From Chloroflexota bacterium (GTDB lineage: Bacteria; Chloroflexota; Anaerolineae; Aggregatilineales; Phototrophicaceae): a stretch of 55,083 nt of DNA. Position 1 is the stretch's first letter, and each line of letters starts with the position of its first letter. The position numbers were made by a program, and so were the translations under genes. The notes under the pieces were generated by a model that did not search any database, was not told where the DNA came from, and saw only the letters and a program-made list of their open reading frames with translations. This document shows, piece by piece, positions 1 to 55,083 of this stretch. The DNA is taken from contig JACRPS010000024.1 in assembly GCA_016223085.1 (NCBI GenBank), forward strand, positions 1-55,083. Direction: 5' to 3'.

Positions 1-132
1 GGCAAGGGCAGGCACAAACTCATCCCCACCCTGCTGCGTTTTGACCGCTTCCGTAAACTGCTTGTTCGTGCCATTGAGACCCTTTTTCCGCCCTTGCGAA
101 CGGTTCTGGTTTATGCCTTACCTAATTCGTGA
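1..132 (+). CDS. possible 3' end of a truncated CDS
   Basis: Frame 1 is open from the window edge to a TGA at 130-132, giving 43 residues rich in Arg, Leu and Phe. At least one other forward frame is also open here, so coding is not established. The product is not recognised. It would converge on the DUF2971 gene, whose stop lies at 118-120. Confidence 0.2.
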   Translation, partial: GKGRHKLIPTLLRFDRFRKLLVRAIETLFPPLRTVLVYALPNS

Positions 133-732
133 TTCACTGAAACTACCGATAATCGGATGTAGCTGTGCAATGATTCGGAGTTCCTTCTCGTGTTCAAAAG
201 ACTTCCCTTTATAGAAATACTGCTTGATAGTATCGGTGTTTGAAGGTGATTTTTCCCAATCCACATATTCAACTTGACCTGCCATTACTGGAATTGGTCG
301 TGAGTTAAAATTCCCTCCCCATACGGGCCAATTTTCATGATCAAAAATAAAACAACCCGTTAAACGACCAAAATTAGTTTGAATAGCTATCCATTCCTTG
401 TCCGTAGACAAGTAAAGTCTCCACATAGCCATTGATTCATAATCATTCATGTGCCAACAAGAAATCGCCGCTTGTTTGCTTGCGGCTCTATTCATATAAG
501 GGAACATCACTTTCTTCGTAGTTTCAATAGATGATTTATCAGAACCAACATACTCAGCAGCTTCGAAATTAGTCCATGACCCTTCCCAAATGTCCGAGTT
601 TTTTAGTGCGGAAACAGTAGGGAAAAACAGTGCTTGTAGACTCAACAGAGAAACAAACTTCGTGAAATCCATATACCTCCAGAGTTTTGTGTCATCCGAA
701 GGTACATTCAAGTGTGGGTTACTTTTATACAT
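118..732 (-). CDS. DUF2971 family protein
   Basis: About 204 residues from the ATG at 732. An upstream in-frame start at 816 would overlap the preceding gene and is less likely. The N-terminal LWRYMDFTKF segment, then a WEGS segment, a central CWH..N.YESMAMW segment and a C-terminal KELR segment match the DUF2971 pattern as I know it. The biochemical role is unknown. DUF2971 genes often occur in accessory or defence settings. It lies 22 bp downstream of a STAND-type ATPase on the same strand, so the two probably form one transcript. Base composition is clearly more AT-rich than the upstream gene, suggesting separate acquisition. The ribosome site is weak. Confidence 0.7.
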   Translation of the reverse strand: MYKSNPHLNVPSDDTKLWRYMDFTKFVSLLSLQALFFPTVSALKNSDIWEGSWTNFEAAEYVGSDKSSIETTKKVMFPYMNRAASKQAAISCWHMNDYESMAMWRLYLSTDKEWIAIQTNFGRLTGCFIFDHENWPVWGGNFNSRPIPVMAGQVEYVDWEKSPSNTDTIKQYFYKGKSFEHEKELRIIAQLHPIIGSFSESRIR

Positions 733-754
733 AGTGTTTGGAGATGTAGGCCGA

Positions 755-3433
755 CTATGGGTTATTGTATTCAGTATTAGACGGATGAGCTTGTGTGCCG
801 GCCATCTGCTTATCAATCCGCTCGACCTGGTGCGCCGCTTTCAGCGATTCAAAGATGGCGCGTCCATCCTTAAAGTGCTGAAGTGCCGTATCGCGCTGGC
901 CCATCGCCTGATAATCCAGCGCCAGGTCAATCAGGCTGTAGCCCTCGCCGCGTTTGTCGTCCATCTTCCGCGCGATTTCCAGTGCCTCGTGGTGCTGCTC
1001 TAATGCCGCTTCTAACTGCCCCTGGTCACGCAGCGTGTCGCCCAATCGCCCCAGGTTGATCGCCTCGCCGCGTTTGTCGCCCGTGTCGCGGGCAATGGCT
1101 AACGCCTGTTCCAGATAATCCACCGCCGCCACGAATTCCCCTTGTTCGCGCAAGGTATCACCAAGCCGCCCCAGGTTGATCGCTTCGCCACGCCGGTCGC
1201 CGGTTTCCCGCGCCAGTGCCAGTGCCTGCCGGTAATGCTGCACCGCTTCCTCTGACCGACGCAGATCGCGGTAAGCATCACCCAGGTTGCCCAGGTTGAT
1301 CGCCTCACCGCGTTTGTCCTGCCGCGCGCGGGCAAGGTCCAACGCCTGCCGCAGATAGCCTACCGCTGTTTCCACCTGCCCAAGCTGGCGGTAGGCGATA
1401 CCCAGATTCGACAGGTTCATTTCGCGGGCATGGGCGTTGTCGGCCTGCTGCGACAGTGTTAACCCCTGCTGCAACTGCTCGATGGCCTGCTCCGTCTGTC
1501 CCAGCAGCCGGTGAGCGATGCCCAGCCGTCCCAGCGTCAGCCCTTCACCGGCGGTGTCGCCCAGGTCGTGATAGAGCTTTAACGCCTGCCGGTAATGTTT
1601 GATAGCGGTTTTGACCTGTCCCACGTCGCGGTAGGCGCTGCCCAGGCTGCTCAAATAGGCCGCCTGGCAGCGGTAGTCGCCGGCAGCCTGCGCGGCGGCG
1701 GCGGCCTGCGCCAGCAGCGTGATCGCCAGCCCAGCATAGCCCTGCAGGTGCAAAAAACCCTCATCGCCGTCCGGTGAACGATACAGCCAGTCCGCCAGAC
1801 TCATCACGTCGTCGTAGCGTCCGGCGCTCATCGCCCAACTGGCCGCGCCAAAAAAGTTGTCCAGCTCGGAGCGCAGCGCGGCGAAGTGTGCCGGGGTCGG
1901 GTTAGGATGGCGTTCCAGATAGGCGAAGCAGGCGTCCAGGGCGCGGCGGCGCTGGTCATCGGTGGCCTGCGCCTTGGCATAGCTGTAGGCCAGATCGTGG
2001 ATGCGATACTCGACGGCCCGTTCGGCGGTTTCGGCGCTGCGTTCCGCCAGCCCACGCCGCTGCAGGCGGTTGAGCGCATCTTCCACCACGTCGCGGTGGC
2101 GCTTCAGGTACAGCGCCAGCAGATCGGGCGTGATACTGGCGGTGAAAAACGCGCCAAACGCCAGGAACATCACCCGCGCTTCGCTGTCCAGCGTGTACAG
2201 GCTGGCGGAGAGCAGGTCTTCCACGCTGGCGCGGCCTTCATCCTCACTGCCATCTGGCGCGGCCAGCTTGTACGGCGCAGCCTCGATGCGCTTGAGCAGT
2301 TCGCCCGGTGTCAGGTCATCGAGCGCCAAAGTCAGCCCGGCCAGCCGCACCGCGAAGGCGTGGTCGCCCAGCTTGGCGCACAACGCGTCGGCCTGCGAGT
2401 TGTTGGATAAGGATGGTTCGCCCAACTGACTGAGCAGTTCCAGCGCCGCTGCCCGCGTCAGGCGGCCTACGTCAATCCGTGTCAGGCCGGTGTACCGCTG
2501 CCGCGATGTGACCAGCACCGGCGTGCCGCCCGGAATAGCGTTAATATTCAGCAGTTGCGTGATGGCGCGCCCGTTCCAGACGTCGTCCAGCACCACCAGC
2601 CGGACGTTATTCTGCGTCAGCAGCAGCCGCACCACCCGCGCCCGCGCCTGGACGCTGGCCTCCTTGGCAATGGTCTGTTCGGCGTTAAACGGCCTCGCCA
2701 GCGCCAGCAGCAGGCCGTCGCGGTCTTCCGTCCCGGCGCGCAGCCACAGCGCCGCGCCCTTTCCCGCCGCGATGCGCCGCGCCACCACCGTTGCCGCCAG
2801 CGCGGTTTTGCCGGTCCCGCCGAAGCCCTGGAGCAGCACGCGCCTGCCTTTGTCCAGCAGCGCATCTACCTCATTCAGCACGTCGTCACGTCCGACCAGT
2901 TTTTCCGGCTGGTTCGGCACGTCGTCGGGCGTGGTCGCCAGCACCGCGTCCAGTTCGCCGGAACGCGCCGCGCGCCACTCCTGCCATTCGACCAGCGCCT
3001 GGATCAGCTTCTGCTGGAAATCCTCGACTGTCGTAAACAGCGACCGGATGACCGTCTGCTCGATCTTGCTCTTAAACGCCGCCAGCCGCGCCACCTGTTC
3101 CGGTTCGTAGGCGTCGTCCGGCCAGTGATGCGCCGGGTCTACCAGAAAGCACAGCCGGTCTAATCCGCGTTCGCCGGCGTAGTCGAACTCGATCTCCGTC
3201 ACGCTGCGATCATGACCGGCTTCAACGTAACCGTAGCGGTGCGCGATGATGCCGACGTACAGATCGGCCTCGCGCAGCTTGCGTTTGCTGCCTTCGGTTG
3301 CGCCCACGCCCATCGCCTCGAAATTTTCCATCGCAATCGGCGTGAAGCCGAGGTTACGGCAGGTTTCGATGGCGGCCTCGCGGTAGGCTTTCAGATCGCG
3401 GCTGGTGCTGCTGATAAAGACGCTTTTGGTCAT
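755..3433 (-). CDS. DUF4062 / NB-ARC / TPR STAND ATPase
   Basis: An 892-residue, three-part protein. Residues 4-100 carry a DUF4062 domain (VFISSTSRDL, then EADLYVGI..HRYGY). Residues 175-440 are an NB-ARC ATPase with P-loop GFGGTGKT at 203-210, Walker B LVVLDDVW at 279-286 and a sensor-like LVTSRQR. From about 590 to the end are some seven TPR units with near-identical DKRGEAINLG cores. This architecture is that of signal-transducing STAND proteins: TPRs sense a ligand, the ATPase oligomerises, and the N-terminal domain acts as effector. Many relatives serve in phage defence; that role here is inferred. Followed closely by a DUF2971 gene. Confidence 0.85.
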   Translation of the reverse strand: MTKSVFISSTSRDLKAYREAAIETCRNLGFTPIAMENFEAMGVGATEGSKRKLREADLYVGIIAHRYGYVEAGHDRSVTEIEFDYAGERGLDRLCFLVDPAHHWPDDAYEPEQVARLAAFKSKIEQTVIRSLFTTVEDFQQKLIQALVEWQEWRAARSGELDAVLATTPDDVPNQPEKLVGRDDVLNEVDALLDKGRRVLLQGFGGTGKTALAATVVARRIAAGKGAALWLRAGTEDRDGLLLALARPFNAEQTIAKEASVQARARVVRLLLTQNNVRLVVLDDVWNGRAITQLLNINAIPGGTPVLVTSRQRYTGLTRIDVGRLTRAAALELLSQLGEPSLSNNSQADALCAKLGDHAFAVRLAGLTLALDDLTPGELLKRIEAAPYKLAAPDGSEDEGRASVEDLLSASLYTLDSEARVMFLAFGAFFTASITPDLLALYLKRHRDVVEDALNRLQRRGLAERSAETAERAVEYRIHDLAYSYAKAQATDDQRRRALDACFAYLERHPNPTPAHFAALRSELDNFFGAASWAMSAGRYDDVMSLADWLYRSPDGDEGFLHLQGYAGLAITLLAQAAAAAQAAGDYRCQAAYLSSLGSAYRDVGQVKTAIKHYRQALKLYHDLGDTAGEGLTLGRLGIAHRLLGQTEQAIEQLQQGLTLSQQADNAHAREMNLSNLGIAYRQLGQVETAVGYLRQALDLARARQDKRGEAINLGNLGDAYRDLRRSEEAVQHYRQALALARETGDRRGEAINLGRLGDTLREQGEFVAAVDYLEQALAIARDTGDKRGEAINLGRLGDTLRDQGQLEAALEQHHEALEIARKMDDKRGEGYSLIDLALDYQAMGQRDTALQHFKDGRAIFESLKAAHQVERIDKQMAGTQAHPSNTEYNNP

Positions 3434-3455
3434 GACACCGCTGTTTTGGCTTGGC

Positions 3456-3485
3456 GCAGGGGCGGGTTTATAAACCTGCCCCTAC
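3456..3485. repeat. family A palindrome (GGTTTATAAACC core)
   Basis: Imperfect 30-bp palindrome with outer arm GCCCCTAC and inner GGTTTATAAACC. It lies in the 135-bp gap between the STAND gene and the glycosyltransferase gene and could act as a transcription barrier. Confidence 0.85.
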
Positions 3486-3568
3486 AAGTACAGGCTTTAC
3501 TGATTATCTTACGCCACAAACGGGCATCGAAACAAGTTAGGCAACCGTTCGAATCGGCGGGACAAACG

Positions 3569-5308
3569 TCATGGCGACAGCGCCGGGATGATGAACCGGA
3601 ACAGCAGATACACATCCAGCGGCGCGAACAGCAGGAACGGCAAAATGGTCAGAGACGCGGTGTAGGGGCGAACCGACGGTTCGCCCCTACGGTTTCTCGA
3701 AAAAACGAACCCCCGCACCGCATCCACACCCAGCGCCAGCGCCAGCGCGAACGGAATTAACCCCGGATACAAATAGCGCCCCTGGAACTGCACAAACACG
3801 GTGTTGTAATACAGGTAGGCCAGGACGGCGAGCAGGGCGGTGAACGCCAGAATCAGGTAGGCAGACGTTTGACCCCCACCCAACCTCCCCCGCCGGCGGG
3901 GGAGGCTTTTTTCGCCCCCTCCCTGTTGACGGGGAAGGGGGTGGGGGGTGGGGTCAACACGGCGAATCTGTAAAACCCACCCCGCCGCTGCCAGCGCCAG
4001 CAGCGCCAGCACGAAGATGTACGCCCAGGTCGGCATCGGCGCGGCCATCCAGCCGAACTGCCCCCAGAAGCTGTTGAACGTGGTTTGCACGGCGCGGGAC
4101 AGGTATTCGCCGGCGCCAATCTGCGCGATCAGGTCGGCGGTGCGGAGCTGGCCGGCCACCACCGCGTCGTGCGCGCGCAGCCCGAACACATCCGGGAAGT
4201 CGTAGACGCTGATATTCCGCAGCGCCCACAGACCCGCCAGCACGATCACCGGCAGCGCGAACCCGGCCAAATCGCGCAGCAGCGGCGCGAACGGCTGTAA
4301 GCGGCGTTTGAGCAAATTCGGTACGGCTCGTTTGACGATAGACGCGCCGACTCTACCCAAAGCCGTATCGCGGTAGCGCCACAGCGTCACCGCCGCCTGC
4401 CGCGTGACCTGCGGGGGTAGGGACACGATATATCGTGCCCCTACGCGCCCCATGCGCCATTTCAGGAAAATCGCCAGCGGCACAACGCCGATCAACAGCA
4501 GCGTGCTGACCTTCGTCACCAGCCCCAGGCCAACCAGCAGTCCGAGCATCCAGGGCTGCACCGCCATTCGGCGTCGGTTGGGGAACTTCAGCCAGACGTA
4601 GCCGTAGCGCACGGCTACGGCCAGCATTCCCACCGCCGCCACCATCGCCAGCAGGTTCATTGATGTTGTGCTGGCGCGCGCCGGGTCGAACAGTAGATCG
4701 CCGAGGATGGCGACCGCCGCCAGAATCGCCAGCATCAGCGCGGCGGCGAGGATGGGATATAACACAAGCGAGCGCCGGTCCTGCAGATAGTAGATAGTCG
4801 CCAGCAGCGTCAGGCCAATGATGAATTCCGCCAGTCCGTCGTTGTTCACCGACGCCAGCATATGCACGTGCTGCGGCAAAAACGCCACCAGCGCGGCCAT
4901 CGCCAGCGCGACCTGCGGGCGCTCCGGCAGCAGCGCGCGCCCAATGCCGTAAGCGCACAGCACCACGCCCGCGCCGATCAGCACCGAAAACAGCCGCATC
5001 TGCACCAGTTTGTCCTGCGCAGGGAATGGCGTCCAGACACGTGCCAGCAGGTAATACAGCGGCGGCTGGTGATCTTCGTACTGAATCGTGTCCAGCCGTC
5101 CCAGCAGGTCAGGCTTAAACCGCGCTGCTTTGAGTTCGTCCTGGTAGGCGTTCTGCCAGTCGCCCGGCTCAATCACCGGGCAGCAGCCGCCCTTCTGCGC
5201 GATATGCCGCACATTGTTGTAGTGTGCCGGTTCGTCCGGCGACTGCCAGGCGGGCGTCAGCGCTGCAAACAGCCCGGCGACGATGACGTACCCGATCACG
5301 ATCAGCAT
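3569..5308 (-). CDS. GT39-like polytopic membrane glycosyltransferase
   Basis: About 579 residues from the ATG at 5308. The open frame continues upstream to 5389, but that part is only translated 7-bp repeats. The N-terminal PDEPAHYNN acidic motif in the first extracytoplasmic loop and YEDHQPPLYYLLA resemble PMT/GT39-type glycosyltransferases and DUF2142 proteins, which use polyprenyl-phosphate sugars in the membrane. About ten to twelve hydrophobic segments follow. Three repetitive DNA elements sit inside the reading frame without breaking it, at 3662-3690, 3871-3955 and 4417-4444. Their translations (RGEPSVRPY, a Pro/Gly/Arg-rich stretch, VGARYIVSL) fall between hydrophobic segments, presumably in loops. 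Substrate unknown. Confidence 0.75.
   Translation of the reverse strand: MLIVIGYVIVAGLFAALTPAWQSPDEPAHYNNVRHIAQKGGCCPVIEPGDWQNAYQDELKAARFKPDLLGRLDTIQYEDHQPPLYYLLARVWTPFPAQDKLVQMRLFSVLIGAGVVLCAYGIGRALLPERPQVALAMAALVAFLPQHVHMLASVNNDGLAEFIIGLTLLATIYYLQDRRSLVLYPILAAALMLAILAAVAILGDLLFDPARASTTSMNLLAMVAAVGMLAVAVRYGYVWLKFPNRRRMAVQPWMLGLLVGLGLVTKVSTLLLIGVVPLAIFLKWRMGRVGARYIVSLPPQVTRQAAVTLWRYRDTALGRVGASIVKRAVPNLLKRRLQPFAPLLRDLAGFALPVIVLAGLWALRNISVYDFPDVFGLRAHDAVVAGQLRTADLIAQIGAGEYLSRAVQTTFNSFWGQFGWMAAPMPTWAYIFVLALLALAAAGWVLQIRRVDPTPHPLPRQQGGGEKSLPRRRGRLGGGQTSAYLILAFTALLAVLAYLYYNTVFVQFQGRYLYPGLIPFALALALGVDAVRGFVFSRNRRGEPSVRPYTASLTILPFLLFAPLDVYLLFRFIIPALSP
3662..3690. repeat. family A palindrome inside a CDS
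   Basis: 29-bp palindrome with arms GTAGGGGCGAACC and GGTTCGCCCCTAC. It is read through in frame by the GT39-like gene and encodes RGEPSVRPY near the C-terminus. Confidence 0.9.
3871..3955. repeat. family C C/G-rich repeat inside a CDS
   Basis: 85-bp element bounded by GACCCCCACCC and GGGTGGGGTC. It contains the hairpin CCTCCCCCGCCGGCGGGGG and a CCCTCCCTGTTGAC segment. The GT39-like gene reads through it, giving a Pro/Arg/Gly-rich insert between two hydrophobic segments. A related copy lies at 38367-38458. Confidence 0.85.
4417..4444. repeat. family A palindrome inside a CDS
   Basis: 28-bp palindrome GTAGGGACACGATA / TATCGTGCCCCTAC. It is read through in frame by the GT39-like gene (VGARYIVSL). 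Confidence 0.9.
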
Positions 5309-5382
5309 CAAAACTGAAAACTGAAAACTGAAAACTGAAAACCTGGTTCCGAGTTCCGGGTTCCGAGTTCCGGGTTTTGGAG
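5309..5382. repeat. 7-bp tandem repeat tract
   Basis: About four copies of GAAAACT followed by about four copies of GTTCCG(A/G). The tract abuts the ATG of the GT39-like gene and extends its open frame upstream, so the ORF-maximal start is misleading. Confidence 0.85.
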
Positions 5383-5399
5383 AAGTCATTGGTTGTTAG

Positions 5400-5909
5400 C
5401 TACGCGCTCATCACGCCGCAGGCCGGCGCGTCCCAGTCCAGCGCGCGGTGTTCGGCCAGCAGCGCGTCAATGCTGGTGGCGATTTCCGGCGGATAGGGCG
5501 CGGTACGGCGGACGTTTAAATCGGCATACGAGTTGACACACTCAAAGACGGACGACAGCAGGCCCCGTGTCTCGTTGAGCATAAACAGCAGGTAATGCAG
5601 CCGCTTGGCGCTACGTCCCAGCAGCCGCGCCCGAATTGAAAGCGTGTCGCCAATCCGCACTTCGTTTAAATAGTGGATGTGGTGTTCCAGGTCGAAGCCG
5701 CCGGCGTGGTGCTGCGCGTAATAGTCCAGCGTCAGGCCGAAGCGGTTGAACAGCGGAATCCCGGCTTCGTCAAAGATCGCCAGATACCAGCGCATATTCA
5801 TATGCCCCATCGCGTCGCGGTAGTCCTCCGGCACGGTGAAGCGGTACACCTCCGGCAGGGCGGTGATTTTTTCCAGTGGTATGGCAGGTGGTTTCACAGG
5901 TCTCCTCAA
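5400..5909 (-). CDS. hotdog-fold acyl-CoA thioesterase family protein
   Basis: 169 residues with a single hotdog domain. The DAMGHMNMRWYLAIFDEA segment at about residues 32-49 is the 4HBT-type active-site helix start (D.MGH.N), followed by LEHHIHYLNEVRIGD.L and the final strands. Such enzymes hydrolyse acyl-CoA or related thioesters in the cytoplasm; the substrate cannot be told. It lies just upstream of the GT39-like gene on the same strand (about 90 bp to its ATG, mostly tandem repeats), so the two may share a transcript. The start is the ATG at 5909, preceded by GAGACC, a modest ribosome site. Confidence 0.8.
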   Translation of the reverse strand: MRRPVKPPAIPLEKITALPEVYRFTVPEDYRDAMGHMNMRWYLAIFDEAGIPLFNRFGLTLDYYAQHHAGGFDLEHHIHYLNEVRIGDTLSIRARLLGRSAKRLHYLLFMLNETRGLLSSVFECVNSYADLNVRRTAPYPPEIATSIDALLAEHRALDWDAPACGVMSA

Positions 5910-5918
5910 TCGTGTTTC

Positions 5919-5945
5919 GTAGGGCGCACCGCCGTGCGCCCCTAC
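5919..5945. repeat. family A palindrome
   Basis: 27-bp palindrome GTAGGGCGCAC / GTGCGCCCCTAC between divergent genes, just upstream of the thioesterase start. Confidence 0.85.
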
Positions 5946-6050
5946 ATCTCTACACCATAGTTATTTTATCCCGTCGTACAGGCGTAGGCGAACCAGCGCC
6001 CAGGCGTCTATCGCGCCGCTGATGGGGTGTGTTTATAATCAGGAATGATG

Positions 6051-6080
6051 GTAGGGGCGGGTTTATAGACCCGTCCCTGC
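6051..6080. repeat. family A palindrome
   Basis: 30-bp palindrome GTAGGGGCGGGTTTA / TAGACCCGTCCCTGC about 30 bp before the lipoprotein ATG. It could fold in the 5' leader. Confidence 0.8.
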
Positions 6081-6109
6081 ACCACGAAAATTGCGTGTGA
6101 AGGGCGTTT

Positions 6110-8347
6110 ATGTTCCGGCGACTCGCTGTCCTCCTGCTGGCCTTTCTGCTGGCCGCCTGCAATCTGTCCGTGCCGCAGGTGACACCAACCGTTGCCCCCA
6201 CGCGCACGCCGACCGACGCGCCCCCGGCGACCGATACGCCCATCCCCACCGTGCTGGCGCTGCTGCCCACGCAAACGGCGACGGCCACCCTGCTGCCCTC
6301 GGCCATCCCAACCGCTACGCTGACCGCCACCCCCAGCGCCACCTTTACCCCGCCGCCGACGAATACGGCGACGGCTACTCCGACTCCAAGCGTCACACCC
6401 ACGCCGACCGACACCAACGCGCCAACCGCCACGCCGACGAATACGGCCACAGCGACGGATATGCCAACCGCTACGTCGACTCTGACACCGACAAATACGG
6501 ATGAACCGACAGCGACAGCCACGTGGACGCCGCAGCCAACGGCGACCAATACACTGCCGCCAACGCCCACGCCGCTGCCGCTAATTCCGACCGATACGCC
6601 GCTGCCGACGAATACGCCGTTGCCAACACTCACACCATCATTCACGCCAACGATGACGCTCACGCCCAGCAGTACACCACCTCCCACGCAAACGCCGCTG
6701 CCAACCCTCGCACCCACGCGCACGCTGTCGGCGGCGGAACTGACGGCCTTCGCGCAGCCAGCGGTGACGGCCACGCGCACGCTGTCCGCCGCCGAGGCCG
6801 CCATCTTCTTCGCGCCATCGCCGACGCCCGCGCCCACGCTGGACGCAACGCCGACGTTTATCACGGCTGAAGCGCCACCGGACATCAACGTCACGCCGAT
6901 TCAGGCGGACATCTCGCCGCAGCCGGCGCTGCCAACTTTCACCGCCTCGCCGCAGCCAACCGTCGCGCTGATCGTAACGCTCGCGCCGACGCTGCCCCCG
7001 CCGCCCGGCGTACCGACGCTGATTACGATCAACCCACAGACGCGCGCCTTTGCTCTCAGTTCGACTGCTGGCCTGACCGGCTTCAACCTGCCTGGCGACA
7101 ACCCCGACCCGACACTGTTCGCCCGCAACCCGCGCGACTTTAACCTGTTCGCCAGTACCGACGCGGCGGGCAATCTGTATCTGGGTGGCACGATCAACCA
7201 CCGGTTAAACTCATCACCGTTTATGCAGGAGATCACGCCGCAAACGCGCGAGGAAAATAACGCCTACGTGTCGGCCATCGCCTGGTCGCCGGATGGCAAC
7301 CAGATGGCGTTTATCGTCGCCGGGCGCAGGCTGGCAGACGATGGTGTCTGGGTATTTGATCTGACGACGCTCGACCCGCTGCAACTGCTGGTGGACTGCC
7401 CAACGCCGGATTTCCCCGGTTGTATCATTACCAGTAATCGCGAGAATCCTGACTATTGGGAAAGCCGCTGGCTGCAATGGTCGCCGACCAGTGACGCGCT
7501 GCTGGTGGGCGTTCACATCCCGCAGGAGAACCGCGACGGCATTGTGATTCTGCCCCGATCATATGAGGAGAAGTTCCGCGATGTGCGCCCGCCGATCTTC
7601 CGCTACCAGTTTGGCACGTGGGAGATCATGCAGCAGGAGCGTGACGAGCGAATCCTCGTCAGCGGCGCGGGGCCAGATAATCATGTGTATATCGGCTGGA
7701 TTAACCGCGATGGTACGTTCTCCGAACTGGTGTACGACGCGGAAGCCAACGGTCTGTGGATGGGCTACGCCAACCAGGCGGCGGACGGGCAGATTTACGC
7801 GCTGGGTGCGCCCGGCGACCGGAACGGCCCACGCGAGCCGTTACACATCTACAACATGGCTGGTCAGGCGATTACACCCGCGATTGGCGGCAGCGTGGAA
7901 ATGCCGGAGCGCGTGGAGTGGAGTCCTGACGGCACGCAGGTGTTTGTGCAGACCGGCGGCCAGCAGTTTATCGCCAGCATCAACGGCGAGGTGCGCGACA
8001 TCACCGGGCAGGTAGCCGGGGCACGCGCCGTGAATTGGGTGGAAGGTGATCTGCCGCCCGGCGAGACCCTTCCGCTACCTGCTCCGCCGTCCGGCGTGAT
8101 CGCGGGCAGCCAGTACCAGCCGGGACAGCAGCTTCGCGTTTACGTGCAGGAACTCAACATCCGTTCCGGGCCGGGCGTGACCTTTGAGATCGTGGGCGCG
8201 CCACTGCTGCCCGGCGACTACGTTGCCATCCTGGCCGGGCCGGTAACGACCCCTGACGGCATCACGTGGTGGCGGGTACAGACCGCTGCCGGCACCATCG
8301 GCTGGATTGCCGGGGCGATTAACGGCGCTGCTACGTTGGGGCCGTAA
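6110..8347 (+). CDS. lipoprotein with Thr/Pro-rich linker, beta-propeller and SH3 domain
   Basis: 745 residues. The N-terminus is a lipoprotein signal ([16 protein letters not shown], lipobox LLAAC with Cys near residue 21). Residues 25-290 are a low-complexity Thr/Pro/Ala linker, probably spanning the cell wall. Residues 300-650 look like a TolB/WD40-type propeller ([35 protein letters not shown]). The last 80 residues form a bacterial SH3 domain ([17 protein letters not shown], then [16 protein letters not shown]). It is likely an exported, membrane-anchored binding protein; the ligand is unknown. Start supported by AAGGGCG seven bases upstream. Long glycine/valine ORFs on the opposite strand are artefacts of the linker. 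Confidence 0.85.
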
Positions 8348-8418
8348 CGACTTTTTTATAACCAGATGCTGCGGACTGTGTTACAATCAGCCTGGATTGG
8401 TTGTACAGGGGAAAAACG

Positions 8419-8670
8419 ATGAGCGATAAACCGGCAACCCCACCGCGCAAGGGGTCAGAAACGGGACTGATGCCAAAAGTGGATTTTGATCCTGATGCCC
8501 CGCACGAGTCGCCCCAGCCGCCGGAACTGCCGGAAATTCACGGCGACGCCACCGGCATTACCGGCCAGATTCCGTTGTACAGCGAGGGGCAGGACGCCGC
8601 CAAAGACGACGATGACTCCGCCACGACCGACGACCAGCAGCCACGACAGAACCGCGCCCGGCGGCGGTGA
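8419..8670 (+). CDS. small acidic hypothetical protein
   Basis: 83 residues from the ATG at 8419, preceded by a CAGGGGAAAAACG ribosome site. Rich in Pro, Asp and Glu, with a terminal RARRR stretch. No hydrophobic segment, so probably a disordered cytoplasmic protein. It follows the SH3 lipoprotein on the same strand by 71 bp and converges on the Uma2 gene 3 bp away. Function unknown. Confidence 0.55.
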   Translation: MSDKPATPPRKGSETGLMPKVDFDPDAPHESPQPPELPEIHGDATGITGQIPLYSEGQDAAKDDDDSATTDDQQPRQNRARRR

Positions 8671-8673
8671 TGG

Positions 8674-9222
8674 TTATGATCCGCCAAACAGGGCGGCGAC
8701 AGTGACGGTTTTGCCGCCCAGCACCGCCGATTCAAACGTGCTGCCGGGCGCATACGTCCCCTGCCGGAGGTAGCGGCCTTCCTGCCAGCGGTAGACTTCG
8801 ATATAGGCTTCGTGCGGGTCCATCATCCAGTATTCGGTGACGCCATAGCGTTCGTACAATTGGAACTTATCAATTTTGTCCCGGCTGACCGTGCCCGGCG
8901 AAAAAATCTCGACGATCAGATCCGGCGGGCCTTCCAGCCGCTTGTCCGTAATTTTGCACCGGCTGCCTTCCGCTACCCAGATGATGTCCGGCTGCGGGAT
9001 ATTGTCGTCGTCAAAATACACATCCATCGGCGCGTAAAAGATTTCGCCGTTTGGAATCAGGTCTTCCAGCACACCGGATGTACAGCGGTTAACACGCTGG
9101 TGCTTCGGCACGGGCGCTGGACTCACGATCAATTCCCCCTCGATCAGTTCGGTTGGCTGGTTCGTTTCCGGCAGTTGGTCGAACTCGGCGGCGGTCATGC
9201 GCGCGCGCGTCATCTCAGCCAT
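8674..9222 (-). CDS. Uma2 family (DUF820) endonuclease-like protein
   Basis: 182 residues. The PD-(D/E)XK fold is visible as the ELIEGELIV start, PQPDIIWV (Asp), DLIVEIFSPGT (Glu) and a downstream Lys, followed by YERYGVTEYWMMDP, the characteristic Uma2 signature. These proteins are abundant and multi-copy in Cyanobacteria and Chloroflexota; the biological role is not settled. The ATG at 9222 has GGAGG nearby (AGGAGGTTATCAT), a strong start. It is convergent with the small acidic gene. Confidence 0.9.
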   Translation of the reverse strand: MAEMTRARMTAAEFDQLPETNQPTELIEGELIVSPAPVPKHQRVNRCTSGVLEDLIPNGEIFYAPMDVYFDDDNIPQPDIIWVAEGSRCKITDKRLEGPPDLIVEIFSPGTVSRDKIDKFQLYERYGVTEYWMMDPHEAYIEVYRWQEGRYLRQGTYAPGSTFESAVLGGKTVTVAALFGGS

Positions 9223-9247
9223 ATGATAACCTCCTCGCTCAACAGCA

Positions 9248-10321
9248 TTATGCCATAGAAACGCTGAAATATTCCCTAACCGCGTGCGGCGCGAAGATTC
9301 CCTTATCCGTCACAATCGCGCTGATGAGGTGCGGCGGCGTGATGTCAAACGCCGGGTAGTAACCGCCGATGCCGTGAATGGCGGTGCGCACAGTACCCGC
9401 TTCGCCGCGCGCGAAAAAGATTTCGTCAGGGCTACGTTCTTCAATCGGGATGTCTGCGCCGGTGGCGGTGGCCGGGTCGGGGCCGTCGTAGCCCAGCACG
9501 TAAAACGGCTTACCGAAGTGGTGCGCCGCGATGGCGTGGGTCAGCGTACCGATCTTGTTGGTGATGTGCCCGTCCATCGTCACGCGGTCGGCGGCGCAGA
9601 TGAACTTGTCTATTCTGCCGGTGCTCATCAGGTGCGCCGACATGCCATCGGTGATGAGTTTGAACTCAATGTCCATCTCGCGGGCGCTGGCAGCGGTCAG
9701 GCGCGCGCCCTGGAAGTACGGACGCGTCTCGCAGCCGACCAGCGTTACCGTTTTGCCCTGCTGTTTGGCCGTCCACAGCATCCAGCACAGCGCTGCCCCG
9801 GCGATACAGTGCGTCAAAATCTGGTCGCCGTCGTTCACCAGCCGCGCGGCGAACTGGCCGCACTTCCGGCTGACCTCGTTGCCGCGCTGAATCTCGCCGT
9901 TGACGTAATCCAGCGCCGCCCGGTGCGGGTCACCGCCACCGCGCAGGGCGTTCAGGGCGCGTTCCAGCGCCGCCGGAACGACCATCTTGAGGTCGTCTGC
10001 CGTTGGCCGTGTCGCCAGCAGCCGCCGCGCCGCCTGTTCCAGTGACACGACCGCCTGTGTCAGCGAGCCGTCCAGATCGCGCGCGGCCAGCGCCAGCCCC
10101 AGCCCGGCGACGTAAGCCAGCGGCGGGCCACCCTGCACCGTCATGTTTTCAATCGCCTGCGCGACTTCCTCAACTGTTCGCAGCGCTACGTATTCGGTCT
10201 GGAACGGATACTTACGCCGGTCGAGCACGATCACCGCGCGTTCGGCCTCGTCGTACCGCAGCGTCTTAAAGCGGTCAGCGAGGAGTGCGGGAGGGGTGTC
10301 AAAAACAGTTCCGAGTTCCAA
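9248..10321 (-). CDS. mtnA: S-methyl-5-thioribose-1-phosphate isomerase family (eIF2B-related)
   Basis: 357 residues. Family landmarks are LDRRKYPFQTEYV, VQGGPPLAYVAGLGLALAA, ILTHCIAG (catalytic Cys of MtnA), ETRPYFQGARLTA, LITDGMSA (catalytic Asp), ICAADRVTMDGHITNKIGT and PAFDITPPHLISAIVTDKGI. MtnA converts 5-methylthioribose-1-phosphate to the ribulose form in methionine salvage. CIAGAA in place of the usual CNTG is a mild divergence, so a related sugar-phosphate isomerase role is possible. The start is uncertain: the only upstream start is a TTG at 10321 inside a 7-bp repeat tract with no ribosome site, and the conserved N-terminus begins near FKTLRY. Confidence 0.8.
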   Translation of the reverse strand: MELGTVFDTPPALLADRFKTLRYDEAERAVIVLDRRKYPFQTEYVALRTVEEVAQAIENMTVQGGPPLAYVAGLGLALAARDLDGSLTQAVVSLEQAARRLLATRPTADDLKMVVPAALERALNALRGGGDPHRAALDYVNGEIQRGNEVSRKCGQFAARLVNDGDQILTHCIAGAALCWMLWTAKQQGKTVTLVGCETRPYFQGARLTAASAREMDIEFKLITDGMSAHLMSTGRIDKFICAADRVTMDGHITNKIGTLTHAIAAHHFGKPFYVLGYDGPDPATATGADIPIEERSPDEIFFARGEAGTVRTAIHGIGGYYPAFDITPPHLISAIVTDKGIFAPHAVREYFSVSMA

Positions 10322-10338
10322 GTTCCGAGTTCCGAGTT
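10307..10338. repeat. 7-bp tandem repeat tract
   Basis: About four copies of AGTTCCG/AGTTCCA at the 5' end of the mtnA-like frame. It supplies the apparent TTG start and the first residues. Confidence 0.8.
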
Positions 10339-10523
10339 TGTGTTACCGATTATGGGAAATGATAACACATCGGCTAGCAGAAATTGTCAACAGCAGCGCC
10401 AGAAAATCGTCTGCCGAGAGGTGGCTGTGGCCGATGGTGAACAGGAGGGATGGTCATTATCAGTTACTGGTTGCCAATATAACGCAAAGTTGTCCTTATC
10501 CTTTACGCTTCCTGCCTTATGGA

Positions 10524-10550
10524 GTAGGGACACGATAGATCGTGTCCTGC
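10524..10550. repeat. family A palindrome
   Basis: 27-bp palindrome GTAGGGACACGAT / ATCGTGTCCTGC in the divergent region between the mtnA-like gene and the nitroreductase gene. Confidence 0.8.
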
Positions 10551-10634
10551 TGCTAATTGCCACCTGCCAAAAGCCAATCGCCAACCGTCATAAAAGCGTT
10601 ACAATCCGCCGCATCATAAGCAGAGGGGATGACA

Positions 10635-11147
10635 ATGGACGTATACGAAGCGATCCGCACCAAGCGCGCTGTCCGCCAGTTTGAAGATCGCCCGCTGCCG
10701 GACGACGTGACTCGCCAGATTTTAAACGCGGGGCGGCTGGCACAGTCATCGAAGAATACGCAGACCTGGCAGTTTATCGCCATCCGCGACCGGGATACAC
10801 TGGCAGCGTTATCCAGCCTGGGCACCTGGGCGGGGCATCTGGCGGGCGCGGCGCTGGGCGTGGCTATCCTCACGCCCGACCCCAGCGAAAAGTTTCAGAT
10901 CATGTTTGACGCCGGTCAGGCTGCCGCCTACATGCAGCTTGCCGCCTGGGAACTGGGGGTTGGTTCGTGCCTTGCGTCCATTTACCAGCCGGAAGATGCG
11001 CGGCAAGTGCTGGGATTCCCAGCTGAATGGCATCTGCGGAGTGCGCTGTCGTTCGGCTACCCCACGCCGGAGGCCGTCGCTCCGCGCCCGCCGCGCCCCG
11101 GTGGCCGCAAGCCGTTTGATGACGTGGTACACTGGGAGAGGTGGTAG
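10635..11147 (+). CDS. nitroreductase family protein
   Basis: 170 residues from the second ATG at 10635, chosen because GAGGGG sits six bases upstream; the first ATG at 10629 would abut that site. N-terminal IRTKRAVRQFEDRPLP is the FMN-phosphate-binding start of the nitroreductase fold, followed by AQSSKNTQTWQFIAI and a C-terminal GYPTPEA..PPRPGGRKP. These enzymes are FMN-dependent, NAD(P)H-using homodimers; the natural substrate is not predictable. Monocistronic, with no close neighbour on the same strand. Confidence 0.85.
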   Translation: MDVYEAIRTKRAVRQFEDRPLPDDVTRQILNAGRLAQSSKNTQTWQFIAIRDRDTLAALSSLGTWAGHLAGAALGVAILTPDPSEKFQIMFDAGQAAAYMQLAAWELGVGSCLASIYQPEDARQVLGFPAEWHLRSALSFGYPTPEAVAPRPPRPGGRKPFDDVVHWERW

Positions 11148-11210
11148 TCACACCATTCCCTTTGGCATTAGCAATATGAATATCCGTAGGGATAGGCGTG
11201 TGTGCCCGCC

Positions 11211-11242
11211 CTCTGTGCCTCCGAGCCTCGGTGTCTCTGTGT
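11211..11242. repeat. 8-bp tandem repeat tract
   Basis: Degenerate octamers CTCTGTGC, CTCCGAGC, CTCGGTGT, CTCTGTGT between the convergent nitroreductase and methyltransferase genes. The same octamer family recurs at 19733, 20153, 30868 and 31003. Confidence 0.8.
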
Positions 11243-11268
11243 TATATTTTCCCTCACGGGGGAGGTTA

Positions 11269-12018
11269 TCATTTTCGTGCGATCACCAGCGTCATGAAGT
11301 TAAACGCCCAGGGTAGCACGACCCGCAGCAGGCCGCCCAGCGCATCCGCCAGCGCGCTCGTCCGGTAATAGCCGGGTCTGCGGAACACACCGCCCAGCCC
11401 CCACAGCGTAAAGGCGTGGCTGGTTGGCACGGCTTTGACAACACGAAAACCCGCGTTGGCTACGTTTTGACACAGCGCATCACGGGTATAGGTGCTTTCG
11501 TAAAAGTTCTCATCGTTCAGCGCCCCGCCGCGCCGCCACTGCACCAGCCGGTGAACCACGTTCGGGTAGGGGATAGTCAGCACCAGCACGCCGCCGGGCT
11601 TCAATACGCGGTGGGCTTCCGCCAGCGCCGCGCCCATGCCATGCTCAAAATGTTCCAGCACGCCAAATGAGAGATAGGCATCCAGCGAACTTGCGCCAAA
11701 CGGCAGCGCGTGAACATCGCCTGCTACTAGCGGCAGCGAGGAATCGTAATGGTGGGAAGTGTGCAGCGCGTTTTCGGCGTAATCCAGCCCGATAACGTTA
11801 AAGCCGCGCCGCCGCAGCGTGATAACCGCCGCGCTCAGGCCGCTGCCCGCTTCCAGTATCAGGCCGTCTATGGGCAAATACGCCGCGTAGGTGTCCATCG
11901 TCTGCCGGGCGCGGGCGTAGGTCATGGTCTGCAATTCGGCCTCCACCGAGGCGCTGTCCCAGATGTTTTCCCACGCCTGCCGTGTGCTGTCGTAGCGTGT
12001 GCCCTGCAAGTCGTGCAT
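11269..12018 (-). CDS. class I SAM-dependent methyltransferase
   Basis: 249 residues. Motif I LILEAGSGLSAAVITL, motif II VIGLDYAENAL, a VAGDVHALPFG segment and LKPGGVLVLTIPYP mark a Rossmann methyltransferase of the ubiE/Methyltransf_11 type. It is the last gene of a same-strand cluster with a GT2 glycosyltransferase and two other methyltransferases, which suggests modification of a glycan or glycolipid; the acceptor is unknown. A family A palindrome separates it from the upstream glycosyltransferase. Confidence 0.85.
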   Translation of the reverse strand: MHDLQGTRYDSTRQAWENIWDSASVEAELQTMTYARARQTMDTYAAYLPIDGLILEAGSGLSAAVITLRRRGFNVIGLDYAENALHTSHHYDSSLPLVAGDVHALPFGASSLDAYLSFGVLEHFEHGMGAALAEAHRVLKPGGVLVLTIPYPNVVHRLVQWRRGGALNDENFYESTYTRDALCQNVANAGFRVVKAVPTSHAFTLWGLGGVFRRPGYYRTSALADALGGLLRVVLPWAFNFMTLVIARK

Positions 12019-12032
12019 CGTTGTCCTGTTCT

Positions 12033-12062
12033 GTAGGGGCAGGTTTATAAACCCGCCCCTAC
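12033..12062. repeat. family A palindrome supplying a stop codon
   Basis: 30-bp palindrome GTAGGGGCAGGTTTA / TAAACCCGCCCCTAC. Its central TTA (12045-12047) is the TAA stop of the GT2 gene on the minus strand. Confidence 0.9.
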
Positions 12063-12944
12063 GTCACCCCGATTTCCGTTACCGCACCGCGTGAACCGTT
12101 GTGATGATATCTCCCGTTTCAGCGCCATGCCCCACAGCAGCGGACGAGAGAGCAGCCATAACAGCGCCGCCCGCACCGCGCCGTGATGTTTACGGGTATA
12201 CACCAGCAAATCACGGAAGTAAATCTGCGTCGCCCGCCAGGTACGGGTGACGCTCTTTTCCTTATGGATAATCACCGCTTCGGCCAGAAAGCGATATTTC
12301 GCGCCCGGCGTGCGCCGCGCCAGATCATCTTCAGGAAAATACAGCAGCAAATCGCCTTCCAGCCTGAACCCGCGCCGCGCCATCAGGCACGAACCGGGCA
12401 GCACTTCCACGTCTTTGTCGGTGTCCCGTTCCCAGCCGGCATACCAGTGCCACGCCGCCAGCCGCGCCCGCCAGCCGCGAAACAACCTGCCCAGCGGTGT
12501 GTGTTCCAGCAGCAGGTAAGCATACGTCGGAACGCGCGAACAGGTGCGCTGAAGCGCGCCATCAGGATAACGCATCTGCGCCGTGACGCCGGTGTAATCG
12601 AGATGCGTGTCGAGAAAGTTTACCATCCGTTCCAGTGCACCCGGCTGCACCACCGTGTCGGGATTCAGCAGCAGGATGTACCCTTCACGTGCTGCCTCGA
12701 TGCCCACATTATTCCCGCTGCAAAACCAGGTATTGTGTGCCAGCGCCAGCAGCCGGACGTGCGGAAATTCCGCGCGCACCATGTCGGCGCTGCCGTCCTG
12801 CGAAGCGTTATCCACGACGATGATCTCCGGCGGCGGCTGCACGGTTCGCAGCGACTCCAGACAGGCGCGCAGATCATCGCGCGTGTTGTAGTTGACGATA
12901 ACAATTGAAAGCCGGTCAGCGGCGTGCGGCGTAGATGAGTTCAT
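12045..12944 (-). CDS. family 2 glycosyltransferase
   Basis: 299 residues. GT-A fold landmarks are LSIVIVNYNTRDDLRACLESL, IIVVDNASQDGSADMV, NNVGIEAA, the metal-binding-like LLLNPDTV, and a later FPEDDLARR. It resembles rhamnosyl/other transferases acting on cell-surface polysaccharide. It overlaps the upstream methyltransferase gene by 29 bp, so the two are translated together. The C-terminal GDVGAGL and the stop codon come from a family A palindrome, meaning the original C-terminus was altered by repeat insertion. Confidence 0.88.
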   Translation of the reverse strand: MNSSTPHAADRLSIVIVNYNTRDDLRACLESLRTVQPPPEIIVVDNASQDGSADMVRAEFPHVRLLALAHNTWFCSGNNVGIEAAREGYILLLNPDTVVQPGALERMVNFLDTHLDYTGVTAQMRYPDGALQRTCSRVPTYAYLLLEHTPLGRLFRGWRARLAAWHWYAGWERDTDKDVEVLPGSCLMARRGFRLEGDLLLYFPEDDLARRTPGAKYRFLAEAVIIHKEKSVTRTWRATQIYFRDLLVYTRKHHGAVRAALLWLLSRPLLWGMALKREISSQRFTRCGNGNRGDVGAGL

Positions 12945-13599
12945 AGGCGAACAGCCCTGGCAGAACCGGTGGCGGCAGCGGGCGGCGCAGACGGCGGGAC
13001 AGGGCGTTCAGCACGTTTTGCAGGCCGCTTCCGGCAATATACAGTGCCTCAACCGTATAACCCTGATCTTGAAGCAGCGCGTGCCCGGTTTTGACCGTGT
13101 ACAGATGCAGATGTGTCCGGTCCATAACGCCGTAATCGGTATAATCGAACCTCCCGGTCAGGAGCATCAGCCGCAAGCGCCAGTTGGCGATGTTGGGCAG
13201 CGACACGATGATCCGCGCCCCGGGTTTCAACAGGCTGCGTGCTTCCTGCAGCAGGCGGTCCGGGTATTTCAGATGTTCCAGTACCGCTGCCGCGAGCAGC
13301 AGGTCGTAGGGGGCGCTGGCTCGCGCCGCTTGCAGCGCGTCGGGCGCGTCCAGATCAACCGTATGGACCTCACTGCACCGCTTGGCGGCAATTGCGGCTG
13401 CCGTCTCATCGAATTCCAGCCCCGTAACCCGGCAGCCAAGCGCCTGCTCCATGTAACCGGACAGGTAGCCGGAAGCACAGCCCAGTTCCAGCACACGGTT
13501 GCCGGCAGGAACTAAACGCATCAGAATGCTATGCGCATCGTCCGGGTGAGCGTTGGCCGGATTAAAGATATGGTCCAGGTGGTATTTGGGGGTAATCAT
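12916..13599 (-). CDS. class I SAM-dependent methyltransferase
   Basis: 227 residues. Motif I VLELGCASGYLSGYM, VTGLEFDETAA, DLLLAAAVLEHL and LLKPGARIIVSLPN are visible, as in the Methyltransf_23 type found in O-antigen and methionine-biosynthesis W-like proteins. It starts in an ATGA overlap with the upstream methyltransferase and overlaps the downstream GT2 gene by 29 bp, so the three form a translationally coupled operon probably acting on a surface glycan. Exact acceptor unknown. Confidence 0.87.
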   Translation of the reverse strand: MITPKYHLDHIFNPANAHPDDAHSILMRLVPAGNRVLELGCASGYLSGYMEQALGCRVTGLEFDETAAAIAAKRCSEVHTVDLDAPDALQAARASAPYDLLLAAAVLEHLKYPDRLLQEARSLLKPGARIIVSLPNIANWRLRLMLLTGRFDYTDYGVMDRTHLHLYTVKTGHALLQDQGYTVEALYIAGSGLQNVLNALSRRLRRPLPPPVLPGLFAYELIYAARR

Positions 13600-14489
13600 C
13601 CTGCCTTCCGCGCGTACACCACCACACCCGTATTATGCAGCAGGCCGGCGCGCACCAGAGCGCGGTCAACGGCGCGCATCGCTTTCAACACCGGTAGGGC
13701 AAACCCGTCCGGCGCTTTCAACTGCGCGGTGACGTAGCCGGTAAACGCGGGCAGGTTCACCCGGCGCTCGATGGTAAAGCGGTCTTCGATCAGTTTCAGC
13801 CAGTCGTGGTCACGCCCCGCGCCTTCAAACGGCGACAGCCCTTCTGCCTCGATGCTGGCCTTCACCCGCGATGGCGCGCGCAGGCCGAACTTCAGCAGCG
13901 CGCGGAGTTTGTCAGCGTAGCCGGTTTCGGTCGGTAGCAGAAACGTCAGCGCCCCGGCGACCAGCACCGTTGAAAGCGCCTCTTCGCCGTGTGTGTCGCT
14001 GACCCATAGCAGGCCGCCCGGTTTCAGCGCCCTGTGGATTTCCGCGACGATATGTTCCAGTTCGACCAGGTGATGCAGCGAGGCTTTGACCGCGATCAGG
14101 TCGTAGGTATTGGCCGGCAACTCCAGCGCGTTCAGATCGGCAGCGCGATACTCCACTGTGCCGGCCACGTCTGCCCGGATGCGTTCATAATAGGCACGGG
14201 CGACTGCCAGCGATTTGTCGCTGATGTCCAGCCCGACGGCGTGCGCGCCGCGCTGCGCCATCGCCAGCGTCAGCCAGCCGGACGCGCAGCCCAGTTCCAG
14301 CACGGTCATGCCGGGGCGCATATGGTTTAACAACTCCTCAATGTCCGCCGCGTGCATGATGACGTTGTGGCGCAGCCGGCGGTGATAGCGCCAGTCCGGC
14401 GGCGTGACCTGCGCCATACGTTCGGACTCCGTGCCCCATAGTTCGGCTTCGGCAGCCAGTTTTTGCTGGTAGGCAGATGGGTCAGACAT
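13596..14489 (-). CDS. class I SAM-dependent methyltransferase
   Basis: 297 residues from the ATG at 14489, which has GAGGGA about seven bases upstream; a TTG four codons earlier is less likely. Motif I VLELGCASGWLTLAMA, VGLDISDKSLAVA, an AADLNALEL acidic loop and LKPGGLLWVSDTHG define a SAM-binding domain. The C-terminal 90 residues (TGYADKLRALL, then VNLPAFTGYV) are probably substrate-specific. First gene of the methyltransferase/GT2 cluster, coupled by a 4-bp ATGA overlap to the next gene. Substrate unknown. Confidence 0.85.
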   Translation of the reverse strand: MSDPSAYQQKLAAEAELWGTESERMAQVTPPDWRYHRRLRHNVIMHAADIEELLNHMRPGMTVLELGCASGWLTLAMAQRGAHAVGLDISDKSLAVARAYYERIRADVAGTVEYRAADLNALELPANTYDLIAVKASLHHLVELEHIVAEIHRALKPGGLLWVSDTHGEEALSTVLVAGALTFLLPTETGYADKLRALLKFGLRAPSRVKASIEAEGLSPFEGAGRDHDWLKLIEDRFTIERRVNLPAFTGYVTAQLKAPDGFALPVLKAMRAVDRALVRAGLLHNTGVVVYARKAG

Positions 14490-14578
14490 AACTTCCCTCA
14501 ACAGGGCATAACCTTAACACAGTCGGTGCCAGAATTCCAGCAGCGGCTTGCTGGGCTGGATGGGGCGCAGGGGGTTGT

Positions 14579-15133
14579 TTATGCGGTTGGCGGTTCAGGA
14601 TAGGTGATGCGCGCGCCGTCAACCTGCGCGAAGGGAGTCAGGCGGTGCGGCTGACGTTTGGTCAGGCTCATAATATCCTCGACGGGGATGCCGCGCACCA
14701 GCAGCGCATCGGCGATCAGCGACCGGTGGCAGCGCCAGGGGACGGCCTCCGCGCACATAATGGCGGTCAGGCTGCGCCCGGCAATGGCGATCAACCGGTT
14801 CAGGTTTTGCTCAAACTCGTCAGTCTGCATGTAATCGGCATAGCCTCGGAAGCTCTCGTTCTGCCAGCCGGTGTTGATGGAGTCCGGTTGTGGCCGCCGC
14901 AGCCCGCCCAGTCCCGGCAGGTGCAGATAGGTAATACCCACCGCGTTCAATGAATCAGGCAGCGTGTCACGGTTAAACTGCGGATTGCGGCGGGAACGCG
15001 GCACGGTGCGCACGTCCACCAACTGCTTCACGCCGCTGGCTTGCAGCATGGCGATAAAGGTTTCAATCGGGTGCGTCGAATGGCCGATGGTCAGCACCAG
15101 CGGCGGCGTGTCCGTCCCAGGGTGATCGTTCAT
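14579..15133 (-). CDS. DUF488 family protein
   Basis: 184 residues from the ATG at 15133; the frame is open further upstream to 15169 without a better start. Family landmarks are LTIGHSTHPIETFIAML, LVDVRTVPRSRRNPQFN, GITYLHLPGLGG, FRGYADYM, and MCAEAVPWRCHRSLIADAL with a conserved Cys pair. Function of DUF488 is unsettled; the Cys-rich CAE..P..CHR motif suggests nucleic-acid or redox chemistry, but that is inference. Isolated, minus strand. Confidence 0.88.
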   Translation of the reverse strand: MNDHPGTDTPPLVLTIGHSTHPIETFIAMLQASGVKQLVDVRTVPRSRRNPQFNRDTLPDSLNAVGITYLHLPGLGGLRRPQPDSINTGWQNESFRGYADYMQTDEFEQNLNRLIAIAGRSLTAIMCAEAVPWRCHRSLIADALLVRGIPVEDIMSLTKRQPHRLTPFAQVDGARITYPEPPTA

Positions 15134-15225
15134 GGTTGGAATTATAACGGCGCAGTGGCAGAAAACCATCGGTATCCGGCGCCATTTCTCACGCCAATCT
15201 GACGCAGGTTTAATCTGGTCGTTCT

Positions 15226-15318
15226 AATGGTTAAATGAAAACCGATAAATAGATTTTTCGTAGGGGCGAACCGCCGGTTCGCCCCTACATTCCATGAATC
15301 TGTTTTCGGTCATCCATT
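15226..15318. repeat. nested inverted repeat around a family A palindrome
   Basis: An imperfect outer inverted repeat (AATGGTTAAATGAAAACCGA at 15226 against TTTTCGGTCATCCATT ending 15318) encloses the palindrome at 15260-15288. The whole 93 bp could form one extended hairpin, like a miniature element. Confidence 0.65.
15260..15288. repeat. family A palindrome
   Basis: 29-bp palindrome GTAGGGGCGAACC / GGTTCGCCCCTAC, nearly identical to the copy at 3662-3690 inside the GT39-like gene. Confidence 0.9.
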
Positions 15319-15336
15319 AAGGTGTACAATACATTC

Positions 15337-15362
15337 GGGACGAGGACATATCTCGTCCCTAC
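15337..15362. repeat. family A palindrome, one arm truncated
   Basis: GGGACGAG(GACATAT)CTCGTCCCTAC. The right outer arm is complete but the left lacks GTA. It lies 23 bp before the small membrane protein ATG. Confidence 0.8.
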
Positions 15363-15385
15363 GACCGCCTTGAGTCAGGTGCAGC

Positions 15386-15652
15386 ATGAGTTGGGATGAC
15401 GACCTGTACGACGACAACGCCGAGCCGATTTTTGAGCGCCGCCGCGTGCGCCGTTCGATACCGGAGAGCGTGTACTACGGTGACGAAGACGACGACGCGC
15501 CGGGACGATCTTCACGCGCCCGGCGCATCCTGTATCTGATTCTGGTGCTGCTGACCCTGCTGGCGTTCCTCGCCTACGAGCTGTACTTTCTGTTCCAGGG
15601 CAGCCCACCGCCCACGCCTGCCCCGACGCCACTGCCACTTAATCTGATTTAG
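15386..15652 (+). CDS. small single-pass membrane protein
   Basis: 88 residues. An acidic N-terminus (SWDDDLYDDNAEP), a basic stretch (RRSRRVRRS-like), one transmembrane helix at about 47-70 (ILYLILVLLTLLAFLAYELYFLF) and a short Pro/Thr-rich extracytoplasmic tail. No domain recognised; the charge pattern suggests the acidic part is cytoplasmic. Preceded by a partial palindrome and GGTGC. Its stop overlaps by four bases the end of the convergent small secreted-protein gene. Confidence 0.6.
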   Translation: MSWDDDLYDDNAEPIFERRRVRRSIPESVYYGDEDDDAPGRSSRARRILYLILVLLTLLAFLAYELYFLFQGSPPPTPAPTPLPLNLI

Positions 15653-15843
15653 CGCAGCAGTTGCAACGACCGCGCCGACATGCCAAAAATCGTCGTCAGG
15701 CCGCTGTCACCGCTGGCCTGGGATATGGCCGTCGGCGGCATGTGCGCGGTGGTCGCTGCCTGCGCTGACATCATCACCGCAATCAGCAGCGTGAATAGCA
15801 GCACTACCGACGCCGCCCGCTGCAACCACTGTTTCTTGGTCAT
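15649..15843 (-). CDS. small putative secreted protein
   Basis: 64 residues. KKQWLQR followed by AASVVLLFTLLIAVMMSAQA is a standard signal peptide with probable cleavage after AQA, leaving about 34 residues of mature peptide. A GAGGGAGCG stretch upstream of the ATG at 15843 is a plausible ribosome site. No family recognised. Convergent with the small membrane protein gene, sharing four bases. Moderate confidence because of its size. Confidence 0.45.
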   Translation of the reverse strand: MTKKQWLQRAASVVLLFTLLIAVMMSAQAATTAHMPPTAISQASGDSGLTTIFGMSARSLQLLR

Positions 15844-16246
15844 GATGGACGCTCCCTCGTTGCGCCGGGGTAGCTGACCACTCGCCCTGGCATTTTCTCT
15901 TACAGCGATCCCTACACATTATTATACGCAGAATCGGCCTCAGCGGTTTCTTTCTGGCTGCGCCGGGATGGATTGCAGATACAGCCACAGCGCCGTGATC
16001 TCGTTATGATCCGGGCTACTCATCTGCTCTCAGGATACCCGCAGGCGGGGCCGCGCCGCGCCCAGCAAAGGGTTGATTCGCTGGTCAGACTTTCGGGGGA
16101 GTTACGATTTCCGTCCAAGGGCGGAGGGTAGGCCGAATGTTATACCAACCTGTATTGGCCTCACTGCAACGGCGTTACATTCGTCACTGGTATCAGGGCG
16201 CATTTCGTGGATAAATGAATCTAAGATGAGAATGGAGTAGACGGCC
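15844..16246. other. intergenic region without recognised gene
   Basis: About 400 bp between divergent small genes. It holds promoter space for both and a few GC-rich inverted segments (for example GGCGGGGCCGCGCC near 16045). No tRNA, riboswitch or family A palindrome was recognised. Confidence 0.5.
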
Positions 16247-16537
16247 ATGCGCGTGAAGATTAACCGTAACCTGTGCGACGCGCACCTCGCGTTTTGCGAA
16301 CGGTGCCTGGGGCAGTTCCTGAAGTACCCGATGGGCTATGAACGCCGCTGCTTTGAAGAACTGGAAGATGACGGCAAGGACCTGCTGACGATTGAGCTGC
16401 ATACCGGCGAGCACGACATTGTGCTGGAACTGGACGGCAACCAGCGCCGCCTGCTGGCGGGCGAAGGCTGGGCGCGCTTTGTGGACTTCGCGGTGCCGAT
16501 GTACCGGGAGCAGCAGGAGCGTTCCCGCAGCAAGTAG
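16247..16537 (+). CDS. small Cys-rich hypothetical protein
   Basis: 96 residues. The N-terminal third carries C-x2-H-x3-C-x2-C (CDAHLAFCERC) with a further Cys near residue 36, a spacing suited to zinc or an iron-sulfur cluster. The rest is acidic (ELEDDGKDLLTIELHTGEHD). The ATG at 16247 is preceded by GGAG nine bases away. No neighbour on the same strand suggests a role. It might be a ferredoxin-like or zinc-finger protein; identity is not established. Confidence 0.65.
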   Translation: MRVKINRNLCDAHLAFCERCLGQFLKYPMGYERRCFEELEDDGKDLLTIELHTGEHDIVLELDGNQRRLLAGEGWARFVDFAVPMYREQQERSRSK

Positions 16538-16563
16538 TCAACTGGTGTCGGTGTGTTTAACGT

Positions 16564-16590
16564 GTAGGGGCGCACGGCTTGCGCCCCTAC
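16564..16590. repeat. family A palindrome
   Basis: 27-bp palindrome GTAGGGGCGCAC / TGCGCCCCTAC between the convergent Cys-rich and M20 genes, where it could end both transcripts. Confidence 0.9.
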
Positions 16591-16599
16591 GGGCAGTCG

Positions 16600-17760
16600 T
16601 TAATTGCCGGTCCAGGCAGCAGCCGTTTGCGCCAGCACCGCCGCGCACTGGTACACGTCGTCCAGATTGACGTACTCAACGGCGGCGTGCATCCCCTCGC
16701 CGCCCGGCCCAAAGATTACGGTCGGGATGCCGGAACGCCCCAGTATCGCTGAGTCCAACCAGGCATACAGACCGGAATAATTTGGTGCTGCGCCCATCAC
16801 CGGCACGTAGGCGTGATGCAACGCCTGCACAATCGGTGCGTCCCGGTTAATCTCGTAGCCGGGGCGGGTGAAGTCCAGCTTCACCTCGGCGCTCACCTGT
16901 AGGTCGGCGGCCTGTAGTTCCCCCAACAGCCTGTGCCACAACTCCAGTACGTCCTCGGGCGTGTCGTCCGGCAGCAGCCGGTGTTCGACTTGCAGTGTAC
17001 AGCGGTCGGGGTAGGTGCTTAAGCCCAGCCCGCCGCTAATGAGGCTGGCATGGGCCGAGGCGCGTCCCAGCAGGGCGTGCTGGCGCTGCGGCAAAATCTC
17101 CCGGTTCAGCCGTTCCAGCGCGCCCAGCACGCGCCCCATGTGCGCGATGGCATCCACGCCGGTTTCGTACAGACTGCCATGTGCCGCTTTACCATGTGTA
17201 GTTAGCGTCAGCCAGGCAAAGCCCTTATGCGCGATACAGATGTCCAGGCCGGTCGGTTCGGTCAGGATGGCCGCGTCGGTGTGCACCTGCTGCACCAGCG
17301 CGTCCATGCCCACGCTCAGGTATTCCTCGTCGGTGACAAAACCAAGCCAGATGTCCCCCGCCGGGTGAAAGCCGTCGGTGCGCAGCGCCGCCACCGCGCC
17401 GAGGATGGCCGCCAGCCCGCCTTTCATGTCCAGCGACCCCCGGCCATACAGCCGCCCGTCGTCCACCCGCCCATCGAACGGATCCCCCGGCATGTTTGCC
17501 GTGCCGACCACATCGGTGTGGCCGGTCAGCAGCAGGCTTTTACCCTTGCCCCGGCCCGGCCAGCAGGCTAGCACATTGGGGCGACCGGGCGCGGTTTCCT
17601 GAAGCTGCACATCCAGCCCCAGTTCGCGGCAGGTGCGCGCCAGCCAGGCCGCGATTTCAGCCTCGCCAGCGCCGCCGGGCACCAAACCAGGGTTCACCGA
17701 ATTGATCTGTACCATGCCCTTGAGATAGGCGTGAGTCAGGGGAATATCAATCGGAATCAT
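16600..17760 (-). CDS. M20 family metallopeptidase (ArgE/DapE type)
   Basis: 386 residues from the ATG at 17760, which has GAGGTGAA upstream; the longer open frame lacks a better site. LLLTGHTDVV (metal His and Asp), GRGSLDMKGGLAAILGAV (bridging Asp), LGFVTDEEYLSVGMD (catalytic Glu pair), TEPTGLDICIAHKG and the C-terminal GPGGEGMHAAVEYVNLDD (metal His) mark a two-zinc amidohydrolase. Relatives deacylate amino acids such as N-acetylornithine or N-succinyl-diaminopimelate, or cleave dipeptides; substrate not resolved. Ten bases downstream of an amidotransferase-like gene, so probably co-transcribed with it. Confidence 0.88.
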   Translation of the reverse strand: MIPIDIPLTHAYLKGMVQINSVNPGLVPGGAGEAEIAAWLARTCRELGLDVQLQETAPGRPNVLACWPGRGKGKSLLLTGHTDVVGTANMPGDPFDGRVDDGRLYGRGSLDMKGGLAAILGAVAALRTDGFHPAGDIWLGFVTDEEYLSVGMDALVQQVHTDAAILTEPTGLDICIAHKGFAWLTLTTHGKAAHGSLYETGVDAIAHMGRVLGALERLNREILPQRQHALLGRASAHASLISGGLGLSTYPDRCTLQVEHRLLPDDTPEDVLELWHRLLGELQAADLQVSAEVKLDFTRPGYEINRDAPIVQALHHAYVPVMGAAPNYSGLYAWLDSAILGRSGIPTVIFGPGGEGMHAAVEYVNLDDVYQCAAVLAQTAAAWTGN

Positions 17761-17770
17761 CGGCTTCACC

Positions 17771-18526
17771 TCAGCGTTTGCCCGCCAGCCACTCGACCGC
17801 CTGCACCCACAACCGGGTGTAACCCTCCCAGGTAGCAAATGGCTCCGGGCACCAGTGCGGGCCGATGTCCGATGCCCAGGCCAGCGTCCGCCCCTGCTCG
17901 ACCATCCGAACAGCCAGCAGCGGGTGATCGTCCACCGACGCCAGCAGGCGCGCGTCCGCCTTCAGCGTCAGTTCGTTATAACCCAGCAGCGTCGGCCAGT
18001 CAGACGGGACGCTGGTCAGAATCGGGTGCGCCGCGTCCAGCACCTGCGGCTGCGCACCTTCCGGCGCTTCCACGCGGTCGTCAAACGGGAAGATGTCCAC
18101 CGGCAGGATCGCCTCAATCGGGGTGCGGTAGTATTTCGCGCCGCCGTAAATGCCGGCAAATGAATAATAACCGCCGCACATCGCCAGCCCACCGCCGCCT
18201 TCCACCCACTCGCGCAGCAGCTTCAGGCGGTTCGGCGTGGGCTGGCCGCGCAGCCAGGTATCCGGGTGCAGCAGCAGCGTATTTGCGCCGATGTCGCTCA
18301 GGATGATGACATCGAAGCGTGACAGGAGGTCTGGTGTATTGGGGAACTGCTCGGCGGCCAGATGGTTCGGCAGAAACGCGAAATGGATGCCTGCTTCGAT
18401 CAGTGCCGCCTGCAAATAGGCTATACCGGTATCGTACACGGTACTGGAGAAGAAGTCCCAGCCTTTGAAGTGGGTCGAACTGGAAACCCACGATTCACCG
18501 GCCAGTAACACCCGAATGGCAGCCAT
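17771..18526 (-). CDS. glutamine amidotransferase-like (GATase1) protein
   Basis: 251 residues from the ATG at 18526, which follows GGAGGGA; the frame upstream is non-coding. IRVLLAGESWVSSSTHFKGWDFF, FDVIILSDIGANTLLL, LREWVEGGGGLAMCGGYYSF (nucleophile-elbow-like Cys) and a C-terminal WASDIGPHWCPE place it in the class I glutamine-amidotransferase-like superfamily, near the uncharacterised STM3548/DUF1355-type group. It probably acts on a small molecule or is a cytoplasmic hydrolase; the reaction is unknown. Adjacent M20 peptidase suggests a shared catabolic step, an inference. Confidence 0.75.
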   Translation of the reverse strand: MAAIRVLLAGESWVSSSTHFKGWDFFSSTVYDTGIAYLQAALIEAGIHFAFLPNHLAAEQFPNTPDLLSRFDVIILSDIGANTLLLHPDTWLRGQPTPNRLKLLREWVEGGGGLAMCGGYYSFAGIYGGAKYYRTPIEAILPVDIFPFDDRVEAPEGAQPQVLDAAHPILTSVPSDWPTLLGYNELTLKADARLLASVDDHPLLAVRMVEQGRTLAWASDIGPHWCPEPFATWEGYTRLWVQAVEWLAGKR

Positions 18527-18671
18527 GCTTCCCTCCCTGGTTGAATGCGGCGACGGCAGGATTATACCGCCGCCGGAGGGCGCTTCCCATAGACCAACAT
18601 TGGCCGCAAGAACCGGATAGACTCCCGCCGCGCTTTCCGGTAAGGTAGGGCTGTAGCTTACTGGAGGTGCA

Positions 18672-19733
18672 ATGCTCCCCTCGAATTTAACTGACACCGA
18701 CCGCTGGCAGGCCGTGCTGCGCCGTGATCGTCACTATGATGGCATGTTTGTGACCGCCGTGCAGACGACACGCATCTACTGCCGCCCGTCGTGCCCGGCG
18801 CGGCATCCGCACCGCAAGAACGTTACCTTTTACGCCTGCGCCGCCGACGCCGAACGGGACGGTTTCCGCCCGTGCAAGCGGTGCAGCCCGAACACGCAGG
18901 CGTTTGAGGCCGACGTGGTTCAGCGCACCTGCGCCTATCTGGACGACCATCCCGACGACCGTGTAACACTGGATGATTTAGGTGCAGCGGTTGGACTCAG
19001 CCCGCACCATTTGCAGCGCGTGTTTAAGCAGGTAATGGGCATATCACCGCGCCAGTACGCCGAAGCGCGCCGCCTGGAACGGCTGAAGGCGTGCCTGAAA
19101 AACGGCAGCAGCGTCACCGACGCGCTGTATGAGGCCGGATATGGCTCCAGCAGCCGCCTGTACGAACGCGCGCCGGACCAGCTTGGCATGACACCCGCTG
19201 TTTATCGCAAGGGAGGCGAGGGAATGGAGATTCAGTATACGATTGCCGACAGCCCGCTTGGCTACCTGCTGGTGGCGGCCACACAACGCGGCGTGTGTTT
19301 TGTCAGCCTGGGTGACAGGCCAGACGATCTGGAAGCCGAACTGCGCGGGGACTTCCCCGCCGCCGCGATGGAACGTGACGACGCTGAACTAGGCGAATGG
19401 GTGAACGCGATTCTGCGCCATCTGGACGGCCAGCAGCCGCACCTGGAACTGCCGCTGGACGTGCGCGCGACCGCCTTCCAGTGGCGGGTGTGGCAGGCGT
19501 TGCAGACGATTCCGCCGGGCGAAACGCGCACCTACCGCCAGATCGCCGCCAGCATCGGCCAACCAACCGCCGCCCGCGCCGTTGGCAACGCCTGCGCTAC
19601 CAACCCGGTATCGCTGGTTATCCCCTGCCACCGCGCCGTGCGTGAGGATGGCAGCCTGGGCGGGTATCGCTGGGGCTTGCAGCGCAAGGCGGCGCTGCTG
19701 GCACAGGAACGGAAGACGAGGGAAAAGGCGTAA
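18672..19733 (+). CDS. ada: bifunctional Ada methyltransferase / transcription activator
   Basis: 353 residues, the same size as E. coli Ada. The N-terminal domain has the four zinc cysteines C37, C41, C68 and C71 (IYCRPSC, FRPCKRC); the first accepts methyl groups from phosphotriesters. An AraC-type helix-turn-helix follows (LSPHHLQRVFKQVMGISPRQYAEARR). The C-terminal domain (from about 180) carries the methylguanine acceptor PCHR with C319. It directly repairs alkylated DNA and activates the adaptive response. Start ATG 18672 follows GGAGGTG. A GCGCTTT (Ada-box-like complement of AAAGCGC) lies at 18630-18636, hinting at autoregulation. Divergent from the amidotransferase-like gene. Confidence 0.95.
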   Translation: MLPSNLTDTDRWQAVLRRDRHYDGMFVTAVQTTRIYCRPSCPARHPHRKNVTFYACAADAERDGFRPCKRCSPNTQAFEADVVQRTCAYLDDHPDDRVTLDDLGAAVGLSPHHLQRVFKQVMGISPRQYAEARRLERLKACLKNGSSVTDALYEAGYGSSSRLYERAPDQLGMTPAVYRKGGEGMEIQYTIADSPLGYLLVAATQRGVCFVSLGDRPDDLEAELRGDFPAAAMERDDAELGEWVNAILRHLDGQQPHLELPLDVRATAFQWRVWQALQTIPPGETRTYRQIAASIGQPTAARAVGNACATNPVSLVIPCHRAVREDGSLGGYRWGLQRKAALLAQERKTREKA

Positions 19734-19808
19734 CACAGAGGCACAGAGGCTTAGAGGCACGGAGGGAAGCTTCAACGCAAAGAACGCGAGAGGGCAAAGG
19801 CGCAAAGA
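19733..19808. repeat. 8-bp tandem repeat tracts
   Basis: Octamers ACACAGAG, GCACAGAG, GCTTAGAG, GCACGGAG immediately after the ada stop, then a second tract from 19774 (CGCAAAGA, ACGCGAGA, GGGCAAAG, GCGCAAAG). Confidence 0.8.
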
Positions 19809-19813
19809 GAACG

Positions 19814-19841
19814 GTGGGGAAGGTCTTAGACCCTCCCCTAC
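19814..19841. repeat. family A palindrome
   Basis: 28-bp GGTGGGGAAGGTC / GACCCTCCCCTAC palindrome, likely the ada terminator. The inner GGGTCT-type stem matches the copy inside metH at 35726. Confidence 0.8.
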
Positions 19842-20152
19842 GGCGTTCCCGTTACTCCCGCAGCCATTCCGCCGAGAATAGTGTTTTACTATGCGGCACG
19901 AATAAAGCAAACCTTTTTCATACTTACTCATCGTTCTCTTATCCCTTTCTGTGGCAATATTACCGTTTGTTGCGGTATCTTTATTCGACCTCGGCGGGCG
20001 GGCATCGAACCGACTTCGCAGCCACCCCACTCGTCGAGGTTTACCCCTCATTCCATCATTGCCGCCCATCACCATTCATCGTCGCGCCTTCTTTGCGTTA
20101 TACCTTCTTTCTGCATCTCTGCGCCGGTATGTTATGCTTTGTGCTTTAGTTG

Positions 20153-20192
20153 CTCTGCGTCTTTGCTCCTTCGCGTCTTTGCGTTACGCTTT
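20153..20192. repeat. 8-bp tandem repeat tract
   Basis: Degenerate octamers GCTCTGCG, TCTTTGCT, CCTTCGCG, TCTTTGCG, ending 21 bp before the CoA-transferase ATG. Confidence 0.8.
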
Positions 20193-20213
20193 GAATGAAT
20201 TAGGAGACTGCCA

Positions 20214-21356
20214 ATGGCAAATCCTCTCGCTGGTCTGCGTGTGCTGGATTTAACCCGCCTGCTGCCCGGCGGCATCTGTACCTGGATGCTGGCCGACCTG
20301 GGCACGGACGTGGTGAAGATCGAAGACCCCAACGGCGGCGATTATGCCCGCTGGATGCCGCCGCTGGTGGACGGCCAGAGTGTTTTCTTCCGCATGAACA
20401 ACCGCCGTAAACGCAGCCTGATTCTCGACCTCAAGCAGCCGGAAGGTGTGGCCGTATTCAAAAAGCTGGTCGAACACGCCGACGTGCTGGTGGAGGGCTT
20501 CCGCCCCGGCGTGATGGCACGCCTGGGCTGCGATTACGACGCGCTGCGGCAGGTGAATCCCCGGCTGGTATACTGCGCCATTTCCGGCTGGGGCGCGGAC
20601 GGGCCATACGTGCACCGCAGCGGCCACGATCTTAACTACGTCGCTATTGCCGGCTTAACCGGCGCGATGGCCGAGCCTCAGGTGATGGGCGGGCAGATCG
20701 CGGATGTGGGCGGCGCCTATATCGCTGTTGCCGGCATTCTGGCGGCGCTGCTGCGGCGGGAGCGCACCGGGGAAGGCGGTTACGTGGACGTGTCGCTGTT
20801 TGAAGCGGCCCTGCCGTTTGGGATGTTCCCCTGGGTGGAAGCCGTCACCACCGGCGTGGGCGGCGGCCAGGGCGGGCTGACCGGCGGCGCGGCCTGTTAC
20901 ACCATTTACCGCACCCGTGATGGCCGGGCGGTGTCGCTGGCCGCGCTGGAGCCGAAATTCTGGGCCAACTTCTGTGCGGCAGTTGAACGCCCCGACCTGA
21001 TTCCCGATTATCTCCTGCCGGAACGTCAACCGTATCTGCGCGCGGAACTGGCGCAAATCTTCGCGCTCAGGACGGCTGCCGAATGGGACGCGCTGCTGCA
21101 AGCCGCTGACTGCTGCTTCGCTGTCGTGAACCCACCCGGCGCAGTTACCGAGGACCCGCACGTGCAGGCGCGCGGTCTGCTAGGTGTGGACGCGGACGGC
21201 GCGCCTTGGATGCGCTCGCCACTGCGGCTGGATGAGCGCCGTGCGGATGCCGGCAGCGTGCCCGGCTATGGCGAACACAGCCGCGCTGTGCTGCGCGAAG
21301 CAGGCTACGCTGAGAGTGAAATCGAGGCTTTGATTGAGGCCGCCATCGTAAAGTAG
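20214..21356 (+). CDS. CaiB/BaiF family (class III) CoA-transferase
   Basis: 380 residues. PLAGLRVLDLTRLLPGGICTWMLADLGTDVVKIEDP is the CoA-binding start, followed by the MNNRRKRSLILDLK segment, VLVEGFRPGVMARLG and an aspartate in SGWGADGPYVHRSGHDLNY where family III enzymes form the acyl-aspartate. C-terminal LRTAAEWDALL completes the fold. These enzymes move CoA between carboxylic acids, often in catabolism of carnitine, bile acids or branched acyl groups; alpha-methylacyl-CoA racemases are close relatives. AGGAG lies seven bases before the ATG. Confidence 0.9.
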   Translation: MANPLAGLRVLDLTRLLPGGICTWMLADLGTDVVKIEDPNGGDYARWMPPLVDGQSVFFRMNNRRKRSLILDLKQPEGVAVFKKLVEHADVLVEGFRPGVMARLGCDYDALRQVNPRLVYCAISGWGADGPYVHRSGHDLNYVAIAGLTGAMAEPQVMGGQIADVGGAYIAVAGILAALLRRERTGEGGYVDVSLFEAALPFGMFPWVEAVTTGVGGGQGGLTGGAACYTIYRTRDGRAVSLAALEPKFWANFCAAVERPDLIPDYLLPERQPYLRAELAQIFALRTAAEWDALLQAADCCFAVVNPPGAVTEDPHVQARGLLGVDADGAPWMRSPLRLDERRADAGSVPGYGEHSRAVLREAGYAESEIEALIEAAIVK

Positions 21357-21430
21357 CGTGAGCAACCGGAAGGCTGGGGTTTGCGTATACTGTATAAGGT
21401 TTGTTTTGTAAACTCTGGAAAGGTTGGGCT

Positions 21431-21877
21431 ATGAGCTTCCTTCCGCTTATCCCACCGAATGACGGCAAGGATCCCCCTACCAGGACTCAGGCTAAACTGG
21501 CGATAATCGTGGGGGCGCTGGTCGCCATCATACTCGCTGCCATGCTCTTTTTCACATCAGAGAGCGCAGGCAGCGCGACATCAGCCCCACCACCCTGGAT
21601 TCTCCTGGCGGTCATTGTCATCATCGCTCTGATCGGATCGCTGGTCACGGTGTTGTCACCGCGCCAACGGCAGCAATCAACTGAAAAATCCAAGCGCGAG
21701 GGTGTGGACATGTATGCGCTGATTAACCGGCTGGTGGATGACCTGGATGAAGATGAAGCCAGCTATTTACGCCGTTGCCTGGACGAACATGAGAGCGGCC
21801 TGAAACGCAAGCTCAGCGACGATGCCGAGAGCCTGCTCGACCGCCGCGCTGAAGACCGGCAGGCGGGGCAGCGCTGA
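21431..21877 (+). CDS. small membrane protein, paralogue of the next gene
   Basis: 148 residues from the ATG at 21431. Two transmembrane helices (about 20-40 and 55-78) precede a cytoplasmic domain containing KREGVDMYALINRLVDDLD then DEASYLRRCLD and DDAESLLDRRAEDR. The C-terminal half closely matches that of the downstream gene, showing a tandem duplication. No known family recognised; the domain may bind a partner protein at the membrane. Weak ribosome site (AGGTTGGGCT). Sits 75 bp after the CoA-transferase gene. Confidence 0.75.
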   Translation: MSFLPLIPPNDGKDPPTRTQAKLAIIVGALVAIILAAMLFFTSESAGSATSAPPPWILLAVIVIIALIGSLVTVLSPRQRQQSTEKSKREGVDMYALINRLVDDLDEDEASYLRRCLDEHESGLKRKLSDDAESLLDRRAEDRQAGQR

Positions 21878-21942
21878 CGCAAAGATGTGAGGGGGATTTG
21901 CGCGTATAGAATCGGTTGTGTCTGCTCTGAAAAGGACTTCTG

Positions 21943-22377
21943 ATGTTACCCCTGCTTACACCGCGTGATACGGACAGTCGCCCGCGTAATCGAAAACAGG
22001 TGATGCTGGTTGTAGCGGCTGCCTGTCTGGCGCTGGTCATTGGCGCGCTGCTGGTGTCGGCGGATGCGGTGCAGTTCCAGCGCACGGTTTTGCCGATCCT
22101 GGTATCCGGCTTCTTTATGGCGCTCACCCTCGGCTCGCTGATCTTTATTGCCATCAAACAGTCGGGCGGCGCTCAGGAGAAGCCGAAGCGCGAGGGCGTG
22201 GATATGTACACACTGATTGACCGGCTGGTGGATGATCTGGACGACGACGAGGCCGATTATTTGCGCCGGCGGCTGGATGCGCGTGACCGCCACCCGAAGC
22301 GCGACCTGACCGACGATGCGCTGGATTTGCTCGACCGGCGCGCCGAGGGCCGCCGGGTTGGTCGGCGCGAGGAGTGA
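21943..22377 (+). CDS. small membrane protein, paralogue of the previous gene
   Basis: 144 residues with two hydrophobic segments (about 20-40 and 48-72) and a C-terminal KREGVDMYTLIDRLVDDLDD, DEADYLRRRLD, DDALDLLDRRAEGR domain shared with the preceding gene. The membrane part is more diverged than the soluble part, suggesting constraint on the soluble domain. 65 bp separate the two genes. Function unknown. A family A palindrome follows the stop by 6 bp. Confidence 0.75.
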   Translation: MLPLLTPRDTDSRPRNRKQVMLVVAAACLALVIGALLVSADAVQFQRTVLPILVSGFFMALTLGSLIFIAIKQSGGAQEKPKREGVDMYTLIDRLVDDLDDDEADYLRRRLDARDRHPKRDLTDDALDLLDRRAEGRRVGRREE

Positions 22378-22383
22378 ACCGAC

Positions 22384-22411
22384 GTAGGGACGAGGTACGC
22401 CTCGTCCCTAC
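22384..22411. repeat. family A palindrome
   Basis: 28-bp perfect-arm palindrome GTAGGGACGAGG / CCTCGTCCCTAC between the convergent small membrane gene and SH3 gene; a plausible bidirectional terminator. Confidence 0.9.
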
Positions 22412-22423
22412 ACCCCTGTCAGA

Positions 22424-23122
22424 CTAGCCACCCGGCGCGGCGGTCGCGGTGGCTTCCGCTTCGGGCGCTTCCAGGAAGTACAGGCTGCCGCGTCCTTCCG
22501 CCACCCAGCCCGTGAGGTCGCCGGCCTGCACCTGCCACCACAGCAGGCCACGCGCGCCGCATTCCGGCCCGCCCACGATGGTTACACTGTCCCCTCCGGA
22601 CACCTGACCGATGCGCGTCGCCGTCAGAGCCGGTTGTTCGCGCACGTTCAGGTTGCCAATGAACGAAACAACGTTCACCGTCTGCCCGACGCTAAAATCG
22701 AGTGGCTCGCCGCAGGTCGCTGCGGCAGCTGCGGCAGTCGCTTCCGCCGTCGCCTCGGCGGTGCTTTCCGCCTGCTCAAGCGGCGTGCTCTCGCAGAGGA
22801 TCACGATGCCACCATCGTTCGATACCCGGTAATCGTAGACGGTGCCGCGATAGGTCAGCAGATACTGGACGCCACGAGTGACGGCCTGCGTATACGACTG
22901 GCCTTCCTGAGGGCAGCCCAGACTGCTATCCGGGTAAAGCTGGCCGTTCCACTGGTAGCGCGTAATATCCGCCAGCGTCACTTCCCGGCCTACCTGTTCA
23001 CCCAGCGCATCAAGCGCAAACTGAATCGTCGCCGGTGGGGGCGTGTCCTGCGCCTGCACTGCGACTGCCAGCACAACGATCAGAACCATTACCAGAGCGA
23101 GACCCAAACGTTTAACTGTCAT
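22424..23122 (-). CDS. exported SH3-domain protein
   Basis: 232 residues from the ATG at 23122, with AGGAG seven bases upstream. An N-terminal signal peptide (KRLGLALVMVLIVVLAVAVQAQ) leads to a domain with LADITRYQWNGQLYPDSSLGCPQEGQSYTQ-type sequence of unknown function, an Ala/Glu/Thr linker, and a bacterial SH3 domain (NLNVREQPALTATRIGQV, WWQVQAGDLTGWVAEG). It is likely extracytoplasmic and may bind the envelope. The same two-part arrangement recurs in Chloroflexota secreted proteins, from general knowledge. Confidence 0.8.
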   Translation of the reverse strand: MTVKRLGLALVMVLIVVLAVAVQAQDTPPPATIQFALDALGEQVGREVTLADITRYQWNGQLYPDSSLGCPQEGQSYTQAVTRGVQYLLTYRGTVYDYRVSNDGGIVILCESTPLEQAESTAEATAEATAAAAAATCGEPLDFSVGQTVNVVSFIGNLNVREQPALTATRIGQVSGGDSVTIVGGPECGARGLLWWQVQAGDLTGWVAEGRGSLYFLEAPEAEATATAAPGG

Positions 23123-23565
23123 CGTAGGAACTCCTATCCTGATGATTAGCCGCAACAGGGTTCACTGAATGCAACCCGTGAACCAGTATCAGCGTCCATC
23201 ATTACGATGGACACTACAATCGTAAAACAGCCAATCTAAAAATAACGTTGTCGAGGCCGCTTTGACACCGTACTTTTGGGGCATACGACAATAAAAAGCC
23301 CGGAACAGTGTTCCGGGCCGCCAGCGCCATAGGCTCAAAGGTTTGTCCGACAATTCGCCGCCGGACGCTGAAAGCCGTCCGGCTGAACACAAAAAGCCAC
23401 CTGGAAGGTGGCTGCAAAAACCCTATTCAATTCTTTCAGCCTGCTTCCAGCAGGCTTACCGCGCCGATTCACCAGGGAGCTTTGCGCCGAATGGGGATGT
23501 ATGTCCCCTGAAATCGAACCCCTTACGGCAAACCAGCGAACAATTCTGAACCCCCGGCAGAGTTT
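23123..23565. other. intergenic region with hairpin repeat cluster
   Basis: About 440 bp. It holds the SH3 promoter region and then at least five hairpins: GCCCGGAACA/TGTTCCGGGC (23298-23319), the three-hairpin family B element (23357-23460) and GGGGATGTATGTCCCC (23493-23508). Small open frames here are translated repeat and not genes. Confidence 0.7.
23357..23460. repeat. family B composite hairpin element
   Basis: Three hairpins in fixed order: GCCGGACG/CGTCCGGC, AGCCACCT/AGGTGGCT and AGCCTGCTTCCAGCAGGCT. The same order with near-identical sequence occurs at 39749-39850. Confidence 0.85.
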
Positions 23566-24636
23566 TCACATTTCCAGAATCCCGGGACGGCGCACCGTCT
23601 GTCCCTTCACCTCCACCTCAAGCATCGGCCAGCCATCCGGCGCGGTGGTGACAATCTCGAAGCCCCGGTTGGTGGTCACAATCGTATCCTCGGACTTGCA
23701 GCCGGCGATGGACGGATTCCAGGCCAGCGGCATGTGCTCCCGAATCAGCGTGGGGTCGCCCGGCCCGGCTATCCGTTCACGGGCGATGTAGGCGGTTGGT
23801 CCGCCCTGGTGGTGCAGCTTCCACTGCTCGGTTTCACCCTGTTCGTGGTAGGCCGCCAGCAGATCGCTGAAAGCGTCGCCCAGCGTGCGCCCCGGCTGGC
23901 TGGCGACCATTGCCGCCGCGTCAATGTGCGCCACTTTCCGCACTTTTGCCTGTAGCTCCTCCGGCAGCCTGCCGAAGTACGCCAGCCGCGTGCCGGAAAC
24001 AATCAGGCCGTGCCGCCGCATACACACCACCAGCATGGCGTATCTGTCCAGGCGCTTCATCGTGGGCAGCGGGTGGCGGAACTGGCTGATGCGTTCGTCC
24101 GTGCCGATCAGGTTGACGATTGCCAGCCCGCCGCGCTTCCGGCAGGCGGCATCCAGCCGGGCGGCCAGTTCGTATTCGGTATCGCCCGGACACGCTGCCC
24201 GAATCGCTTCGTCAAGCGCGGCGACGGCATCCCGCCCCAGGGCGCGGTAGCGTTCCAGTTCGCCAGGCGTCAGCACCCAGCGAAGCTGCTGAATGTCGGT
24301 CTCCACCGCGTTGTCATCGGTCAGCAGGCGCGGCAGTTCCGGCGCGCCACCCTGATACCAGGGGCATTCAACAAACTCGAACCCCAGGTCTTGAAACTGC
24401 TCCTCGGAGCGTAGCCGCGTCGCTTCAATGTTGGTGGTATAAATCACACGGCTGTCCGGCGTGACCAGAATGCTGTATGCGCCGAAATCGCTGTCCACCG
24501 GGATGCTGGCGTCGGCACCGGCGGTGAACCAGGCGAGATTGCGCGTCCGCCGCAGCCACAGACCCTCGGCTTTCTGGCGCGCCAACAGGTCGCGCAGGCA
24601 GTTGTGTTTGAAGTTAATTTCTTCCAGCCGGTTCAT
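23566..24636 (-). CDS. M24 family metallopeptidase (Xaa-Pro peptidase-like)
   Basis: 356 residues from the ATG at 24636, preceded by GGGGGAA. N-terminal creatinase-like domain (RLEEINFKHNCLRDLLARQ, RNLAWFTAGAD) and a pita-bread C-terminal domain (EYELAARLDAACRKRGG, then HHQGGPTAYIARER). Typical M24 metal ligands D-D-H-E-E are not all conserved: I see no clear DxxxxxxxxxxD pair, so it may be a non-peptidase relative. Divergently transcribed from a DtxR/MntR-family regulator 80 bp away, so it may respond to metal. The cluster of 5' residues up to 24705 is not coding. Confidence 0.75.
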   Translation of the reverse strand: MNRLEEINFKHNCLRDLLARQKAEGLWLRRTRNLAWFTAGADASIPVDSDFGAYSILVTPDSRVIYTTNIEATRLRSEEQFQDLGFEFVECPWYQGGAPELPRLLTDDNAVETDIQQLRWVLTPGELERYRALGRDAVAALDEAIRAACPGDTEYELAARLDAACRKRGGLAIVNLIGTDERISQFRHPLPTMKRLDRYAMLVVCMRRHGLIVSGTRLAYFGRLPEELQAKVRKVAHIDAAAMVASQPGRTLGDAFSDLLAAYHEQGETEQWKLHHQGGPTAYIARERIAGPGDPTLIREHMPLAWNPSIAGCKSEDTIVTTNRGFEIVTTAPDGWPMLEVEVKGQTVRRPGILEM

Positions 24637-24672
24637 AGTTCCCCCTGAATTTTTATATTCGGCTTGGCGAAC

Positions 24673-24700
24673 ACTTGTGATATGATAGAGTAGTACAAGT
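24673..24700. promoter_or_regulatory. inverted repeat in divergent promoter region
   Basis: ACTTGT-N16-ACAAGT overlaps a TATGAT (24681-24686) between the M24 peptidase and regulator genes. It is a candidate operator for the regulator, but does not match the classical DtxR or MntR boxes. Confidence 0.35.
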
Positions 24701-24716
24701 TTCAATGAGGACGATT

Positions 24717-25400
24717 ATGCCGGAGAAATCCGATTTAACCCAATCCAAGTCCGTCCAGGATTTCCTCAAGGCGGTTTACAGCCTGCAATCCCGGATGGAA
24801 CGGGTTTCCACCAATGCCCTGGCCGACGTGCTGAGCGTGCAGGCCCCCTCCGTGACTGACATGGCGCAGCGTCTGGTCGCCGCCGGTCTGCTGGATTACG
24901 AGCGTTACAAGGGTGTCGTGCTGACGCCGGAAGGTGAAGCCCTGGCGTTGAAGATTATCCGCCGCCACCGGTTGATTGAACTGTACCTCGTGACCGATCT
25001 TGGCTACGCGCTTCAGGATGTCCATTCCGAAGCGGAAAATCTGGAACATGCCGTGTCTGATCGTTTCATCGAGGCGATAGCCGCCAAACTTGGTAACCCC
25101 GAAATTGACCCGCATGGCGACCCGATCCCCCATGCCGATGGCACGGTGCTCCGCCGTGACCTGCATCCGCTGACCGAATGGCCGCTGGAGACGCCGGCGG
25201 AAGTATCCCGCATCAAGACCGACAGCCGCGAAATGCTGGAACATATCCTCGACCGGGGCTTTAACCTGGGCGTCGAAGTACAGGTACTGGCGCGCGACCC
25301 ATTTGAAGGCCCCGTCACGACACTGGTGGATGGCGAACAGCGGGTGGTCGGCCACAACGTCGCCTCCTGCATCCTGGTGGAAAGCCCGGACAACGAATAG
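24717..25400 (+). CDS. DtxR/MntR family metal-dependent regulator
   Basis: 227 residues from the ATG at 24717 (TGAGG five to nine bases upstream; another ATG at 24705 is possible). Winged helix at 5-70 (SVQDFLKAVYSLQ, VSTNALADVLSVQAPSVTDMAQRLVAAGLLDYERYKGVVLTPEG), then the dimerisation/metal domain (IIRRHRLIELYL, DVHSEAENLEHAVSDRFIEAIAAKLGNPEIDPHGDPIP) with the His/Glu/Asp ligands expected for Mn or Fe sensing, and a C-terminal FeoA/SH3-like domain. It probably represses metal uptake when metal-bound; its targets are not in view except possibly the divergent M24 gene. Confidence 0.93.
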   Translation: MPEKSDLTQSKSVQDFLKAVYSLQSRMERVSTNALADVLSVQAPSVTDMAQRLVAAGLLDYERYKGVVLTPEGEALALKIIRRHRLIELYLVTDLGYALQDVHSEAENLEHAVSDRFIEAIAAKLGNPEIDPHGDPIPHADGTVLRRDLHPLTEWPLETPAEVSRIKTDSREMLEHILDRGFNLGVEVQVLARDPFEGPVTTLVDGEQRVVGHNVASCILVESPDNE

Positions 25401-25507
25401 CCAGAGGATGAGGTAACAGGAACATTGATGAGGTTCTGACAATTTAAGGGTAAGTTATACAAAACCGGTTTCGACTGTATCGCATCCGATTATTGTGGAG
25501 ATGCAAA

Positions 25508-27475
25508 ATGAAACGCCCGGTATGGCTTACCCTCGTAGCGGTTCTGCTGGTTTCGGCGTGTTCTGCTGGTCGCCCCCTGCGTCCTGACGATATTCAGGTA
25601 CCAGACGGATTTCAAATTGAGGTAGTGGTGGATGGTCTGGCCGCCCCGACGATGGTCGCGTTTGACGATCAGGGACGGATGCTGGTCGCTGAAAGCGCCT
25701 ATGGTGGCGGTGGCGAACCCAAGGTCACGCGGATGGACGGCGATGGCCGCCGCACCGTCCTGGCGTCCGGCGCTGTGTTTGGCGATGAACTGCCAATCAC
25801 GGCGGTTGCTGCTCATAACGGGCAGGTGTATGTCGTTCATGCCGGCACCGTTTCGATCATCGAGGCCGACGGCAGCCTGACCCCCATTATCACCGGTCTG
25901 CCGGGCCAGGGCGATCATCAGGCAAACCAATTGGTTTTCCAGGACGACAGGCTGATTTTATCCATCGGTACGGTGACAAATTCGGGTGTTGTTGGTCCGG
26001 ATAACGCCGTTTTTGGTTGGCTCAAAAAGCCGCAGAATCGGGATTTGCACGAAGTCCCCTGTGAAGACATCACGCTCACCGGCCAGACGTTCGAGTCAGA
26101 AAATGTGCTGGGTGGCGACCCGCCGACGGTGCAAACCAGCGCCTACGCGCCGTTTGGTACTGCTCTGGAAGCGAATGCGACCGTCGCCGGCAACCCCAAA
26201 TGTAACGGCGCGGTGCTGCGCGCCAACCTCGACGGCAGCGATCTGGAGGTGGTGGCGTGGGGGCTGCGTAATCCCTACGGCCTCGAACTCGGCCCCGATA
26301 ACGCGCTGTACGTGACCATGCACGGGTTTGACGCGCGCGGTTCCAGGCCGGTGGAAAATGCCTGGGACTGCTTCTACCGGATTGAAGTAGGCGCCTGGTA
26401 CGGTTGGCCGGATTTTGCCTGTGGCGTGCCCGTCACCGATCCGCGCTTCAGACCGCCCGATCAACCGCAGCCACAGTTCCTCATCGCCAACCATCCAACC
26501 GAAACGCCGCCGCAGCCCATCGCAACGTTTAGTCCCCACGCCGCGACCAACGGTTTTGCCTTTGCCCCGTCGGCAGAGTGGGGCAATCCGACCGATGCCT
26601 TCATTGCGCTGTTTGGCGATTTCACCCCGGCTACCGGCACCGTACCGGAGCCGCAGGGCGTGAAAGTCGTGCGTTTGGATACCCAGACCGGCGAAGTAAC
26701 GGACTTTATCATGAACAAGCAATCTGGCGAGGCATTCCGCCACAGCGGTGGCGGCCTGGAACACCCCTCCGATGTCACCTTTGGGCCGGACGGCGCCATG
26801 TATATCACCGATTGGGGAATTGCCCGTATCACGGTTGAAGGGCTGAGGTTAGAGCCAAACACCGGCGTGGTCTGGAAAGTTACGCGCGCGGACACCGGTG
26901 CCGGCCTTCCGGGCAGCCCAACGCTCTATCTGGCGCTGGTCGGAACGGTCGTCTTGCTCGGCGGGACGGTAGCGGCGGCCTGGGGTCGAACCCGCAGCCA
27001 TCGTATCGTGGATGGCCTTTGGTTGGGCGCAGTGGCCGGGCTGGTGATGGGCGTTTTTGCCATGTTTGTCTCGGCGGTTGTTTTACGGCTGCCCTGGTAC
27101 GCGCCCCCGCGTGTGTTTGCGACGATGGTGATGGGGCGGGATGCCGTCGCCAACATTCTGGAATTTAAAGCCGCACCGTTTGTGCTTGGGCTAATCGTTG
27201 TGCTGGTATTAACGGCGCTGCTTGGCCTCGTCTTCGCCGCGCTGCTGCGAACGCGCCGTCCCGAACGGATGGTGCTGGCCGGCTTCCTGTACGGGCTGGC
27301 AGTTTGGGCGCTGCTGCAATATTTCATCCTGCCGCTGCTGTTCCCGCTGGTGGCTGAAAAAGGCTTCCCGCCGCTGTGGTACGCCATCACCTTTGCCGTA
27401 TACGGGCTGGTGCTGGGCGCACTGTTTACCTTGCGGGCGCGTCCGGTCGCCATAACGACTCCGTCAGCGCGATAA
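25508..27475 (+). CDS. lipoprotein: sugar-dehydrogenase-like beta-propeller with C-terminal membrane domain
   Basis: 655 residues from the ATG at 25508 (GGAG upstream). Lipoprotein signal with lipobox VSAC. Residues 30-455 are a PQQ-dependent glucose/sorbosone dehydrogenase-like six-bladed propeller (VPDGFQIEVVVDGLAAPTMVAFDD, LRNPYGLELGPDNALYVT, PSDVTFGPDGAMYITDWG). From about 470 come five or six transmembrane helices, with many Gly/Ala/Leu. Such fusions place an extracytoplasmic propeller on the membrane. Whether it is a true dehydrogenase is not shown: catalytic PQQ ligands were not confirmed. The C-terminal membrane part has no named family here. Confidence 0.8.
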   Translation: MKRPVWLTLVAVLLVSACSAGRPLRPDDIQVPDGFQIEVVVDGLAAPTMVAFDDQGRMLVAESAYGGGGEPKVTRMDGDGRRTVLASGAVFGDELPITAVAAHNGQVYVVHAGTVSIIEADGSLTPIITGLPGQGDHQANQLVFQDDRLILSIGTVTNSGVVGPDNAVFGWLKKPQNRDLHEVPCEDITLTGQTFESENVLGGDPPTVQTSAYAPFGTALEANATVAGNPKCNGAVLRANLDGSDLEVVAWGLRNPYGLELGPDNALYVTMHGFDARGSRPVENAWDCFYRIEVGAWYGWPDFACGVPVTDPRFRPPDQPQPQFLIANHPTETPPQPIATFSPHAATNGFAFAPSAEWGNPTDAFIALFGDFTPATGTVPEPQGVKVVRLDTQTGEVTDFIMNKQSGEAFRHSGGGLEHPSDVTFGPDGAMYITDWGIARITVEGLRLEPNTGVVWKVTRADTGAGLPGSPTLYLALVGTVVLLGGTVAAAWGRTRSHRIVDGLWLGAVAGLVMGVFAMFVSAVVLRLPWYAPPRVFATMVMGRDAVANILEFKAAPFVLGLIVVLVLTALLGLVFAALLRTRRPERMVLAGFLYGLAVWALLQYFILPLLFPLVAEKGFPPLWYAITFAVYGLVLGALFTLRARPVAITTPSAR

Positions 27476-27493
27476 ACGCTCCACAGGCGTATC

Positions 27494-27522
27494 GTAGGGG
27501 CGGCCCTCTGTGGCCGTCCCGC
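27494..27522. repeat. family A palindrome
   Basis: 29-bp GTAGGGGCGGCC / GGCCGTCCCGC palindrome, degenerate on the right, between convergent genes. Confidence 0.85.
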
Positions 27523-27529
27523 GGTCGCC

Positions 27530-28405
27530 TTACTTCACCGCCTTAAAGCCCTTGCCATAAGCGACGTGTCCCTGGCCGATAACGACAAACGCCGCCGGGT
27601 CCACGCTGAACACCACCTGCCGCAGTTTGTTCACCTGAGGCCGGGCAACCGTGATAAATAATACGGTATGCTGTTTGTCGGTGAACATACCCGTCCCGGG
27701 CCAGGCTGTCACACCGCGCCCTACCTGCTCAATAACCGCCTCAGATACCCGTTCCGGCTGGTCGGTGACAATCGTTGCTGTGCGGATGACGCTCGGCCCT
27801 TCGAGCACGTAATCCGAAGCCGCCGCGCCCACGAACAACGCTACTGTCGCGTACAGCGCCCCGGCCCAGCCAAACACCAGCCCGGCCAGGACAATCACGC
27901 CCATGTCGGTGTACAGCGTGCTGGTGCTTAACGGGACGCCTAACCGCTGCTGCAAAATACGCGCCAGCGTGGACGTGCCGCCCAGCGTTCCCCCGGCGCG
28001 GTAGATCAGCCCGCCACCAATGCCGCCGACAATGCCGCCAAACAGCGCATTCAGCAGCACGTCGTCGCCAACGTTGACACCTGCCAGCGCCGGGCCGGTG
28101 CTGTCCACCGCCAGCGAGAAGATCAGCACGTACAGGATGGTTTTTGCCACTACCGGCCAACCGCCAAGCGAGTTGTAACCGAGGATTTGTATGGGGATAT
28201 TGCCGATCAGTACCACCAGACCGATGGGGATACGCGGGTCAAGGTGGTTGAGGATGACGCCCAGTCCGGACAGGCCGCCGGGCACGATGTCGAACGGCGC
28301 CATAAACACGCTGACCGACACCGCCGTCACCAGCGACCCGATAACCAGCAGCGCCAGCTCGGATACGAGCGCCAGGACATTGATCGTTTGTAAGTGTTGA
28401 CGCAT
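27530..28405 (-). CDS. YitT family membrane protein (DUF161/DUF2179)
   Basis: 291 residues from the ATG at 28405, which has CGGAG upstream; an ORF start at 28432 lacks one. Five or so membrane helices (LALLVIGSLVTAVSVSVFMAP, GLVVLIGNIPIQIL, TLGGTSTLARILQQRL, GALYATVALFVG) are followed by a soluble C-terminal DUF2179 domain (TIVTDQPERVSEAVIEQVGRGVT, then VLFITVARPQVNKLRQVV). GGLSGLGVILN and the Gly-rich IVGGIGGGLIYRAGG are characteristic. Function is unclear; homologues are often called putative transporters. Monocistronic and convergent with the propeller lipoprotein. Confidence 0.9.
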   Translation of the reverse strand: MRQHLQTINVLALVSELALLVIGSLVTAVSVSVFMAPFDIVPGGLSGLGVILNHLDPRIPIGLVVLIGNIPIQILGYNSLGGWPVVAKTILYVLIFSLAVDSTGPALAGVNVGDDVLLNALFGGIVGGIGGGLIYRAGGTLGGTSTLARILQQRLGVPLSTSTLYTDMGVIVLAGLVFGWAGALYATVALFVGAAASDYVLEGPSVIRTATIVTDQPERVSEAVIEQVGRGVTAWPGTGMFTDKQHTVLFITVARPQVNKLRQVVFSVDPAAFVVIGQGHVAYGKGFKAVK

Positions 28406-28425
28406 GGTACTCCGCGTATGGCTTT

Positions 28426-28812
28426 TTACCACATCACCTGCACAGGATATTGTTTAAAAATCGGGTCGCCGCTGATGAGGATGAGATTCTCCACCCGCGC
28501 CTGGGCGATCAACAGCCGATCAAACGGGTCTTTGTGGTGCGGGGGTAACTGATCGAGTGCCACAATATGCGTCAACTGGATAGGTAGCAATAGGATACCG
28601 TTGTTCTGTTGCTGATTTTCAATGACTGTCGTCAGAGATGCCCCCAGTTGCAGCTTACCGATTTGTTGCTTGATTTGCATTTCCCACGCGCTGGCAATAC
28701 TCAGCAACAATATATGGGATTTATCATGCAATAATTCAAATACAGGTGTTGGTAATTTGCTGGATTCCATATCCCACAGGAGAAATGCCTGAGTATCAAG
28801 CAGATATTTCAT
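28426..28812 (-). CDS. PIN-domain toxin (VapC family)
   Basis: 128 residues. PIN acidic residues are visible: LLDTQAFLLW (Asp6), SIASAWEMQIK (Glu), DPFDRLLIAQA (Asp) and ISGDPIFKQY (Asp). The spacing between the first two acidic sites and the LDQLPPHHKDPFDRLL segment are typical of VapC ribonucleases, which cleave tRNA or rRNA when freed from antitoxin. It overlaps the upstream antitoxin gene by four bases (ATGA), so the pair is coupled. It lies just upstream of the YitT gene start. Confidence 0.9.
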   Translation of the reverse strand: MKYLLDTQAFLLWDMESSKLPTPVFELLHDKSHILLLSIASAWEMQIKQQIGKLQLGASLTTVIENQQQNNGILLLPIQLTHIVALDQLPPHHKDPFDRLLIAQARVENLILISGDPIFKQYPVQVMW

Positions 28813-29036
28813 TTGTCCTCGCCAAACCAGAACTCATCTGGCAATGGCTCGTCAAAATCCTCGCTTATCCAACCACCTGGATGCAGGTCAGGAATACGTT
28901 TAGCTGCTTCTGGGGCATCCTGTTTTGTATTCTGCATATCAAGTTTTAGCTGTTCGAACAACTTACGCTTCTGCTCATCCGAAAGCTGCTCAATCGCTGT
29001 CAGCAAATCCTCAAATCGCACCGGAATGTTGAGCAT
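28809..29036 (-). CDS. VapB-like antitoxin (DUF2281-type)
   Basis: 75 residues. N-terminal helix FEDLLTAIEQLSDEQKRKLFEQLK followed by a Pro/acidic tail ending PDEFWFGEDK, the part expected to thread into the PIN active site. It precedes the VapC gene with a four-base overlap, the classic antitoxin-first order. Ribosome site GAGGTGAGGG eight bases upstream (28-29 kb minus strand). Likely autorepresses the operon with its toxin, by analogy. Confidence 0.85.
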   Translation of the reverse strand: MLNIPVRFEDLLTAIEQLSDEQKRKLFEQLKLDMQNTKQDAPEAAKRIPDLHPGGWISEDFDEPLPDEFWFGEDK

Positions 29037-29260
29037 AAATCGTCCCTCACCTCCCTAATCGCATTATACCACGCCGCCCGCCTTTTTCCTGAGTTCTCAA
29101 ACAGCATCCGGTATAAACAACATGACGCTGTCCACGCCACTCATCGCGGCTCTTTTGTCCTTGATTTTCGATACAATCCAACGAGCATCTTTACCCACCA
29201 GCTTGTTCGTTTTAGCATACAATTGAAGCATATATGACAAGTTCATTCCAAAGGCTGATT

Positions 29261-30652
29261 ATGAGCAACTCTAAACAACAGAATTTCAAGTGGAGATATT
29301 GGGTCACATTACCACAGGCAATTTTGGTCGCTGGTTTATTAGTTTTCCATAATCAGTCTCAAATTTTTGCCTCATCAAATTCAGACGTAAATTCCCTGCT
29401 TACCTTGACACCATCACCAACAGCATCGGCAACACTCGAAAAAGGCACGCCAATTGATGCTTTCACTGAGTACAACCGAGCTATCGAGCTGGACCCTGAA
29501 AATGCCCTTGCCTATTTCAATCGTGGGTATGCTTTTCAACTAGCTGGCGATCTGAATGCGGCAATCGTTGATTATACAAAAGCGATAGCGTTGCGTTCAG
29601 ATTATATAAATGCTTACTATAATCGAGGTCTGGCCTATTCCAATCAAGGCAACTTGGAGAGTGCTGTTACCGATTTCACACAGGCGATTGCCTTATGGCC
29701 GGATCATGCCGATGCTTATGTAAGCCGGGGCATTGCGTACATTCGCTTAGGTAAACCGGACGAAGCCATAGAAGACCTCACACAGGCGATTGCAATACGG
29801 CCAGACTATATCCTGGCTTATATCTACCGGGCGGATATCTATTCCAGTCAAGGCAAATTTGATGAGGCAATTGCTGATCTTACTCAAGTTATTGCCTTAC
29901 GCCCCGACGATGTAGATACCTACATTAACCGTGCAAATGCCTACCTTAGTCAATTCAAGTTTGATGAAGCAATCGCTGATTACAGTCAGGTCATTGTCCT
30001 ACATCCTGATAGTGCTGATACCTATATTAACCGGGGATATGTCTATACTGATCTAGGCAAGTTGGATGAAGCTTTGGCAGACTTCACTCAGGCAATCATA
30101 ATACGGCCAGACTATGCCCTTGCTTACAGTCACCGAGCTTACGTTTACTCTCGCAAAGGTATGTTTGATGAGGCTATTGCTGATTATAGCCGTGCCATCG
30201 AGTTGCAGCCTGATGATGTCCTTGCTTACATTGTCTATCACAATCGAGGAAATGCATATGTGCGACAGGGAAAGCTTATTGAAGCAATAGCAGATTACAC
30301 ACAAGAAATTGCTATTCATCCTGAATCAATACAGGCTTACAAGAGTCGAGGGCGTGGCTATCTTCGTTTGGTTAGGTTTGACGAGGCAATCGCTGACTTT
30401 ACAAAGGCCATCGAATTACAGCCTTATGATGCCGATGTATATTACTATCGTGGTATTGCCTATGCTAGGCAGGGGAAATTGAACAAAGCTATAACAGATT
30501 ATAATCAAGCAATTACGCTGCAACCCGGTTTCCGTAATGCATATATCAATCGAGGTTTTGCTTATGTGTTACTAGCCCATGTAAATGGAGCAGTAGCTGA
30601 TTTTACGCAGGCGCTTGCTCTGGAATTGAAGAGGAATCAACTGCAACCTTAA
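29261..30652 (+). CDS. membrane-anchored TPR-repeat protein
   Basis: 463 residues from the ATG at 29261. One N-terminal transmembrane or signal segment (FKWRYWVTLPQAILVAGLLVF) and a short Ser/Thr linker precede about twelve tandem 34-residue TPR units from residue 55 to the end (for example AYVNRG-type starts and FDEAIADYSQAI cores). It likely presents a superhelical scaffold for protein binding outside or at the membrane. The gene is markedly AT-rich relative to its neighbours, with no ribosome site stronger than AAGG, so it was probably acquired. Sits between a toxin-antitoxin pair and a microcompartment gene. Confidence 0.8.
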   Translation: MSNSKQQNFKWRYWVTLPQAILVAGLLVFHNQSQIFASSNSDVNSLLTLTPSPTASATLEKGTPIDAFTEYNRAIELDPENALAYFNRGYAFQLAGDLNAAIVDYTKAIALRSDYINAYYNRGLAYSNQGNLESAVTDFTQAIALWPDHADAYVSRGIAYIRLGKPDEAIEDLTQAIAIRPDYILAYIYRADIYSSQGKFDEAIADLTQVIALRPDDVDTYINRANAYLSQFKFDEAIADYSQVIVLHPDSADTYINRGYVYTDLGKLDEALADFTQAIIIRPDYALAYSHRAYVYSRKGMFDEAIADYSRAIELQPDDVLAYIVYHNRGNAYVRQGKLIEAIADYTQEIAIHPESIQAYKSRGRGYLRLVRFDEAIADFTKAIELQPYDADVYYYRGIAYARQGKLNKAITDYNQAITLQPGFRNAYINRGFAYVLLAHVNGAVADFTQALALELKRNQLQP

Positions 30653-31035
30653 AGGCACTTTCGTTCCCACTCTCCTCTTTGCGGAATCAGAAGCCAAGAT
30701 GAAAACACGTGTTCGAACAAATGTTTACCTGTTCGCCTCGTTTTTCCACTACACTGGTATCAGCCTGTTCCTGTCTTCTAACAATTGACTGAAGACGATA
30801 GACTAATGACTTACCTGACCACCAACAGCAGTAGCGGCACTCCCCAGCCACCGCTACAAGCCTTTTTCTCTGTGCCTCTGAGTCTCTGTGTTATGTTTTC
30901 CCTCAGTCCTCTATCTGCGAAATCAGCGATCTTCGCAATCTAAGCGGCAGCGCACCCCCCCGCCTCCGCCGCCGCTGTCCACTTTTCGGCAGTATCCACA
31001 TTCTCTCTGCGTCTTTGCTCCTTTGCGCCTTTGCG
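30653..31035. other. intergenic region, AT-rich then repeat-rich
   Basis: About 380 bp between convergent genes. It contains an ACACGTGT inverted segment near 30707 and octamer tracts at 30868-30891 and 31003-31042, but no gene that I can support. Confidence 0.6.
30868..30891. repeat. 8-bp tandem repeat tract
   Basis: CTCTGTGC, CTCTGAGT, CTCTGTGT, matching the octamer families at 11211 and 19733. Confidence 0.8.
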
Positions 31036-31042
31036 TTACGCT
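31003..31042. repeat. 8-bp tandem repeat tract carrying a stop codon
   Basis: CTCTCTGC, GTCTTTGC, TCCTTTGC, GCCTTTGC, GTTACGCT. The TTA at 31036-31038 is the stop codon of the microcompartment gene on the minus strand. Confidence 0.85.
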
Positions 31043-31323
31043 TTTCTCTGCTCCGCGATATCCACCTGCTCCACGATGCCCATAATCACCGCCCGCAGTG
31101 GCCCGGTGCCGCGCTTGCCAATGATCTGTCGAGCGCTGCCGCCTTCGTCCAGCACCAGCACTACGTCGCCCACGCCAGCCTGTACTGCGTCCACGCAAAT
31201 ATCATAGGTATCGGTTTCGCTGCCATCGAGATTCAGCCGGGTGACCAGCAGCAACTTGCGCCCGTCGAACAGGGGATGCTGAATCGTGCTCACCACCGTG
31301 CCAGTTACACGTCCAATGTACAT
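31036..31323 (-). CDS. EutN/CcmL family microcompartment vertex protein
   Basis: 95 residues, the usual size for a BMC-P pentamer subunit. MYIGRVTGTVVSTIQHPLFDGRKLLLV is the conserved start strand, followed by TYDICVDAVQAGVGDVVLVLDEGGSARQIIG and PLRAVIMGIVEQVDI, all EutN/CcmL hallmarks. Such pentamers cap the vertices of bacterial microcompartments. No BMC-H hexamer or cargo enzyme gene is visible in the window. Its stop codon lies in an 8-bp repeat tract. It lies 31 bp downstream of a second vertex gene, so both are one unit. Confidence 0.92.
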   Translation of the reverse strand: MYIGRVTGTVVSTIQHPLFDGRKLLLVTRLNLDGSETDTYDICVDAVQAGVGDVVLVLDEGGSARQIIGKRGTGPLRAVIMGIVEQVDIAEQRKA

Positions 31324-31339
31324 GGTCGCTGCCGCTCCA

Positions 31340-31376
31340 GTTATCGGTTCTCAGTTATCGGTTTTCAGTTTTTTCA
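31340..31376. repeat. 7-bp tandem repeat tract carrying a stop codon
   Basis: GTTATCG, GTTCTCA, GTTATCG, GTTTTCA, GTTTTTT. The TTA at 31355-31357 is the stop codon of the second vertex gene, whose last residues KTENR are translated repeat. Confidence 0.85.
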
Positions 31377-31693
31377 CTCGGAACTAAAAAAACTCGCCAC
31401 GCCACGCTCGCCGTGTCGTACAGCGGGCGATCATCCACGTCGTCCACAATGCCGACCACCGCCGCGTCCACCGGCACAAATTCGATCGGGAGCGCAAAGC
31501 CAGCCTCTTTCGATGCGATCACAAACACCAGTTCGTCCATGCCGGCCTGGTTGGTCGCGTCCACTGCTACGTAGGGTTCGCCGGCTGGCTGGCGGTGTAT
31601 ATCCAACGGCTGGACGATCAGGAATTTGACACCGTCCAGCCCATTCACTTTCTGCGTGGCAACCAGGTTGCCGATCACGCGGGCAAATTTCAT
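31355..31693 (-). CDS. EutN/CcmL family microcompartment vertex protein
   Basis: 112 residues. MKFARVIGNLVATQKVNGLDGVKFLIVQPLD, VAVDATNQAGMDELVFVIASKEAGFAL and PVDAAVVGIVDDVD match the EutN/CcmL fold and differ enough from the neighbouring copy to be a separate paralogue. The last dozen residues derive from a 7-bp repeat tract and are probably non-essential. RBS GAGGA eight bases before the ATG at 31693. It lies 93 bp downstream of a TIR-HEAT gene on the same strand; any functional tie is inference. Confidence 0.92.
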   Translation of the reverse strand: MKFARVIGNLVATQKVNGLDGVKFLIVQPLDIHRQPAGEPYVAVDATNQAGMDELVFVIASKEAGFALPIEFVPVDAAVVGIVDDVDDRPLYDTASVAWRVFLVPSEKTENR

Positions 31694-31697
31694 GGGT

Positions 31698-31795
31698 AGT
31701 CCTCAGTCTACAGTCATCAGTCGTCAGTTTATAGTTGTCAGTTATCAGTGCCAGGAACTCAGCACTCAGTACTCAGTACTCAGCACTCACCGGAG
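31698..31795. repeat. 7-bp tandem repeat tract
   Basis: Many degenerate copies of CAGT-ending heptamers (CCTCAGT, CATCAGT, TTATCAGT, ACTCAGT). It includes the TGA stop of the TIR-HEAT gene at 31787-31789. Confidence 0.85.
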
Positions 31796-32953
31796 CGTGC
31801 GGCGCGGTTCGTCCAACCGAGAGGTGTTTTTGGCCGTCGTCCACTGTTGGAGCGCGGCCTGTGCTTCTGGCGTACCGATGTGCTGAAGCAAGTCCGCTGC
31901 CGTGCGCGACACGTTGCCATCCCGGCTGTTTAACGCTTCCGCCAGCCGAGATACCGCGATCTCACCCATGCCGAGAATCGCGGTCGCAACGGCCTGTCGC
32001 ACCACGTCGTTCCGGTCGGTCATCGCCTCGATCAGTGCCGGCAGCGCCGATGGTTCGCGCATCCCGGACAGCGCCTCCGCCGCGCTGCGCCGCACCTTCC
32101 AGTTTTCATCCTTGAGCGCCTCGGCCAGCCCTGGCACCGCTGCCTCACCGATTTTGCTCAATGCGCCGGACGCCTGCCAGCGAATGTTGCCATCCGGGTC
32201 AGTGTTCATCACCCGTAACAGGTCCGGCACGGCTGCCGCATCACCGATGTCCCCCAGTGCCTTGGCTGCCGCTGCCCGCAGGCGGGGGTCATCGTCGTGC
32301 AGCGCGTCGAGCAATCCCGGTACTGCCGCGCGCTCCTGGTTATTGGTCTGCTTTGCCAGCAAAAAGGCCGCGTCCACGCGCACGTCACGCATGGTGTGCT
32401 GTACCGCGCCGACCAGCGCCGCGTAAGCCGACGGGTGGTTCATCTGTGCCAGGCTTTTCAGCGCCTGCCGCCGTTCCTCGGCGTTTGGGCTGTCCAGCGC
32501 CGCCACCGCGCTCTTGACGGTAGGCGGCGCGTCACGCGCAACCGCGACCGTGTACGGCTGGTTCTCGCCCTGGATTTCCCACAACCGCCGGATGAGTTTA
32601 TCCCAGGGTGGACGGGCGCGGTCGGTGAAATCGAGGTATTGCAGTTGTTCAAGCTGTGGATGCAGCCGGTCGGTAGGGCGGAGCAGCACCGGCACTACTT
32701 TGACACCGGCACCCTGCGCGAACGCCCACTCGTAGGTGACGTACTCCGACGCTTTGGCTTCCGGCGAAATGACCAGCACCAGCGCGAAGGCATCCTGAAT
32801 CGCGTGGTTGATCGCCTCGCGCCAGTTTTCGCCGGCGCGCAGGTGCTCGGTGTCAATCCAGATGGTGAAGCCGGCCATCTGCAACTGCCGCATCAGCATC
32901 TCCGCAAAATCATTGTCATCATGTTTGTAGGATACAAAGACGTGCTGCCCCAT
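31787..32953 (-). CDS. TIR-HEAT repeat protein
   Basis: 388 residues from the ATG at 32953, which has GGAGGGGG upstream; a longer open frame lacks a site. The N-terminal TIR domain (4-130) has VFVSYKHDD, the catalytic Glu at residue 75 in EYVTYEWAF and a KVVPVLL strand. Residues 160-385 are eight or so HEAT repeats (AAVPGLLDALHDDDPRLRAAAAKALGDIG and similar). TIR plus repeat proteins often hydrolyse NAD in phage defence or signal cell death; the role here is inferred. Followed on the same strand by two microcompartment vertex genes. Confidence 0.88.
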   Translation of the reverse strand: MGQHVFVSYKHDDNDFAEMLMRQLQMAGFTIWIDTEHLRAGENWREAINHAIQDAFALVLVISPEAKASEYVTYEWAFAQGAGVKVVPVLLRPTDRLHPQLEQLQYLDFTDRARPPWDKLIRRLWEIQGENQPYTVAVARDAPPTVKSAVAALDSPNAEERRQALKSLAQMNHPSAYAALVGAVQHTMRDVRVDAAFLLAKQTNNQERAAVPGLLDALHDDDPRLRAAAAKALGDIGDAAAVPDLLRVMNTDPDGNIRWQASGALSKIGEAAVPGLAEALKDENWKVRRSAAEALSGMREPSALPALIEAMTDRNDVVRQAVATAILGMGEIAVSRLAEALNSRDGNVSRTAADLLQHIGTPEAQAALQQWTTAKNTSRLDEPRRTLR

Positions 32954-33265
32954 CGTGCCCCCTCCTTCGCAATCTACGGCCATTGTAACACGATTGGCCG
33001 GACTTGCCCCTGCCTTGACACCCCCGACCATCCGTGCTACGATGCTGGGCAACAACTCATTCTCATCACGAGCGACGGAGGGAACGGCCCTGTGAAGTCG
33101 CGGCAACCCCTGAAGCGTCGGGACGGTGCCAAATCCGGCAGGCTGACACCTGGAAGATGAGCGCAAACGATGAAACACGACCTACCGCGCTCCTTCCACG
33201 AAGGGGCGTTTTTGTTTCGGCAGTAACGAGGGATGAGTGATGAGTAAAGAGAGGAGATAACGACA

Positions 33266-33475
33266 ATGGCTGATATGACACTGGAACAGGAAATTCTGGA
33301 AGTGGTTCGGAAGATGACACCGGGGCAGCAGCGTAAACTTTTGGAACAGGCCCGTACCATCCGCCCTCAAGGTACACCCGGCAAGTTGGCCGTTCAGTAT
33401 GCCCGCGAAATTGGATTCGAGAAGCAAGATTTGGCTGAAATGGCAGAAGCAATTGAGGAATGGTGTGAGAGGTAG
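33266..33475 (+). CDS. orphan antitoxin-like small protein
   Basis: 69 residues. The N-terminal LEQEILEVVRKMTPGQQRKLLEQAR helix resembles the start of DUF2281-type antitoxins such as the one at 28809 (shared Q.RKL.EQ). No acidic W/F-containing tail like that antitoxin, and no PIN or other toxin gene follows, so it is a lone remnant or regulates something else. RBS AGAGGAG eight bases upstream. A family B hairpin follows the stop within 10 bp. Confidence 0.55.
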   Translation: MADMTLEQEILEVVRKMTPGQQRKLLEQARTIRPQGTPGKLAVQYAREIGFEKQDLAEMAEAIEEWCER

Positions 33476-33484
33476 CGTAAGCGC

Positions 33485-33509
33485 CGCCGGAGGCTGGAAA
33501 GCCCTCCGG
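33485..33509. repeat. family B single hairpin
   Basis: GCCGGAGGCTGG / AAAGCCCTCCGGC hairpin followed by CTGAACGAAAAAGCC, the first unit of the composite at 23357 and 39749, here alone. Confidence 0.75.
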
Positions 33510-33538
33510 CTGAACGAAAAAGCCTGAGTGCGCTCCCA

Positions 33539-33566
33539 TAGGGCGACCATGCAGGGTCGCCCCTAC
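33539..33566. repeat. family A palindrome
   Basis: TAGGGCGACC / GGTCGCCCCTAC palindrome in the 200-bp gap before the unknown gene at 33679. Confidence 0.85.
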
Positions 33567-33600
33567 GCAGGCAGCGCAGATTAACAAACGGTATTTTGCT

Positions 33601-33651
33601 GTCCGCTTCAGCGGACGTGGTTTGTGGTAGCCATAGGTTTGAACCTCTGGC
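33601..33651. repeat. two small hairpins
   Basis: GTCCGCTTCAGCGGAC (33601-33616) and GCCATAGG/CCTCTGGC (33630-33651), both with CTTCAG-like or GTTTGA loops. They resemble family B units. Confidence 0.65.
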
Positions 33652-33678
33652 GGTGCGCGAAGGGATGAAGGAGCAAAA

Positions 33679-34689
33679 ATGGCAGATAAAGAATCAGCTT
33701 TGCAGAGTAAAGATTTGATTATTCCTGTATATCTTGATACGGGTGCGCTACTTGATCTTATTGCATCTATAGAAGGTGGTTTTAGCACGGTCCAAAAGGT
33801 AACTACGACAAACACTGCAAGTGAGGCAGTGAATGTAGCGAATCGATCACTTTACGCGGAGGTAAACATTGCTAATTTCATAAAAATTGGTGCAAATCCA
33901 GCTAAGAAAACAGAGTCGAGTGGCGAGACTGGCAGTGTGTTAGAAGCTGAACGTTATCAAACCTATGGCTCACTTTTTTACCGCCTACGTAGTTTCTTGA
34001 CCGAAAAGAAACTACTGCAAGTAGTTGATGATAATGCACAGACATGGAAAGTAATTCAACCATCAGATTTTGTTGAAGTAAGAGGCATTTTTTCTCCCAA
34101 CCCATTTGGAGATTGGCTTAGTATCGTTGACAGATTGATACCTCTTATCATGTCGGCCAATGAAAATGAATTTCAATCTCTGCAAGGGCAACTTGAATCC
34201 TTTAACTCAATTAAGCCCATAAAACAAACAGACGAAGACAAAGCAAAAATTCAGCAGTTGTCTCAAGCTATTCAAACTAAAAAGTCAGAAATAGCTGGTA
34301 TGGTTGGAATTCGTTCGATATTGGCAGGCTTTAAAGGAGATGTTGAAAAAGAAGATACTCGGGTTTTCATTGTTGATGTTAGGGGACAATCACCTTACCA
34401 AATTGTAGTCAACTTGTTCACGGAATACTTGAGAGATAGATCAACAGCAGAGTTGGCAAACAAGTCCTTTGTGGTTTTGGGGAAAGTAATCCAAAAGCTG
34501 GATAGTGACAACGATGGGTCAATCAAACTATTAAAAGGTACAGGATTGGGTGGCTTGAGTAGTAGCTTTCTGAACAATCTTTTTGAAAGTGTAAATAACA
34601 GTACAGGCGAAATGTTTGATCTTCCCAAAATATTTACAGAAGTTCGATCTCCTGCAATGCAACTTGTACCTATAGCAATATATATCTAA
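33679..34689 (+). CDS. hypothetical protein, DUF6414-like
   Basis: 336 residues, AT-rich. The N-terminal LIIPVYLDTGALLDLIASIEGGF segment recalls the YLD...L..I.GG start of DUF6414 proteins, a group with no known function; the match is from memory and weak. A Gln/Lys-rich coiled-coil stretch lies at about 160-205, and the C-terminal part (VFIVDVRGQSPYQIVVN, FVVLGKV) looks like an alpha/beta domain. No signal peptide. It is separated from neighbours by repeats, so it stands alone. Probably acquired; a role in host-phage conflict is only a guess. Confidence 0.65.
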   Translation: MADKESALQSKDLIIPVYLDTGALLDLIASIEGGFSTVQKVTTTNTASEAVNVANRSLYAEVNIANFIKIGANPAKKTESSGETGSVLEAERYQTYGSLFYRLRSFLTEKKLLQVVDDNAQTWKVIQPSDFVEVRGIFSPNPFGDWLSIVDRLIPLIMSANENEFQSLQGQLESFNSIKPIKQTDEDKAKIQQLSQAIQTKKSEIAGMVGIRSILAGFKGDVEKEDTRVFIVDVRGQSPYQIVVNLFTEYLRDRSTAELANKSFVVLGKVIQKLDSDNDGSIKLLKGTGLGGLSSSFLNNLFESVNNSTGEMFDLPKIFTEVRSPAMQLVPIAIYI

Positions 34690-34725
34690 ATCCGATCAGT
34701 AATTTTAGCGGAGTAACACATCTTC

Positions 34726-37700
34726 ATGACCACATCCCAACCCACCCGCACCTACACCAACCGGCGTTATCTCGACGCGATTGCCGATCACGTCGTCATC
34801 TTCGACGGCGCGATGGGCACGAGCATCCAGAGCTATAACCTGAGCGCGCAGGACTTCGGCGGCGAACGGTACAACGGCTGCAATGATTATCTGGTTGTCA
34901 CGCGCCCGGACGTGATCGAGGCGATTCATGCCTCATTCCTGGCGGTGGGCAGCGAGGCGGTAGAAACAAACACCTTTCGCGGCAACCGCCTGACGCTGAG
35001 TGAATACGGCCTGGGCGACCGTGTGCTGGAAATCAACCGCGCGGCGGCAGCGTTGGCGCGGCGCGTGTGTGACCGCTTCGAGGGCGAAACCGGCATTCCG
35101 CGTTTTGTCGCCGGCAGCATTGGCCCGTCCGGTAAACTGCCCAGCGGCAGCGACCCCGACTTAAGCAACATCACTTTTGAAGAACTGGCGGACGTGTTTT
35201 ACGAGCAGGCGCAGGGGTTGGTCGAAGGCGGCGCGGACCTGCTGCTGGTTGAAACCAGCCAGGACATTCTGGAAGTGAAAGCGGCGGTGGTGGGCATCAA
35301 CCGGTATTTCTCCGATGCAGGCGTGCGGATTCCGCTCCAGGTGCAGGTGACGCTGGACACGACCGGGCGTATGTTGTTTGGTACGGACATGGCCTCCGCG
35401 CTGGCGACGCTGGAAAGCCTGCCGGTAGACGTGATCGGCCTCAACTGCTCCACCGGGCCGGAGTACATGCGCGCGCCGATTCAATATCTGGTCGAACACT
35501 CCACGCTGCCGATCAGCGTGTTACCTAACGCCGGGCTGCCGATCAACGTCGACGGCGAAGCGGTCTACCCGATGGAGCCGGAGCCGTTCAGCGACATGGT
35601 GGCGGAGTTCACGCGCTGGGGCGTGAACGTCGTCGGCGGCTGCTGCGGCACGCGCCCGGAACACCTCGACGCGCTGTACCGCCGGGTGCATGGGCATTCG
35701 TACAGCGAACATTTGGAAGCTCTCCGTAGGGGAGGGTCTCAGACCCTCCCCTACAACGGCGAAAGCGTTGAAAGGTCCCAACCCAAACCCCGCGTCCCCC
35801 AACATATCGCCGTCGCGTCCAGCGGCATGACGGCCACGCCGATGCGCCAGGACCCCGCGCCAACGCTGATCGGCGAGCGCGTCAACAGCCAGGGTAGCCG
35901 CAAGGTGAAACAATTGCTGCTGGAGGACGATTACGACAGCATTGTACAGATCGCCGTTGACCAGGTGAATAACGGCGCGCACATGCTGGACGTGTGCGTG
36001 GCGCTGACCGAACGCGCCGACGAAAAAGCGCAGATGCAGGCCGTCGTCAAAAAGCTGTCGCAGGCCGTCAGCGTGCCGCTGATTTTTGACACCACCGAAG
36101 CCGACGTGGCCGAAGCCGCCTTAGCCCTGTATCCGGGGCGGGGCATCATCAACGGCAACAATCTGGAAAACGGGCGCGAACGGATTGACCGGATTCTGCC
36201 GATTGTCAAAAAATACGGTGCGGCGGTCATCTCGATGACGATTGACGAGGAAGGCATGGCGCACACGGCACAGCGCAAGTTCGCCATCGCCAAGCGCATC
36301 CACGACATCGCCGTGAACGAACACGGCCTGAAGCCCGAAGACCTGATTTTTGACACGCTGGTGTTCACGCTGACGACCGGTCAGGAAGAACTGCGGAACA
36401 GCGCCATCGAAACGATTGAAGCGATTCGGCTTATCAAGCAGAAGCTGCCCGGCGTGCTGACCTCGCTGGGAGTCAGCAATGTCAGCTTTGGTGTCAAACC
36501 TGCCGCGCGCGGTGTTTTGAACAGCGTGTTCCTGTACCATGCGGTGCAGGCCGGGCTGGACATGGCAATCGTCAACCCGGCGCACATCACCCCTTACGCC
36601 GAAATCCCCGCCGATCAGCGTAAGCTGGCCGATGATCTGATCTTCAACACCGACCCCGACGCACTGCCGCGTTTCATCCAGTATTTTGAGCAGAATGCCA
36701 TTGCCGCCGGCGGGCGTGAAGTCGAAGACCCCACCGCCGACATGACCAGCGAACAGGCGCTGCACTGGCAGATCGTCCATCGTAAAAAAGAGGGCGTCGA
36801 GGCGCTGATTGACGACTGCCTGACGCGGCAGGACGCGGTCGGCGTGCTGAACAACGTGCTGCTGCCGGCCATGAAAGAAGTGGGCGACAAGTTCGGCGCT
36901 GGCGAACTGATTCTGCCGTTTGTGTTACAAAGCGCCGAGGTGATGAAAAAGTCCGTCGCCTATCTGGAAATGTTTATGGATAAGGTCGAAGGCAGCAGTA
37001 AGGGCGTGGTCGTGCTGGCGACGGTCTACGGCGATGTGCACGACATCGGCAAGAACCTCGTCAAGACGATTTTGAGCAACAACGGCTACACCGTCCATGA
37101 CCTGGGCAAGCAGGTTCCCGCCAACGTCATCATCGAGAAAGCGCAGGAGTACCACGCCGACGCGATTGGCCTGAGCGCGCTGCTGGTTAGCACGTCGAAG
37201 CAGATGCCGCTGATCGTCAACGAACTGGCGCGGCGCGGCCTGTCGTACCCGGTATTGATCGGCGGCGCGGCCATCAACCGCAAATTCGGGCGGCGCATCC
37301 TGTTCCTTGAGGAAACGAACCAGCCCTACGAGTCGGGCGTATTCTACTGTAAGGACGCCTTTGAAGGACTGTCGGTGATGGACAAACTGGCCGACCCGCA
37401 GGAGCGCGGCGATTTTGTCGGCCAGATCATCGCGGAAGCGCACGAGGAGATGGGCAAGCCCGCGCCGGTTAAACGCGCTGCTATAACTGGGACGTGCACC
37501 GTTCGCCCCGCGCCGCACATCCCAACGCCGCCGTTCTGGGGGCCAAAAACGATTCGTGAGATGCCGCTGGAAATCGTGTTTAAATACCTGCACAAGCCGG
37601 AACTGTTCCGCCTGTCGTGGGGCGCGAAGAATGCACACGGCGCGGAATGGGAGCAGTTGGAAGCCGAGTTCGAGGCGCGGCTGGCGCAGATGCAAAAGGA

Positions 37701-38367
37701 CGCCATTCGTGACCAGACTCTGCGCCCGCAGGCCGTGTACGGCTATTTCCCCTGCAACAGCCAGGGCGATGATTTGATCGTGTGGGACTGGCAGGCATTT
37801 AATGAGAACGGCGTAGGGGCACGGCACGTTGTGCCCCTACAAAACGGCCATTATCAATTAACCGAAATCGCCCGTTTCACCTTCCCGCGCCAGCCGTTCG
37901 GCGAATTCCTGTGTCTGAGCGACTACTTCGCGCCGATGGACAGCGGCCAGGTGGATACCGTCGCGCTGCAAGTGGTAACGGTCGGCGCGGGCGCAACCGA
38001 AGCGTTTGACAAACTGCAAGCGGCCAACCAGTACAGCGAAGCCTATTTCTTTCACGGGCTGGCGGTGCAGACCGCCGAGGCGACGGCCAACTTCGTCAAC
38101 CGGCAGGTGGTGAACAAGGAATTGAGCATCCCGCCGGGACAGGGCAAACGCTATAGCTGGGGTTATCCGGCCTGCCCCGATCTGCGCGACCACGAAACGC
38201 TGTTCCGGCTGCTGCCCGGCGCGGTGACGGATTTGGGCCTGAGCCTGACCGTCGCGTATCAACTCGTGCCGGAGCAGAGCACGGCGGCTATCGTCGTTCA
38301 CCACCCCGACGCCAAGTATTACAGCGTCGGCAGCCTGGACCGAACCGCGCAGATTTTGGGCGAGTAG
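34726..38367 (+). CDS. metH: cobalamin-dependent methionine synthase
   Basis: 1213 residues, close to the 1227 of E. coli MetH. Homocysteine domain (about 1-325) with zinc cysteines C241, C306 and C307 (GLNCSTG, GGCCGTRPEHL). Pterin domain (about 370-630; GERVNSQGSRKVKQLL). Cobalamin module (about 660-890) with D770-x-H772-xx-G775 in DVHDIGKNL. AdoMet reactivation domain (about 930-1190; YGYFPCNSQGDD, YSWGYPACPDL). It methylates homocysteine with methyl-THF. Two family A palindromes lie in frame: residues 334-344, in the linker between the first two domains, and residues 1030-1039 in the activation domain. GGAG is twelve bases before the ATG, a long spacing. Confidence 0.97.
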   Translation: MTTSQPTRTYTNRRYLDAIADHVVIFDGAMGTSIQSYNLSAQDFGGERYNGCNDYLVVTRPDVIEAIHASFLAVGSEAVETNTFRGNRLTLSEYGLGDRVLEINRAAAALARRVCDRFEGETGIPRFVAGSIGPSGKLPSGSDPDLSNITFEELADVFYEQAQGLVEGGADLLLVETSQDILEVKAAVVGINRYFSDAGVRIPLQVQVTLDTTGRMLFGTDMASALATLESLPVDVIGLNCSTGPEYMRAPIQYLVEHSTLPISVLPNAGLPINVDGEAVYPMEPEPFSDMVAEFTRWGVNVVGGCCGTRPEHLDALYRRVHGHSYSEHLEALRRGGSQTLPYNGESVERSQPKPRVPQHIAVASSGMTATPMRQDPAPTLIGERVNSQGSRKVKQLLLEDDYDSIVQIAVDQVNNGAHMLDVCVALTERADEKAQMQAVVKKLSQAVSVPLIFDTTEADVAEAALALYPGRGIINGNNLENGRERIDRILPIVKKYGAAVISMTIDEEGMAHTAQRKFAIAKRIHDIAVNEHGLKPEDLIFDTLVFTLTTGQEELRNSAIETIEAIRLIKQKLPGVLTSLGVSNVSFGVKPAARGVLNSVFLYHAVQAGLDMAIVNPAHITPYAEIPADQRKLADDLIFNTDPDALPRFIQYFEQNAIAAGGREVEDPTADMTSEQALHWQIVHRKKEGVEALIDDCLTRQDAVGVLNNVLLPAMKEVGDKFGAGELILPFVLQSAEVMKKSVAYLEMFMDKVEGSSKGVVVLATVYGDVHDIGKNLVKTILSNNGYTVHDLGKQVPANVIIEKAQEYHADAIGLSALLVSTSKQMPLIVNELARRGLSYPVLIGGAAINRKFGRRILFLEETNQPYESGVFYCKDAFEGLSVMDKLADPQERGDFVGQIIAEAHEEMGKPAPVKRAAITGTCTVRPAPHIPTPPFWGPKTIREMPLEIVFKYLHKPELFRLSWGAKNAHGAEWEQLEAEFEARLAQMQKDAIRDQTLRPQAVYGYFPCNSQGDDLIVWDWQAFNENGVGARHVVPLQNGHYQLTEIARFTFPRQPFGEFLCLSDYFAPMDSGQVDTVALQVVTVGAGATEAFDKLQAANQYSEAYFFHGLAVQTAEATANFVNRQVVNKELSIPPGQGKRYSWGYPACPDLRDHETLFRLLPGAVTDLGLSLTVAYQLVPEQSTAAIVVHHPDAKYYSVGSLDRTAQILGE
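35726..35754. repeat. family A palindrome inside metH
   Basis: 29-bp palindrome GTAGGGGAGGGTC / GACCCTCCCCTAC, read in frame as RRGGSQTLPY between the homocysteine and pterin domains. Confidence 0.92.
37813..37840. repeat. family A palindrome inside metH
   Basis: 28-bp palindrome GTAGGGGCACGGC / GTTGTGCCCCTAC, read in frame as VGARHVVPL in the activation domain between FNENG and the TEIARFTFPRQ strand. Confidence 0.92.
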
Positions 38368-38458
38368 ACCCCACCCCCATCCCCTCCCCGTAAACAGGGA
38401 GGGGAGAAACCCTGTATCAGACTCCTCCCCCGTTGACGGGGGAGGCCGGGAGGGGGTC
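38367..38458. repeat. family C C/G-rich repeat
   Basis: 92-bp element bounded by GACCCCACCCCC and GGGAGGGGGTC with inner hairpins CCCTCCCCG/CAGGGAGGGG and CTCCCCCGTTGACGGGGGAG. It starts at the last base of the metH stop and may end that transcript. Confidence 0.85.
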
Positions 38459-38474
38459 AAAAGGAAAAAACATA

Positions 38475-38702
38475 ATGGACGAACAAGCAAACCATCACAC
38501 AAGCTCACGTATACAGGATAGCCCATGTCCAATATGTGGGAGTACGAGCTTTACATGGGGAAATATGGTTGGCGATTTCTCCACCCATCCCATTTATTTC
38601 CGCGCAAATGGCGTAAGCTGGGGTGGGGGTCGAAAAGTGTTTGGCCGCGAATGTAACCGTTGTGGCAACGTACAGCTTTTTACGAAATGGCTAGAGGAGT
38701 AA
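38475..38702 (+). CDS. small zinc-ribbon protein
   Basis: 75 residues from the ATG at 38475 (AAGGA upstream). Two Cys pairs, CPICG and CNRCG, form a zinc ribbon typical of nucleic-acid-associated small proteins. Six bases separate its stop from the GTG start of adenosine deaminase, whose ribosome site GAGGAG lies inside this gene. Function unknown; co-expression with metH and add is likely. Confidence 0.7.
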   Translation: MDEQANHHTSSRIQDSPCPICGSTSFTWGNMVGDFSTHPIYFRANGVSWGGGRKVFGRECNRCGNVQLFTKWLEE

Positions 38703-38707
38703 CAACT

Positions 38708-39742
38708 GTGTCCTTATCTGACTTCATCCGCGCCATGCCAAAGGTCGAACTGCACGTGCATTTGCAGGGCGCAACCCAACCGGAAACCTGGCTGGAACTG
38801 GCGCGGCGCAACAACGTAGACTTGCCCGCCAAAACGCTCGACGAGATGCGCGAGTGGTTCCGCTTCACCGATTTCCGCCACTTCATTGATACCTACGTTC
38901 ACGTCACCCGCGCGCTGGTCACTGCGGACGATCTCGAACTGATGGCGCGCGAATTTTTGAAGAACCAGGCCGCGCAGAATATTGTCTACAGTGAAGTAAC
39001 GTATACACCCTCGATTCGCACCATCACCGGCGAAGTGCCGCCGTTTGAGGAACAGTTGGTCGCGCTCAACCGGGCGCGCGCCTGGGCGGAAGCTCAGTTT
39101 GGCGTGTCAATGGGCATCGTGATTGACATCCCGCGCGAGGTTACGGCGGCGGAAGCCGAACATTACGCTGACTGGGCGATCAGCGGTTACGGGCGCGGCG
39201 TGGTCGCGTTTGGCATCGGCGGCTACGAACCCGGCAACCCGCCGGAGAAATACGCGGCACAGTTCGCGCGGATGTACGCTGCCGGCGTGCCGTGTGTGCC
39301 CCACGCTGGGGAAACTGCCGGCCCGGACAGCATGTGGAGCGCGATCAAGGTGTGCAACGCCGTTCGCATCGGTCACGGCGTGCGCTGCCTGGAAGACCCG
39401 GCGCTGGTGGCCTACCTGCGCGACAAACAGATTCCGCTGGAAGTCTCGCCCACCAGCAACGTGTGCCTGAAGGTGTTCCCCTCACTGGCCAATCACGCTC
39501 TGCCGCACCTGCTGGATGAAGGGCTGTACGTGACGATCAACTCCGACGATCCGCCGATGTTCAACACCACGCTGACGGACGAATACCTGCGCATTACGGA
39601 GACGTTCGGCTTCGACGTGGACATGATCGAAAAACTGGGCTTGAACGCCGTGCGCGCCGCGCTGCTGCCCGCCGATCAGAAAGCGGAGATGGAGCGCAGT
39701 TTTACAGCGGAGTTTGCCCGCCTGCGGGCGGCGTGTTTGTAG
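38708..39742 (+). CDS. add: adenosine deaminase family protein
   Basis: 344 residues from a GTG start with GAGGAG eight bases upstream; an earlier TTG has no site. PKVELHVHLQGA (HxH zinc ligands), the PHAGE catalytic Glu, RIGHGVRCL (His), SPTSNVCLK and INSDDPPMF (catalytic Asp) are all present. The enzyme deaminates adenosine to inosine; given nearby mtnA and metH, a role on methylthioadenosine or adenosine from the methyl cycle is a reasonable inference, but the family alone cannot decide. It ends just before a family B repeat. Confidence 0.93.
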   Translation: MSLSDFIRAMPKVELHVHLQGATQPETWLELARRNNVDLPAKTLDEMREWFRFTDFRHFIDTYVHVTRALVTADDLELMAREFLKNQAAQNIVYSEVTYTPSIRTITGEVPPFEEQLVALNRARAWAEAQFGVSMGIVIDIPREVTAAEAEHYADWAISGYGRGVVAFGIGGYEPGNPPEKYAAQFARMYAAGVPCVPHAGETAGPDSMWSAIKVCNAVRIGHGVRCLEDPALVAYLRDKQIPLEVSPTSNVCLKVFPSLANHALPHLLDEGLYVTINSDDPPMFNTTLTDEYLRITETFGFDVDMIEKLGLNAVRAALLPADQKAEMERSFTAEFARLRAACL

Positions 39743-39748
39743 GGTGCA

Positions 39749-39884
39749 TCGCCGGACGCTGAAAGCCGTCCAGCTGAAGGGAAAAAGCCACCTGAAGGTG
39801 GCTGGTCAGACGATTTGCGTAGCTCTCAGCCTGCTTCCAGCAGGCTTACGAGATCATTCAGCCCAGGGGCTTCCAGCCCTGGGC
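39749..39884. repeat. family B composite hairpin element
   Basis: Four hairpins: GCCGGACG/CGTCCAGC, AGCCACCTGAAGGTGGCT, AGCCTGCTTCCAGCAGGCT and CCCAGGGGCTTCCAGCCCTGGG. The first three match, in order, the element at 23357-23460. Confidence 0.88.
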
Positions 39885-39905
39885 GACTTAAGGAAGGTTT
39901 TGATC

Positions 39906-40310
39906 GTGGACGAAAGACCGTATGGCTGTTCCCGGCGGGCGCTGCTGGGAATGCTGGTGGTGGTCGGCGCGATGTTCACCTGCATCGGCATCTCGTTTGT
40001 AGGCGTGGATGCCATGTGTTACAGCTCATTGTCCCAACGGCTGCCGATTTATCCGGGCGCGACGGTCACGCTCGAACGGCATAACTTTATACGGACGTTT
40101 GGCATGGGCGAAACGATTGTCATGCTAGAAAGCGACGACCCGCCGGACGTGGTGCAGGCGTGGTACGGCAAGCAGACCTACGAAGGCCAGCAGCGCGCGA
40201 AGGAAAACCGCGACCCGTTCTACTATATCGCCACCGCGCGCTATTCAGTGACGAAGGCCGAAGATGGCACGGGGTCGCAGATCATCCTGAGCGGCGGCTG
40301 CGTGGGGTAA
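39906..40310 (+). CDS. small single-pass membrane protein
   Basis: 134 residues from a GTG at 39906 with AAGGAAGG nine bases upstream; the longer open frame is translated repeat. A membrane helix (ALLGMLVVVGAMFTCIGISFVG) near residues 13-34 is followed by an extracytoplasmic part with YPGATVTLERHNF and a VVQAWYGKQTYEGQ segment. Several Cys residues occur. No family recognised. It stands alone between repeats. Confidence 0.65.
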   Translation: MDERPYGCSRRALLGMLVVVGAMFTCIGISFVGVDAMCYSSLSQRLPIYPGATVTLERHNFIRTFGMGETIVMLESDDPPDVVQAWYGKQTYEGQQRAKENRDPFYYIATARYSVTKAEDGTGSQIILSGGCVG

Positions 40311-40329
40311 AACAGAACGTACTGGTTCT

Positions 40330-40382
40330 AAAACCCCTATCCCCCTGACCCCTTTCCCCGTACACGGGGAAAGGGGAGAAAA
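40330..40382. repeat. family C C/G-rich hairpin
   Basis: ACCCCTATCCCCCTGACCCC, then the hairpin CCTTTCCCCG/CGGGGAAAGG. A shorter relative of the elements at 3871 and 38367. It follows the small membrane protein gene. Confidence 0.75.
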
Positions 40383-40532
40383 CACCCTTTAACGTGATAG
40401 GGACGGCACAGGGCACAATTGCTTCGGCCAGATTCTGATGGAAACACGAACCAACCTGCAGAACCGGTGAGGGCGGTGCTGGCTAAACCTGATTGAATCG
40501 GCTATCCTCTTCGGCGGTAAGGAGAGGCAGCC

Positions 40533-41360
40533 GTGCCCAAGAAACCAGCCAGTGCCGACGGCAAGCCACAACCTTCAGCGCAGGAATTGTACAACCTGGC
40601 CCTGGATTTGCTGAAGGACGGCAAGCTCCGCAAGGCATTAACTCATCTCAACAAGGCCATCAGGCTCCAGCCACAGTTTGCTGAAGCCTTAACTACCCGC
40701 GCCAACGTGTATCTGGCGGAGGGGGAGTTCACTAAGGCGCTGAAAGACTTCGACCGTGCCATTGACGCCGACCCGCACAACCCGGCGGCCTATAACAATC
40801 GCGGCGTTGTCCTGATGCAGCTTGAGATGTATGAGGATGCGCTGGACGATTTTGACGAAGCCATCCGGCGGGGCGGCGATCAGGCCGAGATTTATTTCAA
40901 CCGGGGCGACGCGCGCGGCTTCGTCGGCGACATGGAGGGCGCGATTGCCGATTTTAACGAGGCCATCCGCCGTAAGCCAGATTATGCGCCCGCCTACAAA
41001 CAGCGCGGTGATGCTCATGCAGTTCAGGAGAATACCCGTCAGGCACTGGCCGATTATACCGAGGCCATCCGGCTTGATCCGCAATACCTGTTCGCTTACC
41101 TCAGCCGCGCCAGGGAACGTCGTCGCAGCGGCGACCCGAATGGCGCACTGAGCGATTACGACGCGGCGCTACAGTTGCAGCCCAATCACCCGATTATCCT
41201 GTACGAGCGGGCCGGTTTGCTGGCGCACCTGGAACAGCCGGCACGCGCTGCTGCCGATTTTAAACGTTACCTCGCCATCACTGGCCTGCGCGGCCCGCTT
41301 GCCTTGGCGGTTCAGCGCCACATCCTGCATCTGAAAGCCCGCGCCTACTGGAGCAAATAG
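40533..41360 (+). CDS. soluble TPR-repeat protein
   Basis: 275 residues from a GTG start with AAGGAGAGG upstream. Seven or so TPR units (ALTHLNKAIRLQPQFAEALTTRANVYLAEGEF style) and no signal peptide, so a cytoplasmic binding scaffold. Higher GC than the other TPR gene at 29261 and not its recent copy. Function unknown. No obvious operon partner. Confidence 0.8.
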   Translation: MPKKPASADGKPQPSAQELYNLALDLLKDGKLRKALTHLNKAIRLQPQFAEALTTRANVYLAEGEFTKALKDFDRAIDADPHNPAAYNNRGVVLMQLEMYEDALDDFDEAIRRGGDQAEIYFNRGDARGFVGDMEGAIADFNEAIRRKPDYAPAYKQRGDAHAVQENTRQALADYTEAIRLDPQYLFAYLSRARERRRSGDPNGALSDYDAALQLQPNHPIILYERAGLLAHLEQPARAAADFKRYLAITGLRGPLALAVQRHILHLKARAYWSK

Positions 41361-41438
41361 GTGGCGGTTGGCTTTTAGTCTGTAGCCGCTAGCCAACCGC
41401 TTTTTCTGATGACTGGCAACTGGAAACCGGTAATTTGC

Positions 41439-43712
41439 CTACAGCAGCAGCCCGATCAGAATATCATACACCCGCCAGATGGCGCGTTTGGCCGGGGCCG
41501 GCCAGTTCCGACCGGGCAGCAGCGGCGGGAACATCCTCGCGCCTGGCTGGTCGAAGCTGTTGTTCCAGCCTTCTCCGGTCCACATAATGTCCGCGCCGCC
41601 GACTCCGATTTCCTTCACCAAACCGGTTGGGTCATAGCCGTTGTTTTCTAACGTGTTGTCATGAATCCAGTTGTTCTCCGGCAGCGGGCCGAGATCAAAC
41701 ACCGTATCGCGGTCGTAGAGGATATACAGGCTGGTCAGTGCCACGCCGACGGTCTGGTTGCCGCGAATGATGTTGTTAAACACCTCGGTGTTGTCCGCCG
41801 TCATAATCATCACGCCCGTGCCCGGCGGCACTTTGCTGACGACGGCATTGGCCGCGCCAAAGTTGGGGTGATTATTGTTCTCCACGATGTTGTCATACAC
41901 GCGGGTGTTATAACCGACCTTCGACGGGTTGTTCGGCAGCAGGAACACGAGGATGCCGCCGGTATTGTTGTAGACGTGGTTGTTGTAAACTTCGGCGTGG
42001 GTGCTGTTTTCAATCTCGATGCCGGTCACGTTTTCAAAGGCCACGTTATCACGCACGATGATCGGTCCTCGGCTCTGCCCGACGTAGATACCTGCGTCGG
42101 CAATGCCGCTGACAACACATTTCTCGATCAGGACATCGGTCGTTTCGACCGGGTAAATGCCATAAATGCCGGCGTCCTGGATGATGAGATCACGGTACAC
42201 CAGCCGTTCCGCGCCGGTAGTCAGCACACCGTTGCCGATGTAGTCCCGGATGCCAAACCCTTCCAGCGTGAAGTCGTCGCCGGTGGTGTTAAAGCCATCG
42301 GAAAGCTGCTTCTGCCCGTCCAGCCAGGGACGCTCGTCGCCCTGCACCACGCCCTTGATCGTAATGCCGGCGGTGTCCACGTACACCGTTTCGTGGTACA
42401 CCCCCGGCTCGACCAGCACCGTATCGCCCGGCAGGGCCTTGTCCACCGCCTCCTGAATCGACTCGCCGGCCTTTACGATGATGGTCTGTGGTTCGCGCGG
42501 CGCATCAGCCGTGAAGGGTGGCGCGCTCGAACGTTCCACCAGCGCGCGGGCGGGATTATCCATTCGCTGCACCACCGGCAGACCGGACGGAACAGAGTCC
42601 GGTATCGTCAACAGGTCGGTGGGTTCGTCGGTCAGCGCGTAGAGAAACGCGACTAGATCGGCCTGCTGCTGGTCGGTGAGCGTGAAGCCCCGGATGAATT
42701 CATCAGGCGTTACGTCCACCCCAAAGGCCGGGCCACCGCCTTTTTCGTAAAACTCGATCACCTCGTCCAGCGTGGCAAACGCGCCATTGTGCATGTACGG
42801 CGCGGACAGCGCCACGTTGCGCAGCCCCGGCGTGCGGAAGGCGCGGATCGCGTCCGGCGCATTTATCGTCTCCACCTGTCCCAGATCAGGATTGGCCGGG
42901 TCAGTGTCCGGCACGCCCAGTACCGCGAACTGGTTGTTGGTGAAGGTCGGCCACGAATGGCACTCGAAGCAGCGGGTTTGCGCGCTGCGGAAGATGTCGA
43001 AGCCGCGCCGCTGCGCCGGCGTCAGGGCATTAAAATCGCCGGCAGCGAAGCGGTCAAACGGCGCATCGCGGCTGATGAGCGTGCGCTCGAAGGCGGCAAT
43101 CGCGGCGGTGACGTTGTTGATCGTGATGCCGTCCTGAAACGCTTCATCAAACAGCCGCGTGTATTCCGGGATGGCCTCAAGCTGTGCCAGCAGCTCATCC
43201 ACGTTCGCGCCCATTTCGTTCTCAGCCGTGAGTGGAGCAAGCATTTGCTCCTCTAACGACTTGGCACGGCCATCCCAGAACAGCGATGTCGAATAGACCA
43301 CATTCCACAGCGACGGCGCGTTGCGGCGTAAATCTTCGCCGTGCGTGCCCTGTGCCACCTTGCGCCCATCGCTGAAGCCGAGATCGGGGTGATGGCAGGT
43401 CGCGCAGGAACGATCATCGTTGGCAGACAGAATCGGGTCGTAAAACAGCAGCCGGCCCAGCGCGGCCTGCTGCGTGTCTACCGGCGCGGTTTCCGGCCAC
43501 GCGGCCTGCAGGCCGGTGGTCGCTTCGCTGCTCTGGCGCGCGCCACCACCCTGCTCGCCCACCGGAATCAGCTTGTCTTCCGGCACAGGCAGATACGCAA
43601 AGGCCAGTGTCAGGCCGCAGAGGAACAGCAGTGGGACGCCGAGCAGCCAGTGCCAGAGCCGGCGGCGGGGTTTTGTAGGAGCTACTGTTACGGGAAGCGC
43701 AGCATCAGCCAT
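41439..43712 (-). CDS. cytochrome c peroxidase / beta-helix fusion protein
   Basis: 757 residues. An N-terminal transmembrane anchor (LLGVPLLFLCGLTLAFAYL) leads to a di-heme MauG/CcpA-type peroxidase with CATCH at 103-107 and CFECH at 248-252 plus an APYMHNG methionine. From about 410 to 720 comes a right-handed parallel beta-helix (ESIQEAVDKALPGDTVLVEPG, then repeats with NNH, NTG and IVENN ladders) like NosD/pectate-lyase proteins. The two parts are rarely joined. Possibly an extracytoplasmic redox enzyme bound to a polysaccharide or polymer through the helix; speculation. Confidence 0.85.
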   Translation of the reverse strand: MADAALPVTVAPTKPRRRLWHWLLGVPLLFLCGLTLAFAYLPVPEDKLIPVGEQGGGARQSSEATTGLQAAWPETAPVDTQQAALGRLLFYDPILSANDDRSCATCHHPDLGFSDGRKVAQGTHGEDLRRNAPSLWNVVYSTSLFWDGRAKSLEEQMLAPLTAENEMGANVDELLAQLEAIPEYTRLFDEAFQDGITINNVTAAIAAFERTLISRDAPFDRFAAGDFNALTPAQRRGFDIFRSAQTRCFECHSWPTFTNNQFAVLGVPDTDPANPDLGQVETINAPDAIRAFRTPGLRNVALSAPYMHNGAFATLDEVIEFYEKGGGPAFGVDVTPDEFIRGFTLTDQQQADLVAFLYALTDEPTDLLTIPDSVPSGLPVVQRMDNPARALVERSSAPPFTADAPREPQTIIVKAGESIQEAVDKALPGDTVLVEPGVYHETVYVDTAGITIKGVVQGDERPWLDGQKQLSDGFNTTGDDFTLEGFGIRDYIGNGVLTTGAERLVYRDLIIQDAGIYGIYPVETTDVLIEKCVVSGIADAGIYVGQSRGPIIVRDNVAFENVTGIEIENSTHAEVYNNHVYNNTGGILVFLLPNNPSKVGYNTRVYDNIVENNNHPNFGAANAVVSKVPPGTGVMIMTADNTEVFNNIIRGNQTVGVALTSLYILYDRDTVFDLGPLPENNWIHDNTLENNGYDPTGLVKEIGVGGADIMWTGEGWNNSFDQPGARMFPPLLPGRNWPAPAKRAIWRVYDILIGLLL

Positions 43713-43932
43713 TCATCTATTCCTTTAAAACTCATCCAATAAATTGTAATGTGTACAGCCGTCCTTGTGGAGCAACCCCGACTAAAATGCCGTTTCTACT
43801 CAAACAGCTTTGACAGCACGATCTGAAAACCTGGAACGGTGTCCTCACCATCCAGCACCGCGTCCCCGGCCAGGAACTCACTCACTGCCGGGTACTCCTA
43901 GCTCGCCAGAAGTCGCCCGCCGGTGCAACGGC

Positions 43933-43960
43933 GTAGGGACTCGGCATGCCGTGTCCCTAC
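43933..43960. repeat. family A palindrome
   Basis: 28-bp palindrome GTAGGGACTCGGCA / TGCCGTGTCCCTAC just downstream of the SRPBCC gene. The 250-bp gap between the peroxidase and SRPBCC genes holds no other recognised feature. Confidence 0.85.
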
Positions 43961-43963
43961 AGG

Positions 43964-44401
43964 TCATGACCCCTCCAGCTTTGCCTTTAACGTTGTCAGG
44001 CTCTTTTCCAGATTTTCGGTGTTGGCGCGCTCCAGCACCAGCCGGTCGAAAATCTTGCCCAACCCGCCGCCCGGCACGTCATAATCGAAATACGATTTTA
44101 CCCGCGTGCCACCGTTTTCCGGCACGAGGGTGAAGTTGTTGACGCCGGTGATCATGCCGTCCATCTTGTAGTTCGCCAGCCGGCCGCGCTGGTAGGCTTC
44201 CAGCGTCATCGTCAGGTGAAAGGTGGTGCCCATGGACTTGTACGCCACCTTCACGGCGCTGCCCACCGACGGATGCGCCGCGTCCGGCTCGGCGGACTGC
44301 ACGCCGGCGAACCACTCCGGCCAGCGGCGGGCATCATCCATATACGCCGCGACCTGCTCAGGCGGTCTTGCAATAAACACATCCCGTTCAACGGTTGCCA
44401 T
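43964..44401 (-). CDS. SRPBCC family protein
   Basis: 145 residues from the ATG at 44401 (GGGAAAAG upstream). The fold markers TVERDVFIARPPEQVAAYMDDARRWPEWF, GSAVKVAYKSMGTTFHLTMTLEAY and NFTLVPENGGTRVKSYFDYDV match polyketide cyclase/dehydrase-like ligand-binding START superfamily proteins. They bind hydrophobic ligands; the ligand is not known here. It may be co-transcribed with the membrane protein gene upstream. Confidence 0.85.
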   Translation of the reverse strand: MATVERDVFIARPPEQVAAYMDDARRWPEWFAGVQSAEPDAAHPSVGSAVKVAYKSMGTTFHLTMTLEAYQRGRLANYKMDGMITGVNNFTLVPENGGTRVKSYFDYDVPGGGLGKIFDRLVLERANTENLEKSLTTLKAKLEGS

Positions 44402-44448
44402 AATTCTTTTCCCTTTTTTGTTCCAACAGATTTTTTGATGATTGACCT

Positions 44449-44479
44449 GTAGGGACACGATCTACTATCACGTCCCTAC
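44449..44479. repeat. family A palindrome carrying a stop codon
   Basis: GTAGGGACACGAT / ATCACGTCCCTAC with a short insert. Its CTA at 44476-44478 is the TAG stop of the polytopic membrane gene. Confidence 0.85.
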
Positions 44480-45774
44480 ACCATCGGCGTAACGGGTCGC
44501 CGTCGCCAGAACGTCACCCCGTAGATGAAAGCCCCCAGCGCGACCAGCGCCAGCCCGCCCAGCCACAGCGCGTACAGCGGCACAAGCAGCGTTTGCACGT
44601 CCAGATAGCCAACGTTCAGGCGGCGCTCGGTGTACGTTTGTGCCACGCCGGCTGCGGCCAATGCCAGCGCGCCGATTACCAGCCCAAAGGATACCAGCCA
44701 GAACGGAATGAAGCCGGTAACGCGGCGGTTGTGGCCGCGCAGTTCGGCGGCAGCCTGGTTTGCCATTCCTAACGCCAGCACTACGCCTGCCAACAATGTT
44801 AGCGTGGTTTGAAGGTCGCTCAGGCGCGTGCCCAGCGTCCACTGGCTGATAGCGGGCACGGCTTGCAGCGCGCCAAGCAGCCCTGGCCCCAGCAGCAGCA
44901 ACAGCAGTGCCAGCGCGAACCAGTGTGCGGCCAGGGTTTGCGTCGGGTTACGGTCGGACAGGGCACGGTAGGCGTGCGCCGCGAAAATGAGATAAAACAC
45001 GGGAATCAGCAGGGCGCTGAGGCTGCCGACCGTCGCTACCCAATCCAGCGCGCCGAGCGCCGCCAGCGGCGACAGCGGTACTAATGCCCCCGCCAGCGTC
45101 ACCACCCCGGCCACGCTGTAAATGCCCACGTCTGCCCACCCGGGCGTGACATTGCTGAACCGGTGCATAAGCCAGAAGGCCAGCGCGACCAGCATCAGTG
45201 GATAGGCGACGTACAGGTTGATACCGGTGGCCAGCGTTTGCAGTGTCCGCGTTTGCAGAAAATCGCCCGGTGTCACCAGTCCGGCAAGACTCGTGACGAG
45301 GTTCAACGATAGGCCAACCAGCCACACCTGAACAACCGGCGGGCGTGGCTTGCTGCCCAAGATCGCCAGCCCGACCGCGCTGCCAGCGATCACCTGTAAC
45401 GTCGTGAGCAGGGGCGGCAGCTCCAACAGCGTCCGGCCTTCCAGCAGGCCGAGCAGGCCGGCAGCGACCGCCAGCGCCAGCAGCGCCATCCACAGCGCCG
45501 CGCCGGCGCGCAGCAGTCGTTCGTTGGCGAGGCGGCAGTCGGCGCGGTACATGGCTGCCGCATAAATGCCGCCGCCGAGCAGTCCGGTCAGTCCGGTCAG
45601 ACGAAGCAGCACACCGGCCAGCGGCCCAAGCTGGTGATAGGGCAGCGTCCGCGCCAATGACGTATCCGGAGCGATCAGCAGGACCGCGCCCGCCAGCGCC
45701 GCCAGCAGATACAGCACCAGCAGCATAATCGTTTGCACAAACAGCCGGTAAGCAATCCTCTGCGACAGGGTCAT
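44476..45774 (-). CDS. polytopic membrane protein, heme-copper-oxidase-subunit-I-like
   Basis: 432 residues with about twelve hydrophobic segments. The C-terminal part (FWLVSFGLVIGALALAAAGVAQTY, then LYALWLGGLALVALGAFIYG) is loosely reminiscent of CcoN/NorB-type oxidase subunits, but histidines at heme-ligand positions are missing, so a catalytic role is doubtful. Its stop lies in a family A palindrome. RBS is weak at the ATG 45774. It lies divergently from the DNA methyltransferase gene, 188 bp away, with AT-rich sequence between. Confidence 0.55.
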   Translation of the reverse strand: MTLSQRIAYRLFVQTIMLLVLYLLAALAGAVLLIAPDTSLARTLPYHQLGPLAGVLLRLTGLTGLLGGGIYAAAMYRADCRLANERLLRAGAALWMALLALAVAAGLLGLLEGRTLLELPPLLTTLQVIAGSAVGLAILGSKPRPPVVQVWLVGLSLNLVTSLAGLVTPGDFLQTRTLQTLATGINLYVAYPLMLVALAFWLMHRFSNVTPGWADVGIYSVAGVVTLAGALVPLSPLAALGALDWVATVGSLSALLIPVFYLIFAAHAYRALSDRNPTQTLAAHWFALALLLLLLGPGLLGALQAVPAISQWTLGTRLSDLQTTLTLLAGVVLALGMANQAAAELRGHNRRVTGFIPFWLVSFGLVIGALALAAAGVAQTYTERRLNVGYLDVQTLLVPLYALWLGGLALVALGAFIYGVTFWRRRPVTPMV

Positions 45775-45962
45775 GGGATGTTCCGAACGCCACTAAAAAA
45801 ATATCATCGCTATGATTAGTATTTATGCCGGTTGGAGTATAACCTGAACGGTTCAAAATCGCCCGATGTAAGGACACTCATCATTAAATTCTCTCTCAAA
45901 AACTCCCGCATTGCGACCATTTGTGCTATCATATACAAACATGATTATCAAGGATACGATGC

Positions 45963-47318
45963 ATGCCTTTTCAACCCCGTCTGTTTGAGGACCCGAAAGG
46001 ACTGGATGAGCCAGTTGCAACCATGAGTCGGGCAAATTGGGGAACCTTTCAGGATAGCCTGAATGCGCCAATTCATTCGTGGTTCACTTACCCGGCGGGG
46101 TTTTCCTTTAAAGCTGTTGAACAGGCATTAACCTTTTTTTCCATAAAACCGGGAATGGTTATCTACGACCCTTTCGCTGGCACAGGAACAACCAACATCG
46201 TTGCCAAGCAACAAGGCATTCATTCCTACGGGATTGAGGCGCATCCATTTATTCATTTTATTGCTCGTACCAAGCTCTACTGGAACTTTGACTTACCGAA
46301 CTTGCGAAGACAGATTGATCTACTAATTCAGGAACTTCGGTTAACCATTCGATCAGCACCAGAAACTCAGATTGACCTGGAAACGATTTTCCCGGAACTC
46401 GTTCGAAAATGTTATAGTCCTGAAAAATTAAGACTGCTATATCTTTGCCGGACAACCATCGAACAGTTACCTCCCGGTCCATTTCAGGATTTTGCAAAAG
46501 TTGGGTTAACCCACTTACTCCGTTCCGCTGCTGATGTTGCAACTGGATGGCCCTATATCGCGCCACAGAAAGCAAAAAAGGCGTCCACCAACCATAGTGA
46601 TATACCTCAACTGCTGCGAAACCAGCTCTATCGGATGCTGGCTGACATTCAACTGGTCTGTTCTGAATCGCCGCAAAAGGCACAGGCGATCCTGATAAAC
46701 GGAGATGCCCGCCAACACCAGCATGAAATAGCGTCGGACTCGGTAGACTTAGCATTTACTTCACCGCCTTATCTGAATAACTATGATTATGCCGACCGTA
46801 CCCGTTTGGAAATGTACTTCTGGGGACAGGCAAAAACGTGGAGTGACATTACCAATCAAGTCCGTGACCGCCTCATCATGTCCGCTACCACACAAATCAA
46901 TCGCTCGGATTACCCTACGGATCAATTATTAAGCCCTGATTTCATTGATGTAGTACCGTCGGTCGCTACACAGCTTGAGCCGAAAATACGAGAGTTATCG
47001 GCACTGCGTTTAACCAAAGGCGGTAAAAAAAGTTATGACATTCTGGTGGCCGGCTATTTCAATGACATGTTGCGTGTGCTGCAAGAGACACACCGGGTTC
47101 TGAAACCGGGGAGTTCTTTTGTAATGATCCTGGGAGACTCCGCACCATATGGTGTTTATATCCCCACACATATTTACTTGGGAGAGATGGCTAAAGTGGT
47201 CGGTTTTAGCAATTACAAGGTTGAACACCTGCGCAAGCGGGGAGACAAGTGGAAAGATAATCCCCAGCGCCATAAAGTGCCTTTACAGGAGTGTATTCTG
47301 ACGCTGGTTATGGCATAG
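45963..47318 (+). CDS. site-specific DNA methyltransferase (N4/N6 class)
   Basis: 451 residues. Motif I DPFAGTGTTNIV (about 64-75) comes first and motif IV TSPPYLNNYDYADRTRLE later at about 265, giving the motif order of alpha-type amino-methyltransferases; SPPY is most often N4-cytosine. The long middle stretch is the presumed target-recognition region. AAGGA lies nine bases before the ATG. AT-rich relative to flanks. Tail-to-tail, one base apart, with a nuclease-like gene, as in a type II restriction-modification system. Confidence 0.85.
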   Translation: MPFQPRLFEDPKGLDEPVATMSRANWGTFQDSLNAPIHSWFTYPAGFSFKAVEQALTFFSIKPGMVIYDPFAGTGTTNIVAKQQGIHSYGIEAHPFIHFIARTKLYWNFDLPNLRRQIDLLIQELRLTIRSAPETQIDLETIFPELVRKCYSPEKLRLLYLCRTTIEQLPPGPFQDFAKVGLTHLLRSAADVATGWPYIAPQKAKKASTNHSDIPQLLRNQLYRMLADIQLVCSESPQKAQAILINGDARQHQHEIASDSVDLAFTSPPYLNNYDYADRTRLEMYFWGQAKTWSDITNQVRDRLIMSATTQINRSDYPTDQLLSPDFIDVVPSVATQLEPKIRELSALRLTKGGKKSYDILVAGYFNDMLRVLQETHRVLKPGSSFVMILGDSAPYGVYIPTHIYLGEMAKVVGFSNYKVEHLRKRGDKWKDNPQRHKVPLQECILTLVMA

Positions 47319-47319
47319 A

Positions 47320-48132
47320 TTATACGTCGGTAGGGGGCCACAGGGGCGGGCCAGAGTCATCGATCAGGATGAGATCAGCGTCAAATGATTCCAGAAAACG
47401 AATAGCTTCAGCCAATGCGTTAAAACGATAGGTGCGTGTTTCGCCAAAGTTGGTTTCAATAGTGACTTCTACGGTCTGTACCTGTCGGGGCGTATCTGGA
47501 CTGAGTGTAGCACGAAGCGATTGATGGAGCTGCGGCTCAATCGCTGCCAGCAGCTTTTGAGCAATTTCGCTGTATTCCCGATCACTGAGTTTTGTCCAGT
47601 CTGTCCAGGCCTGCATCGCCCGGTCGCGCTCCTTTTCTTCCCACGCGAAATCAATCCCATAATTAGCCAGCACCCGAACAATTTCGCCAAATCCCACCTC
47701 AAATATACTGACGTCAAAGCTGTTCAGCATGGCCTTTGAACTGCTGCTCCAGCTACCGGCCAGCACAGCAATGGATTTACGGATGGTAGGGTATGAGCGT
47801 CGCAGGCTGTAGTGAGCGGTGCAAATCCAGCTTCCCTTATCTCGATTGTGTTTCTTATAGCGGATGTATTTTGATTCGATGAGAACCAGGGGTTGCATCC
47901 TCTGATTCGCAACAACAGCGTCAATGTTAAATTCATTACCTGCCGTATCGCGCAGCAACAGTTTGGTTAATTGTCCGGTTCTGGCATTGGGGCGACCAGC
48001 CGTCACATACACACAGCCGTGATCTTCAGCAATAGGACGGATAAGGCGGTTCACTTCGCTTTCAATCAACGCGCCTAACGCTTCACCCAATGTGCTACCC
48101 GGATTGGCAATTACTTTTGGAGATTCACTCAT
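47320..48132 (-). CDS. PD-(D/E)XK restriction-endonuclease-like protein
   Basis: 270 residues from the ATG at 48132; the open frame further upstream overlaps the next gene and is not coding. D71 in FNIDAVV and E86-S-K88 in LVLIESKYIRYK form the PD-(D/E)XK catalytic core, with a preceding Glu in ALIESEVNRLI. A TAHYSLRRSYPTIRKSI.VLAGSWSSSSKAM segment is conserved-looking but unassigned. Convergent partner of the DNA methyltransferase, so a restriction-modification system of unknown target. Its first eight codon positions overlap the metallophosphoesterase end. Confidence 0.7.
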   Translation of the reverse strand: MSESPKVIANPGSTLGEALGALIESEVNRLIRPIAEDHGCVYVTAGRPNARTGQLTKLLLRDTAGNEFNIDAVVANQRMQPLVLIESKYIRYKKHNRDKGSWICTAHYSLRRSYPTIRKSIAVLAGSWSSSSKAMLNSFDVSIFEVGFGEIVRVLANYGIDFAWEEKERDRAMQAWTDWTKLSDREYSEIAQKLLAAIEPQLHQSLRATLSPDTPRQVQTVEVTIETNFGETRTYRFNALAEAIRFLESFDADLILIDDSGPPLWPPTDV

Positions 48133-49309
48133 ATCCTCGAATCTCCCACAGCACAATTTCCGGCGGGCACAGGAAGCGCGCGCGGGGTGCGCCCAGCCCT
48201 TCCAGCCCCACGCCGCGTGATGTGTACAGCGTGGTCGTGCCCAGTTCATAGCGCCCCATGATGAAGCGGTTGCCCAGGTGGCTGCTGGAAAAAATCGGCC
48301 CGATCAGCGGCAGACGAATCTGGCCGCCGTGGGTATGGCCGCACAGGTACAGGTCAATGCCGCAGTCGTTGGCCTCCGGCGCAATGTCCGGCGGGTGCAT
48401 CAGCAGCAGATTCAGCCCGGCTGGCGGGGCGGTCAGCATCATTTTATGCAGCAGCGCACGGTCTTTATCCATGTCATGTGTAACCACCAGGCCGAGGATG
48501 TTCAACACGCCGCCTGGTGTATCCAGCGACAGCCATTGATTCGGCAGCAGCTTGAGATTGTCCAGCCCGCGCACGAAGTCCTTGACCCGTTCCAGCGGTT
48601 CCACCAGCGGCGTGCCGGAGACACAGTAGACGCCCAGCGGCGCGCGCCACTCGCTGATGATGCTGCGGATGGCCTGCTCCGCCGCAGGGTCGTGGGTATT
48701 GGACAGATTCACAAAATCGCCGGTAAAAACGATGATGTCCGGCGCGAGTTCCCGAATCAGCCGGTTGAGGTGGCGCTCACGTGGGGTGACGCGCTCCATG
48801 TGAATGTCACCGATTTGCAGCAGGCGCAGCGGGGGCGCGTCAGCCTTCCATTTGCGGGTGCGGTACTGCTGATAGGTAACGCCCAGGCGGAAGGGTTCAA
48901 TCCAGGTGGCATAAAACACAACCGACGTGACAGCGGCCAGCACCAGCCAGCCCAGCCACCAGGGCGCGCCGGCGAGGCCGAGCGCGTTCAGCAGCACCAT
49001 CAACAGCGCGGCCAGCGCCAGCGCCGATGGCTTGTCCGGGCCAAAGCTGCGCCCGGTGACGGGCAGCAGCACCAGCAGCAGCCAGTTCGCGGCGGCGGCA
49101 ATAGCAAAGCTGGCCAGCGTCAGCAGGCCGCCGGGACGGTCGCGCCAGACAATCCAGACCAGCGCCGCGTTAAACACCAGCAGCAGCACCACCAGTACCA
49201 CCGGCAGGGATTGCAGGCGGTTGGTCAGCACCAGCAGCGTGTGCAGCGGCGTATGTTCGAGGGGGTCAACCTCGGAGGTTTGCGGTTTTGGAGTGGCAGT
49301 CGGGGGCAT
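48125..49309 (-). CDS. membrane-anchored metallophosphoesterase, GNH motif missing
   Basis: 394 residues. Four or five N-terminal membrane helices (about 35-145) precede a calcineurin-like domain: LQIGDIH (D168, H170), VFTGDFV (D198), then VYCVSGTPLVEP at about 231 in place of the usual GNHD, and CGHTHGGQ late. Loss of the Asn-His pair, needed for metal and catalysis in the YkuE/MPE family, suggests impaired or altered activity. Its ATG overlaps the stop of the small upstream gene by one base (TAATG), so they are coupled. Confidence 0.85.
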   Translation of the reverse strand: MPPTATPKPQTSEVDPLEHTPLHTLLVLTNRLQSLPVVLVVLLLVFNAALVWIVWRDRPGGLLTLASFAIAAAANWLLLVLLPVTGRSFGPDKPSALALAALLMVLLNALGLAGAPWWLGWLVLAAVTSVVFYATWIEPFRLGVTYQQYRTRKWKADAPPLRLLQIGDIHMERVTPRERHLNRLIRELAPDIIVFTGDFVNLSNTHDPAAEQAIRSIISEWRAPLGVYCVSGTPLVEPLERVKDFVRGLDNLKLLPNQWLSLDTPGGVLNILGLVVTHDMDKDRALLHKMMLTAPPAGLNLLLMHPPDIAPEANDCGIDLYLCGHTHGGQIRLPLIGPIFSSSHLGNRFIMGRYELGTTTLYTSRGVGLEGLGAPRARFLCPPEIVLWEIRGYE

Positions 49310-49551
49310 TATGATCTCGTTGATGAATCGGGCATGGACTGGGACAGGTCGTTAAGCAGGGCGCGCAGTTCGCCGCGTATCGTCTGGATCGCGCCGGGGT
49401 CGTTTTGCGAATCCAGCAGGGCTTCGACGATCACCGCCAGACGGTAGACATCCTGCGGGCGGGCCGCTTTCTGTTCCAGTATGCGGTTCAGGGAACGGGT
49501 GATCGGGTCAGCCATTTGACTGCGTTCGTTTTCAGGCTCTATTTCAGACAC
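49309..49551 (-). CDS. small helical hypothetical protein
   Basis: 80 residues from a GTG at 49551 that has AAGGAGGG six bases upstream, a much stronger site than other starts. Mostly charged helix (ILEQKAARPQDVYRLAVIVEALLDSQ, GELRALLNDLSQSM). No family recognised. It lies between a sensor kinase and the metallophosphoesterase, coupled to the latter by TAATG overlap and 69 bp after the kinase, so the three genes are probably one operon. It could be a signalling partner of either. Confidence 0.65.
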   Translation of the reverse strand: MSEIEPENERSQMADPITRSLNRILEQKAARPQDVYRLAVIVEALLDSQNDPGAIQTIRGELRALLNDLSQSMPDSSTRS

Positions 49552-49620
49552 GCTCGCCCTCCTTTGCGGCTTCCTGCGGATGATCTGCCTGCATGGCCGG
49601 GCAGCAGCATACCAGCCCAT

Positions 49621-52600
49621 TCAGTTTTCCTGCAACGCCAGACGCACGCTGAAGCAACTGCCCCGCCCGACTTCGCTCTCCACACGGATGCTGCCGCCGT
49701 GCAATTGCACGATGTCATAGGCGATTGCCAGTCCCAGCCCGGTGCCGTTCCCCTGCTCGCCGACCCGGTAAAACGGCTGGAACAGGTGCGGCAGGTGTTC
49801 GGGCGGAATACCAATGCCGCTGTCCCGGACGTGTATGATAACATGACTCGCGTGGTTGTTAGAATCCGTTTCCAGCTCGGCGCTAAGCCGAACCTGTCCG
49901 CTCTCCGGTGTGTAATTGATCGCATTGGTGGTCAGGTTAGTAATCACCTGATGAATCCGGCGCGCGTCCCCCTCAATGATAAGCGGGGTGTCCGGCAGGT
50001 CATAGTCCAGCCGGACGTTTTTGCGTTCCGCTTCGGCGGCCTGCAACTGGATCACGTCCAGTACCGTCTGCCGCAGGTCCATCGGTGCGCAGTTGAGGGG
50101 GATGAGTCCCCGTTCCAGGCGGGACACATCCAGCAGGTCTTCGACCAGATAGCGCATCCGGTTGGCAACGTCTTCTAGGATCAGGAGATGTTCCTCCAGC
50201 CGGTCAGGCCGCTTCCGCAGCAGCCACAGCCGCGTCATCAGGTTGGTCAGCGGCGTGCGCAGTTCGTGCGAAGCATTGGCAACGAAGCGCGACCGCTGCT
50301 CCTGCAGCGCCTTCTCCTGGCTGATGTCCCGAATCACCGCTACGACTCCGATGAAGTGTTTTTCCTGAAGGTTCACGCGGGTGCAGGTCACTTCCGCGTC
50401 CATCACCGAACCATCTTTCCGGCGCAGCGGCAGTTGTCCCTGCCAGTAACCATGCAGTTGCAGCGCAGTCAGCGCGCGCCGGAAGGTAGTCTGCATCTCC
50501 GGGGTATTGGGCAGCACCTGCCATACCAGCTCTGGCTTCCAGTCTTCATAGGCATACCCCGTTAACTCTACCAGCGCCCGGTTCAGGTACAGCGGTCGCA
50601 GGTTCTGCTCGTCGCCGAAGATGGCACTGACCACTCCCTCGTTCATCGAATCAAGGATAGTGCTCAGTTGCGCCCGTTCCCGTTCCAGTTCGGCGGTGCG
50701 GTCGGCCACGTGCTGAACCAGCTCTGCCGCGTGGTTGCGGATGGTTTCGTACATCTGCGCGTTGCGTATGGCGATGGCAACCTGCTCGGCAAAGGCGACC
50801 ATCCGTTCCCGGTGTTCGGGACGGAAGGCGTTTGTCTCCACCGAGTTCAGCCCCAGGAAGCCGATCACCTCCCCCTGTATTTTGATCGGCGCGCCGATGT
50901 ACGACGCGAAGTAATTGTGCCCGTCCTTAATCACCCACCCCGGATAAGCGTTGGTATCGTTAATCAGCAGCGGTTCGCCGGTTTCATACATCTGGCGCAG
51001 GGTGGGTGTATCCTGTACCGGGAAGTCAAAATGGCGGATCTCCTCGGCAATCGCCTCGTCCGCCATCCCCGTTCCCCAGTACCGCACCACTCGCCCGATG
51101 CCGTTTTCGATCAGGATGATGCCGGCGGTGTCGCACGGGACGATGCGAGCAATGTGCAGGAAGATGCGGTTCAGCACTTCGTCCGGTTCCAGCGTGCTGT
51201 TGATCGCCGCCGCCGTTTCACGCAGCGCCTCGGCAAACAGCCGCTGGTCGCGCTCGGCAGCTTCCGCCCGTTTCCGTTCGGTGATGTCCCGCCCAACCGA
51301 CACGATGCCCGTCGGTTTGCCCTCCCGGTCACGGACAAAGGCTACCGAGATCATAAACACTGGCTGGTGGCCGTCCCGGCGGCGGAAGGAAAATTCACCC
51401 TGCCAGGGCTGATGCTGCCGCAGCCGGGCTTCCGCTACCTGCCGGTTCTCATCCGACAGCCCGGCCCGGAAGAATTCCCAGGCCGATGTACCGATGACCT
51501 GCTCCGCTGGGTAGCCATACAGCGTTTCGGCAGCGCGGTTCCAGCTCTGGATAATGCCATCCAGATCGGTTGCCACCACCGCTTCCGACACGTTTTCCAG
51601 CAGACTGGCCTGGTACAACAGCCGCGTGTATACCTGCGACAGTTCCAGGTTTTGCTCGCTCAGCCGCTGTTCCGACTGGTGATACGCCTGCTGGAGTACC
51701 GCCTCCGCCTGCTTCAGATCGGTTACGTCGTGGACAATCCCGACCAGACCGATAATCTGTCCCTGGCTGTCCCGAAACGGGATTTTGCTGACCGATGCCC
51801 AGCGCCGCTGCCGCGCCGGGTCAAGGTAAGCGTTTTCGCTGTTCAGCAGCGGCTGGCCAGTCTGGATGATGCCCAGTTCTTCCCGCTGGAACACGGCGGC
51901 TTCTGCCGCCGGGAAAAAGTCTGCCGCGCTTTTGCCGATCACCTCATCCATCGTCCGCACGCCCAGCAGCCGTCGGTGTGCGGCGTTATCCAGCATGTAC
52001 CGTCCGTTTAAATCCAGCACGAAGATCGCATCGGGCACATTTTCGATCAACGCCCGCAGCAGGTTGCGCTCCTCGACCAGTGACGCTTCCACCCGTTCCC
52101 GGTCGGCGATCTGCCGGCGCAGGTCATCATTAAGCGCCGAGAGTTGGGCTGTGCGCGCCGCAATCCGGTTTTCAAGATCATTATAAGCAGCTGCCAACTG
52201 GTGCTGCTCCCCCGCCATTCTGGCGCGCCGATCCTGCTCCAGCAGATTGCGGTGAAGGCTGAGCAGCACGATCAGCACCGACGCCACCACGTAGTAACTG
52301 AGGCCGAGACCCAGCAAGCCGTCCCCGTTAAAGGCCGGAGTGAGCGACGGCAGCGCCACCAGCGCTAGCGCCTGCGCCACGATCAGGGCCAGCGTCGCCG
52401 GCATTGGTAGCAGGAAACTGCTTAACAGCACCGGAATCAGGCTGAACAGAATCGTAATCAGTGTATCGGGGTCGTTTTCAACGGCGGTCGCCGCCAGATT
52501 GGCGATGGCAGCAGCGCCGACGATCAGCGCCGCCGAGACGCAGTAATAGCGTGTCCGGCTTACGACGTAACCGGCCATGACCAGCGGTACACCCACCAGG

Positions 52601-52833
52601 CTGAAACTCGAATAAACGCTGTAGGTGGACTGTCCCAGACTGCGCAGGATGCCGGGGATCAGGAGCAGCAGGAAGGCAACCGGCACCAGCACCACGTAAA
52701 ACGCAGCCAGGAACTGCGCCTGACGGCGGTCTTCAAGTCGCTGTACTGCCGCTGAGGGGTCGGTCAGGCGGTGCCAGATGCGGCGGAAATAACTGCCCCG
52801 GCGCGACCGGACTAACAATTTAGAGTGGCCCAA
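49621..52833 (-). CDS. multi-PAS/GAF membrane sensor histidine kinase
   Basis: 1070 residues. N-terminal membrane region (about 40-200, six or seven helices), a coiled coil (AAYNDLENRIAARTAQLSAL), two PAS domains (about 265-390 and 415-530; NVPDAIFVLDLNGRYMLDNAA and DLDGIIQSWNRAAETLYGY), a GAF domain (about 545-705), a further PAS (about 725-845), HisKA with His856 in FVANASHELRTPL, and HATPase (NAINYTPESG, HVRDSGIGIPPEHL, GTGLGLAIA). It likely phosphorylates a response regulator, none of which is adjacent. Stimulus unknown. Confidence 0.93.
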   Translation of the reverse strand: MGHSKLLVRSRRGSYFRRIWHRLTDPSAAVQRLEDRRQAQFLAAFYVVLVPVAFLLLLIPGILRSLGQSTYSVYSSFSLVGVPLVMAGYVVSRTRYYCVSAALIVGAAAIANLAATAVENDPDTLITILFSLIPVLLSSFLLPMPATLALIVAQALALVALPSLTPAFNGDGLLGLGLSYYVVASVLIVLLSLHRNLLEQDRRARMAGEQHQLAAAYNDLENRIAARTAQLSALNDDLRRQIADRERVEASLVEERNLLRALIENVPDAIFVLDLNGRYMLDNAAHRRLLGVRTMDEVIGKSAADFFPAAEAAVFQREELGIIQTGQPLLNSENAYLDPARQRRWASVSKIPFRDSQGQIIGLVGIVHDVTDLKQAEAVLQQAYHQSEQRLSEQNLELSQVYTRLLYQASLLENVSEAVVATDLDGIIQSWNRAAETLYGYPAEQVIGTSAWEFFRAGLSDENRQVAEARLRQHQPWQGEFSFRRRDGHQPVFMISVAFVRDREGKPTGIVSVGRDITERKRAEAAERDQRLFAEALRETAAAINSTLEPDEVLNRIFLHIARIVPCDTAGIILIENGIGRVVRYWGTGMADEAIAEEIRHFDFPVQDTPTLRQMYETGEPLLINDTNAYPGWVIKDGHNYFASYIGAPIKIQGEVIGFLGLNSVETNAFRPEHRERMVAFAEQVAIAIRNAQMYETIRNHAAELVQHVADRTAELERERAQLSTILDSMNEGVVSAIFGDEQNLRPLYLNRALVELTGYAYEDWKPELVWQVLPNTPEMQTTFRRALTALQLHGYWQGQLPLRRKDGSVMDAEVTCTRVNLQEKHFIGVVAVIRDISQEKALQEQRSRFVANASHELRTPLTNLMTRLWLLRKRPDRLEEHLLILEDVANRMRYLVEDLLDVSRLERGLIPLNCAPMDLRQTVLDVIQLQAAEAERKNVRLDYDLPDTPLIIEGDARRIHQVITNLTTNAINYTPESGQVRLSAELETDSNNHASHVIIHVRDSGIGIPPEHLPHLFQPFYRVGEQGNGTGLGLAIAYDIVQLHGGSIRVESEVGRGSCFSVRLALQEN

Positions 52834-52997
52834 GTTGCGCTCCTGAATTTACGCTAAGCTCGTTCTGTCGCAAGGCTTGTTTTTTAGCTTATCACGATCT
52901 GCCCGCTTTTAAGCAAAAACACTGGCTTACCCGTATAATTTCACGTCTTGGAAGATGGTGGTGATTGTACCTGAAATCAATGCGGTAAGGATAAACG

Positions 52998-54689
52998 ATG
53001 CTCACATCGCTCCGCGCGCGGCTGACCGCGCTGCATCCGCTGCGCTGGCTGGGCCGGCTGCTGTTGAAGCTGGGGAACTGGCGGCGCAGTTTTCGTAAGT
53101 TGGATTACATCCTGTGGACGCTGCCGGCGGAAATGCCGGTAGTGCCTGAGTCGCGCAGTTGGATACAAAAGCGCCTCCTGGGTGCGCCTCCGCTGAGCCT
53201 GCTCGAACTGGAACGCGAGTTCCGGCGCATCGGCGCTGACCCGCGTCCCAGAGGCGTGGTGCTGGTGCTGCGCGGGCTGAACCTGTCGCTGGCCGATCTG
53301 GACACGCTGCGCGGCAGCATTCGGCGGCTGCGTGAGCGCGGCAAACGCGTGATCTGCTACGCCCAGATGTACGACAACCGGCTGTATTATGTCGCCAGCG
53401 CCGCCGACGAAATCGTGATGCAGCCGGGCGGCGAACTGATGACCACCGGCCTGCACAGCGAAGCCCTGTTCCTGAAGGACACGCTCGACACGCTGGGCGT
53501 GCAGTTGGATAGTGTAGCGATTTCACCGTACAAGGGCGCGTTTGACCGCCTCACCCGCCGTGACCTGTCGCCGGAAGGCCGCGAGCAGTTGGACTGGCTG
53601 CTGGACTCGCAGTACGACAGCTTCGTGCGCGGCATCGCGCAGGGGCGGAACCTGACGCCAGCAGCGGTGCGCGCGTTGATTGACACCGCGCCGCATCTGG
53701 ACACCGAGGCGCTGGCAGCAGGCTACGTGGACGCCGTTGAAACCGAGGAGGCGCTGTTCCGGCGGCTGGACGCGAAACACGCCCTAACGTGGGATAAAGC
53801 GCGGAAGGTGCTGTATCGCCAGCCGCGCCCGCCCGCTGACCGCTACGTGGCGGTGCTGCGCGTGGCTGGGCTGATGATACCGGGTGAAAGCGGCAGCCCG
53901 CCCGTGAACGTGCCGATTCCGATCATCGGCGGGGAGCGCGCCGGCGATTTAACCGTCGTCCGGCAGGTGCGCGCGCTGCTCAAAAACAAAAACGCGGCGG
54001 CGGTGGTGCTGCTGATTGACAGCGGCGGCGGCGCGGCCATGACTGCCGAAGCGATGACGGCGGCGCTGGCCGAACTGGCGGCAGACCGCCCGCTGCTGGG
54101 ATACATGAACAGCGTGGCCGCATCCGGCGGTTACATGATCGCCACCCCGGCGCGCTGGATTATGGCCCAGCCGGCCACCATCACCGGCTCGATTGGCGTC
54201 ATCAGCGCCAAAATTGTGACCGGCGGTCTGTGGGACAAGCTGCGTGTCCACCGCTACGAGTTCACGCGCGGCACCAACGCCTGCATGTTCAGCAGCGGCG
54301 CGCCCTACACGCCGGAGCAGCGCCAACGGGTGTTACAGGGCGTAAAACACAATTATGCGCAGTTTGTGGAACACGTTGCCCGCAGCCGCAGGATGACTGC
54401 CGAAGAAGTGGACGCAGTTAGCGGCGGGCGCGCATGGACGGGTGAACAGGCGCAAGTGCGCGGCCTGGTGGACGAACTGGGCGACATCCACGCTGCGATT
54501 GCGAAGGCCAGGGCGCTGGCGAACCTGCCGGACGACGCGCCGGTTGCTCTCGTCAGCGGCAAAACGCCGCCCCAGCCGCCGCAGTTGGCGCAGTCCCCCG
54601 CCGCGCTGCTGGCCTACCTGCACCATAACCTGCGTGTCCTTGGCGACGGCGCGCCGCTGCGCCTGCTGCCATTTGAGTGGCGACTCTAG
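52998..54689 (+). CDS. sppA: signal peptide peptidase SppA, 67-kDa type
   Basis: 563 residues, with two tandem ClpP-like domains. The catalytic pair is Lys179 (AISPYKGAFD) and Ser376 (NSVAASGGYMIA), 197 residues apart, as in E. coli SppA (Lys209/Ser409). No transmembrane anchor is obvious at the N-terminus, which is basic. It cleaves remnant signal peptides after export. AAGGA seven bases before the ATG at 52998. Divergent from the kinase operon. Confidence 0.93.
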   Translation: MLTSLRARLTALHPLRWLGRLLLKLGNWRRSFRKLDYILWTLPAEMPVVPESRSWIQKRLLGAPPLSLLELEREFRRIGADPRPRGVVLVLRGLNLSLADLDTLRGSIRRLRERGKRVICYAQMYDNRLYYVASAADEIVMQPGGELMTTGLHSEALFLKDTLDTLGVQLDSVAISPYKGAFDRLTRRDLSPEGREQLDWLLDSQYDSFVRGIAQGRNLTPAAVRALIDTAPHLDTEALAAGYVDAVETEEALFRRLDAKHALTWDKARKVLYRQPRPPADRYVAVLRVAGLMIPGESGSPPVNVPIPIIGGERAGDLTVVRQVRALLKNKNAAAVVLLIDSGGGAAMTAEAMTAALAELAADRPLLGYMNSVAASGGYMIATPARWIMAQPATITGSIGVISAKIVTGGLWDKLRVHRYEFTRGTNACMFSSGAPYTPEQRQRVLQGVKHNYAQFVEHVARSRRMTAEEVDAVSGGRAWTGEQAQVRGLVDELGDIHAAIAKARALANLPDDAPVALVSGKTPPQPPQLAQSPAALLAYLHHNLRVLGDGAPLRLLPFEWRL

Positions 54690-54778
54690 CCATACAGCCC
54701 GTCCAGACAGTAAAATAATGTGGGTTACGGATAAGATGGTTGCCGGATGAAAACCTCGCACTTCAGGCCGCGTTAGCG

Positions 54779-54837
54779 GTCAGCCATCAGCTTTCAGCTT
54801 TTGGTTTACGCTTTGCTGAACGCTGACTGCTCAGCTT
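54779..54837. repeat. 7-bp tandem repeat tract
   Basis: Degenerate heptamers GTCAGCC, ATCAGCT, TTCAGCT, TTTGGTT, CGCTGAC, downstream of sppA. Confidence 0.75.
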
Positions 54838-54860
54838 AACGGTAGCGGGTGGTTTAGTAT

Positions 54861-54934
54861 CTATCCATAAACCCTTTGTAGGGGCACGGCATGCCGTGCC
54901 CCTACCGACAGATAAAAGAGAGGTTTACGGATAG
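54861..54934. repeat. nested inverted repeat around a family A palindrome
   Basis: CTATCCATAAACC (54861) pairs with GGTTTACGGATAG (ending 54934), enclosing a palindrome GTAGGGGCACGGCA / TGCCGTGCCCCTAC at 54878-54905. This matches the arrangement at 15226-15318. Confidence 0.8.
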
Positions 54935-55083
54935 GTTCTTAACTCGACTTTGCACATCTTTATTCTGAGATTTGCGCTCAGGGAGAACCAATCAGATATT
55001 TTCTGCATATCATTGTGAAACAGCGATGTTCGAAAAGTCTGACAGCATTTGATAGCACTCCTTGAGCAGAGAGTATTCGTTAA

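What the first reader, a model, noticed from the sequence alone, without database searches (positions are those of the whole stretch)
3662..4444. Three repeat elements inserted in frame within one membrane glycosyltransferase gene
Seen: two family A palindromes and one family C element lie inside the GT39-like coding frame, and the frame stays open through each, encoding short inserts between hydrophobic segments. Known: Rickettsia palindromic elements behave this way inside ORFs. Inference: this genome's palindromes are mobile and tolerated in protein loops, a protein-diversifying process not, to my knowledge, described for this lineage.
Basis: partly seen in the sequence, partly recalled or inferred. 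Interest (0 to 1): 0.78.

Follow-up and report, generated by a model that had tools for sequence, protein, structure and literature searches.

The report
Palindromic DNA repeats inside protein loops
Short palindromic DNA repeats sit in frame in protein loops of a Chloroflexota bacterium, even in housekeeping enzymes, and a related species often has a palindrome at the same spot with a different middle sequence, which changes the loop without breaking the gene.

Summary
Two 28-29-nt GTAG...CTAC palindromes and one ~92-nt GC-rich element lie in frame in a GT-C-type membrane protein (DUF2142), each in a predicted inter-helix loop. In-frame REP-like inserts are a known kind (Rickettsia RPEs; intragenic GTAG REPs, Di Nocera 2013). 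The palindromes are not confined to this genome: the G013 orthologue (72-75% identical) has palindromes at both sites; only the long element looks lineage-specific. In an 868-kb sample, 14 of 190 palindromes lie in frame in 10 genes, including MetRS, GlyRS, DnaG, MetH and PFK. The less expected result is that sites persist while stems change. Of 31 palindromes with an orthologous interval in G013, 10 have a palindrome there (controls 1/205 intergenic, 1/641 genic): 2 keep nearly the same core, 4 show two-arm compensatory changes, 4 carry another core. In 11 chosen aligned pairs, all 16 stem pairs changed on both sides stay Watson-Crick. I read these as REP-like elements tolerated in loops and rewritten in place from other family members or by arm-to-arm copying. 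The machinery is unknown: Y1/RAYT transposase genes do not track copy number over 61 genomes, although both full-size ones in this genome have palindromes nearby.

The parts
3569..5389 (-). Host gene: GT-C-type multi-pass membrane protein, DUF2142 family, 606 aa (alternative start at 5308)
3662..3690 (.). Palindrome A1 (29 nt), core GAACCG/CGGTTC, codon phase 1, encodes about aa 567-576; loop 563-574
   Evidence: orthologous G013 site has a 29-nt palindrome with another core at the same nucleotide position
3867..3958 (.). Family C element (about 92 nt, folds to a long hairpin, -61.1 kcal/mol), encodes about aa 478-508; loop 478-504
   Evidence: absent at this place in G013, G005, G006, G007; similar sequence elsewhere in G013 and G007
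4417..4444 (.). Palindrome A2 (28 nt), core CACGATATATCGTG, codon phase 0, encodes about aa 316-325; loop 319-325
   Evidence: G013 has an imperfect 28-nt palindrome with another core at the same place
5310..5378 (.). Seven-base tandem repeats (AAAACTG; TTCCGAG/TTCCGGG) that would encode the N-terminus if translation starts at 5389; G013 has a similar N-terminal stretch
   Evidence: (D10)
34726..38364 (+). MetH (B12-dependent methionine synthase), 1213 aa, second host gene in the window
35726..35754 (.). 29-nt palindrome in frame in MetH, aa 334-343, between the S-methyl_trans and Pterin_bind domains
37813..37840 (.). 28-nt palindrome in frame in MetH, aa 1030-1039, inside the activation domain

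Best explanation
The elements are small, non-coding, REP-like palindromes (GTAG...CTAC, 28-30 nt) of a multi-copy family in an Aggregatilineales genome, plus a longer GC-rich hairpin element. They are mostly intergenic; a few per cent sit in protein genes where the reading phase is open and the peptide falls in a linker, terminus or surface loop, so the host protein tolerates it (shown by anatomy and comparison; tolerance is inferred, not measured). Once present, a site can outlast speciation, while the sequence of the stem is rewritten on both arms together: either by paired substitutions or by exchange for the core of another subfamily (shown by comparison). Most likely step, inferred: the palindrome extrudes as a hairpin, is nicked or broken, and is repaired by copying from another copy that shares the GTAGGG ends, or by template switching from one arm to the other. 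In genes, changes that keep length and frame survive, so the loop peptide is swapped like a cassette.
For: Copy number and control. In 868 kb: 149 intergenic, 30 at gene edges, 15 inside called genes, of which one 20-nt hit is not a GTAG element, leaving 14 in 10 genes. Phase: a first base at codon position 3 would put a stop in 165 of 190 elements; the 14 are 10 in phase 0 and 4 in phase 1. Hosts: AroB, a PMT_2 protein (3 elements), GlyRS, DnaG, a 739-aa protein without a Pfam hit, GT9/WecG fusion, PFK, MetRS, DUF2142 (2), MetH (2). Positions relative to Pfam domains: between domains in GlyRS, GT9/WecG and MetH-1; outside the matched domains in AroB, PFK and DnaG; inside a domain in MetRS and MetH-2. 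Shared sites: 8 of 26 in G013 against controls 1/205 intergenic and 1/641 genic; with more DNA 10 of 31 (3 of 12 genic, 7 of 19 intergenic). Flank alignments place several at the same nucleotide (sites 45, 48, 124, 183, 190, 191). Paired changes: in 11 aligned same-length pairs, 157 stem pairs, 16 changed on both sides, all 16 paired in both species, 5.2 expected, 0 of 10,000 shuffles reach 16. Local supply: the core class AGGGTCT.AGACCCT makes 11 of 28 palindromes in held G013 DNA against 8 of 190 in G000, and 3 of the 4 G013 sites with a different core (45, 152, 183) carry it. Length: 0 of 6 aligned genic pairs differ in length, 7 of 14 intergenic pairs do.
Against: Numbers are small, and 21 of 31 G000 sites show no detected palindrome in G013, so persistence is the minority outcome. 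In-frame status is partly built in: genes were called as open frames, so a frame-breaking element could not count as inside. The 11 pairs were chosen by hand, and a replaced palindrome is paired by nature, so that test does not separate exchange from fresh insertion. The GlyRS/G001 pair has a 6-nt upstream indel, and flanks at sites 151 and 186 are too diverged to prove the exact position. In the PMT_2 loop, G012 has two palindromes that do not align to the G000 one, which fits independent insertion into tolerant loops. The genic control in G001 was 2/107, above its intergenic control, with 1 of 6 observed. No enzyme is identified.
Confidence: 0.62

Rival explanations
1. Independent insertions: loops and 3' gene ends are simply the few tolerant places, so different family members land there repeatedly in different species; no rewriting of existing copies happens.
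For: MetH loops carry palindromes in some species, GC-rich C-like repeats in others and nothing in others. G012 has two palindromes in one PMT_2 loop, not aligned with the G000 element. G018 (L021) has a C-like insert near the A1 loop of DUF2142.
Against: Several G000/G013 pairs coincide to the nucleotide with different cores, in and outside genes (sites 45, 124, 183), with no target motif beyond a depletion of A next to the element (22 of 380 flank bases). Two-arm changes that are not another listed subfamily's core (GTC...GAC at A1; GTAC...GTAC at site 165) need paired change of an existing copy.
Confidence: 0.25
2. Selection for a hairpin (RNA or DNA function) at each site keeps arms complementary, so stems change by ordinary compensatory substitutions.
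For: 16 of 16 both-side changes remain Watson-Crick. Intergenic elements avoid divergent spacers: 14 in 25.9 kb against 39 in 14.4 kb of convergent spacer, as expected of transcribed elements.
Against: Whole cores match other subfamilies rather than drifting stepwise (sites 45, 152, 183). G005-G007 have decayed or no palindromes at many of the same sites, so no site-specific hairpin seems needed, least of all inside coding loops.
Confidence: 0.15
3. A Y1 (RAYT) transposase mobilises these palindromes in trans and causes both insertion and core change, as proposed for REPs.
For: GTAG ends; preference for unidirectional and convergent spacers. G000 has two full-size Y1 genes (103.5 and 103.3 bits), with palindromes 435 nt and 82 nt away. 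Different REP classes flank orthologous RAYT genes in pseudomonads, called orthoswitch (PMC3686654, abstract and passages).
Against: Across 61 genomes copy number does not follow Y1 genes: G036 (243 palindromes) and G013 (80) have only weak matches (45.1 and 38.2 bits) inside frames of about 900-1000 aa, and G047 (77) has 46 bits in a long frame and 42.9 bits in a 159-aa frame, while G055, G019 and G011 have 137-150-bit matches and no palindrome of this pattern. The assemblies are incomplete (G036 85%, G013 95%).
Confidence: 0.25
4. Assembly or gene-calling artefact.
For: MAG-type assemblies; the frame prediction comes from DNA only.
Against: Independent assemblies (G000, G013, G005, G007, G001) show open frames through palindromes at the same loops of conserved enzymes, and coding signal is positive on both sides of each of the 14 elements.
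Confidence: 0.02

Closest known systems
GTAG-tagged REPs, including intragenic ones (Di Nocera et al. 2013, PMC3733652)
   Same: Size, GTAG end, high copy number, mostly intergenic with avoidance of divergent spacers, some in frame inside genes including tRNA synthetases; reported from Chloroflexi; different REPs at about the same site of recB in two Xanthomonas species.
   Different: There the GTAG is described as unpaired at one end; here GTAG pairs with CTAC, so the element is fully symmetric. Stem exchange at aligned dispersed sites was not seen in the passages and sections I read.
Rickettsia palindromic elements (RPE)
   Same: Palindromic repeats in frame in genes for conserved proteins, tolerated in the protein.
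   Different: The GTAG rather than the CGTC end that PMC3733652 reports for R. conorii RPE sequences; RPEs are said to lose arm identity over time (PMC6649704 passage), whereas here some shared sites stay paired with changed stems.
REP orthoswitch (Nunvar et al. 2013, PMC3686654)
   Same: Different REP classes at orthologous places in related strains, mechanism unknown to its authors.
   Different: Described for REPs flanking RAYT genes; here seen at dispersed intergenic sites and inside coding loops.
REPINs (Bertels and Rainey 2011, PMC3116915)
   Same: Symmetric pairs of inverted REPs; compensatory changes in the hairpin noted as common (passage).
   Different: Compared there within one genome and extragenic; here each unit is a single 28-30-nt palindrome and the comparison is between orthologous sites.
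Coding palindromes of Nematomorpha mitochondria (PMC6649704)
   Same: Palindromes inside genes whose arms stay complementary; arm-to-arm copying or template switching proposed (passages).
   Different: Up to 284 bp, not a dispersed repeat family, both arms encode conserved residues.

Membership tests
REP, definition quoted in Nunvar 2013 (5' tetranucleotide GT(A/G)G plus downstream palindrome) | GTAG-type tetranucleotide at the 5' end followed by a variable palindrome | tested here: met
   GTAGGG ends with several cores; definition seen in a passage
GTAG REP super-family (Di Nocera 2013) | GTAG at one end, not involved in base pairing | tested here: not met
   GTAG pairs with CTAC at the other end in the perfect elements; definition
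GTAG REP super-family (Di Nocera 2013) | High copy number, mostly intergenic, between unidirectional or convergent genes | tested here: met
   149 of 194 intergenic, 15 inside, 30 edge; ++ 61, -- 52, convergent 39, divergent 14
GTAG REP super-family (Di Nocera 2013) | Association with RAYT (Y1) transposase genes | tested here: inconclusive
   Both full-size Y1 genes of G000 have a palindrome within 435 nt; copy number does not follow Y1 genes over 61 genomes
Rickettsia palindromic element | CGTC end | tested here: not met
   Ends are GTAG/CTAC; the CGTC end is from PMC3733652
Rickettsia palindromic element | In frame inside genes for functional proteins | tested here: met
   14 elements in 10 genes, including MetRS, GlyRS, DnaG, MetH; protein function not measured
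MITE | Target-site duplication | tested here: not met
   Flanking direct duplications of 2 nt or more at 8 of 190 elements
DUF2142 / GT-C glycosyltransferase (host gene) | Family profile and fold | tested here: met
   PF09913 43.3 bits over cut-off 30.1; GT-C enzymes head the Foldseek list at low TM-score
   PF02366 19.8 bits, cut-off 22.7

The most novel reading that the evidence does not exclude
In these Chloroflexota, palindrome sites in proteins are replaceable cassettes: a hairpin-directed copying process rewrites both arms of a resident palindrome in place, from the locally common subfamily, keeping length and frame, so that surface loops and inter-domain linkers of conserved enzymes are repeatedly re-coded without a new insertion.
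Probability: 0.35. Interest if true: 0.78.

Novelty: new variant of a known kind. Interest (0 to 1): 0.55.

Why it matters
In-frame palindromic repeats are best known from Rickettsia. Here they occur in a distant phylum, in housekeeping enzymes, with orthologous species close enough to see what happens next. If stems really are exchanged in place, the long-standing question of how REP-like repeats change their sequence class becomes testable with dispersed sites, and bacteria have a route for swapping loop peptides as blocks.

Tried and rejected
Confinement to this genome: rejected for A1 and A2 by the G013 orthologue. RAYT as the driver across genomes: not supported, but not excluded. MITE with target duplication: no duplication. 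A repeat search by 14-mers mostly found alanine/leucine codon runs (219 of 232 in the largest cluster inside genes), and confirmed the palindrome cluster. Family C is rare in the sample: 4 C-like loci, 1 in a gene, so nothing statistical was attempted. The short hit at C12:64431 was dropped as not a GTAG element; elements under 26 nt were left out of the phase, flank and class counts (190 of 194 kept). The palindrome finder used for the site test misses decayed copies, for example A2 in G013, so shared sites are undercounted. Paper searches for exchange of REPs at orthologous sites and for intragenic palindromes in Chloroflexi listed no paper that, from titles, abstract starts and the passages I opened, reports stem exchange at dispersed or coding sites; subscription papers and supplements were not searched.

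Full report
What is there. The window gene 3569-5389 (-) is an open frame of 606 codons, a multi-pass membrane protein of the DUF2142 family whose AlphaFold2 model (mean pLDDT 83.6, pTM 0.86) resembles GT-C enzymes weakly. It holds two palindromes, A1 3662-3690 and A2 4417-4444, and a 92-nt GC-rich element C, 3867-3958. Placed on the model (positions), the three fall in three loops between helices.

Who it belongs to. The closest genomes are labelled same genus by the genome search. G013 matches, by its 7,553-base contig, the record titled Aggregatilineales bacterium D137_maxbin.019, so the window is from Chloroflexota, class Anaerolineae, most likely Aggregatilineales.

The repeat family. GTAGGGGCN{4,24}GCCCCTAC occurs 337 times in this genome, 80 in G013, 243 in G036 and 0 to 77 in the other 58 genomes searched; the backwards control is 0 in G000, G013 and G036 and 0 to 2 elsewhere. 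A looser finder gave 194 in 868,435 nt against 17 in the reversed DNA, mostly 28 (100), 29 (63) or 30 nt (23). Outer arms are shared and cores fall into classes such as GAACCG/CGGTTC, CACGGCATGCCGTG, CACGATATATCGTG, GGGTTT/AAACCC and AGGGTCT/AGACCCT. There is no target duplication; intergenic copies avoid divergent spacers.

Inside genes. With a hexamer gene model (coding fraction 0.87), 149 palindromes are intergenic, 30 at gene edges and 15 inside, one of them a 20-nt false hit. The 14 lie in 10 genes: AroB, a PMT_2 protein (3), GlyRS, DnaG, a 739-aa protein with no Pfam match, a GT9/WecG fusion, PFK, MetRS, DUF2142 (2) and MetH (2). Being open is a condition of being counted, so phase statistics are only descriptive: 10 in phase 0, 4 in phase 1, none in phase 2, where 165 of 190 elements would bring a stop. 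GlyRS, GT9/WecG and MetH-1 inserts lie between Pfam domains; AroB, PFK and DnaG inserts outside the matched domains; MetRS and MetH-2 inserts inside a domain. Against Pyrococcus MetRS (1rqg) the MetRS insert falls where the solved protein is shorter.

Orthologous sites. In DUF2142, G013 (75% identity, 72% by BLASTP) has a 29-nt palindrome at A1 and an imperfect 28-nt one at A2, at the same positions but with other stems; G005, G006 and G007 have no GTAG palindrome there, and none of the four has C. In MetRS, G013 has a 28-nt palindrome at the same place with two compensatory changes. In the GlyRS alpha-beta linker, G000, G013 and G001 have palindromes and the others imperfect or no palindromes. 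In MetH, the two loops carry palindromes, C-like repeats or nothing, by species. The 739-aa protein and the GT9/WecG fusion have no palindrome in G013 at the site.

Counts. Of G000 palindromes whose two flanks align to one G013 contig, 8 of 26 have a palindrome in the interval (3 of 12 genic, 5 of 14 intergenic); random intergenic points 1 of 205, random genic points 1 of 641. With loci added, 10 of 31 (3 of 12, 7 of 19; controls not rerun). For G005, G006 and G007: 3 of 24, 3 of 20, 3 of 24, controls 0 of 139, 80, 88 intergenic and 0 of 651, 430, 618 genic. G001: 1 of 6 against a genic control of 2 of 107; G012 1 of 8 against 0 of 5 and 0 of 107; G004 0 of 7; G014 0 of 5. By my reading of the ten G013 pairs: 2 nearly the same core (sites 151, 166), 4 with two-arm change (42, 48, 124, 165), 4 with another core (45, 152, 183, 186).

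Paired change. I took by hand 11 same-length aligned pairs: 116 stem pairs unchanged, 25 changed on one side, 16 on both, all 16 Watson-Crick in both species; 5.2 expected, 0 of 10,000 shuffles reached 16. Left out: pairs of different length, a duplicate (site 186 in G007), and sites 165 and 166 found later; A2 was added although the finder missed it. A palindrome replaced by another palindrome is paired by nature, so this shows that arms change together, not how.

Supply and frame. The class AGGGTCT/AGACCCT is 11 of 28 palindromes in held G013 DNA and 8 of 190 in G000, and 3 of the 4 other-core G013 sites carry it. Length differs in 7 of 14 intergenic pairs and in 0 of 6 aligned genic pairs (1 of 7 if the unaligned PMT_2/G012 pair is counted), as a frame filter would give; numbers are small.

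Machinery. G000 has two full-size Y1 transposase genes, with palindromes 435 and 82 nt away, but palindrome-rich G036 and G013 have only weak Y1 matches in long frames, and several genomes with strong Y1 genes have none of these palindromes. The copying step is therefore inference.

Known and new. Intragenic in-frame REPs, also in Chloroflexi-type GTAG families, and REP class changes at RAYT loci are in print (PMC3733652, PMC3686654). What I did not find in the papers listed or opened is exchange of stems at dispersed shared sites, including coding loops. I rate it a new variant of a known kind.

Noticed in passing
window 5310-5378; L156 1745-1878; G000 C12 327146-327177, 403420-403477, 97230-97249: Seven-base tandem repeats (TTCCGAG, ACTGAGT types) also lie inside called genes: 6 of 13 runs in the sample; at the DUF2142 N-terminus G013 has a similar stretch.
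   Followed up: partly
L189 (G012), PMT_2 orthologue of G000 C12:182069-183553: Two different palindromes in frame in one loop of the same protein.
   Followed up: partly
L021 (G018), DUF2142 homologue: A C-like peptide insert (SPPHTWGGARGGVG) near the loop that holds A1 in the window gene.
   Followed up: no
G000 C8:173134-173466 and similar places in many relatives: Weak Y1_Tnp matches (about 30-46 bits) inside frames of about 500-1500 aa in many of the 61 genomes; not RAYT-sized.
   Followed up: no
L004 and L005 (G005, G007), A2 site of DUF2142: The loop without a GTAG palindrome shows its own inverted repeat (CCGCAGCCG...CGGCTGCGG); could be chance in GC-rich codons.
   Followed up: no
window 38364-38461: A second family C-like element directly after the MetH stop codon.
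   Followed up: no
window 755-3433: DUF4062 + NB-ARC + TPR protein next to the host gene.
   Followed up: no
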